Under the pieces are notes generated by a model, which did no database searches, was not told where the DNA came from, and saw nothing but the letters and a program-made list of their open reading frames with translations. Shown here one piece after another: positions 1-64,000 of a stretch of DNA of 64,000 nt. The stretch lies in the NCBI GenBank assembly GCA_024637305.1, contig JAGXFI010000079.1:1-64000 (forward strand). Reading direction: 5' to 3'. Positions within the stretch are counted from its first letter, which is position 1. Each line of letters begins with the position of its first letter. A program made the translations under genes and the position numbers. The stretch comes from Sulfitobacter sp. (GTDB taxonomy: Bacteria > Pseudomonadota > Alphaproteobacteria > Rhodobacterales > Rhodobacteraceae).

Positions 1-10
1 CCTCACCGGG

Positions 11-466
11 ATGACCCGTCGCGATATGCGCCATCTCGCGCGTACTCATATCGACCAGCTGCCGCCTGAATTTCACGCGCTTGCGCAGATCGTCAACTGG
101 GCGGAAAACGGCGGCGCATGGCCGCGTCTTGACAGCAGTCACCCAGCCTATTTCTACACCCTGCGCGCGGCGGACACCCCCGATGCCGCGCTGGTCAACA
201 TGCTGCTTGCCGAACTCGCCCCCAAGGACATCCGGCAGCTCTTTATCTGCCATAAAGATCTCTTCTATCAAACATACGCCAGCTGGCCCGACAACAAGCG
301 CGAATATGTTGCCGAGTTTTTGCAGCGTGAATATCAGGTGGACAAGGCGGGTGCCCGCGACGCACTCTTTGGTCACGAGGCCGCAATGGACGAGCCTTCT
401 GGCCCGCCACCATTGCCTGAGATGATCCGAAAAACCGGCCCTTGGGGCGCGGTAAGGAGACGTTAG
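11..466 (+). CDS. hypothetical protein
   Basis: Open frame of 151 aa, tightly followed by 467..733; no family recognised. Confidence 0.6.
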   Translation: MTRRDMRHLARTHIDQLPPEFHALAQIVNWAENGGAWPRLDSSHPAYFYTLRAADTPDAALVNMLLAELAPKDIRQLFICHKDLFYQTYASWPDNKREYVAEFLQREYQVDKAGARDALFGHEAAMDEPSGPPPLPEMIRKTGPWGAVRRR

Positions 467-733
467 ATGTTCGCACTCGCCAGGTTGCTATTTCTGGGAT
501 TTATCGCCCTGACGGTTATTTACGTGAGCTTGTCGTTTTATTCCCGCGCGGTCCGGCGTGGCAAGCTGCGCGATGAATGGCACGAGGGGCCGCAAGATGT
601 GGACAAGGAAACCTTTGTCGAAGAAGGGCTTGCGGAATACGACAGATCGCTCAGGCGCAAGCTGATCCTCGGCGTTTATGTTGTCCCGCTTGTGACGATG
701 GGCGTCATCATCTATCTGACAAACCATAGCTGA
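467..733 (+). CDS. hypothetical membrane protein (two predicted TM segments)
   Basis: 88-aa ORF with hydrophobic segments at N- and C-termini, immediately after the preceding stop. Confidence 0.6.
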   Translation: MFALARLLFLGFIALTVIYVSLSFYSRAVRRGKLRDEWHEGPQDVDKETFVEEGLAEYDRSLRRKLILGVYVVPLVTMGVIIYLTNHS

Positions 734-743
734 GGGGACTCTG

Positions 744-1373
744 ATGGTTTCGATACTCAAATGGACGTTCTGGATCACCGTTTGGGTGCTGATCGCGGGG
801 TTCTTTCACTACACGTTGCCGCAGCGCGACATCGTGCGCATCGTCAACACCTATGAAGAGCGTCAGGATCTTGATGGCTGGACCAGGATTTTCTGGTCAG
901 CGCCCGATGATCAGGTCGCCAGCCTGAATAACCGCGACGTTCAATTCATTCAGGCCGTGCGCCCGGATGGTTCGCCAATGGTCTATCGCAACGAGGACAC
1001 GGGTTGGGGTTGGCCACCCTATTTCAAGCTGGACACGGCCAACCTTTATACCGAAGCGAATGATGCGGTCTCGACCAAGGCCGCGCCGGAATGGTATCTG
1101 CTAAAGCACTATGGCTGGCGCAATCTTTATTGGTCGATTTTCCCCAACGCGATTTCGCTGACGCAGGTCGAGGGCCCCGAGGCACCGAAGGGTCTGCCCT
1201 GGCTGAATATCTTTATTATCACGATATTCCTGACGGTGGTCTATGGTGTCTGGGTCCGCTGGCGTCGCTTCCGCATCGCCCGGATCGACCCCACGTTCGA
1301 GGCCATCGAAGACGACTTTGCCGAACGCTCGGGCCGGTTCAGCCGGTGGCTGGGGACGTGGCGCAAGAAGTAG
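744..1373 (+). CDS. DUF1523-like membrane protein
   Basis: N-terminal TM, 'HYTLPQRDIVRIVNTYEERQDL' motif, C-terminal TM; co-directional with the preceding genes. Confidence 0.65.
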   Translation: MVSILKWTFWITVWVLIAGFFHYTLPQRDIVRIVNTYEERQDLDGWTRIFWSAPDDQVASLNNRDVQFIQAVRPDGSPMVYRNEDTGWGWPPYFKLDTANLYTEANDAVSTKAAPEWYLLKHYGWRNLYWSIFPNAISLTQVEGPEAPKGLPWLNIFIITIFLTVVYGVWVRWRRFRIARIDPTFEAIEDDFAERSGRFSRWLGTWRKK

Positions 1374-1402
1374 ATCTGCCGCTCGCGCCCATTTGCGCCG
1401 CT

Positions 1403-1780
1403 TCAGGCCGGTTCGACCATCCGCCCCATGCGACGCCCGCCCAGCACATGCACATGCAAATGCGGTACATCCTGAACACCGTGCGCGCCGGCGTTACTGA
1501 TCAATCGGTAGCCATCGGCGTTATCAGCTTCTACGCGCTGCATCTTGCAGACCTTCGCCAATGTGCGCGTGAAGTCGACGATCTCTTCGTCTGACGCTTC
1601 CGCAGCAAAATGGTCGTAGGTCACGTATGGCCCTTTGGGGATGACCAGAACATGCACCGGCGCTTGTGGCTGGATGTCATGAAAGGCGAGCGTATGCGTC
1701 GTCTCGATCACCGTGTTGTTGGGGATTTCGCCGCGCAAGATCTTGGCAAAGATATTCTGGTCGTCATAGGCGTAGGCCAT
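1403..1780 (-). CDS. HIT family protein (histidine triad)
   Basis: 125 aa with 'HLHVHVLGGRRMG' histidine triad and 'FHDIQPQAPVHVLVIPK'. Confidence 0.92.
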   Translation of the reverse strand: MAYAYDDQNIFAKILRGEIPNNTVIETTHTLAFHDIQPQAPVHVLVIPKGPYVTYDHFAAEASDEEIVDFTRTLAKVCKMQRVEADNADGYRLISNAGAHGVQDVPHLHVHVLGGRRMGRMVEPA

Positions 1781-1792
1781 CGGCTAGATCCC

Positions 1793-3370
1793 TTAGTCGG
1801 AGTAGAGGTATGCGGATTTGGCGATGTCATGCGCCTTGTCCTGCGTGATGCTCAAGAAGCTCGAAAGTGCGCGCGCGTTTTCAGTCTCGCTCGCGCTTTC
1901 GCGCATCCGGTCATAGTTTTCGAATTGCGCGTCGCGGATACGGTCGGATTCAAAAACCATGTCATTGCGGATCGTAGGAAGCAACCGTTCCAACGTTTCC
2001 TGCGATGTCTGCTCTCCTGCGAGGCCGACCCGCATGGCGTGCCCCACCAGATAATCGTCGCTGAACTGGCACTCGATTTCGAGCAGTCGCGTCACTGACC
2101 TGTCAGAGGCAAAATCGTTCAGCAATTCGATATTACCCGGGTCCATGCATACGATAAGCCGATCGGTCTCGAAGTAATCGAAGAGCATCCGCATCAGCGC
2201 CCTGCGGTGACGGGTCCGTTTGCCCAACGTCTTCTGGATACCACCCAGATCAGGCAGCGGCGTTTCCTCTTCGTTGAACAAATACTCGATCGCGGGCACG
2301 TTGGTGGTCTGTCTGATCCGCTCCAGCACCCGTTTGGCCACGTGCCATTTCTTGCAAACGACGATCATCAGTTCCCGTTCGCGGCCAAGCGTGCTTTCCG
2401 TCTCCCAGAACCGTGTTGCGAAACGCCGGCCCATCCGGCCCCGCCCGCTGAGGAACTTGAACAGGCTGCGTCCTTCGTTGCTGATCTGGAACTGCACGCC
2501 TTTCGCGGCATAAAGCAGTCCGAGGCGGCGTTTGAGATCTGCCGCTTCTGCCGAGATTTTGCGCGCAAACAGATAGTCCTGCCCCAGCAGCAGGTCGTAA
2601 TGATCATTGTAGAACGTCACCGGCATCCCGTAATCGGTGAACATCAGAAATGTCAGCGTCCGGTTCTGTATCTCTTGCTCGGGCACCAGATGACGCACGA
2701 GCGTCTGGAAGAAAGTCTCGTCCGGTATCCATGTCGTGCGGAAAAATCGTATCACGTCGCGACGTTCCCTGGTGAAATCCAGGATCCATTCAATCGTCTG
2801 CCGGCGCAGACACCACCATTGGCTTCCGATCTGGACCTGGATATCCGCTGGGATGGATCGTTCCAACCGCAGTTTCCGTTGGAAATTGAACGCCGCGTAA
2901 AATCGTCTTTTCTGCGACCGTTCATTGAAGAAGTGGCGGTAGATGAGCCGCTCCTCCTTCATTCCCGTCTTGATCCAGTCGCTCTCGAAAAAATCGAAAC
3001 TCTCGATGAAATCCGCGTCATTCCTGTTCAGGAAAGCATGCGTATACTCTGCCGATTTGATCGCCATGCAATCACCGGAAAGCATGTAGAAATGCGTCGC
3101 TTTGGGGAATTTTTCAACAGCGGTTTCAATCGCGTATAGGGTCGCTTGCACCAACGACCATTCACCCCAACCACAGCGGATGCGTTTGCGGGCGAAGGTA
3201 ACGTTCGGGTTGTCCTTCAGCGCGCGCTGAATGCTGCGGAACTGGGCGGGATCGGCGGATGCGTCAAAGTGAATAGACATGTAATCGCCAACTGCCGTCA
3301 GCCGTTCTGCCTGCTTGATGACCGCTTCGGGGTCCTTGTGGCAGAGCAATATGTAGGCGATCTTTGCCAT
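1793..3370 (-). CDS. Core-2/I-branching (GT14-like) beta-1,6-N-acetylglucosaminyltransferase with an additional C-terminal domain
   Basis: 'MAKIAYILLCHKDPEAVIKQAERL...ySIHFDASAD...CGWGEWSLVQATLYAIETAVEKFPKATHFYMLSGDCMAIKS'; start chosen at the internal Met (ORF opens at 3484). Confidence 0.8.
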   Translation of the reverse strand: MAKIAYILLCHKDPEAVIKQAERLTAVGDYMSIHFDASADPAQFRSIQRALKDNPNVTFARKRIRCGWGEWSLVQATLYAIETAVEKFPKATHFYMLSGDCMAIKSAEYTHAFLNRNDADFIESFDFFESDWIKTGMKEERLIYRHFFNERSQKRRFYAAFNFQRKLRLERSIPADIQVQIGSQWWCLRRQTIEWILDFTRERRDVIRFFRTTWIPDETFFQTLVRHLVPEQEIQNRTLTFLMFTDYGMPVTFYNDHYDLLLGQDYLFARKISAEAADLKRRLGLLYAAKGVQFQISNEGRSLFKFLSGRGRMGRRFATRFWETESTLGRERELMIVVCKKWHVAKRVLERIRQTTNVPAIEYLFNEEETPLPDLGGIQKTLGKRTRHRRALMRMLFDYFETDRLIVCMDPGNIELLNDFASDRSVTRLLEIECQFSDDYLVGHAMRVGLAGEQTSQETLERLLPTIRNDMVFESDRIRDAQFENYDRMRESASETENARALSSFLSITQDKAHDIAKSAYLYSD

Positions 3371-3515
3371 CTGGGAAACGCTTAGCCTCTTGTCGCTCGA
3401 TTGTTTACCTAGATAATGGTGAAGACTGATTGAATAAACAGGATTTATTTGCTTTTCTCGGTCAAAAGCGATCTGTGACCACATTGCAGGGTCGGGACAG
3501 AGGCAGGAGCGGCGG

Positions 3516-4334
3516 ATGGGTTTTCCCGGAACTTGGATGACGGCAAGCGAAAGCGTGGTCTACCGCGTGGTTCCCAAATGTGCCTGCTCCACCATCGGAC
3601 AGATCATGTATTACTCCGATCACGGTGAATTCTTTGACGGTGACATCCACGATGCCAAGGCTGGGATGCACAAATGGGCGATGGACGACAGTCAGAAACT
3701 CATTGCGTCCAACGTCCAGAACCATACCTCCTACGCCTTTACCTGCGTGCGCAATCCCTACACGCGGATACTGTCGAGCTTTTTTGACAAGATTTGCGGC
3801 ATCCAGCGCAACGGCAAGCGGTATCGTGGCAATCTCGTGCCCTTGCTCATCCAGAAATACGGGATTGATGTAGGCGGAGAGGACGGCAAAGCCGATTTCG
3901 ACCAGATCGCGTCTTTCCGGCGGTTCCTGCTGTTCGCGAGGGACACCATACGCTTTCGCCGTCCAATGGACCCCGATATTCATTGGTCGGCCATGTCGGG
4001 CCATGTCAGCACCTATATCGTCAACGGCGGCACCTATGACAAGATCGTCTGGACGGAAGCGTTCAATGCCGGCATGCAGGATGTGCTGGACGCGATAGAG
4101 ACCCCACACAAGGTCACGCTTGAGGACATACCCCGTTTCAACGAAAGCGAAGGGCACGGCCCAAAGCGCGCGCATCCGGTCGGAGATTATTTCGACGATC
4201 TGTCGATGCATCTGGTCCGTGAAATCTACAAACGCGATTTTGAGGTGTTCAAATATGATCTCGACAACCCGGGCAACAAGCTACCGGTGGGTGAGATCGA
4301 CCTCGAAGAAGTGCACGCGAAACTCGGCGACTAG
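3516..4334 (+). CDS. sulfotransferase family protein
   Basis: 'VVPKCACSTIGQIMYY' PAPS-binding-like motif and 'FTCVRNPYTRILSSFFDKI' 3'-phosphate motif. Confidence 0.82.
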   Translation: MGFPGTWMTASESVVYRVVPKCACSTIGQIMYYSDHGEFFDGDIHDAKAGMHKWAMDDSQKLIASNVQNHTSYAFTCVRNPYTRILSSFFDKICGIQRNGKRYRGNLVPLLIQKYGIDVGGEDGKADFDQIASFRRFLLFARDTIRFRRPMDPDIHWSAMSGHVSTYIVNGGTYDKIVWTEAFNAGMQDVLDAIETPHKVTLEDIPRFNESEGHGPKRAHPVGDYFDDLSMHLVREIYKRDFEVFKYDLDNPGNKLPVGEIDLEEVHAKLGD

Positions 4335-4361
4335 CGACGGTTCGGTGGGCCCGCCGATATG

Positions 4362-4386
4362 GTGACGCATTCCGCTCAGTGGGACA
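4362..4386 (+). repeat. terminal inverted repeat, left
   Basis: Direct comparison with 7305-7329 (reverse complement), 23/25 matches. Confidence 0.88.
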
Positions 4387-4414
4387 CTGACTGGCAGGAT
4401 CTGACCCGATGAGT

Positions 4415-4445
4415 AATGGCCGCGATGGGTTTTGTCGCGGCCATT
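4415..4445. terminator. perfect 11-bp stem hairpin just inside left TIR (terminator-like)
   Basis: AATGGCCGCGA-tgggttttg-TCGCGGCCATT. Confidence 0.6.
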
Positions 4446-4494
4446 TGTTGTGGTGCAGCATATGATTTGCACAAGATGCTGGGCGTTTACAGGA

Positions 4495-6974
4495 TCAGGT
4501 TCCTGTCGCCGTCTGCTCGTCGTCGGACGGTAAGTCGGGCGGAATACCCAAAATCTCGGGAATCGTTGCGACTTCTGGGGTCTGGGTTCTGATTTCCGAC
4601 TGGTCTGTCGATGGGGAATCCGCTTTGCTTGCGGGTGATTTCCATGACCGGTCCAGCTTGGCACCCACTTTCGTGCCGGCATAGAGCACGCGGTATAGAT
4701 CAGGCACATCTTCGCCTCCGCCTTTCCGGAGCTTGCGCGCATCCAGGCCGTGGCGCATTGCTGGCGTGCGCTTTTGCGGCGAACGCCGCGCACGAGGCGA
4801 CATCTGCACAAACTCGTCTGTCCCCGGAATGCGGAGAGCGCGTGGCATCAGCTTTCCCGCCTTTGCGAAGTCGTCGATTTCTTCGTATGGTGGCGTGTAG
4901 ACCCTCGGCTCGAAGAAGTTGTAGTTGATCCGAAAGATGTTGATGATCGAGATCAGCATCGCAGGATTGAAGATTGCACCCTGAACATAGGAACCGCCGA
5001 TCCGTGCGCCCCCGCTGCCAGCTCTGTCCGCCAAGCTGAGGCGCTCTCGAAGCGAGTTCATGAAGGTGCTCGCCGGTTGCAGCGTTGCCTTGTAGATCCA
5101 CTGGGCCAGCTCTTCACGGATCTCGGTGTCGAGATGACCATCTAACGGAATGCGCTTCACCTGCCGACGGAGATACCGTGGCAGGATCGGGAATCCGACA
5201 ACCTTGTCGAGTTCTCCGCTCGCCTGCGTGGGCGCAGACACCCAGAGCTTCGGAAATGACGGGATCTGGTAGTTCGATCCGGAGTATGGGCCGGTGCCAC
5301 GCAGCGCAGGGGCCATATGATCGGCGATGTAGGCTTCCGTGATGGTGCGGGCATCAGTCTCCGGGGAGAAGCGACCGGCATACATGCCGTCGTTGTGGAA
5401 CTGACGGCGCGCCTTCTTGTATGCCTTCACCTTCCCGAGCTTTTCCGGCTTTGTCGTTTTTTTCTTGAACTTCATCGCCAACCAAACGAAGCGGTCTTCG
5501 CGGATCTCCTCTTCGAATATGTGCGGTAGGATATTCGGGAGCGTCGCTTCCTGTTCCGTCGTCAGGACAACCCTTCCCTTTGGAAGCATCTCCTTGAGAA
5601 GAACGAAATGCGCGGCCTTCGTGTAGAAGTCGTCTGTCGTCATTCCCTTGAAGGAGCCGCGTTCGGCCTCCGTGTCGGCAGGAAAGCCGAACCAGTCTTC
5701 GGCGATGACGCGAATATCCTCTTTCATTCCGTTCACGCGGACGGTGAGATCATTCCTGGTCTTGGTGTCGGCCTTTGATTTCTTGGGCATCCGGCGTCGC
5801 GCCCGCACGCGGAAGGCCTCCAACTCATTGACGCACGCCGCGAAGAACTGTGGTTCATGCAGACGCCCGGTTGGCCTCTGCCAAGAGAACTTCGGCGCCG
5901 ATCCGAACTTGCTGCCGGGGTAGCCCTGCGACAGGTTCCGAGGGCCTCCTTGGCCATCGGTGTAGGTTTCGTTAAAGAGATCCAGCGGTTTGACTCGTGG
6001 GTCGAAATCGACATCTAGGCGATAGACATACCCACTCTTCGCGTCCGCCGTGATAGCGCAGTTGAGCTGCGTGTTGCGCTGATCGGTCGCCGTCTCCCAG
6101 TTCACGGTGAGAACCATGTCGTCGTGGCTGAGGCAGTGTTCTATCGGCTGACCGCTGCATTCGATCTTTTCCCGCCAACGGTGGAGCATCTCGCGCTCGT
6201 AGGCCAAGAATACTTCCTCCAACCAAGCAAAGCGATCGTAGATCCGGGAGAAGCCGATCGTCTTGCCGGTGGCGGCTGTGCCCAGCATGCGCTGCATGTC
6301 AGTGATGCCGGCGCTGTTCAACACCGCCCCAAGAATGCGCAGGTTGTCTGCGGTGGTCTTTTGCCCTGCTTGCGGCAGCAAAATCGAGAACCGGGCGCCC
6401 TTCTTTCCCTTGCAGGGCTTGTGCAAGACCCGGACGGCCTTCGGTGTGGCCTTCTTCTTCGTTGCGTTGCCCTTGCTGTCGCGGGTCCGCTGATGTGCGC
6501 CGTTCAGCGAGAACTCGTCCGGAGCGGCAAGAAAGCGCGTGCCACAGGCACCACAGCCGGGACCATCCAGGATGCCATTATGATTCCGAAGCCGCGCGAC
6601 CTCCTCATCGAGATGCGCGGGCGATACGAGGGAGAAGGCGCTATTGCAGACCTTTCCTTCGAAGGTATGCCCCCGGCATCGCACTGTGCGCTGGTCGGCC
6701 CAGACGTGAGGGGCGTGCTGATACTGAAACGCACAACTGACCCGCCGATGCTTCTTATTCGCGCCCGCAAGTTTGTATGCGCCCGGTTCGTGCTTTGCGA
6801 CGATGTCCAGTTGTTCCTCAGTGAAATCAGGTCGTCTCTTCTCCGCACTGCCGAGTCCGTGAGGGGCTGTCCGAAGTTGGAGCAGTCTGGATTCGCGCAG
6901 GTGTTGAGACAATACTTGCCCGCGCCCGGATAGAGCTGGGAGAGCTCGAAGTTGAAAGTAGCCAAACTTGCCAT
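4495..6974 (-). CDS. large DDE-type transposase-like protein with zinc-finger N-terminus; N-terminus and body lie in different frames
   Basis: Body in the 859-aa ORF (4495..7074): Cys pairs 'GPGCGACGTRF', 'DDMVLTVNWETATDQRNTQLNCAITADAKSGYVYRLDVDFDP', 'STFMNSLRERLSLADRAG...NPAMLISIINIFRINYNFFEPRVYTPP'. Likely true N-terminus 'MASLATFNFELSQLYPGAGKYCLNTCANPDCSNFGQPLTDS' is in the overlapping ORF 6504..6974. Confidence 0.7.
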
Positions 6975-7191
6975 TCGGAACCTCGTCTTTCGCGGTTCCG
7001 CCTCGAGTCATTTTCCGACCAAAGAGCAGATTTTCCGCGGGTATAGGAGTCTTACTTTGCGGAAATCTCCGCATGTCGTTCGGAGAGAACGGTCAAGCTT
7101 GCACCACAACAACACTGGCTCTATGATTGAATTCAGAAGCAAAAAGTGCCGGAAAGGCTCTTTTTTTCGTTCAGCAAGCGGCTGCCAGATG

Positions 7192-7215
7192 AGTGCGAGA
7201 CTATTTTCTCGCACT
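7192..7215. repeat. perfect 9-bp inverted repeat upstream of the transposase gene
   Basis: AGTGCGAGA-ctattt-TCTCGCACT. Confidence 0.6.
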
Positions 7216-7267
7216 TGCAGTGCTTGATGCAGTTAAGGCTGCGCTAAAATCTCGCATTAAATCAATA

Positions 7268-7291
7268 GCCTGCCGCGTTTCCGCGACAGGC
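7268..7291. terminator. hairpin just inside right TIR (terminator/attenuator-like)
   Basis: GCCTG-c-CGCG-tttc-CGCG-a-CAGGC. Confidence 0.5.
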
Positions 7292-7304
7292 TTGATCGGG
7301 GCTA

Positions 7305-7329
7305 TGTCCCACAGGGCGGAATGCGTCAC
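7305..7329 (-). repeat. terminal inverted repeat, right
   Basis: Direct comparison with 4362-4386, 23/25 matches. Confidence 0.88.
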
Positions 7330-7346
7330 TCGGGGAGCTCCCCTTC

Positions 7347-8060
7347 TTAACTGCTACAGAAATTTAGCAAGGCGTCTCGGGCAGGATGGCTTTCTTCCAA
7401 CAGATCCCGCTTGGTTCCGATCAGGGAAATAACGGCCGCCGGCGCGCCCTGAGCGTCCATTACCGGGGCGGAAATGGCATAGAGGCCCGGAATGAATTCG
7501 GCATCAGCCGTGGCGATCCCAGTCCGGCGGATTTCGTCACGAAGCACGGCAAGCATGGTCAAACTGGATCCTTCTGCCGCAACAAGGTCGCCGAGCAGCC
7601 GGTCTGGTAGCCATGCCAGAAATACCCGCCCGGTGGCGGAGCGGGTCACGGGCAGGACTGATCCGACGCCAAGGGTGGTGACGATGCCCGTCGCAGCCTT
7701 TTCCCAACGTACGACTGTTGCACCGTGGGTGCCCCAGACGGCCAGGGTGGCACTTAGGCCGGTCTGTTCTACCAAAGCGGTCAATGCGTCCGCCGCCCGG
7801 TTGACGGGTTCGATCCGGGCCACGGCGCTGATGCCGATTTCGGCGGCGGCAGGGCCCAGATCGTAACGGCCGGTCCCGATCTGGGAAACCATACCTGCCT
7901 CGATGAATGAATGGAGATAACGGTGGGCCTTGCCGCTTGCCATGCCGGTTTCACGTGACAGCTCGCCCAATGTCATCGCGCCTGAATGGCGCGCAAGGGC
8001 GCGGAGCAGCGGGATCGCGACTTCGATCGATTTGACACCTTTGGTACGGGCTTGGGGCAT
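7347..8060 (-). CDS. IclR family transcriptional regulator
   Basis: 'IEVAIPLLRALARHSGAMTLGELSRETGMASGKAHRYLHSFIEAGMV' wHTH and IclR effector domain; divergent from the aromatic operon. Confidence 0.93.
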   Translation of the reverse strand: MPQARTKGVKSIEVAIPLLRALARHSGAMTLGELSRETGMASGKAHRYLHSFIEAGMVSQIGTGRYDLGPAAAEIGISAVARIEPVNRAADALTALVEQTGLSATLAVWGTHGATVVRWEKAATGIVTTLGVGSVLPVTRSATGRVFLAWLPDRLLGDLVAAEGSSLTMLAVLRDEIRRTGIATADAEFIPGLYAISAPVMDAQGAPAAVISLIGTKRDLLEESHPARDALLNFCSS

Positions 8061-8075
8061 GCGGGCTCCGGTGTT

Positions 8076-8101
8076 GATTACGTAATCCGTAACATGTTAC
8101 G
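8076..8101. promoter_or_regulatory. two abutting perfect palindromes, predicted IclR operator
   Basis: GATTACGTAATC (8076-8087) and CGTAACATGTTACG (8088-8101) in the divergent intergenic region. Confidence 0.6.
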
Positions 8102-8124
8102 CATAAAGGAATCGAGGGGGAATC

Positions 8125-9249
8125 ATGCGCGTCACCATCTTAGGAGCGGGGCCGGCAGGGCTTTATGCGGCGATTCTGCTGAAGCGGGTCAATCCGCGGG
8201 CGCAGGTTAGCGTGTTTGAACAGAACCCCCATGATGCGACCTTTGGTTTCGGTGTCGTCTTTTCGGATCAGGCACTGGAATTTCTGAGGGCGGACGATCC
8301 TGAAACGGTGGAGCTTGTCACACCGCACATGCAGCGCTGGTCCGACATCGTGGTCAACCATCGCGGCACGTCCATCGCGATCGACGGAATCGGATTTGCC
8401 GGCATCGGGCGGCTGGAGTTGCTGGAATTGTTGCAACAGCGCGCCCGGGCGCTGGGCGCAAACCTGCACTATGGTCACCGCATGGATCACATACCCGAAG
8501 GCGATCTGGTGATCGCGGCGGACGGGTTGAATTCGCTGGTCCGCAGCACTGCGCCGGAGCGCTTTGGCGAAGAGATTACTCATCTGCAGAACCGCTTTGT
8601 CTGGTACGGGGCGGACCGGGAATATGACGCGCTGACGCAAAGTTTTATCGACACGCCGCATGGCCCGATGAATGCGCATCATTACAGTTACGCGCCCGGG
8701 CGCAGCACTTTCATCATCGAGATGGGGCCACAGACCTTTTCCCGCTCAGGTTTCGGCGAGATGTCGGAGCCGACGTATCGCGCGGCGTGCGAGACGCTGT
8801 TTGCCGAACATCTCGACGGCGCATCCTTGATCCCGAACAATTCCGTCTGGCGGCAATTCCCAAATCTGTCCTGCGCCAGATGGCACGATGGCAACCGCGT
8901 TCTGGTTGGCGATGCCCTGCATACAGCGCATTTTTCCATCGGGTCGGGAACAAGGTTGGCTTTGGAGGATGTGCAGGCGCTTGTGGCCGCGCTCCGCGAA
9001 GCGGATTGGAATGTCGAAGTGGCCTTGCCTGCCTATCAGGCCGCACGCGCACCGGTGTTGGCCAAGATCACTGGTGCCGCCAGAGCATCCGCAGACTGGT
9101 ATGAAAGATTCGGGGACCACATGGCGCTGGAGCCTTGGCCTTTCGCGCTCAGCTACATCCGGCGGGCAGGGCGGTTGAGCGCGGAGCGGCTTGCCGCGCT
9201 GGCCCCTGACTTTACCACGCAACTCCGCATTCAAGGGGTGGGTTTATGA
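8125..9249 (+). CDS. FAD-dependent aromatic monooxygenase, salicylyl-CoA 5-hydroxylase-like (hydroxylase domain only)
   Basis: 'MRVTILGAGPAGLYAAILLKRVNP' Rossmann fold, 'VLVGDALHTAHFSIGSGTRLALEDVQAL' FAD motif; operon context. Confidence 0.8.
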   Translation: MRVTILGAGPAGLYAAILLKRVNPRAQVSVFEQNPHDATFGFGVVFSDQALEFLRADDPETVELVTPHMQRWSDIVVNHRGTSIAIDGIGFAGIGRLELLELLQQRARALGANLHYGHRMDHIPEGDLVIAADGLNSLVRSTAPERFGEEITHLQNRFVWYGADREYDALTQSFIDTPHGPMNAHHYSYAPGRSTFIIEMGPQTFSRSGFGEMSEPTYRAACETLFAEHLDGASLIPNNSVWRQFPNLSCARWHDGNRVLVGDALHTAHFSIGSGTRLALEDVQALVAALREADWNVEVALPAYQAARAPVLAKITGAARASADWYERFGDHMALEPWPFALSYIRRAGRLSAERLAALAPDFTTQLRIQGVGL

Positions 9250-10760
9250 CCCCGATTGATCTGGCCGCTTCCGTTGGTTTCGACCTGCCGGAGCAATACA
9301 ATGCCTCGCGCCTGCTATGGGACAATCTGGCCGATCGGGCCGACCGGCCTGCCATCTTGCATGACAAGGGGGCCTGGACCTATCGTGACCTGATCGCCGA
9401 AGCGGGACGGATCGGGAATTACCTGTTGGCAAGCGGATGTGCTCCGGGCGATCGGGTGATGCTGTATCTGGAGGACGAGCCGGCCTATCCGGCCGCCATC
9501 ATGGGAGCGATGCGCGCCGGGCTGGTGCCGATGCTCATCAACACGCTGAGTACTGACGAGCTGATCCGTTATTATCTGCAAGACAGCGGTGCCAAGGCGG
9601 TCATTGTCAGCACGGCCTTCAAGGACCAGTTCGACGTGCCGGTGATCATCGCAGGCGATTCCCCGTGGCAGGAAACCCCGTCCGAATTGACCGAATACCC
9701 GACGCGGCGGCGCGATATGGCGTTCTGGATGTATTCGTCCGGTTCCACCGGCAAGCCCAAGGGCGTGGTGCACAAGCATGAAGATGCCGCCTATACTGCG
9801 CATACCTATGCGCGCGATATTCTGAAGATCGGACCCGGGGATGTGTGTTTCTCGATCCCCAAGATTTTCTTTGCCTACGGGTTCGGCAATGCCGTCACCT
9901 TCCCAATGGCCGTCGGCGCGGCGTCTGTTTTGCTGTCCGAAAGACCCACCCCCGCGCGGTGTTTTGACCAAATAGACAATCACCGGCCCACCCTCCTTTT
10001 TGGGTTGCCTACCTTGTATACGGCGCTGTCGAATGACGCGGGGATCGACGCGGTCGATATGTCGTCGGTGAGGCTGTGCCTTTCAGCCGCCGAGGTGCTC
10101 TCAACGGAGCTGGCGCGCAGTTGGCATGAGCGGTTCGGCCTGCACATCATCGAAGGGTTGGGCTCTACCGAGATGCTGCACATCTACCTCAGCAATGACG
10201 ATGCTCTGCAAAAGCCGGGGTCGGCGGGTCGTGTCGTGGCCGGTTACAGCATCCGGCTGATGACACCGGAAGGGCGCGAGGCCAGAACCGGCGAAGAGGG
10301 TGTGATGCAGGTAATGGGTCTGTCGGGTGCTGAATACTACTGGAACAGGCCCGACAAAACCGCTGAGACGATGCGGGAAGGTTGGCTGGACACCGGCGAC
10401 CGGTTTACGCGGGATGCGGACGGGTTTTATTTCTTCAAGGGGCGCGCGGACGATCTGGTGAAGGTGTCGGGTCAGTGGGTCTATCCGCTTGAGATCGAAT
10501 GGGCGCTGAATGACCATGCACAGGTGCGCGAATCCTGCGTTCTTGCGTTGCCGATGGCTGACGGGCGTATGACGATCAAGGCTTGGGTTTCGGCGGTCGA
10601 GCCGTCAGAGACGCTTCGTGCCGCACTTGTCGCCCACGCCAAGGCGCGGTTGCTCCCCCATAAATATCCGCGCATCATCGAGTTTATTGATACCTTGCCC
10701 AAGACAGGAACTGACAAGATCGACAGACAGGCGCTTCGCGCCCGAGAGGAGACGATATGA
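9246..10760 (+). CDS. benzoate/salicylate-CoA ligase family protein (AMP-forming)
   Basis: AMP-binding motif 'YSSGSTGKPKGVVHKHED', 'GLGSTEMLHIYLSN', 'WLDTGDRF'; benzoate-CoA ligase-like. Confidence 0.88.
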   Translation: MTPIDLAASVGFDLPEQYNASRLLWDNLADRADRPAILHDKGAWTYRDLIAEAGRIGNYLLASGCAPGDRVMLYLEDEPAYPAAIMGAMRAGLVPMLINTLSTDELIRYYLQDSGAKAVIVSTAFKDQFDVPVIIAGDSPWQETPSELTEYPTRRRDMAFWMYSSGSTGKPKGVVHKHEDAAYTAHTYARDILKIGPGDVCFSIPKIFFAYGFGNAVTFPMAVGAASVLLSERPTPARCFDQIDNHRPTLLFGLPTLYTALSNDAGIDAVDMSSVRLCLSAAEVLSTELARSWHERFGLHIIEGLGSTEMLHIYLSNDDALQKPGSAGRVVAGYSIRLMTPEGREARTGEEGVMQVMGLSGAEYYWNRPDKTAETMREGWLDTGDRFTRDADGFYFFKGRADDLVKVSGQWVYPLEIEWALNDHAQVRESCVLALPMADGRMTIKAWVSAVEPSETLRAALVAHAKARLLPHKYPRIIEFIDTLPKTGTDKIDRQALRAREETI

Positions 10761-11803
10761 GCCAGGCCGCGCCCCCCAATACGCCAGAGCGCGAGGCGTT
10801 CTATGATGCGATCGAACCGGAATCCATGCGCGCCTTGTGGTCCGTCATGGCTGGCATCATTACCCCCGAACCAAAATCGGGATGCGTGCCCTACAAGTGG
10901 TCCTACGACAGCGTCCGGTCCCGGCTGATCGAGGCGGCGGGATTGATTACCGCCAAGGAAGCTGAGCGGCGGGTGCTTATTCTGGAGAACCCCGGCTTGA
11001 AGGGGTCGTCCAAAGTGACAACCAGCCTTTATTGCGGTGTGCAATGTGTGATGCCCGGCGAGGTGGCACCGGCGCACCGGCATACACAGTCGGCGTTGCG
11101 TTTCGTCTTGGAAAGCAGCGGCGGATTCACGGCAGTCGGTGGTGAAAAGACCGAGATGCAGTTCGGCGATTTCGTCATCACGCCCAACTGGGAATGGCAC
11201 GATCACGGCAACACGACGGACGAACCCATATTCTGGCTGGATGGATTGGATATTCCAGTCGTGCAATTCTTCGATGCCAGTTTCGCCGAAGGCTATGGCG
11301 AGGACCAGCAACCGATCACGCGGCCCCAGAATGACAGCGCGGCACGCTACGGGGCCAACATGATGCCCCTGGGATACGAGCGCGCCAAGCCCGCTTCGCC
11401 GATCTTCAATTACCCCTATGCACGGTCGCGCGACGCGCTAGAGCAGATGCGGCGAACCGAGGAATGGGATCCCTGTCACGGGTTGAAGATGCGCTATATC
11501 AATCCGGTGAACGGGGACTGGGCGATGCCGACGATCGGGACCTGCCTGCAGCTTTTGCCCAAAGGGTTCAGCGGCGCGCAGACAAGATCCACGGACGCCA
11601 CGGTCTATGTCGGCGTCGAGGGAAAAGTCCGCGCGCACATCCGCGGCCAGATCATCGAGTTCGGTCCGCGCGATGTTTTCGTCGTACCAAGCTGGCATGA
11701 GTTGAAACTGGAAGCGGAGGAGGACACCGTCCTGTTTTCCTATTCCGACAGACCAATACAGGAAAAGCTGGGTCTTTTCCGCGAACAAAGAGGCAATCAA
11801 TGA
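10757..11803 (+). CDS. gentisate 1,2-dioxygenase (bicupin)
   Basis: 'GEVAPAHRHTQSALRFVLESSGGFTAVGGEKTEMQFGDFVITPNWEWHDHGN' cupin metal motif, size and context. Confidence 0.92.
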   Translation: MSQAAPPNTPEREAFYDAIEPESMRALWSVMAGIITPEPKSGCVPYKWSYDSVRSRLIEAAGLITAKEAERRVLILENPGLKGSSKVTTSLYCGVQCVMPGEVAPAHRHTQSALRFVLESSGGFTAVGGEKTEMQFGDFVITPNWEWHDHGNTTDEPIFWLDGLDIPVVQFFDASFAEGYGEDQQPITRPQNDSAARYGANMMPLGYERAKPASPIFNYPYARSRDALEQMRRTEEWDPCHGLKMRYINPVNGDWAMPTIGTCLQLLPKGFSGAQTRSTDATVYVGVEGKVRAHIRGQIIEFGPRDVFVVPSWHELKLEAEEDTVLFSYSDRPIQEKLGLFREQRGNQ

Positions 11804-12495
11804 GCTACGTATTCGACGCACCACAACAGGCCAGTCTGGCCGTCAAAGGCACTCAGGACAGGTTTCCGATCCGGCGTATTTTCTGCGTGGGCCGCAACTA
11901 CGAGGCGCATGCGCGCGAGATGGGCAAGGACCCGACCCGTGAGGCACCGTTCTTTTTCACCAAGCCTGCCGATGCTGCTTTGGACACACCCTGCACCGTC
12001 GCTTATCCCAAGCTTACGGAAAACCTGCATTTCGAGGTCGAACTTGTCATCGCCATTGGCAAGGGCGGATCGGAGATAGCCGAAGCGGATGTGATGGACT
12101 ACATCTGGGGCGCTTCCGTGGGATTGGACCTGACGCGCCGTGACTTGCAGCAGGAAGCCAAGGACATGGGCCGCCCTTGGGATTGGGGCAAGGCGTTCGA
12201 CCAGTCAGCGCCCATCGCGCCCATCGTCCCGATTGCCGAGGTGCCAAGCGTCGAGTCCGCCCGGATCTGGCTGGCGGTGAACGGTGAGGTCAAACAGGAC
12301 GCTGACATTGCAGATCTCATCTGGTCCGTGCGCGAGCATGTGTCGATCCTGAGCCATTCAATGACGTTGGCACCCGGCGACATCGTGATGACCGGCACAC
12401 CCGCCGGTGTCGGTGCTATCGTCGCCGGGGACGTGATTACTGGCGGTGTTGACGGTGTTGGAACGTTCGAGGTCACGATCGGGCCGCGGGCGTGA
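11800..12495 (+). CDS. fumarylacetoacetate hydrolase family protein, probable fumarylpyruvate hydrolase
   Basis: 'IFCVGRNYEAHAREMGKDP..PFFFTKPADA...HFEVELVIAIGK', context. Confidence 0.9.
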   Translation: MSYVFDAPQQASLAVKGTQDRFPIRRIFCVGRNYEAHAREMGKDPTREAPFFFTKPADAALDTPCTVAYPKLTENLHFEVELVIAIGKGGSEIAEADVMDYIWGASVGLDLTRRDLQQEAKDMGRPWDWGKAFDQSAPIAPIVPIAEVPSVESARIWLAVNGEVKQDADIADLIWSVREHVSILSHSMTLAPGDIVMTGTPAGVGAIVAGDVITGGVDGVGTFEVTIGPRA

Positions 12496-13139
12496 GCGAC
12501 TTCGGGCTGTACAGCTATTTCCGGTCGTCAACATCGGTGCGCGTGCGGGCGGCGTTGAACCTCAAGGGGCCGTCCTACGACTATTTCCCGCTATCCCTAC
12601 TCAAGGGCGAGCAGGCGAGCGCGGAGCATCTGGCACTGAACCCGCAAGGGTTGGTGCCGACGCTGGTGACCGCCGAAGGGGCATTGCCACAAAGTCTGGC
12701 GATCATCGAATGGCTGGATGAGGTGTATCCCGAACCGCCGCTCCTGCCGGCGGATGCGTGGGGCCGTGCGCGGGTACGAAGCCTTGCGCATATCATTGCG
12801 CTTGATGTGCATCCGGTAAACAACCTGCGCATTCTCAAACATCTGGAAACCGAATACGGGGTGGATCAGGACGGCAAGGCCGCGTGGTTTGCCAAATGGT
12901 CGCGTGCCGGGATGCAGGCACTGGAGGCGCGGCTGACCGGGGAGCCCGAGACCGGACAGTTCTGCCACGGGGATACGGTCGGGCTGGCCGATCTGTGTCT
13001 TTATGCCCAGGTTCTGAACAACGGTCGATTTGGCGTGACGGTGGATGATTATCCGACCATCGCGCGTATCCATGAGGCTTGCATGGCGATTCCAGCGCTC
13101 GAATCCGCAATTCCCGCCAATCAACCGGATGCCGACTAG
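12492..13139 (+). CDS. maleylpyruvate/maleylacetoacetate isomerase (GST family)
   Basis: 'LYSYFRSSTSVRVRAALNLKG' and 'NPQGLVPTLV' zeta-GST motifs; end of gentisate operon. Confidence 0.92.
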   Translation: MSDFGLYSYFRSSTSVRVRAALNLKGPSYDYFPLSLLKGEQASAEHLALNPQGLVPTLVTAEGALPQSLAIIEWLDEVYPEPPLLPADAWGRARVRSLAHIIALDVHPVNNLRILKHLETEYGVDQDGKAAWFAKWSRAGMQALEARLTGEPETGQFCHGDTVGLADLCLYAQVLNNGRFGVTVDDYPTIARIHEACMAIPALESAIPANQPDAD

Positions 13140-13735
13140 GCTGGGGGGTTACCCCATCTGTTCGGATGCTCTTCGCCTTTGAGGCAGTAGAACACCAGCA
13201 GCACGATCCAACCGATGATCGGAACAATAATAAGAAGCAGCCACCAGCCGGTGCGCCCCGTATCGTGCAGGCGGCGAACCGCGACGGCAAGCGAAGGCAG
13301 CAGCAGCGCCAGCGACGAGAGCCCGTTGATGATGCCGCCCCCTTCCGCCGTCCCGGTGCCCAGAATGCTATCAAGAATGCTGCTGAGCAGGCCGATGATC
13401 AGGGTCCATAGGAAAAAGTACCAGTATTGCGGCCTGTTCGATCTGGTTCTGAAATCGACATAGCGCGACAAGCCGTCCTTGAGCGCGCCTATGAAGGTCG
13501 ATGCGTCGTCGCGTGCAGGGTTATCGCCGCCAAAAGAAGGCGCGCGTGGTGGCAGGGCCGGAATCGAGGCACCGGGCATCTGCCCGAGGGGCAGCCAGTC
13601 GTCCATACCTTCGCGCCAGACCAGCGTATTCGGTCGGATCGTGCCGTTGGCGATCAGCGTGTCGAATTCCGTCTGACCAATCGGCCCCTGCGAGGCACCG
13701 TCAACAGCGTAGTACCATTGTTGTTCATCGCTCAT
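13136..13735 (-). CDS. GYF_2-like plus DUF805 membrane protein
   Basis: N-terminal 'WYYAVDGASQGPIGQTEFDTLIANGTIRPNTLVWREGMDDWLP', C-terminal DUF805 'RSNRPQYWYFFLWTLIIGLL..RRLHDTGRTGWW'. Confidence 0.88.
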   Translation of the reverse strand: MSDEQQWYYAVDGASQGPIGQTEFDTLIANGTIRPNTLVWREGMDDWLPLGQMPGASIPALPPRAPSFGGDNPARDDASTFIGALKDGLSRYVDFRTRSNRPQYWYFFLWTLIIGLLSSILDSILGTGTAEGGGIINGLSSLALLLPSLAVAVRRLHDTGRTGWWLLLIIVPIIGWIVLLVFYCLKGEEHPNRWGNPPA

Positions 13736-13809
13736 CGGTCTTGTCTTTCGATTGTTGGCATCGTTTCCCCGAGCTTAGACGGGGTCGTCCGGTCGCGAAA
13801 GCCACCCCG

Positions 13810-15186
13810 TCAAATGCTATGGGCCGACCGCGTCATTTCTGCACGGGCGCGCGCCTCCGACGCGAGGACGGGCAGACCGGTTCGGGTATAGATATCAGAC
13901 AAAAGCAGGTTGAGCGGCACGCCGTCGGGGTCATAGGTCCGGCGCATTTCCAGTACCTGTTGCGCGGCAGACGCACGACCGGCGCGGACGAGAGCATCCA
14001 GATGTATCTGCTCGAACAGGTCGCGCTGGGCGTGGCTGCCGCCGCATTCCGACATACGTGGAAGCGCGCGGGACAACTGCGTGATCGCGGTATCCCAGTC
14101 GCCACGGGTATGCGCGAGGACCCCTATCGCAGCTGGCAACGCCACATCGCACCAGATGCTGTGATCGTGGCGTGATGTGTCCTCTGCCCGAGCGCGGACC
14201 GCGTCGATCAGCGCGTCGGCCTCCAGTCGACCTGTGCGGCCCAGCGCGTAGAGATATTGCAGCGTGAGGAACGGATTGACCATATCGACGCCCCGTGCGG
14301 CGACATGATCGGCCACGTCCCCCCATCGGTCGCCCACATCGACGCCCGCGAATTCCATCCGCGCCAACAGGGAAACCGCACCGACCTGGTCCTGGCTGTA
14401 ATCCTTGGCCAGGCCCCAGACATGCGCGTCATAAGCCGCGCGCACATCATCGTGCCGACCCTGGCTGAGGTAGAACAGCGCGAGATGCCACCAATTGTGG
14501 CTGCGCATGAAGCTGTTGAGCCCTGCCCATGTGTCGGCCACGCTTTCAAGAAACTCCGCGCCCTCATCGACGCGTCCTTGCGTCAGCATGACATGCGCAA
14601 GCGCGTGATGCGCCCATGCGTCGTCGTGTTGCAAAGCCATCGCCTGCCGTGCCGCGGTCTCCGCGCGGTCAAGCAGGTGGCATTGTTCATACCCGAACGC
14701 CACCATGCTGTGCGTATAGGCAATGTCGCCAGCCTGCGGCAGAGTCGTGAGCGCGAGGCGCAGCATGGTAGGCGCGTCGCCGATGTTGAAGCTGTGATAT
14801 TGTCCGAGCTTAAGCATGACCATGTCACGTGGGTGGTCCCGTGCAGCGGTCTCGGACAGCTGCAAGAGCGCCGGAATGTCCTCGCCGATCCAGGCTTCGA
14901 CGGCTTGGATGCTAAGCTGTTCGCGCGGGGACGCGTCGCTTGCCGCAGCTTTGGCGCGGGCAAGATAGGGGGCCGCCTTTTGCGGTGCCACCGGCGCTTC
15001 GAGAAACATCCAGAGCATCGCGGCATAGGCGTTCGCCAGCGCACAATCGGGATCCGCATCGGCGGCGGCCATGATGCCAGTCGCCTTGGGTTGATAGGCG
15101 ATAAACCCGTGAATGAAGTCGTTGATGCCTTGAAGGGTTGCCTCGTTGTCGGTGGTTACGGGCAGGCCATAGAGATCAGGTGTCAT
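13810..15186 (-). CDS. TPR-repeat protein, TTC38-like
   Basis: 'LLDRAETAARQAMALQHDDAWAHHALAHVMLTQGR'; start at internal Met 'MTPDLYGLPV'. Confidence 0.78.
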   Translation of the reverse strand: MTPDLYGLPVTTDNEATLQGINDFIHGFIAYQPKATGIMAAADADPDCALANAYAAMLWMFLEAPVAPQKAAPYLARAKAAASDASPREQLSIQAVEAWIGEDIPALLQLSETAARDHPRDMVMLKLGQYHSFNIGDAPTMLRLALTTLPQAGDIAYTHSMVAFGYEQCHLLDRAETAARQAMALQHDDAWAHHALAHVMLTQGRVDEGAEFLESVADTWAGLNSFMRSHNWWHLALFYLSQGRHDDVRAAYDAHVWGLAKDYSQDQVGAVSLLARMEFAGVDVGDRWGDVADHVAARGVDMVNPFLTLQYLYALGRTGRLEADALIDAVRARAEDTSRHDHSIWCDVALPAAIGVLAHTRGDWDTAITQLSRALPRMSECGGSHAQRDLFEQIHLDALVRAGRASAAQQVLEMRRTYDPDGVPLNLLLSDIYTRTGLPVLASEARARAEMTRSAHSI

Positions 15187-15973
15187 GGGTGGCTCCGTTG
15201 ATGAAGTCGATGAGGTGGCGTGCGACTGCTTGTGGTGCGTCCCAGTGGATCGAATGACCCGCATCAGGTATCGCATGTGTCGCAGTTATGCCCAGAGATG
15301 CCTGCGCGGCCGCGCGCGGAATCAACAGGTCGTCTTCGGCCAGAAGCGCTTGAACCGGGCAGGCGATGCCGGCGGGATCTTCCGCTTTGTAGCTTCGCAA
15401 AGCGGCAAGCTGGTGCGCCATGGCTTCGGTTGATTGCGCATAAGGATAGGCAAGTGACGCGGCAAGTGCCTGGTCCACGGCACCGGGTAGATCATAAGCG
15501 GCGGGCGCGAAAAGCCACGGAAAAAGGGCGCGAAGCCAAGTGTCTTCGGCAGCGTCGCTGCGTCGGATGTCAAGCAGCGTCTCGAACAGCGCGACGTTGC
15601 GGGACAGGCGCATCGGCGCAGAAGCTGCAAGCGTCACAGTGGCGACATGGTCTGGAGTGCATCTGGCGAGGCGCAAGGCGATCAGGCCACCCAGCGAATG
15701 ACCCACAACATGCGCCGGGCCGCAGTCCAGATGGTCAAGAAGCGACGCGCAGTCCTGCGCAAAGTGATCGACCGAGGCTGGCGCGTCCCAAGGCGTGGTC
15801 CGCCCCGTCGTGCGATTGTCGGGCCGGATCAGGGTAAAGTGATCTTGCAGCAGCGGAAGCAGCGGTATCCAGCTTGCGCTGTCGCTCATCATGCCCGCGA
15901 TCATCAGAAGCGGCGGACCGGAGCCGCCGATCTCGTAATGGAGCGTGACTTCGGGCAGTTCGAGGTCAGGCAT
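15176..15973 (-). CDS. alpha/beta hydrolase
   Basis: 'GSGPPLLMIAGMMSDSASW', nucleophile elbow 'VVGHSLGGLIALRLA'. Confidence 0.92.
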   Translation of the reverse strand: MPDLELPEVTLHYEIGGSGPPLLMIAGMMSDSASWIPLLPLLQDHFTLIRPDNRTTGRTTPWDAPASVDHFAQDCASLLDHLDCGPAHVVGHSLGGLIALRLARCTPDHVATVTLAASAPMRLSRNVALFETLLDIRRSDAAEDTWLRALFPWLFAPAAYDLPGAVDQALAASLAYPYAQSTEAMAHQLAALRSYKAEDPAGIACPVQALLAEDDLLIPRAAAQASLGITATHAIPDAGHSIHWDAPQAVARHLIDFINGATHDT

Positions 15974-16988
15974 TCAAAGTGCTCCAGCAAGGCAACAGAT
16001 CACCCGGCGCGGGCGTTGCGGCAAACACGCCGCGGGCGATGGCACGGCTGAGGCACAAGGCGGCGGCATGCCCGATCAGCATGACGTTGCCTTGCGTTCG
16101 GGTGCCCGTCGAAACCCCAAAGACGAGGTCGCCGTCATTGGGTGTATGCGCCGGAACCGTGGCGCGCGCGATGCCGTCATGCGCTGCTGTGGCGATCCGG
16201 TGGCATTCCGCTTTGGTCAATGCCGCATCGGTGGCGACAATGGCTATCGTGGTGTTGGCCCCGGCAGCGATGCCGGTGGCCTTGCGGCTATCAAGGGTAA
16301 GCCCGAGGCCAGACGCGGGATCTGGTCCGACGCCGCCGAATTCGCCGTTCAGCTCGAACGGGGCGGCGTAGAAATGGCGGTCTCCCGGTGTGGTCACGGC
16401 ACCCACCGGATTTACCCCCACAAGCGCCGCGACGGTCGTGCCGTCCGGCAACACCAGCGAGGCTGTCCCAAGGCCGCCTTTGACCATCGCGGTCATGGCC
16501 CCCGTTCCTGCGCCAACGCTGCCAATGTCAAAATCGGTACTTGCGGCGTCAAACGCAGCGCGTCCAAGCGCACGGTACGGGTTGTCGATCCAGCTTTTGT
16601 CGCCACCGTTGACCAGGTCAAAAAGGATCGCGCCCGGTACCAGTGGGATCCGCATATCGTGGACCGCAAACCCCCGCCCCGCCGCGCGCAGGCCATCCAC
16701 GACGCCCGAACAGGCATCCAGCCCGAAGGCAGAGCCGCCGGATAACACTAGCGCATCGACAGCGGGGACAGATTTGTCAGGTGCCAAAAGGTCGGTTTCG
16801 CGGGTTCCGGGCGCGCCGCCCATGACGTGGACTGACGTGGTAAACGGCACGTCGCCGACAAGAACGGTGGTACCGGATTTGAGCGCGTCGTCCTGGGCGT
16901 TGCCAACACGCAACCCGGTGACATCCGTGATGCTATTGCGGGGTCCGGGGGTCATGGGATTCGCCTTTTGGAATTGGCCATACGTCAT
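15966..16988 (-). CDS. P1 family peptidase (DmpA/BapA-like)
   Basis: 'ITDVTGLRVGNAQDD', 'LVLSGGSAFGLDACSGVVDGLRAAGRGF', 'VGAGTGA'. Confidence 0.9.
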   Translation of the reverse strand: MTYGQFQKANPMTPGPRNSITDVTGLRVGNAQDDALKSGTTVLVGDVPFTTSVHVMGGAPGTRETDLLAPDKSVPAVDALVLSGGSAFGLDACSGVVDGLRAAGRGFAVHDMRIPLVPGAILFDLVNGGDKSWIDNPYRALGRAAFDAASTDFDIGSVGAGTGAMTAMVKGGLGTASLVLPDGTTVAALVGVNPVGAVTTPGDRHFYAAPFELNGEFGGVGPDPASGLGLTLDSRKATGIAAGANTTIAIVATDAALTKAECHRIATAAHDGIARATVPAHTPNDGDLVFGVSTGTRTQGNVMLIGHAAALCLSRAIARGVFAATPAPGDLLPCWSTLNA

Positions 16989-17449
16989 CTCGCTATTCTG
17001 AAGGTAAGGCAGCCTGATTGAGCGGCGTGTTTCGGTGGGCCTTCGTTTACTTCATGCGCTGCTTCGATGGTGTCCAGACAGTGCTGCCAGAATGTCAGCG
17101 CGCCGGGTGGCTCAGATGATACCCCGAGCATCCAGTCGCCACCCAATGCAAGAAAGATCATTTCTGCCGCGTCCGTCCCGAAACCGCGGTGCCGCCACTC
17201 AGGCCGTATCGTGAATTCCGCAAGCTCATGCGTCCCGTCCCCGTGCGTCCAGACAAGGGCAAAACCGATTGGCTCGGTCCCGAATTCGATAAGATAGGGA
17301 TGACGTCCCCTTTCGCGCCAGTAGCTGTCCAGTGTGACAGGTACATAGGGGGGGCCGTCCGGCAGTACTTCGGCAAAGTAGCTTCGGGCGATCGCGTCAA
17401 GCTCGGCGCGGCGGGTCTCGGGGATCTGGGTAATAGTCAGGCGCGTCAT
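16985..17449 (-). CDS. GNAT family N-acetyltransferase
   Basis: 'HELAEFTIRPEWRHRGFGTDAAEMIF' acetyl-CoA motif. Confidence 0.85.
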   Translation of the reverse strand: MTRLTITQIPETRRAELDAIARSYFAEVLPDGPPYVPVTLDSYWRERGRHPYLIEFGTEPIGFALVWTHGDGTHELAEFTIRPEWRHRGFGTDAAEMIFLALGGDWMLGVSSEPPGALTFWQHCLDTIEAAHEVNEGPPKHAAQSGCLTFRIAR

Positions 17450-19041
17450 GCTGAATGTTTCAGTTGCGGAAGCACAGGTGCCGCGTCGATGAGGGCGCGG
17501 GTATAGGGGTGTTGCGGGTTGGTGAATACGTCTTCGGTGGCACCCTGTTCAACGATCTTGCCGGATTTCATCACCAAAACGCGGTCGGTGACGGTGCGCA
17601 CCACGCTAAGGTCGTGAGAGATGAACAGATAGGTCAGATCATAGGCGGCGCAAAGCTCTGCCAGGAGATCGAGGATTTGCGCACGCACGGAAACGTCGAG
17701 CGCGCTGACCGCTTCGTCAAAAAGAATGAGGTCCGGCCGGATGATTAGCGCGCGCGCAATGGCAATGCGCTGGCGCTGGCCGCCCGAGAATTCGTGGATA
17801 TATTTGTGAGCGTCCCGTGGCGTCAGCCCAACAGCTTGAAGGGCTTCGTCGATCGCGCGCACGCGGTCGGCACCTTCAGGCGGGTCGGGCAGCAGATGAA
17901 ATGGTTCCGTAATCAGGCGGTCGACGCGGTGGCGTGGATTGAAGCTGCCGAAGGGGTCCTGGAATACCACCTGCATGCGCCGGCGTACGGCGAGGTTGGG
18001 TTTGGTGCCGGTAAAGACTGGCTCCCCGCCCAGCGTAATGGTGCCGTGCTGGATCTGTTCCAGCCCGAGGATTGCCCGCGTCAGGGTGGATTTGCCGCAG
18101 CCGCTTTCCCCCACAAGGCCTAGGCGTTCACCGCGGTTCAGCGTGAAGCTGACATCGTCCACCGCGCGGAAACTGCCCGGCGCGCCGAAAAGCGTCAGAC
18201 GCGGGGTGCGGTAATCGCGTGATACGCTATTGACCTCCAGCAGCGGTGCGGGAGGCGGTGGCGCGGGCAGGGTCACTTGATGACCCGAAGCGGCAAACAG
18301 CATTCGGGTATAGGGGTGACGCATCTCTTTGAGCAGCGCCTGTGTTTCGCCAAGCTCCACGACTTCGCCATTGCGCATGACGACGATACGGTCGGCCATG
18401 TCGGCCACGACGGCCAGATCATGGGTTATCATCATCAGACCCATCCCGTCTTCGCGCGCAAGCCTTTCCAACAGATCGAGGATCTGCGCCTGGGTGGTCA
18501 CGTCCAGCGCCGTCGTCGGTTCGTCGGCAATCAGCAGACGGGGCTGCAATGCGATCGCCATTGCGATGACGACGCGCTGCCGCTGGCCGCCGGATAGTTC
18601 ATGTGGAAAGCGCGACAGCGGATACCTGTCGTTGGGCAGGCCAACCCGTTCGAGGGTCTGCGCCGCCTGTGCAAAGGCTTCGGATTTGGTGGTTTTTGTG
18701 TGGATCAGGATCGTCTCGGCCACTTGTGCGCCGATGGATTTAACCGGATTGAGGGCGGTCATCGGTTCCTGAAACACCATTCCGATGTCGTTGCCGCGAA
18801 TATTGCAAAGCTCGGATTCGGTAAGCTTGCAGAGATCCCGGTCCCCCAACATAATGCGGCCCGTGATGCTGGCCCCTTTGGGTAGCAACTGCATCGCGGC
18901 AAGGGCCGTCATGGATTTGCCCGACCCGCTCTCACCAGTGACGGCGATAATTTCGCCTGCGGCTATGTCAAATGTTACGCCCTTCAGAATCGGGAACTCA
19001 TGGATTGACATGTTCAGATTTTGGAGGCTGAGCAGCGTCAT
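17446..19041 (-). CDS. ABC transporter ATP-binding protein, two fused ATPase domains (dipeptide/oligopeptide type)
   Basis: Two Walker A motifs (GESGSGKSM, GESGCGKST) and two signature motifs (LSGGQRQR, FSGGQRQR). Confidence 0.95.
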   Translation of the reverse strand: MTLLSLQNLNMSIHEFPILKGVTFDIAAGEIIAVTGESGSGKSMTALAAMQLLPKGASITGRIMLGDRDLCKLTESELCNIRGNDIGMVFQEPMTALNPVKSIGAQVAETILIHTKTTKSEAFAQAAQTLERVGLPNDRYPLSRFPHELSGGQRQRVVIAMAIALQPRLLIADEPTTALDVTTQAQILDLLERLAREDGMGLMMITHDLAVVADMADRIVVMRNGEVVELGETQALLKEMRHPYTRMLFAASGHQVTLPAPPPPAPLLEVNSVSRDYRTPRLTLFGAPGSFRAVDDVSFTLNRGERLGLVGESGCGKSTLTRAILGLEQIQHGTITLGGEPVFTGTKPNLAVRRRMQVVFQDPFGSFNPRHRVDRLITEPFHLLPDPPEGADRVRAIDEALQAVGLTPRDAHKYIHEFSGGQRQRIAIARALIIRPDLILFDEAVSALDVSVRAQILDLLAELCAAYDLTYLFISHDLSVVRTVTDRVLVMKSGKIVEQGATEDVFTNPQHPYTRALIDAAPVLPQLKHSA

Positions 19042-19853
19042 ATGCGCGCCACCCTCAGACGCGGGTCGAGGTAGTCACGCAGGCCGTCGCCCATCAGGTT
19101 CAGCCCCAGCACCGTGAGGATGATGGCAAAGCCGGGCATCAGTGCCATGTGAGGCGCGATACTGACCATCGTTTGTGCATCCGCCAGCATGCGGCCCCAT
19201 GACGGTGTTGGCGGTTGCGCGCCAAGCCCGACATAGCTGAGGCCCGCCTCGGCCAGAATGCCAAGGCTGAATTGGATGGTGCCCTGCACGATCAGCAGGT
19301 TGGTGACGTTCGGCAGAATATGTTCCGCCGAGATACGCGCGGCGGATTTTCCGGCGACCCGCGCGGCAAGGATGAATTCGCGCTCCCACAAGCTCAGAGC
19401 AGCGCCACGGGTGATACGGGCGAATACGGGGATGTTGAAAATACCGATCGCAATGATCGCATTCACGGCACCCGCGCCGAAAATCGCCGTGATCAGGATG
19501 GCGATGACGAGAGACGGAAACGCAAAAACAAGGTCATTGCCGCGCATGATGATCTCGTCCAGCCAACTGCCGCGCCGCGCCGCAGCCCAAAGGCCCAGCG
19601 GGATCCCCAGACCCATGCCAATGCCAACGGCCACTAGCGCCACGGCAATGGATGTGCGCGCACCGACCATGATCATGCTGAGAATGTCCCGGCCAAAATG
19701 GTCCGTTCCCAGAAGACGCTTCATGTTCGGCGGTTGCAGTTTTTCCGGAATGTTCAGGGCCGTGTGATCGAACGGTGTCCAAACGAAGGACAAAAGCGCC
19801 GCAAAGACGAACACTGCAGTCAGCATGCCACCAAAAACAAGGTTGCGGGTCAT
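19038..19853 (-). CDS. ABC transporter permease (DppC-like)
   Basis: 'LLGTDHFGRDILSMIMVGARTSI'; start at 'MTRNLVFGG' overlapping the upstream permease stop. Confidence 0.93.
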   Translation of the reverse strand: MTRNLVFGGMLTAVFVFAALLSFVWTPFDHTALNIPEKLQPPNMKRLLGTDHFGRDILSMIMVGARTSIAVALVAVGIGMGLGIPLGLWAAARRGSWLDEIIMRGNDLVFAFPSLVIAILITAIFGAGAVNAIIAIGIFNIPVFARITRGAALSLWEREFILAARVAGKSAARISAEHILPNVTNLLIVQGTIQFSLGILAEAGLSYVGLGAQPPTPSWGRMLADAQTMVSIAPHMALMPGFAIILTVLGLNLMGDGLRDYLDPRLRVARI

Positions 19854-20815
19854 GCGCGGGACCTCAGGCGCGGGTCCACTGCGGCGTAGGCTAGATCGAC
19901 GAGGAAGTTCACCAGGATGACGGAAAAAACCAGCAGCATGACCACAGATTCCACGACAATGAGGTCCCGCGCAGAGATGGATTGAAACACCAGTCGACCG
20001 AGGCCGGGAAGGTAGAACACCTGTTCGATGATGATCGACCCCGCGAGAAGGAAGGAGAATTGCAGCCCGATGATGGTCAGTACGGGGATCAGCGCGTTGC
20101 GCACACCGTGCCGCCACAGGGCCTGGCGTGCAGTCAGCCCCTTGGCGCGGGCCGTGCGCATGAAATCTTCGCCCAGCACATCAAGCAGCGAGGACCGCAT
20201 GACCCGCGCAAGAATGGCAGCTTGCGGCAGGGCAAGGGCGATGGCGGGCAGGGTCAGCGAATGCAGACCCGCAAACAGCCCTTCGTCCCATCCGACGAAA
20301 CCCCCGGCAGAAAACCAGCGCAGATTGATCGCAAAGATCAGGACCAGCATCATCGCGAACCAGAAGTTTGGCACGGCGACACCCAGTTGCGTGGCACCCA
20401 TGACCCCGATATCGCCTGCCTGTCCGCGCCGCGCAGCAGCGTAGATGCCAGCCGGGAACGCGATCAGCGTTGACAGTGTCAGCGCGTAAAGTGCGAGCGG
20501 CAGCGACACCCACAAACGCGCACCGATCATTTCGGAAACCGGCGTGCGGTACGTATAGGAAGTGCCGAAATCACCCATCAGCATGCCGGAGGTCCAGGCC
20601 AGGTAGCGTTCGAGTTTCGGGACATCCAGACCCAATTCTGTGCGCAGCGCGGCCAGGGTTTCCGGTTGCGCATTCATGCCAAGCATGAACGAAGCGGGAT
20701 CGCCCGGTGCCACTTCGATCACGCCAAAAATTACCAGCGACGCGATGACGAGGCTGATGGCCAACGAAAAGATACGTTTGAGGGCATAGCGCAACATTCC
20801 TGCGAGATTAGGCAT
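19850..20815 (-). CDS. ABC transporter permease (DppB-like)
   Basis: 'MLRYALKRIFSLAISLVIASLVIFGVIEVAPGDPAS', 'RTARAKGLTARQALWRHGVRNALIPVLT'. Confidence 0.95.
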   Translation of the reverse strand: MPNLAGMLRYALKRIFSLAISLVIASLVIFGVIEVAPGDPASFMLGMNAQPETLAALRTELGLDVPKLERYLAWTSGMLMGDFGTSYTYRTPVSEMIGARLWVSLPLALYALTLSTLIAFPAGIYAAARRGQAGDIGVMGATQLGVAVPNFWFAMMLVLIFAINLRWFSAGGFVGWDEGLFAGLHSLTLPAIALALPQAAILARVMRSSLLDVLGEDFMRTARAKGLTARQALWRHGVRNALIPVLTIIGLQFSFLLAGSIIIEQVFYLPGLGRLVFQSISARDLIVVESVVMLLVFSVILVNFLVDLAYAAVDPRLRSRA

Positions 20816-20962
20816 GTGTTGCGGTGCGGTCCAGAGCGGACGTCAATATCCCTGAGCGAATTCAAAAGACATGAGAATTTCGATCATGATCGCTGTCGTG
20901 GAACCATCTTTGAAATGTCGCGTTGTTCCTGCAACGACAAACTAGACTACTGGAGAATAAAC

Positions 20963-21376
20963 ATGACAAATTTCTTTAAGACCACCGCCGTCGCAGCCGT
21001 TTTGGCAGCAGCATCTGTATCCTCGCCGGCATTCGCGGCTGCTCACATGGACCTGAATTCCATGACTTGCGAGCAATACAATCAATTGAACGGTGCCGAG
21101 CGTGACAAGGTCGCGGTCATGGCAATTGCAGAGTTGAATGACAACGCGCAGCCAACCGAAGGCACGGCCACGGCGACAGACGACTCGATCGGTACGACGG
21201 CCGAGGAAAGCAACTCGGCAGTTTCCGAAGGTTCCGCCACGGCGACCACTATTGCAAACGCCGACGATGACCTTACTCGTTTTGCCGAAGAAATCCGCGT
21301 TCTGAACCGGACTTGTTCGCGCAACTGGGATGCGATGGTTACCGAAGCCGCAGCAGGCCAGTTCGGCACACGCTAA
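20963..21376 (+). CDS. secreted HdeA-like small protein with low-complexity acidic/Thr/Ser insert
   Basis: Signal peptide 'MTNFFKTTAVAAVLAAASVSSPAFAA'; HdeA-like 'MTCEQYNQLNGAERDKVAVMAIAEL...FAEEIRVLNRTC'; start chosen downstream of GGAG. Confidence 0.7.
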   Translation: MTNFFKTTAVAAVLAAASVSSPAFAAAHMDLNSMTCEQYNQLNGAERDKVAVMAIAELNDNAQPTEGTATATDDSIGTTAEESNSAVSEGSATATTIANADDDLTRFAEEIRVLNRTCSRNWDAMVTEAAAGQFGTR

Positions 21377-21398
21377 TTGGCACTGATGCTTAATGATG

Positions 21399-21428
21399 AG
21401 CGCGGATACGAGAGTGTCCGCGCTTTTT
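21399..21428 (+). terminator. rho-independent terminator of the HdeA-like gene
   Basis: AGCGCGGA-tacgagagtg-TCCGCGCT followed by TTTT. Confidence 0.75.
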
Positions 21429-21454
21429 CGTGTGTCATAAAGCGAAGCCAAATC

Positions 21455-21489
21455 GGAAAACAGGCTCCCGCGTGCTGCGGGAGCCTGTT
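21455..21489 (-). terminator. rho-independent terminator of the substrate-binding protein gene
   Basis: AACAGGCTCCCGC-loop-GCGGGAGCCTGTT, followed on the minus strand by T-tract. Confidence 0.78.
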
Positions 21490-21495
21490 ATGGGA

Positions 21496-22974
21496 TCAGT
21501 CAGCCCAGCTGACGCCTGTCAGGTCCGTTGCCTGTGTCGGTGCGTTGGACCACAGCCCCTGCACGCCTGTTTTTGCCACCGAAAGAGCGGCAAGTTGGAA
21601 CAGATATCCGTTCACGTAATCATCCGCGATCATGCGCTGCGCGTCTGCCATAAGCGTGTTGCGGGTTTCAGGATCCGTCGTTTCGTTCAGTTTGGTCATC
21701 AGTGCCTGAAATTCCGGGTTGTCGTATTGGAAATAGTAGTCCGGATTGGCGTAGATGCCGATGTCCATAGGTTCGGTATGGGACACGATGGTCAGACCAA
21801 AATCCTTGCCCTTGAAGACCGATTCCAGCCACTGCGCCCATTCGACGTTTGTGATGTTGGCAGTGATCCCCACCTCGGCCAGTTGCGACGCGATGATTTC
21901 GCCCCCGCGACGGGCATAAGACGGCGGCGGAAGGTACAGCGTTGTTTCAAATCCGTCCGGAAACCCTGCTTCGGCCAGGAGCGCTTTGGATTTTTCGGGA
22001 TCAAAGACGCTTTGCCCGGTAAGGTCAACATAAGCAGGATTATGCGGTGCGAAATGCGTCCCGATGGGCGTGCCATAACCGAACATGGCACCGTCGATGA
22101 TTGCCTGTCTGTTGATGGCACGAGCGACAGCTTGGCGAACCTTGATGTTGTCGAAGGGGGCGACCTTGTTGTTCATCGCGAGAATCGTCTCGCCCTCGGT
22201 CGACCCGACGAGCACCTGAAAGCGCGGGTCGGCTTCGAACTGCGGTAGGTTCTCCGGGGCGGGAAAGCCACTGAAGACGTCGACGTCTTCGGCCATAACG
22301 GACGCAAAAGCGGCGGTCGGGTCGGAGATGAATTTGAATGTCACATCCGCGAGGTTGGCAGGCGTTCCCCAATAAGCGGGGTTGCGGGACAGTTTGATGT
22401 TGTCGCCCTGCGTCCAGCTGTCGAATTTGAAGGCACCCGTCCCGATAGGTGTCTGTTTGATCTGGTCGATGGATTCAGGTGCCACGATCACTGCATCGCC
22501 CCATGCCAGGTTGAAGAGGAACTGACCGTTAGGTTTGTCCAACGTCACCTTGACTGTTTGCGGGTCGACCGCCTCGACCGATGTGATGCCGTCAAAGAGC
22601 GCCTTTTGCGCGTTCACGCTGTCCTCGGCGCGGGCGCGATCAAGGGTGAACACCACGTCTTCGGCGTCCATCGTGGTGCCGTCGTGGAAAGTTACGCCGT
22701 CGCGGAGCTTGAAAGTATAGACCGTCCCGTCGTCGCTGATTTCCCAGCTTTTCGCGAGACCCGCCACGACGGAACCGTCGCCCATGAAGCGGGTAAGCCC
22801 CTCGAACACATTCGAATAGAGAACCGAATCGATAGCCCCGGCTGCGGCGCTGGTCGGATCGAGATGCGGCGGCTCAAGCTGCATTGCAACGGTGATATCG
22901 TCCTTTGCCAACGCGCTTCCAGCTACGAGAGCAGCGGTGGCGGTGCCAATCAGAAGGTGTCGAATGAGTTTCAC
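21496..22974 (-). CDS. ABC transporter substrate-binding protein (DppA/OppA family)
   Basis: Signal peptide, 'AMQLEPPHLDPTSAAAGAIDSVLYSNVFEGLTRF', SBP family 5 features. Confidence 0.95.
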   Translation of the reverse strand: MKLIRHLLIGTATAALVAGSALAKDDITVAMQLEPPHLDPTSAAAGAIDSVLYSNVFEGLTRFMGDGSVVAGLAKSWEISDDGTVYTFKLRDGVTFHDGTTMDAEDVVFTLDRARAEDSVNAQKALFDGITSVEAVDPQTVKVTLDKPNGQFLFNLAWGDAVIVAPESIDQIKQTPIGTGAFKFDSWTQGDNIKLSRNPAYWGTPANLADVTFKFISDPTAAFASVMAEDVDVFSGFPAPENLPQFEADPRFQVLVGSTEGETILAMNNKVAPFDNIKVRQAVARAINRQAIIDGAMFGYGTPIGTHFAPHNPAYVDLTGQSVFDPEKSKALLAEAGFPDGFETTLYLPPPSYARRGGEIIASQLAEVGITANITNVEWAQWLESVFKGKDFGLTIVSHTEPMDIGIYANPDYYFQYDNPEFQALMTKLNETTDPETRNTLMADAQRMIADDYVNGYLFQLAALSVAKTGVQGLWSNAPTQATDLTGVSWAD

Positions 22975-23083
22975 GGTGGTCTCCCCTTTGTCATTATTCG
23001 AAGGCTAGCCGCTGGCGCGCAATCTGGCTAGATAGCGCGTTTGCCAAACCGGCGCGTCTCAGAGCGCCTGACAGATACAGGCG

Positions 23084-24361
23084 CTAATTTTTGGGGAGCA
23101 GTAGCGTCTCCAACGCGGCACCCATGACCTTGGCGCTGTCGATCATGTCTTCGACGCCGATCCATTCGTCGGGTTTATGAGCCAATTCAAGCACACCGGG
23201 GCCATAGGCTATGCAGTTCTTCAGCTTGCCGATGCGGTCGATATGTTTTTGGTCGTAGGTGCCGGGCGACGCGACATATTGGGGCGCTTTGCCCATCACG
23301 TCCTGTATCGCGCGGGCGACCGTCTGGACGACAGGTGCATCACGGTCGGTCATCGAGGGCAGAACGCTGTTCAGTTCCGTCAGTACATATTCGAAATCGG
23401 CGCGGCTGGTGCGCAGACCTTCCAGAAGGGCAGTGACCTCATCACGAACCTGGTCGAGCGGTTCTTCGACCAGAAAACGGCGGTCGATCACGATTCGGCA
23501 ACTGTCAGGGACACAATGGGCTGGCAGGCCGTCGAAATCGGCGTCGTTTTCCCGCTGGCCGCCGTGGATCGAGTTTATGTTCATGGTGGAGCTTCGCGCG
23601 CCTTCGGGGACGACCGGCATATCCGTGGTACGCGATGCCATTGCGGGAAAGAGTTTGGACTCGAATTCACTAAGAACCGCACCCATGTGCCGCACTGCGC
23701 AATCCCCGAGAAAGGGCATGGAGCCGTGCGCAATTTCGCCCTTGGTCTCGATTTCCGCCCACCAGCCGCCGCGGTGTCCAAGACAGATGCGGTCCTTGTT
23801 GAGAGGTTCCGGAATGATGACATGCTGAACCCGCGCGGGATCGAAATAGCCTTTTTCCGCAAGGTAGGCGACGCCGCCATAGCCGCCGGATTCTTCGTCC
23901 GCCGTGCCGGAAATCTCGATAGCACCGGCGAATTCCGGATGCGTTTCGATGAATGCTTCGGCTGCGATGATTGATGCGGCGAGCCCGCCTTTCATGTCGC
24001 AGGCACCGCGACCATAGATCTTGCCGTCCTTGAGTTCCGCGCCGAAAGGGTCGGTCGTCCAGCCGTGGCCGACCTCGACGACATCGGTGTGGCTGTTGAA
24101 ATGCACGCAGTCGCCTTTGTGCGTACCGGACCGACGGGCGACGATGTTCCATCGGGGATATTTTGCGCTGTCTCCGGGCGTCCCGTGGGCGCGGATCAGC
24201 TCCGTCTCGAACCCGTGCGCTTTCAGACGGCGATCAAGATATTCGCAGATCGCGCGATAGTCCTGCCCGGGGGGGTTCAGCGTGGGGATGCGGATGAGGT
24301 CTTGTGTAAGCGCAACGAGATCGTCGCGTTTCTGAGCGATGGCGTCGGAGAGATGTGTCAT
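23084..24361 (-). CDS. ArgE/DapE family M20 deacylase
   Basis: 'VHFNSHTDVV', 'GRGACDMKGGLAASIIAAEAF', 'GTADEESGGYGG'. Confidence 0.93.
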   Translation of the reverse strand: MTHLSDAIAQKRDDLVALTQDLIRIPTLNPPGQDYRAICEYLDRRLKAHGFETELIRAHGTPGDSAKYPRWNIVARRSGTHKGDCVHFNSHTDVVEVGHGWTTDPFGAELKDGKIYGRGACDMKGGLAASIIAAEAFIETHPEFAGAIEISGTADEESGGYGGVAYLAEKGYFDPARVQHVIIPEPLNKDRICLGHRGGWWAEIETKGEIAHGSMPFLGDCAVRHMGAVLSEFESKLFPAMASRTTDMPVVPEGARSSTMNINSIHGGQRENDADFDGLPAHCVPDSCRIVIDRRFLVEEPLDQVRDEVTALLEGLRTSRADFEYVLTELNSVLPSMTDRDAPVVQTVARAIQDVMGKAPQYVASPGTYDQKHIDRIGKLKNCIAYGPGVLELAHKPDEWIGVEDMIDSAKVMGAALETLLLPKN

Positions 24362-24370
24362 GAGATCATC

Positions 24371-25609
24371 CTAAGCGAAGTCTTTCATCGCGGCCAGCAG
24401 GGCGGAAACTTCTTCGAGCGTGTTGTAGTGGCAAAGCGACACGCGGACTGCGGCGTCCAATCCGAGGGGTGTGAGGATATTGCCGGAATAATGGTCAGCC
24501 TTTCGGATGTGGGTCCGGATGCCCTGATCGTTCAGCTTGGTCACGATCTCTGCTGCTGGCACGTGGTCGAGCGCGAAACAGACCAGACCCTCGCGGCCGG
24601 GATTGTCGATGCCGCCAAGGATCGTAACGCCCGGCAATTCGGCCAGGCCGGGCAGGTTGCCGGTGCCATGGATCAGAGCTTGGGTGAGGAAGTGTTCGTG
24701 TTCGTGGATCGCTTTGCCCGCAGCTTCGATGCGCGCGCGCGGGGTCTTGGCGTCGCTGCCGAGCCAATCGAAATAGGCAACCACGTCAGAGAAGGTGGCA
24801 TAGGCCCCGGTGTCGCGGGTGCCCATTTCCCAATTGCCTTCAGGCCCGTCCTTGAGCGTCTCGATCGGCAGGGACGACAGGCGATCAGATGCCCATGCCA
24901 CGCCGTATCCGTGCCGGGAAAATACCTTGTAGGGCGACACGACATAGCCGTCGATATCGTAAGCGTCGATGTCGATCCGTCCGTGGCTTGCGTGCTGAAT
25001 GCCGTCAACAAAGATGACCGCGTCCGGCGACACCGCGCGGACAGCAGCAGCAATGGCGGCCACATCATTGGCGATCCCGGTGACGGGAGAGGTATGCAGG
25101 ATCGTGGCCACGCGCACGTCCGGCGTCATCAGCGCGGCATAGGCTTCGGCGGTGACGCCGCCCGTGGCATTGTCATGCTGCACGTTGATGTAGCTTTTGT
25201 CCGCCATCTTTGCCCAATGCAACGCGGCGCTTCGCGAGGCGGGATGCTCTACGGAACTGCCGATGACGCTGCCGTCGGGCGTCCCCATGATCGCCGTGCG
25301 AATCAGACGGAACGACAGCTCTGTTCCGCTTTCGCCGACAAAGAACTGGCCTGTGGATGCGCCGAAAAACCTGTGCATGTCTTGCTTGGCCTGACGGATG
25401 ATCTCGACCAGCGCTTTGGCTGCCGGGTTGTCGCGGCCCTGGTTGTCGGGAATCGCCGCAAACTTTCCCGAGGTGGCCACGACCGAATTCAACGTGAGCG
25501 CACCCCCCGCGTTCTCGAAAAATATCCGCGGCCCCTGAAACGGGCAGCTGTCCACATGGGCAAAGCGGCTGCGGATGTCTTGCATCAATGGGGGGGCGAA
25601 ATGGGTCAT
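24371..25609 (-). CDS. class V aminotransferase-fold PLP enzyme (cysteine-desulfurase-like)
   Basis: 'IFFENAGGALTLNSVV', 'SPYKVFSRHGYGVAWA' PLP-Lys region; start at internal Met 'MTHFAPPLMQ'. Confidence 0.88.
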   Translation of the reverse strand: MTHFAPPLMQDIRSRFAHVDSCPFQGPRIFFENAGGALTLNSVVATSGKFAAIPDNQGRDNPAAKALVEIIRQAKQDMHRFFGASTGQFFVGESGTELSFRLIRTAIMGTPDGSVIGSSVEHPASRSAALHWAKMADKSYINVQHDNATGGVTAEAYAALMTPDVRVATILHTSPVTGIANDVAAIAAAVRAVSPDAVIFVDGIQHASHGRIDIDAYDIDGYVVSPYKVFSRHGYGVAWASDRLSSLPIETLKDGPEGNWEMGTRDTGAYATFSDVVAYFDWLGSDAKTPRARIEAAGKAIHEHEHFLTQALIHGTGNLPGLAELPGVTILGGIDNPGREGLVCFALDHVPAAEIVTKLNDQGIRTHIRKADHYSGNILTPLGLDAAVRVSLCHYNTLEEVSALLAAMKDFA

Positions 25610-25761
25610 GCTGTTGTCCTTTGTCCCGACCGTCGCATCATTGCGGATCGTTTGGGCCGTGCAAGGTGATTTCACCTCAAAAATCGAAATATTTCCGGCC
25701 CCTTGTTGCGCGCGCCGGTGCAGCGTGCTGTGTTGAACGAACCCGTGGGAAGGCGAAGATA

Positions 25762-26622
25762 ATGCAGCAGGAATCATCATTCGCGCTATATTGGGCAGCG
25801 ATCAAAGGCAGCTTCGTAAAAATCACCGAAACGAATATGCCGCTGATCTCTGCCGGAGTCGCGTTTTTCGTGATGCTGTCGATTTTTCCCGCCCTCGCGG
25901 CGCTGATCGCAATTTTCGGTTTGATAGCAAACCCGGCGGTCGTGGTCGCGCAATTGGAACAGATGCGGGGCCTGCTGCCAAATGACGTCTACGAAATCAT
26001 CAACAAACAGGTGGTCACGCTCGTCAGCACGAGTTCCGATAAGCTGGGATGGGCCAGTATCATATCCTTGCTTGCGGCACTTTGGTCCGCGCGTGCGGGT
26101 GTCGGCGCGCTGATGATCGGGTTGAATGCCGTCCAGGACGAACGGAACCGGGGTGCCGCACGGCATTATGCGCGGGCATTGTTGCTGACGATTTCGTTGG
26201 TCGCTGTCGGGATCGTCGCCTTGCTGACGGTGGTTGTGGCTCCGGTCGTGCTGGCGTTCCTGCCGCTTGGACCATTAGGCAATTTTGTCGCGGACGTGGT
26301 GCGGTGGACAATTGCCATTCTTGTGCTGCTGGGGGGGCTCAGCGTCCTGTACCGGTTCGGCTCCAACCGAAGACACAAGCGCTACAGGCTGATTACGATC
26401 GGGTCCGTTTTCGCCGTGCTTAGCTGGGCGCTGGTTTCCATCGGGTTTTCTTACTACGTGAAGAATTTCGGGAGTTACAATCAGGTCTATGGGTCTATCG
26501 GTGCGGTGATCGCGATGCTTGTCTGGCTTTGGATCAGCAGCTTCCTCGTGCTGCTGGGGGCGGCGCTGAATGCGCAGATCGACAGGCGGACAGGGGCTGT
26601 GCCAACCCAGACCAATGAATGA
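25762..26622 (+). CDS. YihY/BrkB family inner membrane protein
   Basis: 'MPLISAGVAFFVMLSIFPALAALIAIFGL', 'WSARAGVGALMIGLNAVQDERNRG', 'YGSIGAVIAMLVWLWISSFLVLLGAALNA'. Confidence 0.93.
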   Translation: MQQESSFALYWAAIKGSFVKITETNMPLISAGVAFFVMLSIFPALAALIAIFGLIANPAVVVAQLEQMRGLLPNDVYEIINKQVVTLVSTSSDKLGWASIISLLAALWSARAGVGALMIGLNAVQDERNRGAARHYARALLLTISLVAVGIVALLTVVVAPVVLAFLPLGPLGNFVADVVRWTIAILVLLGGLSVLYRFGSNRRHKRYRLITIGSVFAVLSWALVSIGFSYYVKNFGSYNQVYGSIGAVIAMLVWLWISSFLVLLGAALNAQIDRRTGAVPTQTNE

Positions 26623-26631
26623 CAGAAGGCT

Positions 26632-27183
26632 CTAGAAAGAAGGCGGCGTGCAGGCACTGACAATGACGCAGACCGTATCGCCGGTGTTTTGGAACCGGTG
26701 CGGCAGGCGGCTGTCAAAAATGTAGCCATGCCCGGTTTCCAGCGTGGCGGTACGGTCGCCAACCGTCAATTCGATGCGTCCGCTGATGACGACGCCTGCT
26801 TCTTCGCCATCGTGTTCAATCAGTTCGGGACCGGTGTCGGCACCCGGCGGATAGGATTCGTGCAAGACCTGAAGGGTATGTTGCTGAGCATTGCCCAGTT
26901 GCCGCAGGGAAACCTGACCCGGGGTGCGGGCGGCCAGTTCCGTGAATTCGTCGGGGGCGTAGAAGACCTTGGGCGTGTCGTTTTCCTCAAGGGTCGCGAA
27001 AAACTCCGCCATGCTGATCGGAATCGCGTCCAGCAGACTCTTGAGCGACGCGACGGACGGGCTTGTCCGGTTCTTTTCGATCAGTGAGATCGTTCCGTTG
27101 GTCAATCCGGCCCGCGCGGCCAGTTCGCGTTGCGACAGCCCACGGGTTTTGCGGATCGTTTTTAGCCTGTCACCGATGTCCAC
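26632..27183 (-). CDS. XRE-cupin transcriptional regulator (PuuR-like)
   Basis: N-terminal HTH 'LKTIRKTRGLSQRELAARAGLTNGTISLIEKNRTSPSVASLKSLLDAI' plus C-terminal cupin. Confidence 0.92.
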   Translation of the reverse strand: MDIGDRLKTIRKTRGLSQRELAARAGLTNGTISLIEKNRTSPSVASLKSLLDAIPISMAEFFATLEENDTPKVFYAPDEFTELAARTPGQVSLRQLGNAQQHTLQVLHESYPPGADTGPELIEHDGEEAGVVISGRIELTVGDRTATLETGHGYIFDSRLPHRFQNTGDTVCVIVSACTPPSF

Positions 27184-27218
27184 GTGCTGCCTTGCGATAA
27201 TTGGCCGAAGGGCCCCAG

Positions 27219-27235
27219 TTTTTCCTTAGGAGAAA
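27219..27235. promoter_or_regulatory. 17-bp near-palindrome between the divergent regulator and gabT, candidate operator
   Basis: TTTTTCCT-T-AGGAGAAA, 7 of 8 arm pairs complementary. Confidence 0.45.
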
Positions 27236-27307
27236 AGATGATTATTGACAATTAAATTAAACAACCTCAGGGGTATTTTAAACGCCTTTTTAAAACAGGA
27301 GTCTGCC

Positions 27308-28684
27308 ATGTCTACGACTGCCAAGAAATCCATCCGTAAATCCCCTTCCAAACAAAAGTCGCAGATCGCGGTTGTCAAGGACGCGCTGGTGGCTTCGGCC
27401 AGCAATGCCGACTTGCGCGCGCGCCGTGACGCGGCCGTTCCGCGCGGCGTAGCCTCTGCCGCTCCGATCTATGCAAAATATGCGGAGAACGCAGAGCTTT
27501 GGGATGTCGAGGGCAACCGCTACATCGATTTTGTCGGCGGCATTGGCGTGTTGAACACAGGTCACCGGCACCCGCGCGTGATCGAAGCTGCGAAGGCGCA
27601 GGAAGATCATTACACGCATACCTCGTTTCAGGTCGTTCCATACGCGCCATACGTTGAGCTGGCAGAGCGTCTGAACGCGCTGGCCCCCGGCAATGCGCCG
27701 AAAAAGACGTTGCTGGTGACGACAGGTGCTGAAGCGGTGGAGAACGCGGTCAAGATTGCGCGCGCTGCAACGGGGCGTCCCGGCGTTATCGCCTTCACCG
27801 GTGCCTATCACGGTCGGACGCTGCTGACGCTCGGCATGACGGGCAAGGTCTCGCCGTACAAGATGAATGTCGGTCCCTTCCCGGCGGACGTATTTCGCGC
27901 GCCATTCCCCTCCGTGCGTGACGGAATCACCGTCGAGGATGCCCTGATCGGCCTGAAGAACCTGTTCAAGACAGATGCCCAGCCCGAGCGGGTCGCGGCA
28001 ATCATCATCGAACCGGTACTGGGCGAAGGCGGATATACTCCCGTTCCGTTCGAAATGATGACTGCCCTGCGCGAAATCTGCGATCAGCACGGTATCCTGT
28101 TGATCGCGGACGAGGTTCAGGCGGGCTTTGGCCGGACCGGCAAATGGTTCGCCATCGAACATTCAGGCGTCGTGCCTGACCTCATCACCGTGGCGAAATC
28201 CATGGCGGGCGGCTATCCGCTGGCCGGTGTCATCGGACGCGCCGACGTGATGGACGCGATGGATCCGGGCGGTCTGGGCGGCACCTACGGCGGCAACCCC
28301 GTGGCTTGTGCGGCAGCATTGGCGGCGATTGATGCGATCGAGGACGAGGATCTGTTGCAGCGGTCGCTCGACATGGGCGAACACCTCAAGGCACGCTTTG
28401 CCGAGATTGGCGCACGCACGGCACCCTTCCGGATGTGGGACATTCGTGGGCTGGGTGCGATGGTCGCGGTGGAGTTTGTGACCGATTTCGATAGCGCCAA
28501 ACCGGATGCCGAGTTGACCAAGAGCATTATCGCCCATGCGCTGAAGCGTGGTCTGCTGCTACTGTCGTGCGGAATGTACGGGAATGCGGTGCGCGTAATG
28601 GTGCCGCTGACGGCAAGCGACGAGATCCTGAACGAAGGCCTCGCGATCTTCGAAGAAGCGCTGGCAGCGGCCGTCAAGGGCTGA
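27308..28684 (+). CDS. gabT: 4-aminobutyrate--2-oxoglutarate transaminase
   Basis: '[48 protein letters not shown]', '[18 protein letters not shown]'; AGGAG upstream of ATG. Confidence 0.9.
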
Positions 28685-28724
28685 CCTGACCGCTTTGCAC
28701 GGCCGAAACTGCTGAAGAAAAAAG

Positions 28725-28755
28725 GGCCCCCGAAATAATGTTTCGGGGGCCTTTT
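28725..28755 (+). terminator. rho-independent terminator of gabT
   Basis: GGCCCCCGAAA-taatg-TTTCGGGGGCC-TTTT. Confidence 0.92.
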
Positions 28756-28867
28756 CCAGATTAATCGCGCCCGCGATCCGCGAACAGATGCGGGCGCATT
28801 CCTCAGCAGGCTCCAGTTCCTCATTAACGTAGTCGAATCTTCTAATCGCAGGAGCGCCGCAGTCGGA

Positions 28868-29281
28868 TCATTTGGCCGAGATGACCGTCATGACGAGTTC
28901 GTCGTCAATCATGATAGGGCCATCTTCCTTGGCTCCTAAGGTATACTCGAAACTGCCGGTCATGGTTCCACCCTTCTCCGAGTGAATCATCAACATCAGC
29001 ATATCGCCGGATTTGACGTCTTCGGTGAGTATCGCGGCGACATCGATGTTTTCACCCATGCGCAGGGGGGCATACCCGACAACTGGGCCCGGTTTCATCC
29101 CGGCGTCCGTGCGGTGAACGACCATCCAGCCGTTTTCGCCGGCAACGACCATGTCGGCACTTACGCTTCCGCTTTCGACGGACTGATCCGTGCCTTCGAT
29201 CATGGGCGCGGGGCCATGGCCTGCGGCGTATGCACTGGTTGCCGCGATTGTCACTGCGAGGGCGGAAATGAGTTTGTTCAT
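28868..29281 (-). CDS. secreted DUF7282-like protein
   Basis: Signal peptide 'MNKLISALAVTIAATSAYAA', repetitive beta-rich domain 'ADMVVAGENGWMVVHRTDAG...SGDMLMLMIHSEKGGTM'. Confidence 0.7.
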   Translation of the reverse strand: MNKLISALAVTIAATSAYAAGHGPAPMIEGTDQSVESGSVSADMVVAGENGWMVVHRTDAGMKPGPVVGYAPLRMGENIDVAAILTEDVKSGDMLMLMIHSEKGGTMTGSFEYTLGAKEDGPIMIDDELVMTVISAK

Positions 29282-29454
29282 GTGTCTCTCCATGTTGATG
29301 GTTGACGTACATCTTGTACGCCATTGCAGGTAGACACGCAGCGCGGTCGGCAAGAGTTTCAGGGTCGCGGGTATATTTTTTCGGGCACCAATTAAGGTTT
29401 GCAAAATACCGGAGTGTGCTCCTTAGTCTCGCCTTGAGCGGCAGCAGCGCCTTG

Positions 29455-30027
29455 ATGCTTTTCAACCATGAAGAACGGCGGATCATATTGGAAAACAATG
29501 AAATAGAGACATTGATCGGGCGGCTCGCTTTGGGCGACACTGCCGCGTTCGGGCGTCTCTATGACCTTACATCCGGGAAACTTTTCGCTGTTTGCTTGCG
29601 TGTCCTGGGTCAAAGGGCAAGTGCCGAGGATGCAATGCAAGACAGCTTTGTGAAAATTTGGAAGAATGCAGACCGGTACCGCGTAAACGGTTACAGCCCG
29701 ATGTCGTGGCTCATCACGATCGCGCGCAATACGGCGATTGACCGGTTGCGTGCAACCCGTCCCGAAACGGATCTGGGGCGATATGTGGAGTTTCTTCCGG
29801 CAGCCGGTTTGAACCCCGAACAATCTGCAGTGGCTGCTTCGGAGGCGGCGCGTCTGGCAGATTGCTTTGCCGAGCTTGAAGAAGATAGCAGGGCCGCGAT
29901 AACGGGTGCCTATTTGCAAGGTGACAGCTACAAGGATCTCTCTGCACGGTTCGGCGTGCCGCTGAATACAATGCGCACCTGGCTGCGGCGCGGCCTGATG
30001 AGCCTGAGGGAGTGCATGTCCCGATGA
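29455..30027 (+). CDS. ECF RNA polymerase sigma factor
   Basis: Sigma region 2 'EDAMQDSFVKIWKNADRYRVNGYSPMSWLITIARNTAIDRLRA', region 4 'AAITGAYLQGDSYKDLSARFGVPLNTMRTWLRRGLMSLRECM'; exact start uncertain. Confidence 0.93.
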   Translation: MLFNHEERRIILENNEIETLIGRLALGDTAAFGRLYDLTSGKLFAVCLRVLGQRASAEDAMQDSFVKIWKNADRYRVNGYSPMSWLITIARNTAIDRLRATRPETDLGRYVEFLPAAGLNPEQSAVAASEAARLADCFAELEEDSRAAITGAYLQGDSYKDLSARFGVPLNTMRTWLRRGLMSLRECMSR

Positions 30028-30725
30028 GCAGCGAAACAGATCGCGAAGAAATGGATATGCTGGCCGCGGAATACGCGCTGCGGCTTCTGGAGGGCGAGGA
30101 TCTGGCGCGTGCCAACGCCTTGATGAACAGCGATCAGGATTTTGTTCGCGCGGTCGAGGGCTGGACCATGAGGCTGACCAGTTTGGCCGAAGACCTGGCC
30201 CCCGTTGATCCCGCGCCATCAGTGAAACGCGCTTTGATGCGGCGGATGTTTCCGGCAATGCAGCCGACGAAATCGTTCTGGGATCGGGTCGGCCCGTGGC
30301 TGGGTGTCGCGACAGCTGCATCTGTGGCCTTGGCCGCCGCCTTGGCGTGGCAGGTATTCAGCGTATCTGTCCGTTCGCCCGGCCCCTTGTACACAGCCGA
30401 GATCGCATCCGACACGAATGATTTCCGCGTCGTGGCCGTCGTGGACAAGACGGCGAACGAGGTGTTCCTGACCCGTACCGCAGGGGCTGCACCGGAAGGG
30501 CGTATCCTGCAGGTCTGGGCGCATGGTGAAGGCGCGCCTGCGCAATCGGTCGGATTATGGCCAGAGGGGGCTTCGGTCCGGTTGGTACTGCCACCCGAGA
30601 TTGCAGCTGTCGAGGGGACGCTGACACTTGGGGTCAGCGAGGAACCACCGGGCGGATCACCGACCGACGCGCCAACCGGCCGCGTCTTTGGGACCGCGGA
30701 TATACCCAACGTATCCGTGAACTAG
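30024..30725 (+). CDS. anti-sigma factor (RskA-like)
   Basis: 'AAEYALRLLEGEDLARANALM', single TM, C-terminal RskA-like domain; overlaps sigma stop (ATGA). Confidence 0.88.
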   Translation: MSSETDREEMDMLAAEYALRLLEGEDLARANALMNSDQDFVRAVEGWTMRLTSLAEDLAPVDPAPSVKRALMRRMFPAMQPTKSFWDRVGPWLGVATAASVALAAALAWQVFSVSVRSPGPLYTAEIASDTNDFRVVAVVDKTANEVFLTRTAGAAPEGRILQVWAHGEGAPAQSVGLWPEGASVRLVLPPEIAAVEGTLTLGVSEEPPGGSPTDAPTGRVFGTADIPNVSVN

Positions 30726-31160
30726 AGATAGCTGGCAGCGTGGCCGCCCGCACGTGTTGCGCGGGACCGGTCGTTCTTTCCGCTTCGGCGGCGGCTGAGC
30801 CAAACGCGCCGAGGCCTGCAAGCAACTTCAGACCCGCTGCTGGCAGTGGCACGGGCGTCACTGCCCGAACTTCACCAGCCAGTACCGGCAGGGCTATATT
30901 GTAGCTGGGGTTCGAGGCAAACAACGGGTTTTCGAAACTGTCGTCAAGCACGCAACCGGGTGCTGTGGGAAAACCGCCAAGGCCCGATACCGTGTCGTCG
31001 GTAAGCGACAGCACGATCGGACCATAGGTCGCGGCCTCTTTGCTCAGCTCGATAAAGCCGTCGCCATCCGTATCCTGCGATGCGGCCGGTGTGACTGAAT
31101 TGCCATCCGGTACGCCGTGGATGTGCTGAGCATGCGCCAGATTGGGGTCGAGCCCGCTTG
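30722..31160 (-). pseudogene. decayed CHRD-like protein with VPLPA-CTERM-type tail (N-terminus missing, C-terminal frame break)
   Basis: Minus-strand translation 'ASGLDPNLAHAQHIHGVPDGNSVTPAASQDTDGDGFIELSKEAATYGPIVLSLTDDTVSGLGGF...VTPVPLPAAGLKLLAGLGAFG' preceded by an in-frame TGA; basic cluster 'LSRRRSGKND' occurs in a neighbouring frame. Confidence 0.65.
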
Positions 31161-31266
31161 CCTGAACTCATTTTCCGGGTCCGGCGGATGCCTTCACCGG
31201 CGGCGCTTGAACGCGGTGAACCATCCCCCTAGGGTCAGAGACTGTAACGGAAATGGGGGGCACCAG

Positions 31267-32385
31267 ATGGCTGGACCGTTGACATCACTGAAAGTCGTGG
31301 AGTTTTCGGGGTTGGGACCGGCACCTCTTGCAGGGCAGTTGCTTGCCGATTTGGGGGCGGATGTCATCACCGTCGATCGGGTTGCAGGGCCTGCGGACCC
31401 CACCGACATCAACCGGCGCGGCAAAAGGTCTGTTGTGCTGAACCTGAAACATGCAGACGGGTTGGAGGCCGCAAGACGTTTGATTGCGGCGAGCGACGTG
31501 TTGATCGAAGGATTTCGTCCCGGTGTGATGGAGCGGCTGGGTCTTGGCCCTTCGGAATGCCCCGAGACGCTCATTTATGCGCGCATGACGGGTTGGGGTC
31601 AGGACGGTCCATGGGCTCAGATGGCGGGGCATGATATCAACTATCTTGGGCTGACGGGCGCGCTGCACGCGATGGGCGCGCCGGAGTCGGCACCGGTTCC
31701 GCCGCTCAATCTGGTTGCGGATTATGGCGGCGGCACGATGTTTCTTTTGCTCGGCATTCTTTCTGCCGTGATAGAGCGGGGCGTGTCCGGCAAAGGGCAG
31801 GTCGTAGACGCCGCAATGGTGGACGGCGTGCCGGCGATGATGGGCTTGATCCATACGATGTTGGCGCAGGGCCGCTGGACCGAAACGCGCGGCGCGAACT
31901 GGCTGGACGGGGCGGCCCCCTTCTATCGCTGCTATACATGTGCCTGCGGTGGTTTCATTGCCGTTGGTGCCTTGGAGCCGCAGTTCCATGCGCTGCTGCT
32001 CAAGCACGCAGATCTCCCGGCGGAGCACCAGCAGGACCAGAATGACAGTGCATTATGGGACGAACGCGTGGGGCTTTATGCTCGTGCCTTCGCGGCCCGG
32101 ACGCGTGATGATTGGGCCAAGATATTCGAAGGAACGGATGCCTGTGTTTCGCCCGTGCTGACGTTCTCCGAAGCGCCTCAGCATCCACATCTGGCCGCAC
32201 GCACCACTTTCTTCGCCAACGCGGGCGTGGAACAAGCCGCTCCCGCACCGCGATTCAGCAGGACCGCCACAGAAATGCCGCGACCGCCGGAAGCGATCGG
32301 TGCCGCGACCTATGAGGTTCTGGACACGCTTGGATATGACGAAAAACAGCGCGCCGAAATGTGCAAGGCCGGTGCAGTCGTTTAG
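31267..32385 (+). CDS. CaiB/BaiF CoA-transferase family protein (alpha-methylacyl-CoA racemase-like)
   Basis: 'LTSLKVVEFSGLGPAPLAGQLLADLGADVITVDR', 'LNLKHADGLEAARRLIAASDVLIEGFRPGVMERLGL'. Confidence 0.95.
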   Translation: MAGPLTSLKVVEFSGLGPAPLAGQLLADLGADVITVDRVAGPADPTDINRRGKRSVVLNLKHADGLEAARRLIAASDVLIEGFRPGVMERLGLGPSECPETLIYARMTGWGQDGPWAQMAGHDINYLGLTGALHAMGAPESAPVPPLNLVADYGGGTMFLLLGILSAVIERGVSGKGQVVDAAMVDGVPAMMGLIHTMLAQGRWTETRGANWLDGAAPFYRCYTCACGGFIAVGALEPQFHALLLKHADLPAEHQQDQNDSALWDERVGLYARAFAARTRDDWAKIFEGTDACVSPVLTFSEAPQHPHLAARTTFFANAGVEQAAPAPRFSRTATEMPRPPEAIGAATYEVLDTLGYDEKQRAEMCKAGAVV

Positions 32386-32437
32386 GGTTCGGCAGCGCAT
32401 TTATGCGATGTCACTCGCCCGACGGTTCGCGTAAGAT

Positions 32438-33091
32438 ATGGCGATGCACGATCAAACAGCCCCTCTGATAGACGTTCCGCTGAGTGAACTGATCATTTGC
32501 CCGGTTTGCGACGCGACCTATCGCCTTCAACGGCCAAAGCATGGCGAGCGCGCCGTTTGCCAGCGCTGTCACAAGGTCTTGATCGCGCCCCGTCGCAAGG
32601 CTGGACTGCAGATCATCGCCGTGGCGACGGCCGTGGTGATCCTGATTATCGCTGCGACCGTTTTCCCGTTTTTGCAGATCAGCGCGGCAGGGCAAACGAA
32701 CGCAGTCTCGATCCTTGATGCGGCGCTTTCTTTCACGGACGGCTGGCTTGTCCTGCTGTCGTTGGCCACGGCCGCGCTGATAATCTTTGTCCCGCTCTTG
32801 CGAATGCTGCTGACGCTCTATGTTCTGGTTCCAATCGTGATGGACCGCCCGCCCGCGCGGCATGCGATCAAGGCATTTCGCTTTTCCGAGGCGCTGCGGC
32901 CTTGGTCAATGGCCGAGATTTTCGCTCTGGGATGTGCCGTCGCGTTGGTTAAAATTGCTGATCTTGCGCAGGTTGCGTTCGGTCCGGCGTTCTGGATGTT
33001 CGGAGTGCTGGTCGTGCTTGTGATCGCGCAGGACAGTTTCTTGTGTAAATGGTCGGTATGGGACTCTCTGGAAAACGACAGGCATTCATAA
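32438..33091 (+). CDS. pqiA: paraquat-inducible protein A family protein (first half-module)
   Basis: 'CPVCDATYRLQRPKHGERAVCQRC' zinc ribbon plus TM segments. Confidence 0.88.
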   Translation: MAMHDQTAPLIDVPLSELIICPVCDATYRLQRPKHGERAVCQRCHKVLIAPRRKAGLQIIAVATAVVILIIAATVFPFLQISAAGQTNAVSILDAALSFTDGWLVLLSLATAALIIFVPLLRMLLTLYVLVPIVMDRPPARHAIKAFRFSEALRPWSMAEIFALGCAVALVKIADLAQVAFGPAFWMFGVLVVLVIAQDSFLCKWSVWDSLENDRHS

Positions 33092-33708
33092 CAGCGCGCG
33101 AAGCCGGGCTGGTTGCCTGCATCCGATGCACCAAGGCGTGGCCGCTTGGCACGCAGGTATGCGGGCGTTGCGGCCAAGCGCTGGTATCGCGCGACCGGCT
33201 GAGCCTGCAACGGGTCTGGGCGCTCTGGTTCATGGGGTTTTTGTGCTATATTCCGGCGAACCTGTATCCAATGCTGAAGACGCGGACGCTGTTCGTAGTA
33301 GAGGAAAGCACCATCATTGGTGGTGCGGTGGAACTGGCGCAACACGGGGCTTTCGGCATTGCGGCTATCATTCTGTTCGCGTCTGTTGTGATCCCTTTGG
33401 GCAAGTTCTGGGCAATTGCGTATCTGGCCGTCAGCGTGCGAAGCGAATCCACCGTCTCCTATCACCAGCGGTTACGCCTGTATGAGGTGGTCGAATACAT
33501 CGGGCGCTGGTCGATGATCGACATCTTTGTGGTTGCGATTTTGTCCTCTCTGGTGCAACTCCAGGCGCTCGCCGCGATCAATCCGGGACCGGCAAGTTTT
33601 TTCTTCGCGCTGTCGGTGATTTTCACGATGCTGTCGGCGCAGGCATTTGACGCGCGCACGATCTGGGACATCCAGGCCAAGCAGAAAGAGGCATCGGACC
33701 ATGTCTGA
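33049..33708 (+). CDS. pqiA: paraquat-inducible protein A family protein (second half-module)
   Basis: 'CIRCTKAWPLGTQVCGRCGQAL' zinc ribbon, 'YIPANLYPMLKTRTL', 'YEVVEYIGRWSMIDIFVVAIL'. Confidence 0.9.
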   Translation: MVGMGLSGKRQAFITAREAGLVACIRCTKAWPLGTQVCGRCGQALVSRDRLSLQRVWALWFMGFLCYIPANLYPMLKTRTLFVVEESTIIGGAVELAQHGAFGIAAIILFASVVIPLGKFWAIAYLAVSVRSESTVSYHQRLRLYEVVEYIGRWSMIDIFVVAILSSLVQLQALAAINPGPASFFFALSVIFTMLSAQAFDARTIWDIQAKQKEASDHV

Positions 33709-35785
33709 CACTCCGCCCGAAGTAACTATCGAAGCTGCGCGCGAGTCCCGATTCAGCGGTACGAGCTTTGTCTGGATCATCCCCATTCTTGCGCTCGTCA
33801 TTGCGCTGGGCGTGGCGTGGCAATCCTATAATGCCCGTGGACCCTTGATCGAAGTGGAATTCGAAAAGGGTGCCGGGATTGCCGCAGGCGCGACAGAGCT
33901 GAAATATCGCGATATCACAGTGGGTCGCGTCGAAGAGGTCGGGTTTACCGAGGGGTTGGACCGCGTGCTTGCGCGGATCCGCGTGGACAAGGCCGTCGCG
34001 CCCTACATTGACGATGGTTCGGTCTTCTGGATCGTGGAGCCGGAAGTGACCGCGCAGGGGATCACCGGATTGAGCACCGTGTTGAGCGGTGTCTACATCG
34101 AAGGGTCCTGGGACACGCAGATCGGGCAGGCGGAGACCAGGTTTCAAGGGGCGTCACAGACGCCATTGATCCGACCAGGCAAATCCGGGCTGCAACTAGC
34201 GTTCCGCACGTCGGCGACGGGGACGTTGACGGACAATGCGCCGATCCTGTTTCGTGGCATCGAAGTGGGGCGCGTCGGCAAGGCCCAGATCGCGCGCGGC
34301 GGTACCTTTGCCATTGTCGAGGCGCTTATCTACGAAGAGCATCGCAGTCTTGTGAATTCATCCACGCGGTTCTGGGACACTTCCGGTTTCAGCGTGTCTA
34401 TTGGACCGGGAGGGGCCGAGATCGACTTCTCCTCCTTGGCGACGCTGGTAGGGGGCGGAATCACGTTCGACACTTTTGTCTCGGGCGGCGCGCGCGTGCA
34501 GGACGGGCAGGTTTTTGAAATCTTTCCTGACCGTGGAACCGCCCGCAACAGCGTCTTCAGCGCCTCTGAGGTCGATCCGCTGCGGATCAGCGTGATCTTC
34601 GACGAGAATGTGTCGGGCTTGGCGACCGGAGCACCGGTAGAACTGAGCGGCCTCAAGATAGGCGAAGTCGAGACGCTGGGCGGGGTCATCGACAATGACC
34701 AGTTCGGGGACAGCCGCGTCCGGTTGAATGCCACGCTTCTGGTTCAGCCTGCGCGGCTCGGCCTGCCCGATCAAGTGACGGCAGAGAATGCACTGAGCTT
34801 TTTGCAGGAGCGGGTGGAAAACGGTCTGCGCGCGCGTCTCGCCTCGGCGAGCCTGCTGACCGGCGGTCTGAAGGTCGAAATGGTCGAAGTACCGGACGCC
34901 GAGCCTGCGCGCCTTATCATGACGGAAAATGAAATTCCGGTAATGCCCACAACCAAAAGCGAAGTATCCGATACGGCGGCAACCGTCGAAGGTGTGTTTA
35001 CCCGTATCAACAACTTGCCGATCGAAGAGTTGCTGAACAGCGCGATTGATTTCCTTGGTGCCGCAGAAGCGCTGATTTCCGACGAAGATTTGCGGCAGAC
35101 GCCCGAAGATGTGCGCACGCTGCTGGCCGACCTTTCGGCGCTGGTGAACTCCGATGGCGTGCAGAATGTGCCGGTTTCGCTAAACCAGACACTGACACGG
35201 ATCGAGGGTTTGGTGGCCGAACTCGAGCAGCAGCAGATCACTGCCAAGCTGGTCGCGGCGCTCGATTCCGCCGCCAGTGCTGCCGATACCGTCACCGCCT
35301 CTGTCGAAGGGGTGCCCGCGCTGGTCGAGCAGATACAGTCCGTGGCCGCCAAAGCCGATTCGCTTGAGCTGAACGCGCTGTTGGAAGAGCTGACGCTGCT
35401 GACCCGTTCGGCTGAAAGAGTCCTCGGGACGGAGGATGCGGTGGCATTGCCGGGGGCGCTGAAGGGCGCGTTGGACGAGCTGAACGCCACTCTCACTGAG
35501 CTGCGCGAAGGCGGGGCCGTGGCGAACGTGAACCAGACGCTTGCTTCAGCGCGCACCGCGGCCGATAATATCGCCGTCTCGGCACAGGAGTTGCCGGACG
35601 TGGTGGAACGGCTGACCGCGTTGTTTGCGCAGGCCAGCAGGACCATCGAAGGCTATAACAAAGGCGACGAGATCAGCCGGACGGCGCAGGAAACGATGCG
35701 TGACATCCAGCAGGCCGCCGACGCGCTCGCCAAGCTGGCGCGAACCATCGAACGAAATCCGAACTCTTTGCTGCTGGGACGATAG
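33701..35785 (+). CDS. pqiB: MCE-domain protein PqiB
   Basis: Repeated MCE domains ('GPLIEVEFEKGAGIAAGATELKYRDITVGRVEEVGF', 'APILFRGIEVGRVGKAQI', 'APVELSGLKIGEVETLGG'), long helical C-terminus. Confidence 0.93.
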   Translation: MSDTPPEVTIEAARESRFSGTSFVWIIPILALVIALGVAWQSYNARGPLIEVEFEKGAGIAAGATELKYRDITVGRVEEVGFTEGLDRVLARIRVDKAVAPYIDDGSVFWIVEPEVTAQGITGLSTVLSGVYIEGSWDTQIGQAETRFQGASQTPLIRPGKSGLQLAFRTSATGTLTDNAPILFRGIEVGRVGKAQIARGGTFAIVEALIYEEHRSLVNSSTRFWDTSGFSVSIGPGGAEIDFSSLATLVGGGITFDTFVSGGARVQDGQVFEIFPDRGTARNSVFSASEVDPLRISVIFDENVSGLATGAPVELSGLKIGEVETLGGVIDNDQFGDSRVRLNATLLVQPARLGLPDQVTAENALSFLQERVENGLRARLASASLLTGGLKVEMVEVPDAEPARLIMTENEIPVMPTTKSEVSDTAATVEGVFTRINNLPIEELLNSAIDFLGAAEALISDEDLRQTPEDVRTLLADLSALVNSDGVQNVPVSLNQTLTRIEGLVAELEQQQITAKLVAALDSAASAADTVTASVEGVPALVEQIQSVAAKADSLELNALLEELTLLTRSAERVLGTEDAVALPGALKGALDELNATLTELREGGAVANVNQTLASARTAADNIAVSAQELPDVVERLTALFAQASRTIEGYNKGDEISRTAQETMRDIQQAADALAKLARTIERNPNSLLLGR

Positions 35786-35788
35786 AAC

Positions 35789-36340
35789 ATGAAAATCCTG
35801 ACCCTTTTGCCACTTCTTCTAGTGCTGGCCGCCTGCAGCACCGCCAGCCGGATTGCAGTGCAGGCCCCAGCAGTGACCGATAACATTCCCATTTCCTTTC
35901 GCACGGTCGAGGTGCGGGACGTGTCGTTGCCAGCCTATGCGGCTGCGGACGAGCTTTCGCAGCAGGCCGAGGACGGGACCATAGTGGAGTCCGACGTTCT
36001 TTGGGCGGACACGCCTGAGCGCGCTGTCGCCCTGCAAGTGAGCGAAAATCTGTCGCGGTTGACCCGCGCGCGCGTTGCCTCTGAACCATGGCCTTTCGAA
36101 GCGTACCCGCAGGCCCGGCTTACCGTGCGGTTTTCCGAGATGATTGCCGGCACCAACGGGGTTTTCAGGATCTCGGGCCAGTACTTCGTCGCCAACCTCG
36201 AAGACGGTCCCGAGCGTTCGGGACTGTTTGACCTGACCCAGCCTTACGACGTTGGCGGTGGGCCTTCCGCCATCGCTCGGGCGCGGGGGCAGATCATCCT
36301 CGACCTGTCCAAGCTGATCGCCCGAGAAGGCCTGCGTTAA
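35789..36340 (+). CDS. pqiC: ABC-type transport auxiliary lipoprotein (PqiC-like)
   Basis: Lipobox 'LLLVLAACSTASR', operon position after pqiB. Confidence 0.85.
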   Translation: MKILTLLPLLLVLAACSTASRIAVQAPAVTDNIPISFRTVEVRDVSLPAYAAADELSQQAEDGTIVESDVLWADTPERAVALQVSENLSRLTRARVASEPWPFEAYPQARLTVRFSEMIAGTNGVFRISGQYFVANLEDGPERSGLFDLTQPYDVGGGPSAIARARGQIILDLSKLIAREGLR

Positions 36341-36400
36341 CCGCGACGACCCTGTGCGCCTCTCTTGCGCAGAGTCCGGTCAGAGACTACATCAACCCGC

Positions 36401-36889
36401 ATGGCTCAGGTAAAATCATCCAGCAAGTCCGACCCGAACTACAAGGTGATCGCCGAAAACCGTCGCGCCCGGTTTGATTACGCGATCGAGGAAGATATCG
36501 AATGCGGGATCATTCTTGAGGGCTCGGAGGTCAAATCGCTGCGCATGGGCGGCTCCAACATCGCCGAAAGCTATGCCGCGGTCGAAGATGGCGAGCTGTG
36601 GCTCGTCAACAGCTATATCGCGCCCTACAAGCAGGCCAAGACCTTTGGCCATGAAGAGCGCCGCCGGCGCAAGATGCTGGTGTCCCGCAAGCAACTTGCC
36701 CATCTGTGGAACGCGACGCAGCGCAAGGGTATGACCCTGGTGCCGCTGGTAATGTATTTCAACCACCGCGGCATGGCCAAGATCAAGATCGGCATCGCCA
36801 AGGGCAAAAAGCTGCACGACAAGCGCGAAACTGCGGCCAAGCGTGACTGGTCACGTCAAAAGCAGCGTTTGCTGAAGGATCACGGCTAG
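36401..36889 (+). CDS. smpB: SsrA-binding protein SmpB
   Basis: '[40 protein letters not shown]', '[16 protein letters not shown]'. Confidence 0.98.
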
Positions 36890-37035
36890 TCCGCGCATCC
36901 TCTGGCAAGTTCTGGGTGGAACGCGACATATTGTCGAAATGACCGGCGATCTACTCGAAGACAGGCTCTCGCACACTTGCCACCTGTGAGCCGTGGGGTT
37001 AGCTAAAGAAAACCCAACAGAGGGGGATTTTCCCT

Positions 37036-37890
37036 ATGTCCGACGACCCCAGAACGCTTGTTTCGACAGATTGGCTGGCACAGCACCTCAAGGACCCCGA
37101 CTTGCGGATTCTCGATGCGTCTTGGTATCTGCCCAACGTAGGCCGTGACCCCGAGGCCGAATACCGGGAAGGGCATATTCCCGGCGCGCGGTTTTTTGAC
37201 ATTGATGATATCTCGGATGCGCGGTCCGACCTGCCCCACATGGCTCCCCCGATCGAGAAATTCATGTCGCGCATGCGTGCAATGGGCGTGGGGGACGGTC
37301 ATCAGGTGGTGGTTTACGACGGCGCGGGTCTGTTGTCGGCTGCGCGCGTCTGGTGGTTGTTCAAGCTGATGGGGCAGGAAAACGTTGCGGTGTTGGACGG
37401 TGGTCTGCCCAAGTGGCTGGCCGAGGATCGCCCGACCGAGGACATGCCCCCCATTGCTCGCGAGCGTCACATGACGGTGCGGTTCCAGAACCAGTTGGTG
37501 CGCGACGTAACGCAGGTTGCGCAGGCCTCCAAGCTGGGCGAACCGCAGATCGTGGACGCCCGTTCCGCCGAGCGTTTTCGCGGCGAAGCGCCAGAGCCGC
37601 GCGAAGGTCTGCGTGCCGGCCATATTCCGGGATCGCGGAATGTGCCCTATGACGCGCTGCTGAATGATGACAAGACGATGAGATCCCCCAAAGAATGCCG
37701 TGCCATATTTGAGGCTGCGGGGCTCGATCTGTCCAAGCCGGTCGTCACGACATGCGGGTCCGGCGTAACGGCGGCGATTCTGGCTCTTGCGCTTGAGCGG
37801 ATGGGCCACGGTGCCTGGTCGCTATACGATGGTTCATGGGCCGAGTGGGGCCAGTTCCCCACCGTCCCGGTCGCGACAGGAGACGCGTGA
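37036..37890 (+). CDS. sseA: 3-mercaptopyruvate sulfurtransferase
   Basis: Two rhodanese domains; 'TTCGSGVTAAILALAL' CGSGVTA active-site loop. Confidence 0.93.
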   Translation: MSDDPRTLVSTDWLAQHLKDPDLRILDASWYLPNVGRDPEAEYREGHIPGARFFDIDDISDARSDLPHMAPPIEKFMSRMRAMGVGDGHQVVVYDGAGLLSAARVWWLFKLMGQENVAVLDGGLPKWLAEDRPTEDMPPIARERHMTVRFQNQLVRDVTQVAQASKLGEPQIVDARSAERFRGEAPEPREGLRAGHIPGSRNVPYDALLNDDKTMRSPKECRAIFEAAGLDLSKPVVTTCGSGVTAAILALALERMGHGAWSLYDGSWAEWGQFPTVPVATGDA

Positions 37891-39074
37891 TGTTCGAGAC
37901 CCTCAAGGCGCAGCCCGCCGACAAGATCCTGATGCTGATGCAGATGTATCGCGAAGACCCGCGCGAGAACAAGATCGACCTCGGCGTCGGGGTCTACAAG
38001 GATGCAACGGGTCTTACCCCCGTGATGCGGGCGGTCAAGGCGGCAGAGCATAAGCTTTGGAAAGATCAGGACAGCAAGGTTTATACCGGTCTTGTCGGCG
38101 ACCCTGCGTTCGGTGATGCGATGGTGGATCTGGTCCTGGCCGATACCGTCCCGCGCGCCAATGTCGCGGCGGCTGCGACACCCGGTGGCACCGGTGCCGT
38201 GCGCCAAGGGTTCGAGATGATCCGGATGGCCCGACCTGATGCGCGTGTCTTTGTGTCCGATCCCACCTGGCCCAACCACCTGTCGATGCTTTCCTATCTC
38301 GGTATCGAAACGGTTCAATACCGCTATTTCGACGACGAAACGCGGGGTGTCGATTTTGACGGCATGATCGCCGATCTGAAGACGGCTCATGCGGGCGACG
38401 TGATCTTGCTGCATGGGTGCTGTCACAATCCGACGGGCGCGAACCTCACCGCGCAGCAGTGGGACGAGGTGATCGCGGTTTTGCTGGAAACCGGTGCCAC
38501 ACCGATGATCGACCTTGCCTATCAAGGGTTTGGCGATGGGCTGGAACAGGACGCGGCCGCCACACGCAAGGTTGCAGCGGCAGTGCCGGAATGTCTGATT
38601 GCGGCCAGTTGTTCGAAGAACTTCGGTATCTACCGCGAGCGGACCGGTATCTTGATGGCTGTGACTGCGGATGCTGCGGCGCAAAAGCTCAATCAGGGAA
38701 CGCTGGCGTATCTCAACCGTCAGAATTTCAGCTTTCCACCCGATCACGGCGCGCGCGTCGTGACGATGATCTTGAGCGACGATGCCTTGCGCGCCGACTG
38801 GAAGGCCGAACTGGAGGAGGTTCGAAATACCATGCTTGGCTTGCGCAGTCAGTTGGCCAAGGAGTTGCAGCAGCGCTCCGGTTCTGACCGCTTTGCCTTT
38901 CTGGCGGCGCATCGGGGCATGTTTTCCCGGCTTGGCACGACGCCAGACAAGGTTGAGGCGTTGCGCGACAAACACGGTATTTACATGGTCGGTGACAGCC
39001 GCATGAATATTGCCGGGCTCAACACGACCACGGTGCCGATCCTTGCTCAGGCGATTTTGGATGTAGGTATCTGA
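37890..39074 (+). CDS. aromatic/aspartate amino acid aminotransferase
   Basis: 'KIDLGVGVYKDATGLTPVMRAVKAAEHKLW', 'LLHGCCHNPTGANLTAQQWDEV', 'CSKNFGIYRERTG'; ATG overlaps sseA stop. Confidence 0.95.
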   Translation: MFETLKAQPADKILMLMQMYREDPRENKIDLGVGVYKDATGLTPVMRAVKAAEHKLWKDQDSKVYTGLVGDPAFGDAMVDLVLADTVPRANVAAAATPGGTGAVRQGFEMIRMARPDARVFVSDPTWPNHLSMLSYLGIETVQYRYFDDETRGVDFDGMIADLKTAHAGDVILLHGCCHNPTGANLTAQQWDEVIAVLLETGATPMIDLAYQGFGDGLEQDAAATRKVAAAVPECLIAASCSKNFGIYRERTGILMAVTADAAAQKLNQGTLAYLNRQNFSFPPDHGARVVTMILSDDALRADWKAELEEVRNTMLGLRSQLAKELQQRSGSDRFAFLAAHRGMFSRLGTTPDKVEALRDKHGIYMVGDSRMNIAGLNTTTVPILAQAILDVGI

Positions 39075-39130
39075 ACAAATTTGTCTCTGATGCGTTTTTC
39101 TGCATATGTAAGAATGACCGAGGAGTGCAG

Positions 39131-40051
39131 ATGTTTACCAGATTCAGCGAAAACAGAGGCGCAGACAGTCCTGACGTCACCGGATTCTACCATGAGGACA
39201 CGGGGTCAGTGCAGTATGTCGTGTCTGATCCGGCAAGTGGTGAGGCCGCTCTCATTGATGTGGTGCAGGATTTCGACGCGGCCGCCGCCGCCATCAGTCC
39301 GGCGAACGCGGATGCCATATTGGCGCATGTCGCCGACAAGGGCCTGACGGTCAAATGGGTGCTGGATACGCATCCGCACGCCGACCACCTGATGGCGTCA
39401 AGCTATCTGAAGGAAAAAACCGGCGCGCCAAATGCAATCGGCGCGAAAGTCGCCGAAATCGCAGACCTGTGGCGCGACATTTACCATATGTCCGATGCCT
39501 TCGATGTCTCGGCTGACTTCGACCGTCTCTTCAATGACGGCGACACCTTTCGGATCGGCGGACTGGATGTGCGGGTCATGCTGTCGCCGGGGCATACGTT
39601 GGGGTCGATCACATATGTGATCGGTGATGCGGCGTTTGTGCATGACACGTTCATGCATGTCGATGTCGGTACAGCGCGCGCGGATTTTCCCGGAGGCAGC
39701 GCCAGCGAGCTCTATCAGTCGTTGCAGCGCATTCTCGATCTTGCGGATCAGACCCGCCTGTTCATCGGCCACGACTATCCGCCGGTGGATGACCGCGACG
39801 ATCCCGCATGGGAAGCAACGGTCGCAGAGCATCGCGAGAAAAATCCGCACATTGGCGGCGGCACATCAGAGGCGGAGTTCGTCAAGCTGCGCGAGGAGCG
39901 CGACGCGACGCTGAGCCTACCGGATCGGATGCTATATGTTTTGCAGCTGAACCTGCGCGCAGGAAGGGTGCCGGAGGCTGAATCGGATGGCCGTGCGTAT
40001 CTGAAAATTCCATTGAATTATTTTGAAGGAGCCAAGAGCGATGAAGACTGA
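39131..40051 (+). CDS. MBL-fold metallo-hydrolase, persulfide-dioxygenase/ETHE1-like
   Basis: 'DTHPHADHLMAS', 'LSPGHTLGSITYVIGDAAFVHDTFM', 'IGHDYPP'. Confidence 0.88.
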   Translation: MFTRFSENRGADSPDVTGFYHEDTGSVQYVVSDPASGEAALIDVVQDFDAAAAAISPANADAILAHVADKGLTVKWVLDTHPHADHLMASSYLKEKTGAPNAIGAKVAEIADLWRDIYHMSDAFDVSADFDRLFNDGDTFRIGGLDVRVMLSPGHTLGSITYVIGDAAFVHDTFMHVDVGTARADFPGGSASELYQSLQRILDLADQTRLFIGHDYPPVDDRDDPAWEATVAEHREKNPHIGGGTSEAEFVKLREERDATLSLPDRMLYVLQLNLRAGRVPEAESDGRAYLKIPLNYFEGAKSDED

Positions 40052-40424
40052 AAATGTAGAGAATGCAGTGCTTGAGACATGGACCGTAGATGAGGTTGCA
40101 CGCGCGCGCGACAAGCAGGAAATCGTCTTGATCGACGTGCGAACACCGCAGGAATATATGTTTGAACATATAGAGGGCGCGCTGTTGATGCCGCTGGTTT
40201 TTTTCGATGCAAAGTCATTGCCGGGTCAAAGCGACAAGCGGATCGTCTTTCACTGCGGATCGGGTGCACGTTCCGAAAAGGTCGCCCGACAGGCTGTTGC
40301 CGCAGGGTTCGAAAAGGTTGCGCATCTTGATGGGGGCTTCGGCGCGTGGAAATCGGCGGGCCAGCCCTATATCGGAACGGACATGGGGTCCGGCGCGCCC
40401 AAACGCATGAGTCAGGAAAAGTAA
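40041..40424 (+). CDS. rhodanese-like domain protein
   Basis: 'IVLIDVRTPQEYMFEHIEGALLMPL', 'VFHCGSGARSEKVARQAVAAGF', overlaps preceding CDS. Confidence 0.93.
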   Translation: MKTENVENAVLETWTVDEVARARDKQEIVLIDVRTPQEYMFEHIEGALLMPLVFFDAKSLPGQSDKRIVFHCGSGARSEKVARQAVAAGFEKVAHLDGGFGAWKSAGQPYIGTDMGSGAPKRMSQEK

Positions 40425-40426
40425 GA

Positions 40427-40455
40427 TCCTGCGCCGGAGAAAGACCGGCGCAGGA
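40427..40455. terminator. hairpin between convergent rhodanese and amtB genes
   Basis: TCCTGCGCCGG-agaaaga-CCGGCGCAGGA, no strong T-tract. Confidence 0.6.
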
Positions 40456-40475
40456 CTATCTTGGAACGGGGTCGC

Positions 40476-41780
40476 TTAGCCTTTGGCGAATTCAGGGTAC
40501 GCTTCCATACCCAGCTCCGACATATCCAAACCTGTGATTTCAGCTTCTTGATCGACCCGGATGCCGGTGGTCGCCTTCAGGATGAACCACACGATCATGC
40601 TGGCGACAAAGACAAAGGCACCGATGGCGAAAAAGCCGATGATTTGCGTGATGAATGATGTACCGTCAGTATAGACTGGCACAACCAGCGTGCCCCAGAA
40701 CCCGGCGAGCAGGTGTACAGGGATCGCACCGACCACATCGTCGATTTTGAGTTTGTCGAGCATCGGTACAGCGAATACCACGATCACGCCGCCTATCGCA
40801 CCGATCCAAAGCGCGCCGAACAATGTCGGGTCAAGTGGTCCGGCCGTGATAGACACGAGGCCTGCCAGTGCGCCGTTGAGGACCATGGTAAGGTCCACCT
40901 TGCCATACATTACCTGAGTCAGGATCAATGCGGCTACTGCACCTGCAGCGGCGGCCATGTTGGTGTTGGCAAAGATTTGCGCCACGGCGTCCACATCGCT
41001 GATCGTGCCCATGGCAAGCTGCGACGCGCCGTTAAAGCCGAACCAGCCCATCCACAGGATGAACGTACCCAGCGTCGCCAGTGCAAGGTTTGAGCCGGGC
41101 ATCGGGATGACACGACCGTCCTTGCTGTATTTGCCGAGACGTGGACCAAGTACGATAGCACCGGCCAGTGCCGCGAATCCACCGGCGGCATGAACCAGTG
41201 ACGAGCCGGCAAAGTCGGAAAAGCCCATCTGCGAGAGGAACCCGCCACCCCACTGCCAGGAGGCTTCGATCGGGTAGATGAACCCGGTAAGAACGACGAC
41301 AAAGATCAGGAACGGCCAAAGCTTTATGCGCTCTGCCAAAGTGCCGGATACGATGGATGCCGTTGTCGCGCAGAACATCAACTGGAAGAAGAAGTCGGAA
41401 GCGTTGGAATAGCCGCCCGCGTCGATCTCTGACTTGATGTCCTTGGGACCGATGGTGCCGAAAACGTCCTGGATGATCCAGTTGCCGTCTCCGGGGTACA
41501 TGATGTTGTAGCCTACCAGCCAGTACATCAGTGCTGCGATGGAAAAGAGCGCGATGTTCTTGGTCAGCTGCGTGGTAACGTTCTTGGAGCGCACCAGGCC
41601 CGCCTCAAGCATGGCGAAGCCTGCCGCCATCCAGAAGACAAGAAAGCCGCCGATGAGAAACAGCAGCGTGTTGAAGATGAATTGCGTGTCGGCCAGCGTG
41701 GCATATTCAGGGTCCTGCGCCAGCGCCATTCCCGGCAACAAGGCGGCAGCGGCCGCCAATGAGAGAAGTGTCGGTTTCAT
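40476..41780 (-). CDS. amtB: ammonium transporter
   Basis: 'FWMAAGFAMLEAGLVRSKNVTTQLTKNI', 'SSLVHAAGGFAALAGAIVLGPRLGKY'; internal Met start with signal peptide. Confidence 0.96.
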   Translation of the reverse strand: MKPTLLSLAAAAALLPGMALAQDPEYATLADTQFIFNTLLFLIGGFLVFWMAAGFAMLEAGLVRSKNVTTQLTKNIALFSIAALMYWLVGYNIMYPGDGNWIIQDVFGTIGPKDIKSEIDAGGYSNASDFFFQLMFCATTASIVSGTLAERIKLWPFLIFVVVLTGFIYPIEASWQWGGGFLSQMGFSDFAGSSLVHAAGGFAALAGAIVLGPRLGKYSKDGRVIPMPGSNLALATLGTFILWMGWFGFNGASQLAMGTISDVDAVAQIFANTNMAAAAGAVAALILTQVMYGKVDLTMVLNGALAGLVSITAGPLDPTLFGALWIGAIGGVIVVFAVPMLDKLKIDDVVGAIPVHLLAGFWGTLVVPVYTDGTSFITQIIGFFAIGAFVFVASMIVWFILKATTGIRVDQEAEITGLDMSELGMEAYPEFAKG

Positions 41781-41805
41781 GTTCTCGGTCCTTGATAGAG
41801 GGGGA

Positions 41806-42144
41806 TCAAATGGCTTCGTCGCCGGTTTCGCCAGTCCGCACGCGCACGGCCTGTTCGACGTCCAGAACAAACACCTTGCCATCGCCGATCTTGCCGGTCT
41901 TTGCCGCTTTGCTGATGACTTCGACCATCTGATCGGCGGCGCTGTCAGGTACGACAAGCTCCAGCTTGATCTTCGGCACGAAGTTCACGACGTATTCGGC
42001 GCCGCGGTAGATTTCTGTATGGCCTGACTGTGCGCCAAACCCCTTGATTTCCGTCACCATCAATCCGCGCACGCCCGCGTCAGTCAGTGCTTCGCGCACC
42101 TCTTCGAGCTTGAATGGTTTGATGGTGGCTATGATCAGTTTCAC
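41806..42144 (-). CDS. glnK: P-II family nitrogen regulator (GTG start)
   Basis: 'KLIIATIKPFKLEEVREALTDAGVRGLMVTEIKGFGAQSGHTEIYRGAEYVVNFVPKIKLELVV'. Confidence 0.96.
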   Translation of the reverse strand: MKLIIATIKPFKLEEVREALTDAGVRGLMVTEIKGFGAQSGHTEIYRGAEYVVNFVPKIKLELVVPDSAADQMVEVISKAAKTGKIGDGKVFVLDVEQAVRVRTGETGDEAI

Positions 42145-42403
42145 GTCTGATAACCCCTTTATGATCCGCAGGTCGCCCCGCATTGTGCAAGTGCAGCAAA
42201 AGGGAAATCGGCTGGAATCGGGAAGGGTGCAGTGGCTGTATTGCGGGTTGTTACAGGCCTAGATGCTTAAAAAGTAATCTAATATCGTGATTTGCACAAA
42301 AAATAAGCATATAATTGACGGGGTGCGCGTGCTACAGGCGCTAAACATTCCCGACGGTGACAGGTATGGTGTTCGAAAATCAAAAGCCGGGCAGGCATCC
42401 GAC

Positions 42404-44617
42404 ATGAGCGATTCTTCAAAGCGCAAGCGCCCCTTGGTGGCGGACAAACGCTATCCGTCAAAGGCTGGCAAAAAGCCGGGCGTTGCGCGCAGTCAAGCCA
42501 AGCCGGCACCAAAACGCAAACCCGCCCGCAAGCGTCCGGCCCGACGTCGCGGCCCGTTGGGCTGGTTGAGCGCACTGGCGCGTTGGATCATGCGACTGAT
42601 CTGGGTCGTGACCTCCCGCGCTGTCTTGGTTGCGGCACTGATCCTCGCGCTGGCGGTTGGCTATTACTACACGACATTGCCGCCGGTGACCGACTTGCTG
42701 GACGGTCGGGCGCGCGGGTCCGTCACCTTGCTGGACTATCAGGGCGACGTTTTTGCTTGGCGCGGCGATCAGTTTGGCGGCGTGGTGACAGCGGATAGCG
42801 TGTCGCCGCATCTCAAGAATGCCGTGGTGGCGACGGAGGACAAACGCTTTTACCGCCATTTCGGGCTTAGCCCGCGCGGCATCGCTTCGGCGGTGCGCAT
42901 CAACCTTTCCGAAGGGCGCGGCCCGTTGTCCGGTCACGGCGGATCGACGATCACGCAGCAGACTGCCAAGCTGTTGTGTCTCGGCGTGCCTTTCGATCCG
43001 GCATCCGGCCAGACCGAAAAGGAATACGAGTCGGAGTGCCGCCGTGGCTCCATCAAGCGCAAGGCCGAAGAGGCGATCTTTGCGCTGGCGATGGAGGCGA
43101 AATATTCCAAGGATGAAATTCTGTCGATCTACCTGAACCGCGCTTACATGGGCGGCGGGGCCTACGGCGCAGAAGCTGCGGCGCAGCGGTTCTTTGGAAA
43201 ATCGGCCGCTCAGGTCAACCCGGCCGAGGGGGCGATGTTGGCTGGTCTGCTGACGGCCCCGACGACGCTGTCGCCGACGAACAATCTCGACCGTTCGCAG
43301 CGGCGCGCGCGGACAGTGATCGCGCTGATGGAAGATCAGGGCTATCTCACGAAGGCTCAGTCAGATGATGCGCAAACGAATCCTGCCGTCTTGTCCGAGG
43401 CAGCAGAGGCAAGGGCGGGCGGTTATTTCGCGGATTGGGTCATGTCGTCAGGCCCGGAATTCTTTACGCGCAACACGACCGAAGATGTCATCATCCGCAC
43501 CACGCTGGATCCGCGTATCCAGAAAGCAGCAGAAGACGCGCTGAAGTTCGTCTTCGAAAACAAGGTCCAGGACGGGTCCAAGGCGCAGGCGGCGATCGTG
43601 GTCATGTCCGCCGACGGTGCCGTGCGAGCGATGGTTGGCGGGCGCAAGACCAAAGTGGCCGGCGCTTTCAACCGTGCGACACAGGCGTTGCGTCAGACAG
43701 GATCCGCGTTCAAGCCGTTCATTTATGCAGCAGCGCTTGATCTGGGGTACTCGCCCGAAGATCTGATCGAGGATGCGCCATATTGTCTGAACGTGCCAGG
43801 ATCGGGGGAATGGTGCCCGAAGAACTACAGCCGTAATTACCGTGGTGCCGTCACATTAACCGACGCTTTGAAAGACTCTCTGAATATCCCTGCAATCAAG
43901 GTGTCAGAGAGCGTCGGGCGCGAACTTGTCGGCACTGTTGCCACACAATTCGGCATCAAGAGCGACCTCGCTGCCGGTCCGGCGCTGGCATTGGGTGTGT
44001 CCGAAAGCACGCTATTGGAAATGACGGGCGCGTATGCTGGAATTCTGAACGGCGGGTCGGCGGTACAACCCTACGGGCTCATTGATCTGCGCCTGATGGG
44101 GGACACTGAGCCGATGATGGGTACCGGCGGGGGTATCGGCGAACGTGTGATTCAAGAGAATGCCGCCCAGCAGTTGATCTACATGATGGAACGTGTGGTG
44201 TCCCAGGGCACGGGCAGCCGCGCGCAGTTTGGCGGTCGCGAGTTGGCGGGAAAGACCGGTACGACCCAATCCGCGCGGGATGCCTGGTTCGTCGGGTTCT
44301 CTGCTGACTATGTTGCGGGCGTCTGGATGGGCTATGACGACAATACGCCGCTGCAGGGCGTGACCGGCGCAGGATTGCCGACCGATATCTGGCGCGAAAC
44401 GATGGAGCGAGTGCATGAAGGCCTGCCAATGACACCATTGCCGATGGCACCACCTGCCCCACCACAAGGCGGGTTTGAAGGAGATTTCATCGCGATGCCA
44501 GAGTCGCGGCCACAAGGCGGCAGACGAAGCATTATCGATCAGGTTCTCAATGACATCTTCGGGGGCGGCGGTGGCAGTGGTAGCGGTACTGGCAATCCGG
44601 TTGGCGGTACCCGCTAG
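42404..44617 (+). CDS. penicillin-binding protein 1A family (transglycosylase/transpeptidase)
   Basis: GT51 'ATEDKRFYRHFGLSPRGIASA..GGSTITQQTAKLL', transpeptidase 'TGSAFKPF', 'GKTGTTQSARDAWFVGFS'. Confidence 0.95.
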   Translation: MSDSSKRKRPLVADKRYPSKAGKKPGVARSQAKPAPKRKPARKRPARRRGPLGWLSALARWIMRLIWVVTSRAVLVAALILALAVGYYYTTLPPVTDLLDGRARGSVTLLDYQGDVFAWRGDQFGGVVTADSVSPHLKNAVVATEDKRFYRHFGLSPRGIASAVRINLSEGRGPLSGHGGSTITQQTAKLLCLGVPFDPASGQTEKEYESECRRGSIKRKAEEAIFALAMEAKYSKDEILSIYLNRAYMGGGAYGAEAAAQRFFGKSAAQVNPAEGAMLAGLLTAPTTLSPTNNLDRSQRRARTVIALMEDQGYLTKAQSDDAQTNPAVLSEAAEARAGGYFADWVMSSGPEFFTRNTTEDVIIRTTLDPRIQKAAEDALKFVFENKVQDGSKAQAAIVVMSADGAVRAMVGGRKTKVAGAFNRATQALRQTGSAFKPFIYAAALDLGYSPEDLIEDAPYCLNVPGSGEWCPKNYSRNYRGAVTLTDALKDSLNIPAIKVSESVGRELVGTVATQFGIKSDLAAGPALALGVSESTLLEMTGAYAGILNGGSAVQPYGLIDLRLMGDTEPMMGTGGGIGERVIQENAAQQLIYMMERVVSQGTGSRAQFGGRELAGKTGTTQSARDAWFVGFSADYVAGVWMGYDDNTPLQGVTGAGLPTDIWRETMERVHEGLPMTPLPMAPPAPPQGGFEGDFIAMPESRPQGGRRSIIDQVLNDIFGGGGGSGSGTGNPVGGTR

Positions 44618-45213
44618 GATGCGTTGCGCAAATCTGCGGTAAGCTCGCCGATATCGCCGCCGCGGCGGTCAAGCATCGCACCGATTTCCGCACGTTCGGT
44701 CAGCAGCAGGTTCACCCCTTCGATGAACATGTTGAAGAATTGCAGTTTGCCGGATTTGTCGGACACCAGAAAGATCACTTCCAGCGGAGATTCCCCGCGC
44801 AAGTGGGCGGTTGTGCGTATTTCGAATCCGGGCTTGATCTTGCGCGCGCCCTCGATTTCGATCCGGCCGCCGATGAACTGCCGAAAGCGTTTGCCGTATT
44901 TGCGCGAGATGTAGCCGGCAAAGGCGTCCCCGAAGGCGGATTTTTGCGCGGGCGATGCACTGCGGCCATCGGCACCCAGCGCATATTGCGCCATGATCCG
45001 CACGTCAGCATATTGTTGGAAGAGCCCTTCGAAATCCCGGATCATCGCGGCCTCTGCCTTGCCGGTGGCAATAACCTTGTCGATGTCTGCGACCAATCTG
45101 GCAATATAGGCGGTTGCAGCGTCGGCATCGAGCGCCAGCGCGGGGCGTGCGGCCAGGAACATGAACGCGCCAGCACCTGCAAGCAGTCCGCGCCGGTTGA
45201 TGTTATTGTGCAT
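44614..45213 (-). CDS. mlaC: MlaC/Ttg2D family phospholipid-binding protein
   Basis: Tat-like N-terminus 'NNINRRGLLAGAGAFMFLA', 'FEGLFQQYADVRIMAQYALG', 'FFNMFIEGVNLLLTERAEIGAML'. Confidence 0.88.
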   Translation of the reverse strand: MHNNINRRGLLAGAGAFMFLAARPALALDADAATAYIARLVADIDKVIATGKAEAAMIRDFEGLFQQYADVRIMAQYALGADGRSASPAQKSAFGDAFAGYISRKYGKRFRQFIGGRIEIEGARKIKPGFEIRTTAHLRGESPLEVIFLVSDKSGKLQFFNMFIEGVNLLLTERAEIGAMLDRRGGDIGELTADLRNAS

Positions 45214-45949
45214 AAGGATCCTCGTAAATGGGCAGGGCACTAGCCTTGCCCTTCAGTTCATAGCGACGCTTCTGAAGGTAAATCAACCGTGCCTGCGCAT
45301 AGCTGTCCGCACTGTCATTGAGCAGATCGCCGATCGCATCGCTGCGACGGCTGCCCTTTCCGAGCTTGTCCAGAACCTTGAAACCGGTGCGCGCATATTT
45401 ATCAGGGCTTTCAATGGCATAGCCAAGCGGATCGGTAAACAGATCCACGACGCGCCCCGCCGTGTCTCGCTGGGTAGAGGGTCCAAAAAGCGGCAATTCC
45501 AGATAGGCTCCTTCGTCCACCCCCCAGACATGCAGCGTTTCGCCGAAATCGGTGTCATGTTCGGGGCCGTTGAATTCACCTGTGGCGTCGATAAGCCCCG
45601 CAAGTCCAATTGTCGAATTGACGGCGAACCGGTAAGTGGCGACCCCGGCTCCGCGCAGGTTACCCTGAAGCAAACTGTTCACGGCGACTTGCGGCATCGA
45701 CAGGTTGTCGGCGACATTGTGGATCAACGTCTGGAATTCATCGGGTACCACACGCGCATAGGTCCCGTTGCTTTTGCCGAAAAGCCGCTTGTTGAATGCG
45801 TGGACCTTGCGGTTGTCCGCCTCGTAGGGATCACGAATGCCATCATCAGAAACGCCTTGCGGAACGGGCGCACATGCGGCAAGCGTCGCGGCTGTCAATA
45901 TAGCGAAAATCGGGCGTTTCGCGGAGAACATCTTGCAAAACGCAATCAT
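45203..45949 (-). CDS. mlaA: MlaA (VacJ) family lipoprotein
   Basis: 'ILTAATLAACAP' lipobox, 'DPYEADNRKVHAFNKRLF', 'DFGETLHVWGVDEGAYLELPLFGPSTQRD'. Confidence 0.95.
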   Translation of the reverse strand: MIAFCKMFSAKRPIFAILTAATLAACAPVPQGVSDDGIRDPYEADNRKVHAFNKRLFGKSNGTYARVVPDEFQTLIHNVADNLSMPQVAVNSLLQGNLRGAGVATYRFAVNSTIGLAGLIDATGEFNGPEHDTDFGETLHVWGVDEGAYLELPLFGPSTQRDTAGRVVDLFTDPLGYAIESPDKYARTGFKVLDKLGKGSRRSDAIGDLLNDSADSYAQARLIYLQKRRYELKGKASALPIYEDPYAQ

Positions 45950-46001
45950 GGAAATTCCTTGTTAATGCCGCTATGGCTTGATGATAGGGTACGGCAGCAT
46001 A

Positions 46002-46041
46002 TTGCATGACTTGCTAAGTATTTCGATGTGTCTTGCATGAC
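46002..46041. repeat. pair of 9-bp direct repeats TTGCATGAC, 31 bp apart
   Basis: 46002-46010 and 46033-46041 in the mlaA / T1SS divergent region. Confidence 0.5.
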
Positions 46042-46085
46042 AGCACCTCCGGCGCAACGGGGGCCGAACAAGCGGAAAGGTGCCC

Positions 46086-47822
46086 ATGGGGGATAGACAG
46101 GTAACACAAGGTCGCGCGGAACTGCGCGATGTGCGCAAGCGGAGCAGGGCGCTTTACTGGACTGTGGGGCTTTTCAGTCTTTTCGCCAATCTGCTGATGT
46201 TGACCGGTCCGATCTACATGCTTCAGGTCTATGACCGCGTGCTTGGCTCGGGCTCCGAAGAGACATTGATCGCGCTCTCGATCCTAGTGGTCTTTCTCTA
46301 CGGCATCATGGGCATTCTCGACTATACCCGCGGCCGGATCATGGCCCGTGTGGGGGCGCGTTTTCAGGACGATCTTGACCGGCGGGTGTTCGACGCCGTG
46401 GTGCGCAAGTCCGCCGTGGCACCGGACGTCAAGACCAACGCGGGTCTGGCGGATCTAGAGGCGGTGCAGAGATTGATGACGTCACCAGTGTTGATGGCGG
46501 CGTTCGACCTTCCGTGGACGCCGATCTTTTTCGCAGGAATTTTCATCTTTCATCCGCTGCTGGGGTATCTCGCCGTTGTTGGCGGTGCAATTCTTATCCT
46601 GATCGCTGTTGCCAACCAACTGTTGTCGCGCGGCGCTCAGGCGCGTGCGGGCGTCGCGGGGCAATCGGCGGGGGCGATGGCCGACCAGATCCGCACAGAA
46701 GCAGAAATGGTGCAGGCAATGGGCATGCGGGGCGCTGCCTTCGACCGTTGGCAGAAGGCGCGTAGTGTGGCCTTGGACAGCCAGGTGCGTGCGACGGATG
46801 TTGGCGGCACGTTCAGTTCGATGACCAAGACGATCCGGTTGTTTCTGCAATCGGCGATGCTGGGTCTGGGCGCGTATCTTGTGTTGCAGAACGAGTTGAC
46901 GCCGGGTGCGATGATCGCCGGTTCAATCTTGCTGGGCCGTGCGCTGGCACCTGTCGAAATGGCGTTGAACCAATGGCCGATCGTCCAGCGTGGCGTGAGC
47001 GCCTGGAACAACCTCGCAGAGCTTTTGGGCGTTGTCCCGCCCGATCCAGTACGCACCGAACTTCCCAAACCGCGCGCGCATCTGGCGGCCAAGAACCTAA
47101 CAGTCGTGCCGCCGGGCGAAAAACAGGCAGCGTTGAAGTCGGTGACTTTCACCGTCGAGCCAGGTCAGGCCGTCGGTGTGATTGGCCCTTCGGGTGCTGG
47201 CAAGACGACGCTTGCGCGCACACTTACCGGCGTTTGGCGTCCTGCAGGCGGGTCCGTGCGACTGGATAGCGCGGCGCTTGAGCATTACGGGACCGAAACG
47301 CTGGGTAAACATATCGGCTATCTGCCGCAGCGGGTGCAGCTGTTCGACGGAACCATCGCACAGAACATTGCGCGGCTGGCCGACACTCCGGACGATGCAA
47401 AGGTCGTCGCGGCGGCCAAGATGGCGGCGGCGCACGAGATGATCCTCGAGTTCGCGGATGGCTATGATACGATGATCCAGTCGGGGCAGGTCCGCCTGTC
47501 CGGCGGGCAGATGCAGCGTATCGGGTTGGCGCGCGCACTCTATGACGATCCGGTTATCCTCGTGCTGGACGAGCCGAATTCGAACCTCGACAATGTCGGT
47601 TCGCAGGCGCTGAACCACGCGATCCGCGAGATGAAGGCGTCGGGCCGGTCGGTGCTTATCATGGCGCATCGTCCAGCGGCCATTCAGGAATGCGATATGC
47701 TGCTGGTACTGGACAACGGGATGCGCATGGCCTTCGGGCCAAAGGACGAGGTGTTGGCGGGCATGGTCAAGAATCACAAGGAAATCCAGAAAGCGCCAGC
47801 CGGTTCGGGAGGGGTAACATGA
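46086..47822 (+). CDS. type I secretion system permease/ATPase (PrtD family)
   Basis: '[27 protein letters not shown]', Walker A '[13 protein letters not shown]', '[32 protein letters not shown]'. Confidence 0.95.
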
Positions 47823-49126
47823 GCAAGGCACCCAACCGATGGACCGCGTGGCGCCCGGTGCTGATCGGCTTTGTCGGCCTTAGCCTGTTGTTCGGCGGAT
47901 TCGGCACCTGGGCCGTCACCAGCCAGATTGCCGGTGCGGTCGTCGCTTCCGGCCGGATTGAGGTCGAGCGGAATCGCCAGATCGTGCAGCACGACAAGGG
48001 CGGGACGGTCGCCAAGATCGAAGTGAAAGAGGGCGATAGTGTCAAGGCGGGCGAATTGCTGATCCGTCTCGATCCCGAACAGATCAACTCGCAACTGGTG
48101 ATCGTCGAAGGGCAGCTATTCGAACTGATGGCCCGCCGCGGCCGCCTCGAAGCGGAGCGGGACGAGGCAGACGCGCTGAAATTTGACAAGGAGCTGGTTG
48201 CTGCTAGCGCACAAAATCCCGTCTTGCTGGAATTGATGAACGGGCAGGAGAACCTCTTCCATGCCCGTCGTGAATCTGTTTCGCAGGAAATCGACCAGTT
48301 GGGCAAACGGCGCGAGCAAACCCGGAACCAAATTGAAGGCGTCGTGGCGCAGGAAGCGTCGCTCAAGACCCAGCTGGAGCTTATTGAAGAGCAGTTGGGC
48401 AGCCAGCAGTCGCTTCTGGACCGCGGACTGGCGCAGGCGGCGACGGTAATCGGTCTCAAGCGCGAGCAAGCACGGCTTCGCGGTCAGATCGGTGAACTGG
48501 CTGCGAACAAGGCGGAGGCCGAGGGCCGTGTTACGGAAATCAATATCGAGGTGCTGAAGCTTGGTACGACTGCGCGCGAAGAGGCGATTACCCAGCTTCG
48601 GGATCTTCGCTACCGCGAATTGGAACTGATCGAACAGCGCCGTGCGCTGAAGGCCGAGATCGACCGTCTCGATATCCGCGCGCCGGTTTCTGGTATCATC
48701 TACGGGTTGACGGTGCAGACACCGCGGTCGGTCATCCGCGCGGCAGAACCGCTGATGTATCTTGTGCCACAGGACCGCCCGCTTGTGATCGCAGCGCGGG
48801 TCCCACCCATTCACATCGACGAAATTTCCGTCGGTCAGAAAGTGAACTTGCGCCTGTCGTCGCTTGACCAGCGCACGACGCCGGACTTAATCGGGCAGGT
48901 GATACAGATATCGGCAGATTCCATAGATGATGAAACCACAGGTCAATCGTATTTCCGCGCCGAAATCACGCTGGACCCAGGCGAAATGGAAAAATTGCCG
49001 GAAGGCACGCAACTTGTGCCAGGGATGCTAGTGGATGCGTTCATTAACACGGGCGAGCGGTCGCCAATGGCATATCTGATAAAACCTTTGGCGGATTATT
49101 TCGTGCGCGCTTTCCGCGAAAGCTGA
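47819..49126 (+). CDS. HlyD family type I secretion periplasmic adaptor
   Basis: '[47 protein letters not shown]', long coiled coil, '[33 protein letters not shown]'. Confidence 0.95.
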
Positions 49127-49196
49127 ATTGCGGCCTTTTCGTCGCAGCGGATCGCAGGTAGCGTCGGCGACGAACGCTTACCCTAGGAGACGCGAC

Positions 49197-49655
49197 ATGA
49201 CTATTACCGCCCGACTGAAAGAGCTTGGTGTCGAATTACCAGATGCGCCCGCACCCGCAGCCAATTACGTTCCCTTCGTCAAGTTGGGGAACACGGTTTA
49301 CGTCTCGGGGCAGATTTCCATGGGGCCGGATGGGCTTATCACCGGCAAACTGGGTGATGGCATGAGCGTAGAAGACGGTGCCGCTGCGGCAAAGACCTGC
49401 GCGATCAGTTTGCTGGCCCAGGTCAAAAAGGCCTGTGAGGGAGACATCGAGCGGTTGGTGCGCGTCGTCAAACTGACCGGGTTTGTCAATTCGACGGCGG
49501 ATTTCACGCAGCAACCGCAGGTCATCAACGGTGCGTCCGATTTTCTTGTCGAAGCGTTGGGCGATGCCGGTCGCCACTCTCGGTCGGCTGTCTCGGCGGC
49601 GTCGCTACCGTTGGGTGTGGCGGTCGAAATCGAAGGAATTTTCGAGATCAAATGA
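49197..49655 (+). CDS. RidA family protein
   Basis: 'FVKLGNTVYVSGQISMGPDGLITGKLG', 'ERLVRVVKLTGFVNS', 'HSRSAVSAASLPLGVAVEIEGIFEI'. Confidence 0.95.
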   Translation: MTITARLKELGVELPDAPAPAANYVPFVKLGNTVYVSGQISMGPDGLITGKLGDGMSVEDGAAAAKTCAISLLAQVKKACEGDIERLVRVVKLTGFVNSTADFTQQPQVINGASDFLVEALGDAGRHSRSAVSAASLPLGVAVEIEGIFEIK

Positions 49656-50413
49656 TTCTGCCCCGGTCCTTTCGAGAGGTGCCGCTGGCCCATCGCGCGC
49701 TGCATGATGTCACCGATGGCCGGCCCGAGAACAGTCGCGCGGCGATTTCAGCGGCAATGATAGCGGGTTACGGTATAGAAATCGACGTGCAACTGAGCGC
49801 GGACAACGTCGCGATGGTCTTTCATGATTACACGTTGGATCGTCTGACCAGCGCGCAAGGCGCAGTGCGCCTTCGGGAATCGGGAGCGCTCGAGGCAATA
49901 GCGCTGACCGGTGGCGACGAGGGGATCCCGACGCTGGCAGAGGTGTTGACGCTGGTTGCTGGGCAGGTGCCTTTGCTTATTGAACTGAAGGACCAAGATG
50001 GCGCGATGGGTCCCGATGTGGGCCTGCTTGAGCGGGCCGTGGCCGCCGATCTGACTGCATATGATGGCGATGTCGCCGTGATGTCGTTCAATCCGCATTC
50101 AGTCGCGATGATGCGCGATCTTGCACCGGATATTCCGCGCGGACTGGTAACAAGCGCGTATCGCTATGATGAATGGCCGTTGGCCCGCGCCGTCTGTGAC
50201 CGGCTGCGCGAGATCCCTGATTACGACCGGGTCGGGGCATGTTTCCTTAGTCACGAGGTGGATGACCTTGATCGCCCGCGCATCGCCGCCTTGAAAGATC
50301 AAGGGGCGATGATCTGTTGCTGGACAGTACGCACCCCCGCCCAAGAGGCAGAGGCGCGCAAGGTCGCCGACAATATCACCTTCGAAGGCTATCTGGCTGT
50401 CCGGCCTGCTTGA
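49652..50413 (+). CDS. glycerophosphodiester phosphodiesterase family protein
   Basis: 'AHRALHDVTDGRPENSRAAISAAMIAGYGIEIDVQLSADNVAMVFHDYTLDRLT'. Confidence 0.93.
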   Translation: MILPRSFREVPLAHRALHDVTDGRPENSRAAISAAMIAGYGIEIDVQLSADNVAMVFHDYTLDRLTSAQGAVRLRESGALEAIALTGGDEGIPTLAEVLTLVAGQVPLLIELKDQDGAMGPDVGLLERAVAADLTAYDGDVAVMSFNPHSVAMMRDLAPDIPRGLVTSAYRYDEWPLARAVCDRLREIPDYDRVGACFLSHEVDDLDRPRIAALKDQGAMICCWTVRTPAQEAEARKVADNITFEGYLAVRPA

Positions 50414-50459
50414 ACCCGGCGTTTGCAGCATCAGATATGGCGTCTAAGGGGGCCGGAGC

Positions 50460-51647
50460 ATGAGTGCGCAAGAGATAGAAATCAGGGTCATTCCATCGCT
50501 GCACGAGATTGCGGCGACGGATTGGGACGCCTGCGCATGCCCCGAGGCTGCCAGCGGCGGGCGTCCGGTCGATCCTTTCACCACGCATCGCTTCCTGCTG
50601 GCACTTGAAGACAGCGGCAGTGTCGGGCCGGGAACCGGTTGGCTACCGCAGTATCTGACCGCCTGGGCGGACGGGCTTTTGATCGCGGTGGCACCGCTTT
50701 ATGCAAAGTCTCATAGTCAGGGCGAATATATTTTCGATCACAGTTGGGCGCACGCATATGAACGTGCGGGGGGGCGCTATTATCCCAAGCTGCAGATTGC
50801 GGTGCCGTTTACACCGGCCACTGGCCGACGGTTTCTTACGCGTCCCGGGTTTGAGGGTGCGGGATTGGCGGCGCTGGTGCAGGGGGGCATTCAACTTACG
50901 GAGAACAACGGGATATCATCGCTGAATGTGACCTTCTGCACGGCTGACGAGGCGCAGCACGCGCAAAAGCTGGGGATGATGGTCCGCAAAAGCCAGCAGT
51001 TTCATTGGCGCAATGACGGCTATGGAAGTTTCGAGGCTTTCCTCGCCGAACTCAGCTCGCGCAAGCGCAAGAACATCCGCAAGGAGCGCAGCGTTGCGCA
51101 GGCCTTTGGTGGCACGATCCAGACGTTTACAGGTGCTGCGATCCAACCGGAGCATTGGGATGCTTTCTGGGCCTTCTATCAGGACACCGGCGCGCGCAAA
51201 TGGGGCTCGCCGTATCTCACGCGGCGTTTTTTCGATATCGCTCATGAGACGCTTGGGGATGATATTGCCTTGGTACTTGCCAAGCGGGATGGGCGCTGGA
51301 TCGCCGGCGCGCTGAACTTTATCGGTGCCAATGCGCTATTTGGCCGGTATTGGGGGGCTTCGGAACATCATTCCTGTCTGCATTTTGAATTGTGCTACTA
51401 TCAGGCCATCGATATTGCCATCGACATGGGCCTTGGCACCGTAGAGGCGGGTGCACAGGGCGAACATAAGCTGGCGCGTGGATATTTGCCGACGCCCACA
51501 TGGTCGCTTCACTGGATGCGCGATCCGGGATTTGGCCGTGCGGTGCATGATTATCTGGAAGCCGAAATGGCGGCAGTGGATGAAGAAATTGAAATTTTGA
51601 CGGATTATGGTCCGTTTAAAAAGAGCAACATTGAGGAACAGGAATGA
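50460..51647 (+). CDS. GNAT/peptidogalycan-like N-acyltransferase (DUF482-type)
   Basis: '[19 protein letters not shown]', '[43 protein letters not shown]'. Confidence 0.88.
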
Positions 51648-51940
51648 CAGAACGATTAAGCGACGAGACACGCGGCCCATTGCTGGACCCGCTTTTCAAG
51701 ACCGGGTGGTCCATGACCGAAGGGCGGGACGCGATCACCAAGAGCTTCAAGTTCAAGGACTTTGCAGATGCCTTTGGATGGATGACGCGCGTTGCGATCT
51801 GGGCGGAGAAATGGAATCATCATCCCGAATGGCAAAACATCTACAACAATGTGCATGTGACGCTGACCACGCATGATGTCGATGGGCTTAGCACTTTGGA
51901 CGCCAAGCTGGCACGCAAGATGGACGGCTTGCTGGGCTGA
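51644..51940 (+). CDS. phhB: 4a-hydroxytetrahydrobiopterin dehydratase
   Basis: '[55 protein letters not shown]'. Confidence 0.95.
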
Positions 51941-51963
51941 ACGCCGCAGCCGTAATAGGGATT

Positions 51964-52809
51964 ATGCAAGACTTGTTGAATTTCGAATTGTGGCAGGGCA
52001 AGACGCTCGCCGATCTGGTAACGTTAGAATTTCTCGCTTCCGCTGCGGGGTCTGTCCTGGGCGCAATCGCGCTTTTGCTGCTGGGGTGGGTGACCTCGGC
52101 GTGGTTGCAACGGCGGGTGCAGAACCTTGGGCGAAGGAACAGGCATCTCGATGAGATGCTGTTTGATTTTCTCGCCTCCATCGTCCGCTACACGGTCATG
52201 GGGTTTGCCGTCCTGTTCGTCCTCAACACCTTCGGTGTGCAGACAACTTCACTGGTTGCCATCATCGGTGCGGCGGGTCTGGCGATTGGTCTGGCGCTAC
52301 AGGGAACTTTGTCGAATGTGGCGGCGGGTGTCATGTTGATCCTCTTCCGTCCCATCCGCACCGGCGATTTCGTCGAAGTCGCGGGCCAGATGGGGACGGT
52401 CAGACAGATCAACCTGAACTTTACGGAAATGGCAGATTTGAGCAATGTGCAGGTGATCGTGCCCAATTCCGAAGTTTGGGGGAATATCATCACCAATTAT
52501 TCGTCCAATCCCGACCGTCGTGCGGAATGGACATTTGGTGTCGGCTACGGTGCCAATTTGAAGGACGCAGAGGATATAATCCGCGCCACGATCATGGCCG
52601 ATCCCCGCGCAAGAGCGGAGCCGGAGCCGTTCATTCAGGTGAACAACCTTGGCGACAGCTCGGTGGATTTTCTGGTGCGGGTGTGGTGCAGCGCTGCTGA
52701 TTATTTTGCCTTCAAGGCCGATATGACCCGCAAGGTCAAAGAAGCGCTGGACGCTGGCGGCGTCGAGATTCCGTTCCCGACACGTACGATCTATCAGGCA
52801 GCCGAATAG
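51964..52809 (+). CDS. mechanosensitive ion channel family protein (MscS-like)
   Basis: 'GAAGLAIGLALQGTLSNVAAGVMLILFRPIRTGDFVEVAGQMGTV', 'VIVPNSEVWGNIITNYS'. Confidence 0.96.
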   Translation: MQDLLNFELWQGKTLADLVTLEFLASAAGSVLGAIALLLLGWVTSAWLQRRVQNLGRRNRHLDEMLFDFLASIVRYTVMGFAVLFVLNTFGVQTTSLVAIIGAAGLAIGLALQGTLSNVAAGVMLILFRPIRTGDFVEVAGQMGTVRQINLNFTEMADLSNVQVIVPNSEVWGNIITNYSSNPDRRAEWTFGVGYGANLKDAEDIIRATIMADPRARAEPEPFIQVNNLGDSSVDFLVRVWCSAADYFAFKADMTRKVKEALDAGGVEIPFPTRTIYQAAE

Positions 52810-52814
52810 GAGGA

Positions 52815-52838
52815 CGGGCAGGCGGCATCGCCTGCCCG
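52815..52838. terminator. bidirectional hairpin between convergent mscS and peroxiredoxin genes
   Basis: CGGGCAGGCG-gcat-CGCCTGCCCG. Confidence 0.7.
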
Positions 52839-52844
52839 ATGGGT

Positions 52845-53333
52845 TTACATGTTGGCCAGCAAGCCTTCGCCGCCGGAGACTTCGCAGACGCCGGGGCTTT
52901 CTTCTTCCTGAAGCAGCGTGACCTTGCCGTCATCGACTAGCATCGCGTAGCGTTTGGACCGCGCGATCAACCCGGCGGGCGGCGCGTCAAAATTCATGCC
53001 GATTGCCTTGGTGAATTCCGAACTGGCGTCCCCGAGCATGGTGATCCCCGCAGCGGTAGCACCCGTCGCTTCGCCCCATGCTTTCATCACGAAAGGATCG
53101 TTGCACGACACACAAATGATTTCGTCCACGCCTTTGGCGTCAAATTGGTCCTTGGTACGAACAAAGCTTGGAACGTGGGCGGAGTGGCATGTGGGTGTGA
53201 ACGCACCCGGTACGGCGAAAATGACGACCTTGCGGCCTTTCACGCGCTCGGCGATGTTGACCTGTGATGGTCCGTCAGCGCCCATTTCGACCAGTGTCGC
53301 GTCGGGGAGCGTATCGCCTTGGGTAATTGTCAT
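52845..53333 (-). CDS. peroxiredoxin (Prx5-like)
   Basis: 'GRKVVIFAVPGAFTPTCHSAHVPSF', internal Met start 'MTITQGDTLPDATL'. Confidence 0.95.
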   Translation of the reverse strand: MTITQGDTLPDATLVEMGADGPSQVNIAERVKGRKVVIFAVPGAFTPTCHSAHVPSFVRTKDQFDAKGVDEIICVSCNDPFVMKAWGEATGATAAGITMLGDASSEFTKAIGMNFDAPPAGLIARSKRYAMLVDDGKVTLLQEEESPGVCEVSGGEGLLANM

Positions 53334-53421
53334 GGGTAGACCTCTCATTAGTTTGTGTTTCACTCCGCGCTGCATATAGGTTTCCGTCGGGCAGCCACCA
53401 GTGCTTTGGAAGGTATTTCGG

Positions 53422-54630
53422 ATGCAACATGTTATTGTCGTCGGTGCAGGGCAAGCAGGATCGTCCTGCGTTGCGAAACTGCGCAATGGCGGATTTAAGG
53501 GCAAGGTCACTTTGATAGGATCAGAGCCGGTGCCGCCCTATCAGCGTCCGCCGCTGTCAAAGGCATACCTCATGGGGGAATTAAGCCAGGAACGGTTGTA
53601 CCTGCGCCCCGAGAGCTTCTATGCCGAGCAGGGCATTGATCTGATGATGGATGCGCATGTGGACGCAATTGATGTTGCGCATAGGCAGATTTCGGTGCGG
53701 GGTCAGATGGTGGGCTATGACCAACTGGTGCTGACGACCGGCTCCGTCCCGCATCGCTTGCCGGAACGGATCGGTGGCGCGCTGGACGGTGTGTATGTCG
53801 TGCGAGATCTGGCGAATGTCGATGCGATGTCCCCGCGCTTTGTCCGGGGCGCACGGGTGTTGATCGTCGGCGGCGGCTATATCGGGCTGGAGGCTGCGTC
53901 GGTTGCGGCCAAGCTGGGCCTCGACGTCACCTTGGTCGAAATGGCCCCACGCATCCTGCAACGGGTCGCGGCCCCTGAGACTTCGGATTTCTTTCGCGAT
54001 CTGCACCGTTCCCATGGTGTCGAGATCCGCGAGGGCGTCGGGCTGGAAAGATTGACCGGTACGGGCGCGGTCGACGGTGCCGTTTTGACCGATGGCAGCA
54101 CGCTGGACGTGGATTTTGTCATCGCGGGTGTCGGAATCGCACCGGGTGTCGCTTTGGCCGAGGCGGCGGGGATCGACATTGACAATGGCATCATGGTGGA
54201 CGCGCAGGGGCGAACCAGCGCGCAAAATATCTGGGCGGCGGGGGATTGCACGTCTTTCCCCTATCGTGGTGGGCGCATCCGGTTGGAAAGCGTGCCAAAT
54301 GCCATTGAACAGGCAGAATGCGTCGCCGAAAATATCATGGGAGCCGGCAAGGATTATGTCGCAAAGCCTTGGTTCTGGTCAGATCAATATGACGTCAAGC
54401 TGCAGATCGCAGGGCTCAATACCGGATATGACCGTGTGGTCACGCGCAAACAAGAAGACGGTGCCGTGTCCTACTGGTACTATGCGGGGGATAGGTTGCT
54501 GGCTGTGGACGCCATGAATGATCCGCGCGGATACATGGTTGGCAAGCGGTTGATAGAGAGCTGCAAGTCGCCCGATCCTGCTGTGGTTTCCGATCCTGCT
54601 ACCGATCTCAAGGCCCTGTTGAAGGCGTGA
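53422..54630 (+). CDS. NAD(P)/FAD-dependent ferredoxin/rubredoxin-type reductase
   Basis: 'HVIVVGAGQAGSSCVAKLRNGGFKGKVTLIGSEPVPPYQRPPLSKAYL', 'VLIVGGGYIGLEAASVAAKLG', 'IWAAGDCTSFPY'. Confidence 0.94.
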   Translation: MQHVIVVGAGQAGSSCVAKLRNGGFKGKVTLIGSEPVPPYQRPPLSKAYLMGELSQERLYLRPESFYAEQGIDLMMDAHVDAIDVAHRQISVRGQMVGYDQLVLTTGSVPHRLPERIGGALDGVYVVRDLANVDAMSPRFVRGARVLIVGGGYIGLEAASVAAKLGLDVTLVEMAPRILQRVAAPETSDFFRDLHRSHGVEIREGVGLERLTGTGAVDGAVLTDGSTLDVDFVIAGVGIAPGVALAEAAGIDIDNGIMVDAQGRTSAQNIWAAGDCTSFPYRGGRIRLESVPNAIEQAECVAENIMGAGKDYVAKPWFWSDQYDVKLQIAGLNTGYDRVVTRKQEDGAVSYWYYAGDRLLAVDAMNDPRGYMVGKRLIESCKSPDPAVVSDPATDLKALLKA

Positions 54631-55178
54631 GGATCATCGCTGGAAAATATCGCGGTCTGCGACTTGCTGACGTCGGAAAGGGCGACGAGGCCGCGCGATT
54701 GCGACCCACGTCGGACAAGGTGCGGGAAAGCCTTTTTTCGTTGCTGACCCACCGTGATGTGCTTGCCGGGGCAAGAGTTCTTGATGTCTTTGCAGGAACC
54801 GGTGCGCTGGGGCTGGAGGCGTTGTCGCGCGGTGCGCGCGATGCCGTGTTCATCGAGAACGGGCGCGTCGGGCAAGGGCTGATTACACAGAATATCGAAA
54901 AGCTGCGCGCGGAGGGCGAAACGCAATTGCTGCGCAATGATGCGACGAAACTCGGGTCATGGCCGCACGCGCCGTTCGATCTGGTGTTTCTTGATCCACC
55001 TTACGGTAAAGGATTGGGTCAGCAGGCGCTTGCAAGCCTCATTGCGGGGGGATGGATCACGCTGGATGCTTTGGTCGTCTGGGAAGAAAATGCGCCGATG
55101 GATGCGCCGGACGGTTTCATGCGGCTGGACCGGCGGAAATATGGCGATACCCATGTGATGCTTTTGCGCCGGGCTTAG
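54627..55178 (+). CDS. rsmD: 16S rRNA (guanine(966)-N(2))-methyltransferase RsmD (GTG start)
   Basis: 'RIIAGKYRGLRL', 'RPTSDKVRESLFSLL', 'LDVFAGTGALGLEALSRGA', 'LVFLDPPYGKG'. Confidence 0.95.
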   Translation: MRIIAGKYRGLRLADVGKGDEAARLRPTSDKVRESLFSLLTHRDVLAGARVLDVFAGTGALGLEALSRGARDAVFIENGRVGQGLITQNIEKLRAEGETQLLRNDATKLGSWPHAPFDLVFLDPPYGKGLGQQALASLIAGGWITLDALVVWEENAPMDAPDGFMRLDRRKYGDTHVMLLRRA

Positions 55179-55198
55179 TGCTGTGATAGTAACGACTT

Positions 55199-55369
55199 AT
55201 GACCGATGCCACGTATTTCCCCGCCGCCATGCAGCAACCCAAGTCCGTCGAGCGCTGCAAGCCCAAGCCGTTCGCGGCCCCGCTGTTCATCGGCGACGCG
55301 GTAACGCCCCTGGCCGGAGAAACCGTCCTGTCGCTTTTGTGGAAACGCATGGACGACGACGATCAGTAG
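55199..55369 (+). CDS. small hypothetical protein (56 aa), below ORF-track cutoff
   Basis: ATG...TAG reads MTDATYFPAAMQQPKSVERCKPKPFAAPLFIGDAVTPLAGETVLSLLWKRMDDDDQ, filling the gap between rsmD and map. Confidence 0.5.
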   Translation: MTDATYFPAAMQQPKSVERCKPKPFAAPLFIGDAVTPLAGETVLSLLWKRMDDDDQ

Positions 55370-56178
55370 GTCGGGTGGAATTTACCTGCAGGTGACAGCG
55401 TAAAAATCTCGAAACCGTCTTCGGTTACACCGATGGAATGTTCAAACTGCGCGGACAGCGATTTGTCGCGTGTGACGGCGGTCCAGTCATCGGCGAGGGT
55501 CTTGGTCTCGGCGCGACCCAGATTGACCATGGGTTCGATGGTAAAGAACATGCCCGCTTCAAGGACGGCACCCGTGCCGGGGCGGCCATAATGCAGCACG
55601 TTGGGGGGCGCGTGAAACACACGGCCCAGTCCATGGCCGCAAAAATCGGTGACGACGCTCATCCGGTGACCCTCGACGAAAGACTGGATCGCGTGGCCGA
55701 TATCGCCGAATGTGTTGCCGGGTTTGACGGCCTCGATTCCACGAAAGAGCGCATCATGCGTCACGTTTATCAGCCGCTCCGCCTTGCGCGGAAGCTTGCC
55801 GGCGACGTACATACGCGAGGTGTCGCCAAACCAGCCGTCAAGGATCACGGTCACGTCGATATTCAGGATATCGCCGTCCTTCAGCGTCTTGTCCCCTGGA
55901 ATGCCGTGGCAGACCACATGGTTCACCGAAATACAGCTGGCGTGTTGATACCCCTTATAGCCGATGGTCGCGGATTTTGCCCCCGCGTCATGGACCAGTT
56001 TTTCAATCGCACGGTCGATTTCGCCGGTCGTCTGACCCGGAAAGACCAAGGCCGACATTTCGTCGAGAATGGTCGCAGCAAGACGACCCGCCGCATGCAT
56101 GCCGGCAGAATCCGATGGGTCGTATATACGAATGCCGTCTTTGGTCTGACGGCCACGGTGTGCTTCGTTCACCGGCAT
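55363..56178 (-). CDS. map: type I methionyl aminopeptidase
   Basis: 'GYKGYQHASCISVNHVVCHGIPGDKTLKDGDILNIDVTVILDGWFGDTSRMY', 'GHGLGRVFHAPPNVLHY', 'MFFTIEPMVN'. Confidence 0.97.
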   Translation of the reverse strand: MPVNEAHRGRQTKDGIRIYDPSDSAGMHAAGRLAATILDEMSALVFPGQTTGEIDRAIEKLVHDAGAKSATIGYKGYQHASCISVNHVVCHGIPGDKTLKDGDILNIDVTVILDGWFGDTSRMYVAGKLPRKAERLINVTHDALFRGIEAVKPGNTFGDIGHAIQSFVEGHRMSVVTDFCGHGLGRVFHAPPNVLHYGRPGTGAVLEAGMFFTIEPMVNLGRAETKTLADDWTAVTRDKSLSAQFEHSIGVTEDGFEIFTLSPAGKFHPTY

Positions 56179-56204
56179 CTCCAGTCGATTTGTTTGCGCC
56201 TGTC

Positions 56205-56921
56205 TTAGCGCGGCAAGGGCGCGAGGGCCAGAGGGGCGGCAATTCTAATGCCTTGGGCGTTGATGTGCGTTCCCAGACAGATCGTTTCAACCCCTTGCAG
56301 CGTCGCGGCGTCGTGCGCGGCAGCGTAGACCGGGTCGATATCGCGGGCGATTGTGACGGTGTCGCAATCGGTACGCTGTACGAGGTAAACCAGCACAGCG
56401 CGGTGGCCTGCGCGGACAACATGCGCCAGTTCCGCCATATGCTTGGCTCCGCGGGCGGTGATGCTGTCGGGAAATTCGGCCAGACCGTCGGTGCGGCAGA
56501 GGGTCACCGACTTCACTTCGACGTAGCAATCGGGCAGGCCCGGTTCTGACAACAAAAAGTCGATACGCGAATTCGTCCCGTATTTCACCTCGGGCCTGAT
56601 GGTGCCGTAATCGCTGAACGCAGCCACTTGCCGCGCCATCAGCGCATCGCGCAATACCCGGTTGGGGAGGGATGTATCAACACCGGTGAAATGGCCATTC
56701 TCGTGATCGACGAGCCGCCAGCCAAAATTCAGTTTCTTGCGCGGGTCGTTGTTGGGCTCCAGCCAGATGCGCGTTCCCGGTTGCGCCAACCCCAACATTG
56801 AGCCGGGATTGGCGCAATGGGCGGTCACCTCGGCTCCGGTGCTTTCCAGCGTGCAATCGGCCAGAAAGCGTTTGTAACGACGGATCAGACGTGCCGGGAC
56901 AAGATCAGTTTGAAAGCGCAT
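56205..56921 (-). CDS. sfsA: DNA/RNA nuclease SfsA (sugar fermentation stimulation protein)
   Basis: 'LVPARLIRRYKRFLADCTLESTGAEVTAHCANPGSMLGLAQPG', 'SRIDFLLSEPGLPDCYVEVKSVTL'. Confidence 0.96.
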   Translation of the reverse strand: MRFQTDLVPARLIRRYKRFLADCTLESTGAEVTAHCANPGSMLGLAQPGTRIWLEPNNDPRKKLNFGWRLVDHENGHFTGVDTSLPNRVLRDALMARQVAAFSDYGTIRPEVKYGTNSRIDFLLSEPGLPDCYVEVKSVTLCRTDGLAEFPDSITARGAKHMAELAHVVRAGHRAVLVYLVQRTDCDTVTIARDIDPVYAAAHDAATLQGVETICLGTHINAQGIRIAAPLALAPLPR

Positions 56922-56967
56922 GGGAGCGGGCTTATACCGGTGGCAACGGATGCTCAAGGAGTACGCA

Positions 56968-57687
56968 ATGCCCAACCCAACCGCCGCCATGCTGGTGATA
57001 GGCGACGAAATCCTGTCAGGTCGCACGCGTGATGCCAACATGCACCATCTGGCGGGAGAGCTGACACGGATCGGAGTGGACCTGCGCGAAGTCCGGATCG
57101 TCGGCGATGAGGCGGAAGACATCATTGCTGCGGTCCGTGCGTTGTCAGAAAGATATCAGACTGTGTTTACTTCCGGTGGCATAGGGCCGACCCACGACGA
57201 CATAACGGCAGATTGCATTGCCGCGGCATTTCATCAAAGCATTGATGTCCGCGATGACGCGCGTTCCATCCTGGCGGAGCATTACGTGAAAGCCGGTACT
57301 GTGCTCAACGAGGCGCGTTTGCGCATGGCGCGCATCCCGGCGGGTGCGACATTGATTGAAAATCCGGTATCCGCAGCGCCGGGCTTCACCATTGGAAATG
57401 TTCATGTCATGGCCGGGGTCCCGTCGGTGTTCCAGGCGATGGTGGCCACTGTACTGCCGACACTGGTCGGCGGCGCGCCGCTTATCAGCCGAACGGTGAC
57501 GGTGCATCGGGGCGAAGGCGACATCGCGGGGCCATTCGGGGAATTGGCTGCGCAATATCCCGGCCTGTCGATGGGCAGCTATCCTTTCCAGCGCGACGGA
57601 AAATACGGTGCGAACCTCGTCGTCCGGGGACAGGACGAAGCGCTGCTGGACGAGGCTGTGGCCAAACTCGTGGCGGCTTTTGAATGA
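56968..57687 (+). CDS. competence/damage-inducible CinA-like molybdopterin-binding protein
   Basis: 'AAMLVIGDEILSGRTRDANMHHLAGELTRIGVDLREVRIVGDEAEDI', 'TSGGIGPTHDDITADCIAAAF'. Confidence 0.95.
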   Translation: MPNPTAAMLVIGDEILSGRTRDANMHHLAGELTRIGVDLREVRIVGDEAEDIIAAVRALSERYQTVFTSGGIGPTHDDITADCIAAAFHQSIDVRDDARSILAEHYVKAGTVLNEARLRMARIPAGATLIENPVSAAPGFTIGNVHVMAGVPSVFQAMVATVLPTLVGGAPLISRTVTVHRGEGDIAGPFGELAAQYPGLSMGSYPFQRDGKYGANLVVRGQDEALLDEAVAKLVAAFE

Positions 57688-58403
57688 CTGCGACCTCGCA
57701 AGAGCTTTACGAGGTTTGCGAAGGCACCTGGCCTCCCGCACGAAAGTGGCGGGTGGGGCCATGGATGATCCGCGACGGTGCGGGTGGTGGAAAGCGGGTA
57801 TCGGCCGCGACCGCCGAAGGACCCATCGCTGACGCTGATATTCCCGCCGCCGAAAGCGCGATGCGCACTATCGGTCAGCACCCGCTGTTCATGATCCGCG
57901 AAGGAGATGACGCGCTTGACGCCGCGCTTGATGCGCGGGGGTATGACCTGATCGACCGCGTGAATGTCTATGTAGCGCCGATTGACACCCTGACCGACAA
58001 ACCGATTCCGAGGGTCACAGCCTTTACCATCTGGGAGCCATTGGCAATCATGGCCGAGATTTGGGCGCAGGGCGGTGTTGGCCCGGCGCGTCTGGATGTG
58101 ATGCGCCGTGTGAAGGTCAGAACCGGCGTGCTGAATCGCTGGAATGAGAAACCCGGCGGCGTGGCATTTGTCGGTGTGCATAACGGCATGGCAATGGTCC
58201 ACGCCGTCGAGGTGTTGCTGCATCAACGTCGTCAGGGCGTGGCGGAATGGTTGATGCGGGCGGCGGCGATCTGGGCCAAGGAACGTGGTGCGCGCGAAAT
58301 TGCCGTGCTGTGCGTCGCACAGAATGACGCCGCAAACGCGCTTTATCGCAAGCTGGGCTTTGCCGTTGCCGGAAGCTATCATTATCGTCAATCCGCTGAC
58401 TGA
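57684..58403 (+). CDS. GNAT family N-acetyltransferase
   Basis: 'VEVLLHQRRQGVAEWLMRAAAIWAKERGAREIAVLCVAQNDAANALYRKLGF'. Confidence 0.92.
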   Translation: MTATSQELYEVCEGTWPPARKWRVGPWMIRDGAGGGKRVSAATAEGPIADADIPAAESAMRTIGQHPLFMIREGDDALDAALDARGYDLIDRVNVYVAPIDTLTDKPIPRVTAFTIWEPLAIMAEIWAQGGVGPARLDVMRRVKVRTGVLNRWNEKPGGVAFVGVHNGMAMVHAVEVLLHQRRQGVAEWLMRAAAIWAKERGAREIAVLCVAQNDAANALYRKLGFAVAGSYHYRQSAD

Positions 58404-58415
58404 AGGAGGCCCAGA

Positions 58416-58985
58416 ATGGCCGATACCAACCCTACCGCTCTGAACCTGCCGCAGGTCGATCCGTTGCCGGAGGCAACGCAAAAGTATTTCGACATTTGCA
58501 TGGAAAAGCTTGGGATGGTGCCGAACGTGCTGCGATCCTATGCGTTCGACATTGATAAGCTGAACGCCTTTACGGCGATGTACAACGACCTGATGCTGGG
58601 CAACTCGGCCCTTTCCAAGCTCGAGCGTGAGATGATCGCGGTCGCGGTCTCGTCGGTCAACAAATGCTATTATTGTCTTGTGGCCCATGGTGCGGCTGTG
58701 CGCGAATTGTCAGGCGATCCGGCCCTGGGGGAAGCGTTGGTGATGAACTACCGGGTCGCCAAGATTGACGGACGCCAGCGGGCGATGCTTGATTTCGCTG
58801 TGAAACTGACAGAATCCAGCGCCCGGGTCGAAGAGCCGGACCGTGACGCGCTGCGTGCGCACGGCTTCAGCGATCGGGACATTTTCGACATTGCGTCGGT
58901 CGCAGGGTTTTTCAATATGACCAACCGCGTTGCCAGCGGAATCGATATGCGCCCGAACGACGAATATCACGCGCAAGCGAGATGA
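58416..58985 (+). CDS. peroxidase-related enzyme (carboxymuconolactone decarboxylase/AhpD-like)
   Basis: 'LSKLEREMIAVAVSSVNKCYYCLVAHGAAVREL'. Confidence 0.94.
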   Translation: MADTNPTALNLPQVDPLPEATQKYFDICMEKLGMVPNVLRSYAFDIDKLNAFTAMYNDLMLGNSALSKLEREMIAVAVSSVNKCYYCLVAHGAAVRELSGDPALGEALVMNYRVAKIDGRQRAMLDFAVKLTESSARVEEPDRDALRAHGFSDRDIFDIASVAGFFNMTNRVASGIDMRPNDEYHAQAR

Positions 58986-59890
58986 TCGCGCGCGCGGCAT
59001 TGGTGGCAGGGCTGGCATTTGCGTCCCCGTTGGCCGCGCTCGAGCTTGCCTTGACGCCTAACGCTCGCCTGACGGTGGAACGAAACACTGCGCCCGACAG
59101 CTATAGCGCACCCGTAGGGGTATTCGCGGACGGTAAGGTGCCTGAACTGGTCGTCGAAGGCCAAATCGACCGCAGTGTCTGGCGTATCGAGGCACCGGGG
59201 CTGACGCCGCTTCAGGTCATGCGCCCCTTGCGTGACCAGATAGAAGCCGCTGGTTACAGCGTGATACTGGATTGTGCGGCAGAAACCTGTGGCGGCTATG
59301 ATTTCCGGTTTGCCACCGAAACGCTGCCGGGGCCGAATATGTACGTGAATATCCGTGCGTTTCATTTTCTGACGGCAATCAAGGGGCCGCAGGAATCACC
59401 CCGCGAAGTCGTCACGATCCTTTCAAGCAGCTCCGCGAGTTCCGCCTATGCACAGGTAATCCGCGCCTCCACGATCCTTGAGCAGACGCCCGCAGACACG
59501 GCACCGGTCCTTTCGGATGATTTCGCGCAGATATTTCTGGCGCAGGGGCACATCGTGCTGAGTGCGTTGGAATTCAACAGCGGAACATCGGATCTGGGTC
59601 AGGGGCCGTTTCCGCGTCTAGCGGCGCTTGCGGCGTTTCTCAAGGAACGTCCCACCGTGCGTATTGCGCTGGTCGGACATACCGATACCGTCGGGGGGTT
59701 GAATGCAAACATCGCGCTTTCGCGTCTGCGCGCCCAATCGGTGCGCGAACGCCTGATCAGCGCGCATGGCATCGCCCCGGACCGGGTCGAGGCCGAGGGG
59801 GTGGGTTATCTCGCGCCCGTGGCGTCAAACCTGACGGCCCAGGGGCGTGACGCCAATCGGCGGGTGGAGGCAGTACTGCTCGGGGAATGA
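58982..59890 (+). CDS. OmpA family protein
   Basis: Signal peptide; C-terminal OmpA 'RIALVGHTDTVGGLNANIALSRLRAQSVRERLISAHGIAPDRVEAEGVGYLAPVASN'. Confidence 0.93.
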   Translation: MIARAALVAGLAFASPLAALELALTPNARLTVERNTAPDSYSAPVGVFADGKVPELVVEGQIDRSVWRIEAPGLTPLQVMRPLRDQIEAAGYSVILDCAAETCGGYDFRFATETLPGPNMYVNIRAFHFLTAIKGPQESPREVVTILSSSSASSAYAQVIRASTILEQTPADTAPVLSDDFAQIFLAQGHIVLSALEFNSGTSDLGQGPFPRLAALAAFLKERPTVRIALVGHTDTVGGLNANIALSRLRAQSVRERLISAHGIAPDRVEAEGVGYLAPVASNLTAQGRDANRRVEAVLLGE

Positions 59891-59894
59891 AAAA

Positions 59895-59922
59895 GCCCTC
59901 AAAGAGTATCTTTGAGGGCCTT
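59895..59922 (+). terminator. hairpin terminator downstream of the OmpA-family gene
   Basis: GCCCTCAAAGA-gta-TCTTTGAGGGC. Confidence 0.75.
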
Positions 59923-59944
59923 GATGCTAAGAGTCGTAAAAGAT

Positions 59945-60850
59945 TTACCAGTCCGTCGGACCTTTTTCTGCAAAGGAATGGACCAGAAAGTCGATGAACG
60001 CGCGCACCTTGGGCTGTGTGAACCGGCCCGGCGGATAGACAGCGTAAATCCCTTGGGTTTCAAGCGGCAGATCGGGGATCGCGTCCTCTACCAGACCTTT
60101 TTCCATCGCTTCGGAATAAAGGAAGCTGGGCAGATACGCGATGCCAAGGCCAGATATCGCTGCGTTGAGCAAGGATTGCCCGTCGTTGACCGACAGCCAT
60201 CCCGCCGTGCGCACCTGACGTTTTTCCCCTGAAGGAGCGGTCAGTTTCCAGACGTTGCCCGAGGATTGGTTCGAGTAATGCAGCAACTTGTGCTCGTTCA
60301 AATCGTCGATCTTGGCCGGGTGACCGAATTTTGCGAAATACTCTGGTGAAGCGATCATGCGCTTGGTCGTTTCGGTCAGTTTTCGGGCGCGCAGCGTGCT
60401 GTCTTCCAGTTCTCCAATGCGCACGGCCATGTCGAACCCTTCGGAGATCAGTTCAACGTAGCGGTTGTTGAGCACCATATTGACCGTGATGTCCGGGAAA
60501 TCCGACAGAAATTCCGACAGAACCGGCGAAAGGTGATTGACCCCGAAATCGGTTGCAACAGAGATGCGCAGCAACCCCGAAGGTGCCGATTGCATGGACG
60601 TCACCAATGCGTCTGCTTCGCCGGCGTCATTCAACACGCGGCGGGCGCGGTCATAATAGGCCAGTCCTATTTCCGTTGGGCTGACCCGGCGTGTCGTGCG
60701 ATTGAGAAGCCGAGCGCCGAGGCGCGCTTCGAGCGACGAGACGTGCTTGGACACCGCCGACTTGGAGATGCCCATCTTTTTCGCAGCGTCCGTAAAGCCG
60801 CCCTGATCCACCACGGTGGCGAATGCTTCCATTTCTGTTAGGCGGTCCAT
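59945..60850 (-). CDS. LysR family transcriptional regulator
   Basis: 'MDRLTEMEAFATVVDQGGFTDAAKKMGISKSAVSKHVSSLEARLGARLLNRTTRRVSPTE'. Confidence 0.96.
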   Translation of the reverse strand: MDRLTEMEAFATVVDQGGFTDAAKKMGISKSAVSKHVSSLEARLGARLLNRTTRRVSPTEIGLAYYDRARRVLNDAGEADALVTSMQSAPSGLLRISVATDFGVNHLSPVLSEFLSDFPDITVNMVLNNRYVELISEGFDMAVRIGELEDSTLRARKLTETTKRMIASPEYFAKFGHPAKIDDLNEHKLLHYSNQSSGNVWKLTAPSGEKRQVRTAGWLSVNDGQSLLNAAISGLGIAYLPSFLYSEAMEKGLVEDAIPDLPLETQGIYAVYPPGRFTQPKVRAFIDFLVHSFAEKGPTDW

Positions 60851-60988
60851 GCCATTCCCTTCACGTCTATTTCAAGTGCAGGGTATGCTGGGCAATAAGG
60901 GCATAATCGCGGCGCATCTGGGACAGTAGCAAGGAAATTCTGTTAACGTCACTGGGGTGGAAACACCGGAAGAGCAATTTCAGAAGCC

Positions 60989-61930
60989 CTAAAACCAGCG
61001 AAAGTACCGCAACAATCCAACCATCACGATGGCAAGGACCAGCATGCCGGTGCACAGGATCCAGAATGCATCCGGGTGCTGCATCCCTGGCATTCCGGCG
61101 ATGTTGACGCCGAACAGCCCCGTCAAAAAGCCCAGCGGCAGGAACACAGCCGCGGCGATGGACAGCACATAGCCGTGCCGCGCCTGACGATGGGAGACGT
61201 TCAGATCGTGTTCTTCCTGTACCGTGATCAGACGTTCTTCGAGCGCGTCGAGCTCTTCGACCGCGATTGTGGTGCGGTTGGCGAGTTCGTGGAGCTTTAG
61301 CGAGTCGTGCAAGGGGATCATTGGCATGTCAATCGCGGCGAGCTTGTCGACCGCGTGGCGCTGCGGTTCAAGATACCGACCAAGCCGGATAACGCTGCGC
61401 CGTGTTTCGGGCAGATCTTTTGGCGGGGGCGTTCCTCTGTCCTCAAGATCATTTTCGTAGAACTCGGTAATCTTGGCGATGCTGGCGACTTCGGCCTGGA
61501 TGCGGGTAGTCAGGCGATTGATGAGGGCCTCAAGAAAGGCGGCGGTCGTGGGCGGTGCCTGATCGGCCTCGATCAGCTTTCGTATCTCGTCGAGCGCGAA
61601 AACGCGCCGGAGACGAACGGTGACCATCACGTTATCTTCGACCCACATACGGACCGACACCATCTGGTCGGTCTCCTGACCTTCGTTCATGTTGATGCCG
61701 CGCAGGTTCAGGATTAGACCACGACCGAAGGGATCACAGCGCGGTCGCGTTTCGGGTTGAAAAAGCGCTGCGGCGGGAATTTCCTCTAGCCATTTTGTAG
61801 CCCAGCCCGACAAATCGGCGTCAGACAAGTCAAAATGCCACCAGCGATAGGTTCCGGGGCCGGTAAGGGCATCGTCGTGCGGCACGGTGGAGGTGCCATC
61901 GGGGTGAATGTCGAAAACGCAAAGCGGCAT
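60989..61930 (-). CDS. CorA/ZntB family divalent cation transporter
   Basis: C-terminal 'GLFGVNIAGMPGMQHPDAFWILCTGMLVLAIVM' with GxN-type signature, cytoplasmic helices. Confidence 0.93.
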   Translation of the reverse strand: MPLCVFDIHPDGTSTVPHDDALTGPGTYRWWHFDLSDADLSGWATKWLEEIPAAALFQPETRPRCDPFGRGLILNLRGINMNEGQETDQMVSVRMWVEDNVMVTVRLRRVFALDEIRKLIEADQAPPTTAAFLEALINRLTTRIQAEVASIAKITEFYENDLEDRGTPPPKDLPETRRSVIRLGRYLEPQRHAVDKLAAIDMPMIPLHDSLKLHELANRTTIAVEELDALEERLITVQEEHDLNVSHRQARHGYVLSIAAAVFLPLGFLTGLFGVNIAGMPGMQHPDAFWILCTGMLVLAIVMVGLLRYFRWF

Positions 61931-61978
61931 CAGGCACCTGTTTTACCCTATGCTGCCGCCTTTTTCACTGCTGCGCAA

Positions 61979-64000
<2,022 letters not shown>

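Follow-up and report, generated by a model that had tools for sequence, protein, structure and literature searches.

Between positions 4362 and 7329 of the window, by which we mean the whole 64,000-nt stretch of DNA that was analysed, a pair of inverted repeats encloses a single gene for a very large protein. Is this segment a mobile element, to which family does it belong, and where do elements of its kind insert? We conclude, with a probability of roughly 0.82, that the window holds a degraded element without cargo, and that it belongs to a family of DDE-type transposons with a single transposase that insert into the loops of transcription terminators with 9-bp target duplications.

The window element and its gene

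The 25-bp terminal inverted repeats described in the earlier note, which was made from the letters alone, were recovered by a repeat search (92% complementary, i.e. 23/25, with 2918 nt between the arms). Their shared core occurs at exactly two sites in the 64-kb window, against 0.06 expected by chance, and the copy has the ends of its family, i.e. terminal repeats with the core TGACGCATTCCG...GGGACA. The repeats had been said to bracket one large minus-strand gene exactly; one gene is indeed bracketed, but the target duplications of relatives place the true outer ends one base inward of the repeats. The element and its immediate surroundings comprise the following:

3516-4334, plus strand: flanking gene of the sulfotransferase family, 3' end towards the element (ORF list, flank annotation)
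4362-4386, plus strand: terminal inverted repeat adjoining the 3' end of the gene (repeat search; same core in relatives)
4363-7328, minus strand: transposon of about 2.97 kb with the transposase gene only and no cargo, ends TGACGC...GCGTCA, limits set by the duplication boundaries of relatives
7305-7329, minus strand: terminal inverted repeat adjoining the 5' end of the gene (repeat search; same core in relatives)
7347-8060, minus strand: flanking gene for an IclR-type regulator, 3' end towards the element (ORF list, flank annotation)

The copy thus lies between two convergent gene ends, as expected of a terminator site. We looked for a target duplication flanking it and for a hairpin across its junction and found neither, so that a terminator insertion of this particular copy is not demonstrated. 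Multiple identical copies, which the earlier note had named as confirmation of mobility, are absent from its own genome: the element is single-copy there, and candidates for further copies or solo ends were rejected as chance 12-mer matches to the ends. It is probably inactive, having lost both its target duplication and its reading frame. Adjoining the IclR gene, positions 8125-13139 hold a likely aromatic-acid catabolic cluster (FAD hydroxylase, AMP-binding ligase, cupin, FAA hydrolase and a GST-like protein; a gentisate-type pathway by inference), and positions 1793-3484 encode a glycosyltransferase-like protein (Branch domain) fused to DUF5928.

The longest minus-strand ORF between the repeats (4495-7074) spans 859 codons, from which a protein of more than 800 aa had been claimed. 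The transposase is unusually large, at about 800 aa, but the first ~74 aa of this ORF are in the wrong frame and form a spurious N-terminus; the true start, MASLATFNFELSQLYPGAGKYCLNTCANPDC (MASLATFNF...CLNTCANPDC), lies in another frame, in the ORF at 6504-6974. A profile of the relatives matches the window in two frames, at 6971-6834 (profile positions 2-48) and at 6846-4648 (positions 51-788), and the gene is therefore broken by one frame change near 6840. Programmed frameshifting as in IS1 was considered and rejected, since in L005 and L006, two relatives whose genes are intact, a single frame runs through this region. The window protein is 69% identical to those of L005 and L040 and, save for the one frame change, homologous to the latter. 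Its parts map as follows:

4495-6846, minus strand: main open frame of the transposase, covering the bulk of the protein with its predicted catalytic core (ORF list; profile positions 51-788)
6834-6974, minus strand: N-terminal part in the other frame, start MASLATFNF (profile positions 2-48; intact in L005 and L006)
6882-6911, minus strand: cysteine cluster 1 (CLNTCANPDC), a putative zinc ribbon; of 25 relatives nearly all conserve it
6646-6681, minus strand: cysteine cluster 2 (C..C), neighbour of cluster 3, with conserved cysteines in the alignment
6541-6555, minus strand: cysteine cluster 3 (CGACG), with conserved cysteines in the alignment of 25 relatives
6406-6423, minus strand: HKPCKG, neighbour of cysteine cluster 3

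Relatives of the transposase and the question of IS1

Scanning one genome per species, we found 53 loci encoding relatives, nearly all in Rhodobacteraceae and one in Salinarimonas. Within the bacterial family of the window 22 of the 397 sampled genomes have a match, and many copies are broken; all such counts suffer from draft assemblies, from contigs that break off and from loci where the element ends are not clear. No relatives were found in phage or viral contigs, and searches of plasmids for the 800-aa protein gave at most one remote match. The contigs L060 and L061 are each taken up almost entirely by one element, end to end, as expected if multiple copies had collapsed in assembly.

The earlier note had been unable to place the protein in a named IS family, and the standard libraries likewise leave it unclassified: neither for the window protein nor for its 800-aa relatives did any Pfam or NCBIfam model give a meaningful score, and the same holds for PDB sequences. 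Neither this family nor its rule of inserting at terminators was found described in the open-access literature; the search did not extend to ISfinder or to most subscription papers, and the family, though little described, may carry a name elsewhere. When 25 relatives, mostly full-length, were aligned, cysteines and acids proved invariant or nearly so, among them cysteines of the Cys-rich N-terminal segments reported previously.

Profile searches also recovered proteins of about 600 aa outside the 800-aa family, and the two branches are homologous (probability 100, E=4.6e-49, 542 aligned columns). Across both, transposases measure 600-860 aa and elements 1.8 to 13.2 kb. This sister branch raises the possibility that the whole family is a divergent branch of the IS1 family (NCBIfam NF033558), with which it shares a likely DDE enzyme and a 9-bp target duplication (on the IS1 side from general knowledge; on this side seen in relatives and absent from the window copy). 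The N-terminal zinc ribbon and HTH of the 600-aa proteins, the only region in which similarity to IS1 is seen, resemble those of IS1, matching the NCBIfam model with E=1e-7 to 1.6e-11, and the branch aligns with the IS1 profile at a probability of 96.7 (E=4e-10, 137 columns); however, the scores of 32-45 bits stay below the curated IS1 cut-off of 100, and IS1 models find nothing significant in the 800-aa branch, which reaches a probability of just 50 against the IS1 profile. The IS1 transposase has about 230 aa, in an element of about 0.8 kb without cargo, whereas the present proteins are 3-4 times larger and their elements carry cargo and target terminator loops; to our knowledge, no terminator targeting has been described for IS1. 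We therefore regard membership of the IS1 family as unlikely, while keeping it as a serious candidate.

An RNase H fold bears on the DDE-like core that had been proposed, and here the support is weak. AlphaFold models were fair (pLDDT 79.7 with pTM 0.83, and 83.5), and their top PDB fold matches are mostly RNase H-like, including the transposases ISCth4, Mu, Tn5, Hermes and TnsB as well as NurA, EndoV and Argonaute. Their E values are at least 0.015, no PDB fold match had E<0.001, and folding the core alone brought no improvement. From this weak match, together with three conserved acids (D289, E478 and E593), we infer an RNase H-like DDE chemistry, for which the candidate residues are:

6121-6123, minus strand: putative first catalytic Asp, in an HDD motif (D289 of L040), invariant in 25 relatives; D254 is invariant in the 600-aa branch
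5554-5556, minus strand: putative second catalytic acid, Glu (E478 of the conserved acids), aligned with Asp in the 600-aa branch
5212-5214, minus strand: candidate third catalytic Glu (E593 of L040), invariant in 25 relatives and aligned with E506 of the 600-aa branch; assignment inferred

The third acid is uncertain because the position of the IS1-type third acid (Glu) is Ser in the 800-aa branch; in the 600-aa branch it is mostly Asp.

Ends, target duplications and insertion sites

Both ends could be located for 35 elements. Across elements they share a conserved sequence (TGACGCATTCCG...GGACA), and together the 70 yield the consensus TGACGCATTCCGnnnnnTnGGACA, a terminal inverted repeat of about 24 bp; elements that seemed to lack a right end have it further out, past the cargo. 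Exact 9-bp direct repeats lie outside the ends in 26 of the 35 elements, and we read the duplications of L049 and L057 as 10 bp and that of L047 as 9 bp with a one-base shift. An initial reading as a 7-bp duplication with C/G outer bases was dropped; most elements suit a length of 9 bp with ends of the form TG...CA, and a few one of 10 bp.

Removal of the element and one repeat restores the site, which at L040 (AAAAAGGCCGG-GCACCCGGC-CCGGCCTTTT) and at L056 (CAGAGGCCCCCGTC-GAGCGATCG-GCGGGGGTTTTT) is an intrinsic terminator with the repeat at the loop. Stems of at least 8 bp, centred no more than 2 nt from the duplication centre, were found at 25 of 33 exact-duplication sites (sister-branch sites included) as against 5.3% of positions drawn at random from these loci (binomial about 1e-25); the other eight sites do not show a centred stem. 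G-T pairs and one mismatch were permitted equally in sites and controls, and this test replaced a crude folding energy, which is too weak as sole target test in GC-rich DNA. An A4 or T4 tract flanks 32 of the 33 sites. Judged from the restored sequences, the target of the family is the loop of an intrinsic terminator hairpin; a 9-bp duplication in such a loop is found in most relatives and not in the window copy.

On the reading that we favour, the ~800-aa zinc-ribbon protein recognises the terminal inverted repeats and brings the element, whether or not it holds passenger genes, to an intrinsic (Rho-independent) terminator, where it is inserted in the hairpin loop. The putative DDE enzyme would cut its target with a 9-nt stagger, symmetric about the dyad axis of the palindrome, which is perhaps extruded as a hairpin, so that 9 bp, and sometimes 10, would be duplicated. 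Because the duplicated 9-mers share no evident sequence, we infer that the target may be recognised by its dyad shape (a palindrome or extruded hairpin with A/T tracts) and not by its sequence.

It is doubtful, but cannot be set aside, that insertion is instead coupled to transcription termination, with a paused RNA polymerase, the RNA hairpin or supercoiling guiding the transposase in place of a DNA hairpin. Such coupling would suit the resemblance of all strong sites to functional terminators with A/T tracts, and the location of many sites (16 of 26 by crude ORF calls) near the 3' ends of genes; yet it sits poorly with the lack of any orientation preference relative to the tract (a T tract on one side only at 11 sites, an A tract on the other side only at 11, both at 10) and with the centring of the duplication on the dyad axis, which fits symmetric recognition of DNA. 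Far less probable is untargeted insertion, with terminators merely tolerating the elements. Insertions between genes do less harm than those within them, but a centred stem of at least 8 bp occurs at only 6.9% of ordinary intergenic positions, and tolerance alone does not predict duplications centred to within 2 nt.

Targeted insertion into terminator loops is accompanied by evidence of movement. A 13.2-kb element (L045, L050 and L059) occupies three different terminators in the genomes of three Aliiroseovarius species, and the L045 genome, from a second Aliiroseovarius in which the element lies at another place, has an intact terminator at the site used in L059. Among the dfrG elements considered below, the site of L122 is empty in two plasmids (joined flanks 280/280 identical, with one copy of the 9-mer) and the joined flanks of L121 are 99.3% identical over 280 bp to an element-free plasmid. 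The empty sites that the earlier note had suggested looking for thus exist for relatives; that of the window element itself could not be identified in congeners, whose flanks are too diverged. On comparative grounds, conserved ends, 9-bp duplications, empty sites, terminator-loop targets and cargo by one end are shown in the relatives, and the call of an IS-like mobile element stands; a conserved locus without repeats, which would have refuted it, is not what we see, the relatives being scattered over unrelated loci, where the same terminal repeats enclose them. That the gene is a domesticated one of the host, and its inverted repeats a product of chance, would be compatible with the single copy in its genome; it is refuted by these ends, duplications and empty sites, by the absence of a conserved locus, by the presence of the gene in only 3 of 60 close relatives and by its broken frame in the window.

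Known systems, cargo and the dfrG element

Other elements are known to use comparable sites. Group IIC introns also insert at terminators but are retroelements, without inverted repeats or a transposase. IS1272 and TnSha1 (IS1182 family) target hairpins, several of them transcription terminators confirmed by RNA-seq, and a passenger gene, sh-fabI, is carried (PMC4923244). They resemble the new family in combining a terminator hairpin as target with a passenger gene; however, their insertion entails a blunt-end deletion of the stem-loop (part of the stem) without target duplication (PMC4923244), whereas here we observe a 9-bp duplication centred on the loop, exact empty sites and no deletion. 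IS1182-type models matched none of the transposases of the new family. REP-targeting ISs (PMC1525189) and IS110/IS1111 (PMC11187229) likewise insert at specific intergenic sites, sometimes in palindromic repeats, but these rely on defined sequences, or on DEDD enzymes with guide RNAs, whereas the target sequence of the new family varies freely.

More broadly, the elements may form a cross-phylum DDE superfamily in which the transposase itself reads DNA secondary structure, namely the terminator hairpin in palindromic or extruded form, and in which cargo such as phage-defence and antibiotic-resistance genes has a universal safe harbour in terminators; on this we find ourselves evenly divided. 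In most bacteria genes are followed by terminators, whose sequences vary, and therefore an enzyme that finds them by shape would have safe landing sites in almost any host; if true, this would help explain the cross-phylum spread and the varied cargo. Hairpin recognition by a DDE transposase becomes a testable mechanistic question, and the family suggests an insertion tool that avoids genes.

Cargo is frequent in intact relatives and includes efflux pumps and phage-defence systems, and a distant relative in Gram-positive bacteria carries dfrG; the cargo sits between the transposase gene and the far end of the element. An RND efflux operon is carried by L034 (10.9 kb), and the 13.2-kb Aliiroseovarius element contains a metabolic operon with a betaine-type transporter and acyl-CoA enzymes. 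Genes for phage defence are present in several elements: L039 (9.8 kb) has type I restriction-modification, L037 (9.2 kb) a type IIG MmeI-like enzyme together with a DEAD helicase and a T5orf172 protein, L057 and L079 CBASS genes (phospholipase effector, cyclase and E2-like protein in the former, cyclase and SAVED protein in the latter), L047 a GmrSD_N-type protein with HEPN, L044 a HEPN-like protein that scores below the Pfam cut-off, and L036 Schlafen/AlbA_2. Defence systems of marine Rhodobacteraceae thereby gain a new carrier.

When plasmids were searched by tblastn with a 600-aa protein, 132 records were returned, mostly from Enterococcus and Staphylococcus, and among the records listed the annotation is mostly 'hypothetical protein'. 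The dfrG element, which belongs to the 600-aa sister branch, measures 3265-3276 bp and encodes a 'hypothetical' transposase of ~650 aa in Gram-positive plasmids (L114, 7331-10596; L117-L124; records include NZ_OL689185.1, NZ_CP014373.1 and NZ_CP014535.1). Seven different insertion sites, each resembling a terminator, were read in S. aureus, E. faecium, E. faecalis, Listeria innocua and Lactococcus; the duplications are of 9 bp, in one case of 10 bp. The gene dfrG has been attributed in one paper to IS257 or to a unit with IS256 (PMC4923244); trimethoprim resistance of this type now gains a concrete vehicle. A P. aeruginosa plasmid (CP136985.1, 5953-7963; L113) carries a cargo-less element of the 600-aa branch, 2010 bp long, with perfect ends (CAAGCCGTT...) and a 9-bp duplication at a terminator. 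The same plasmid also has a blaGES-1 integron, and a Marinobacter element (L126) is similar to that of L113. Clear ends or duplications were not seen at the 600-aa loci L104-L106, L108, L112, L115, L125 and L127, which may be decayed or have untypical ends. Directly 5' of the transposase gene of the dfrG element in L114 lies an ORF of 98 aa (7509-7805; WP_002311824.1).
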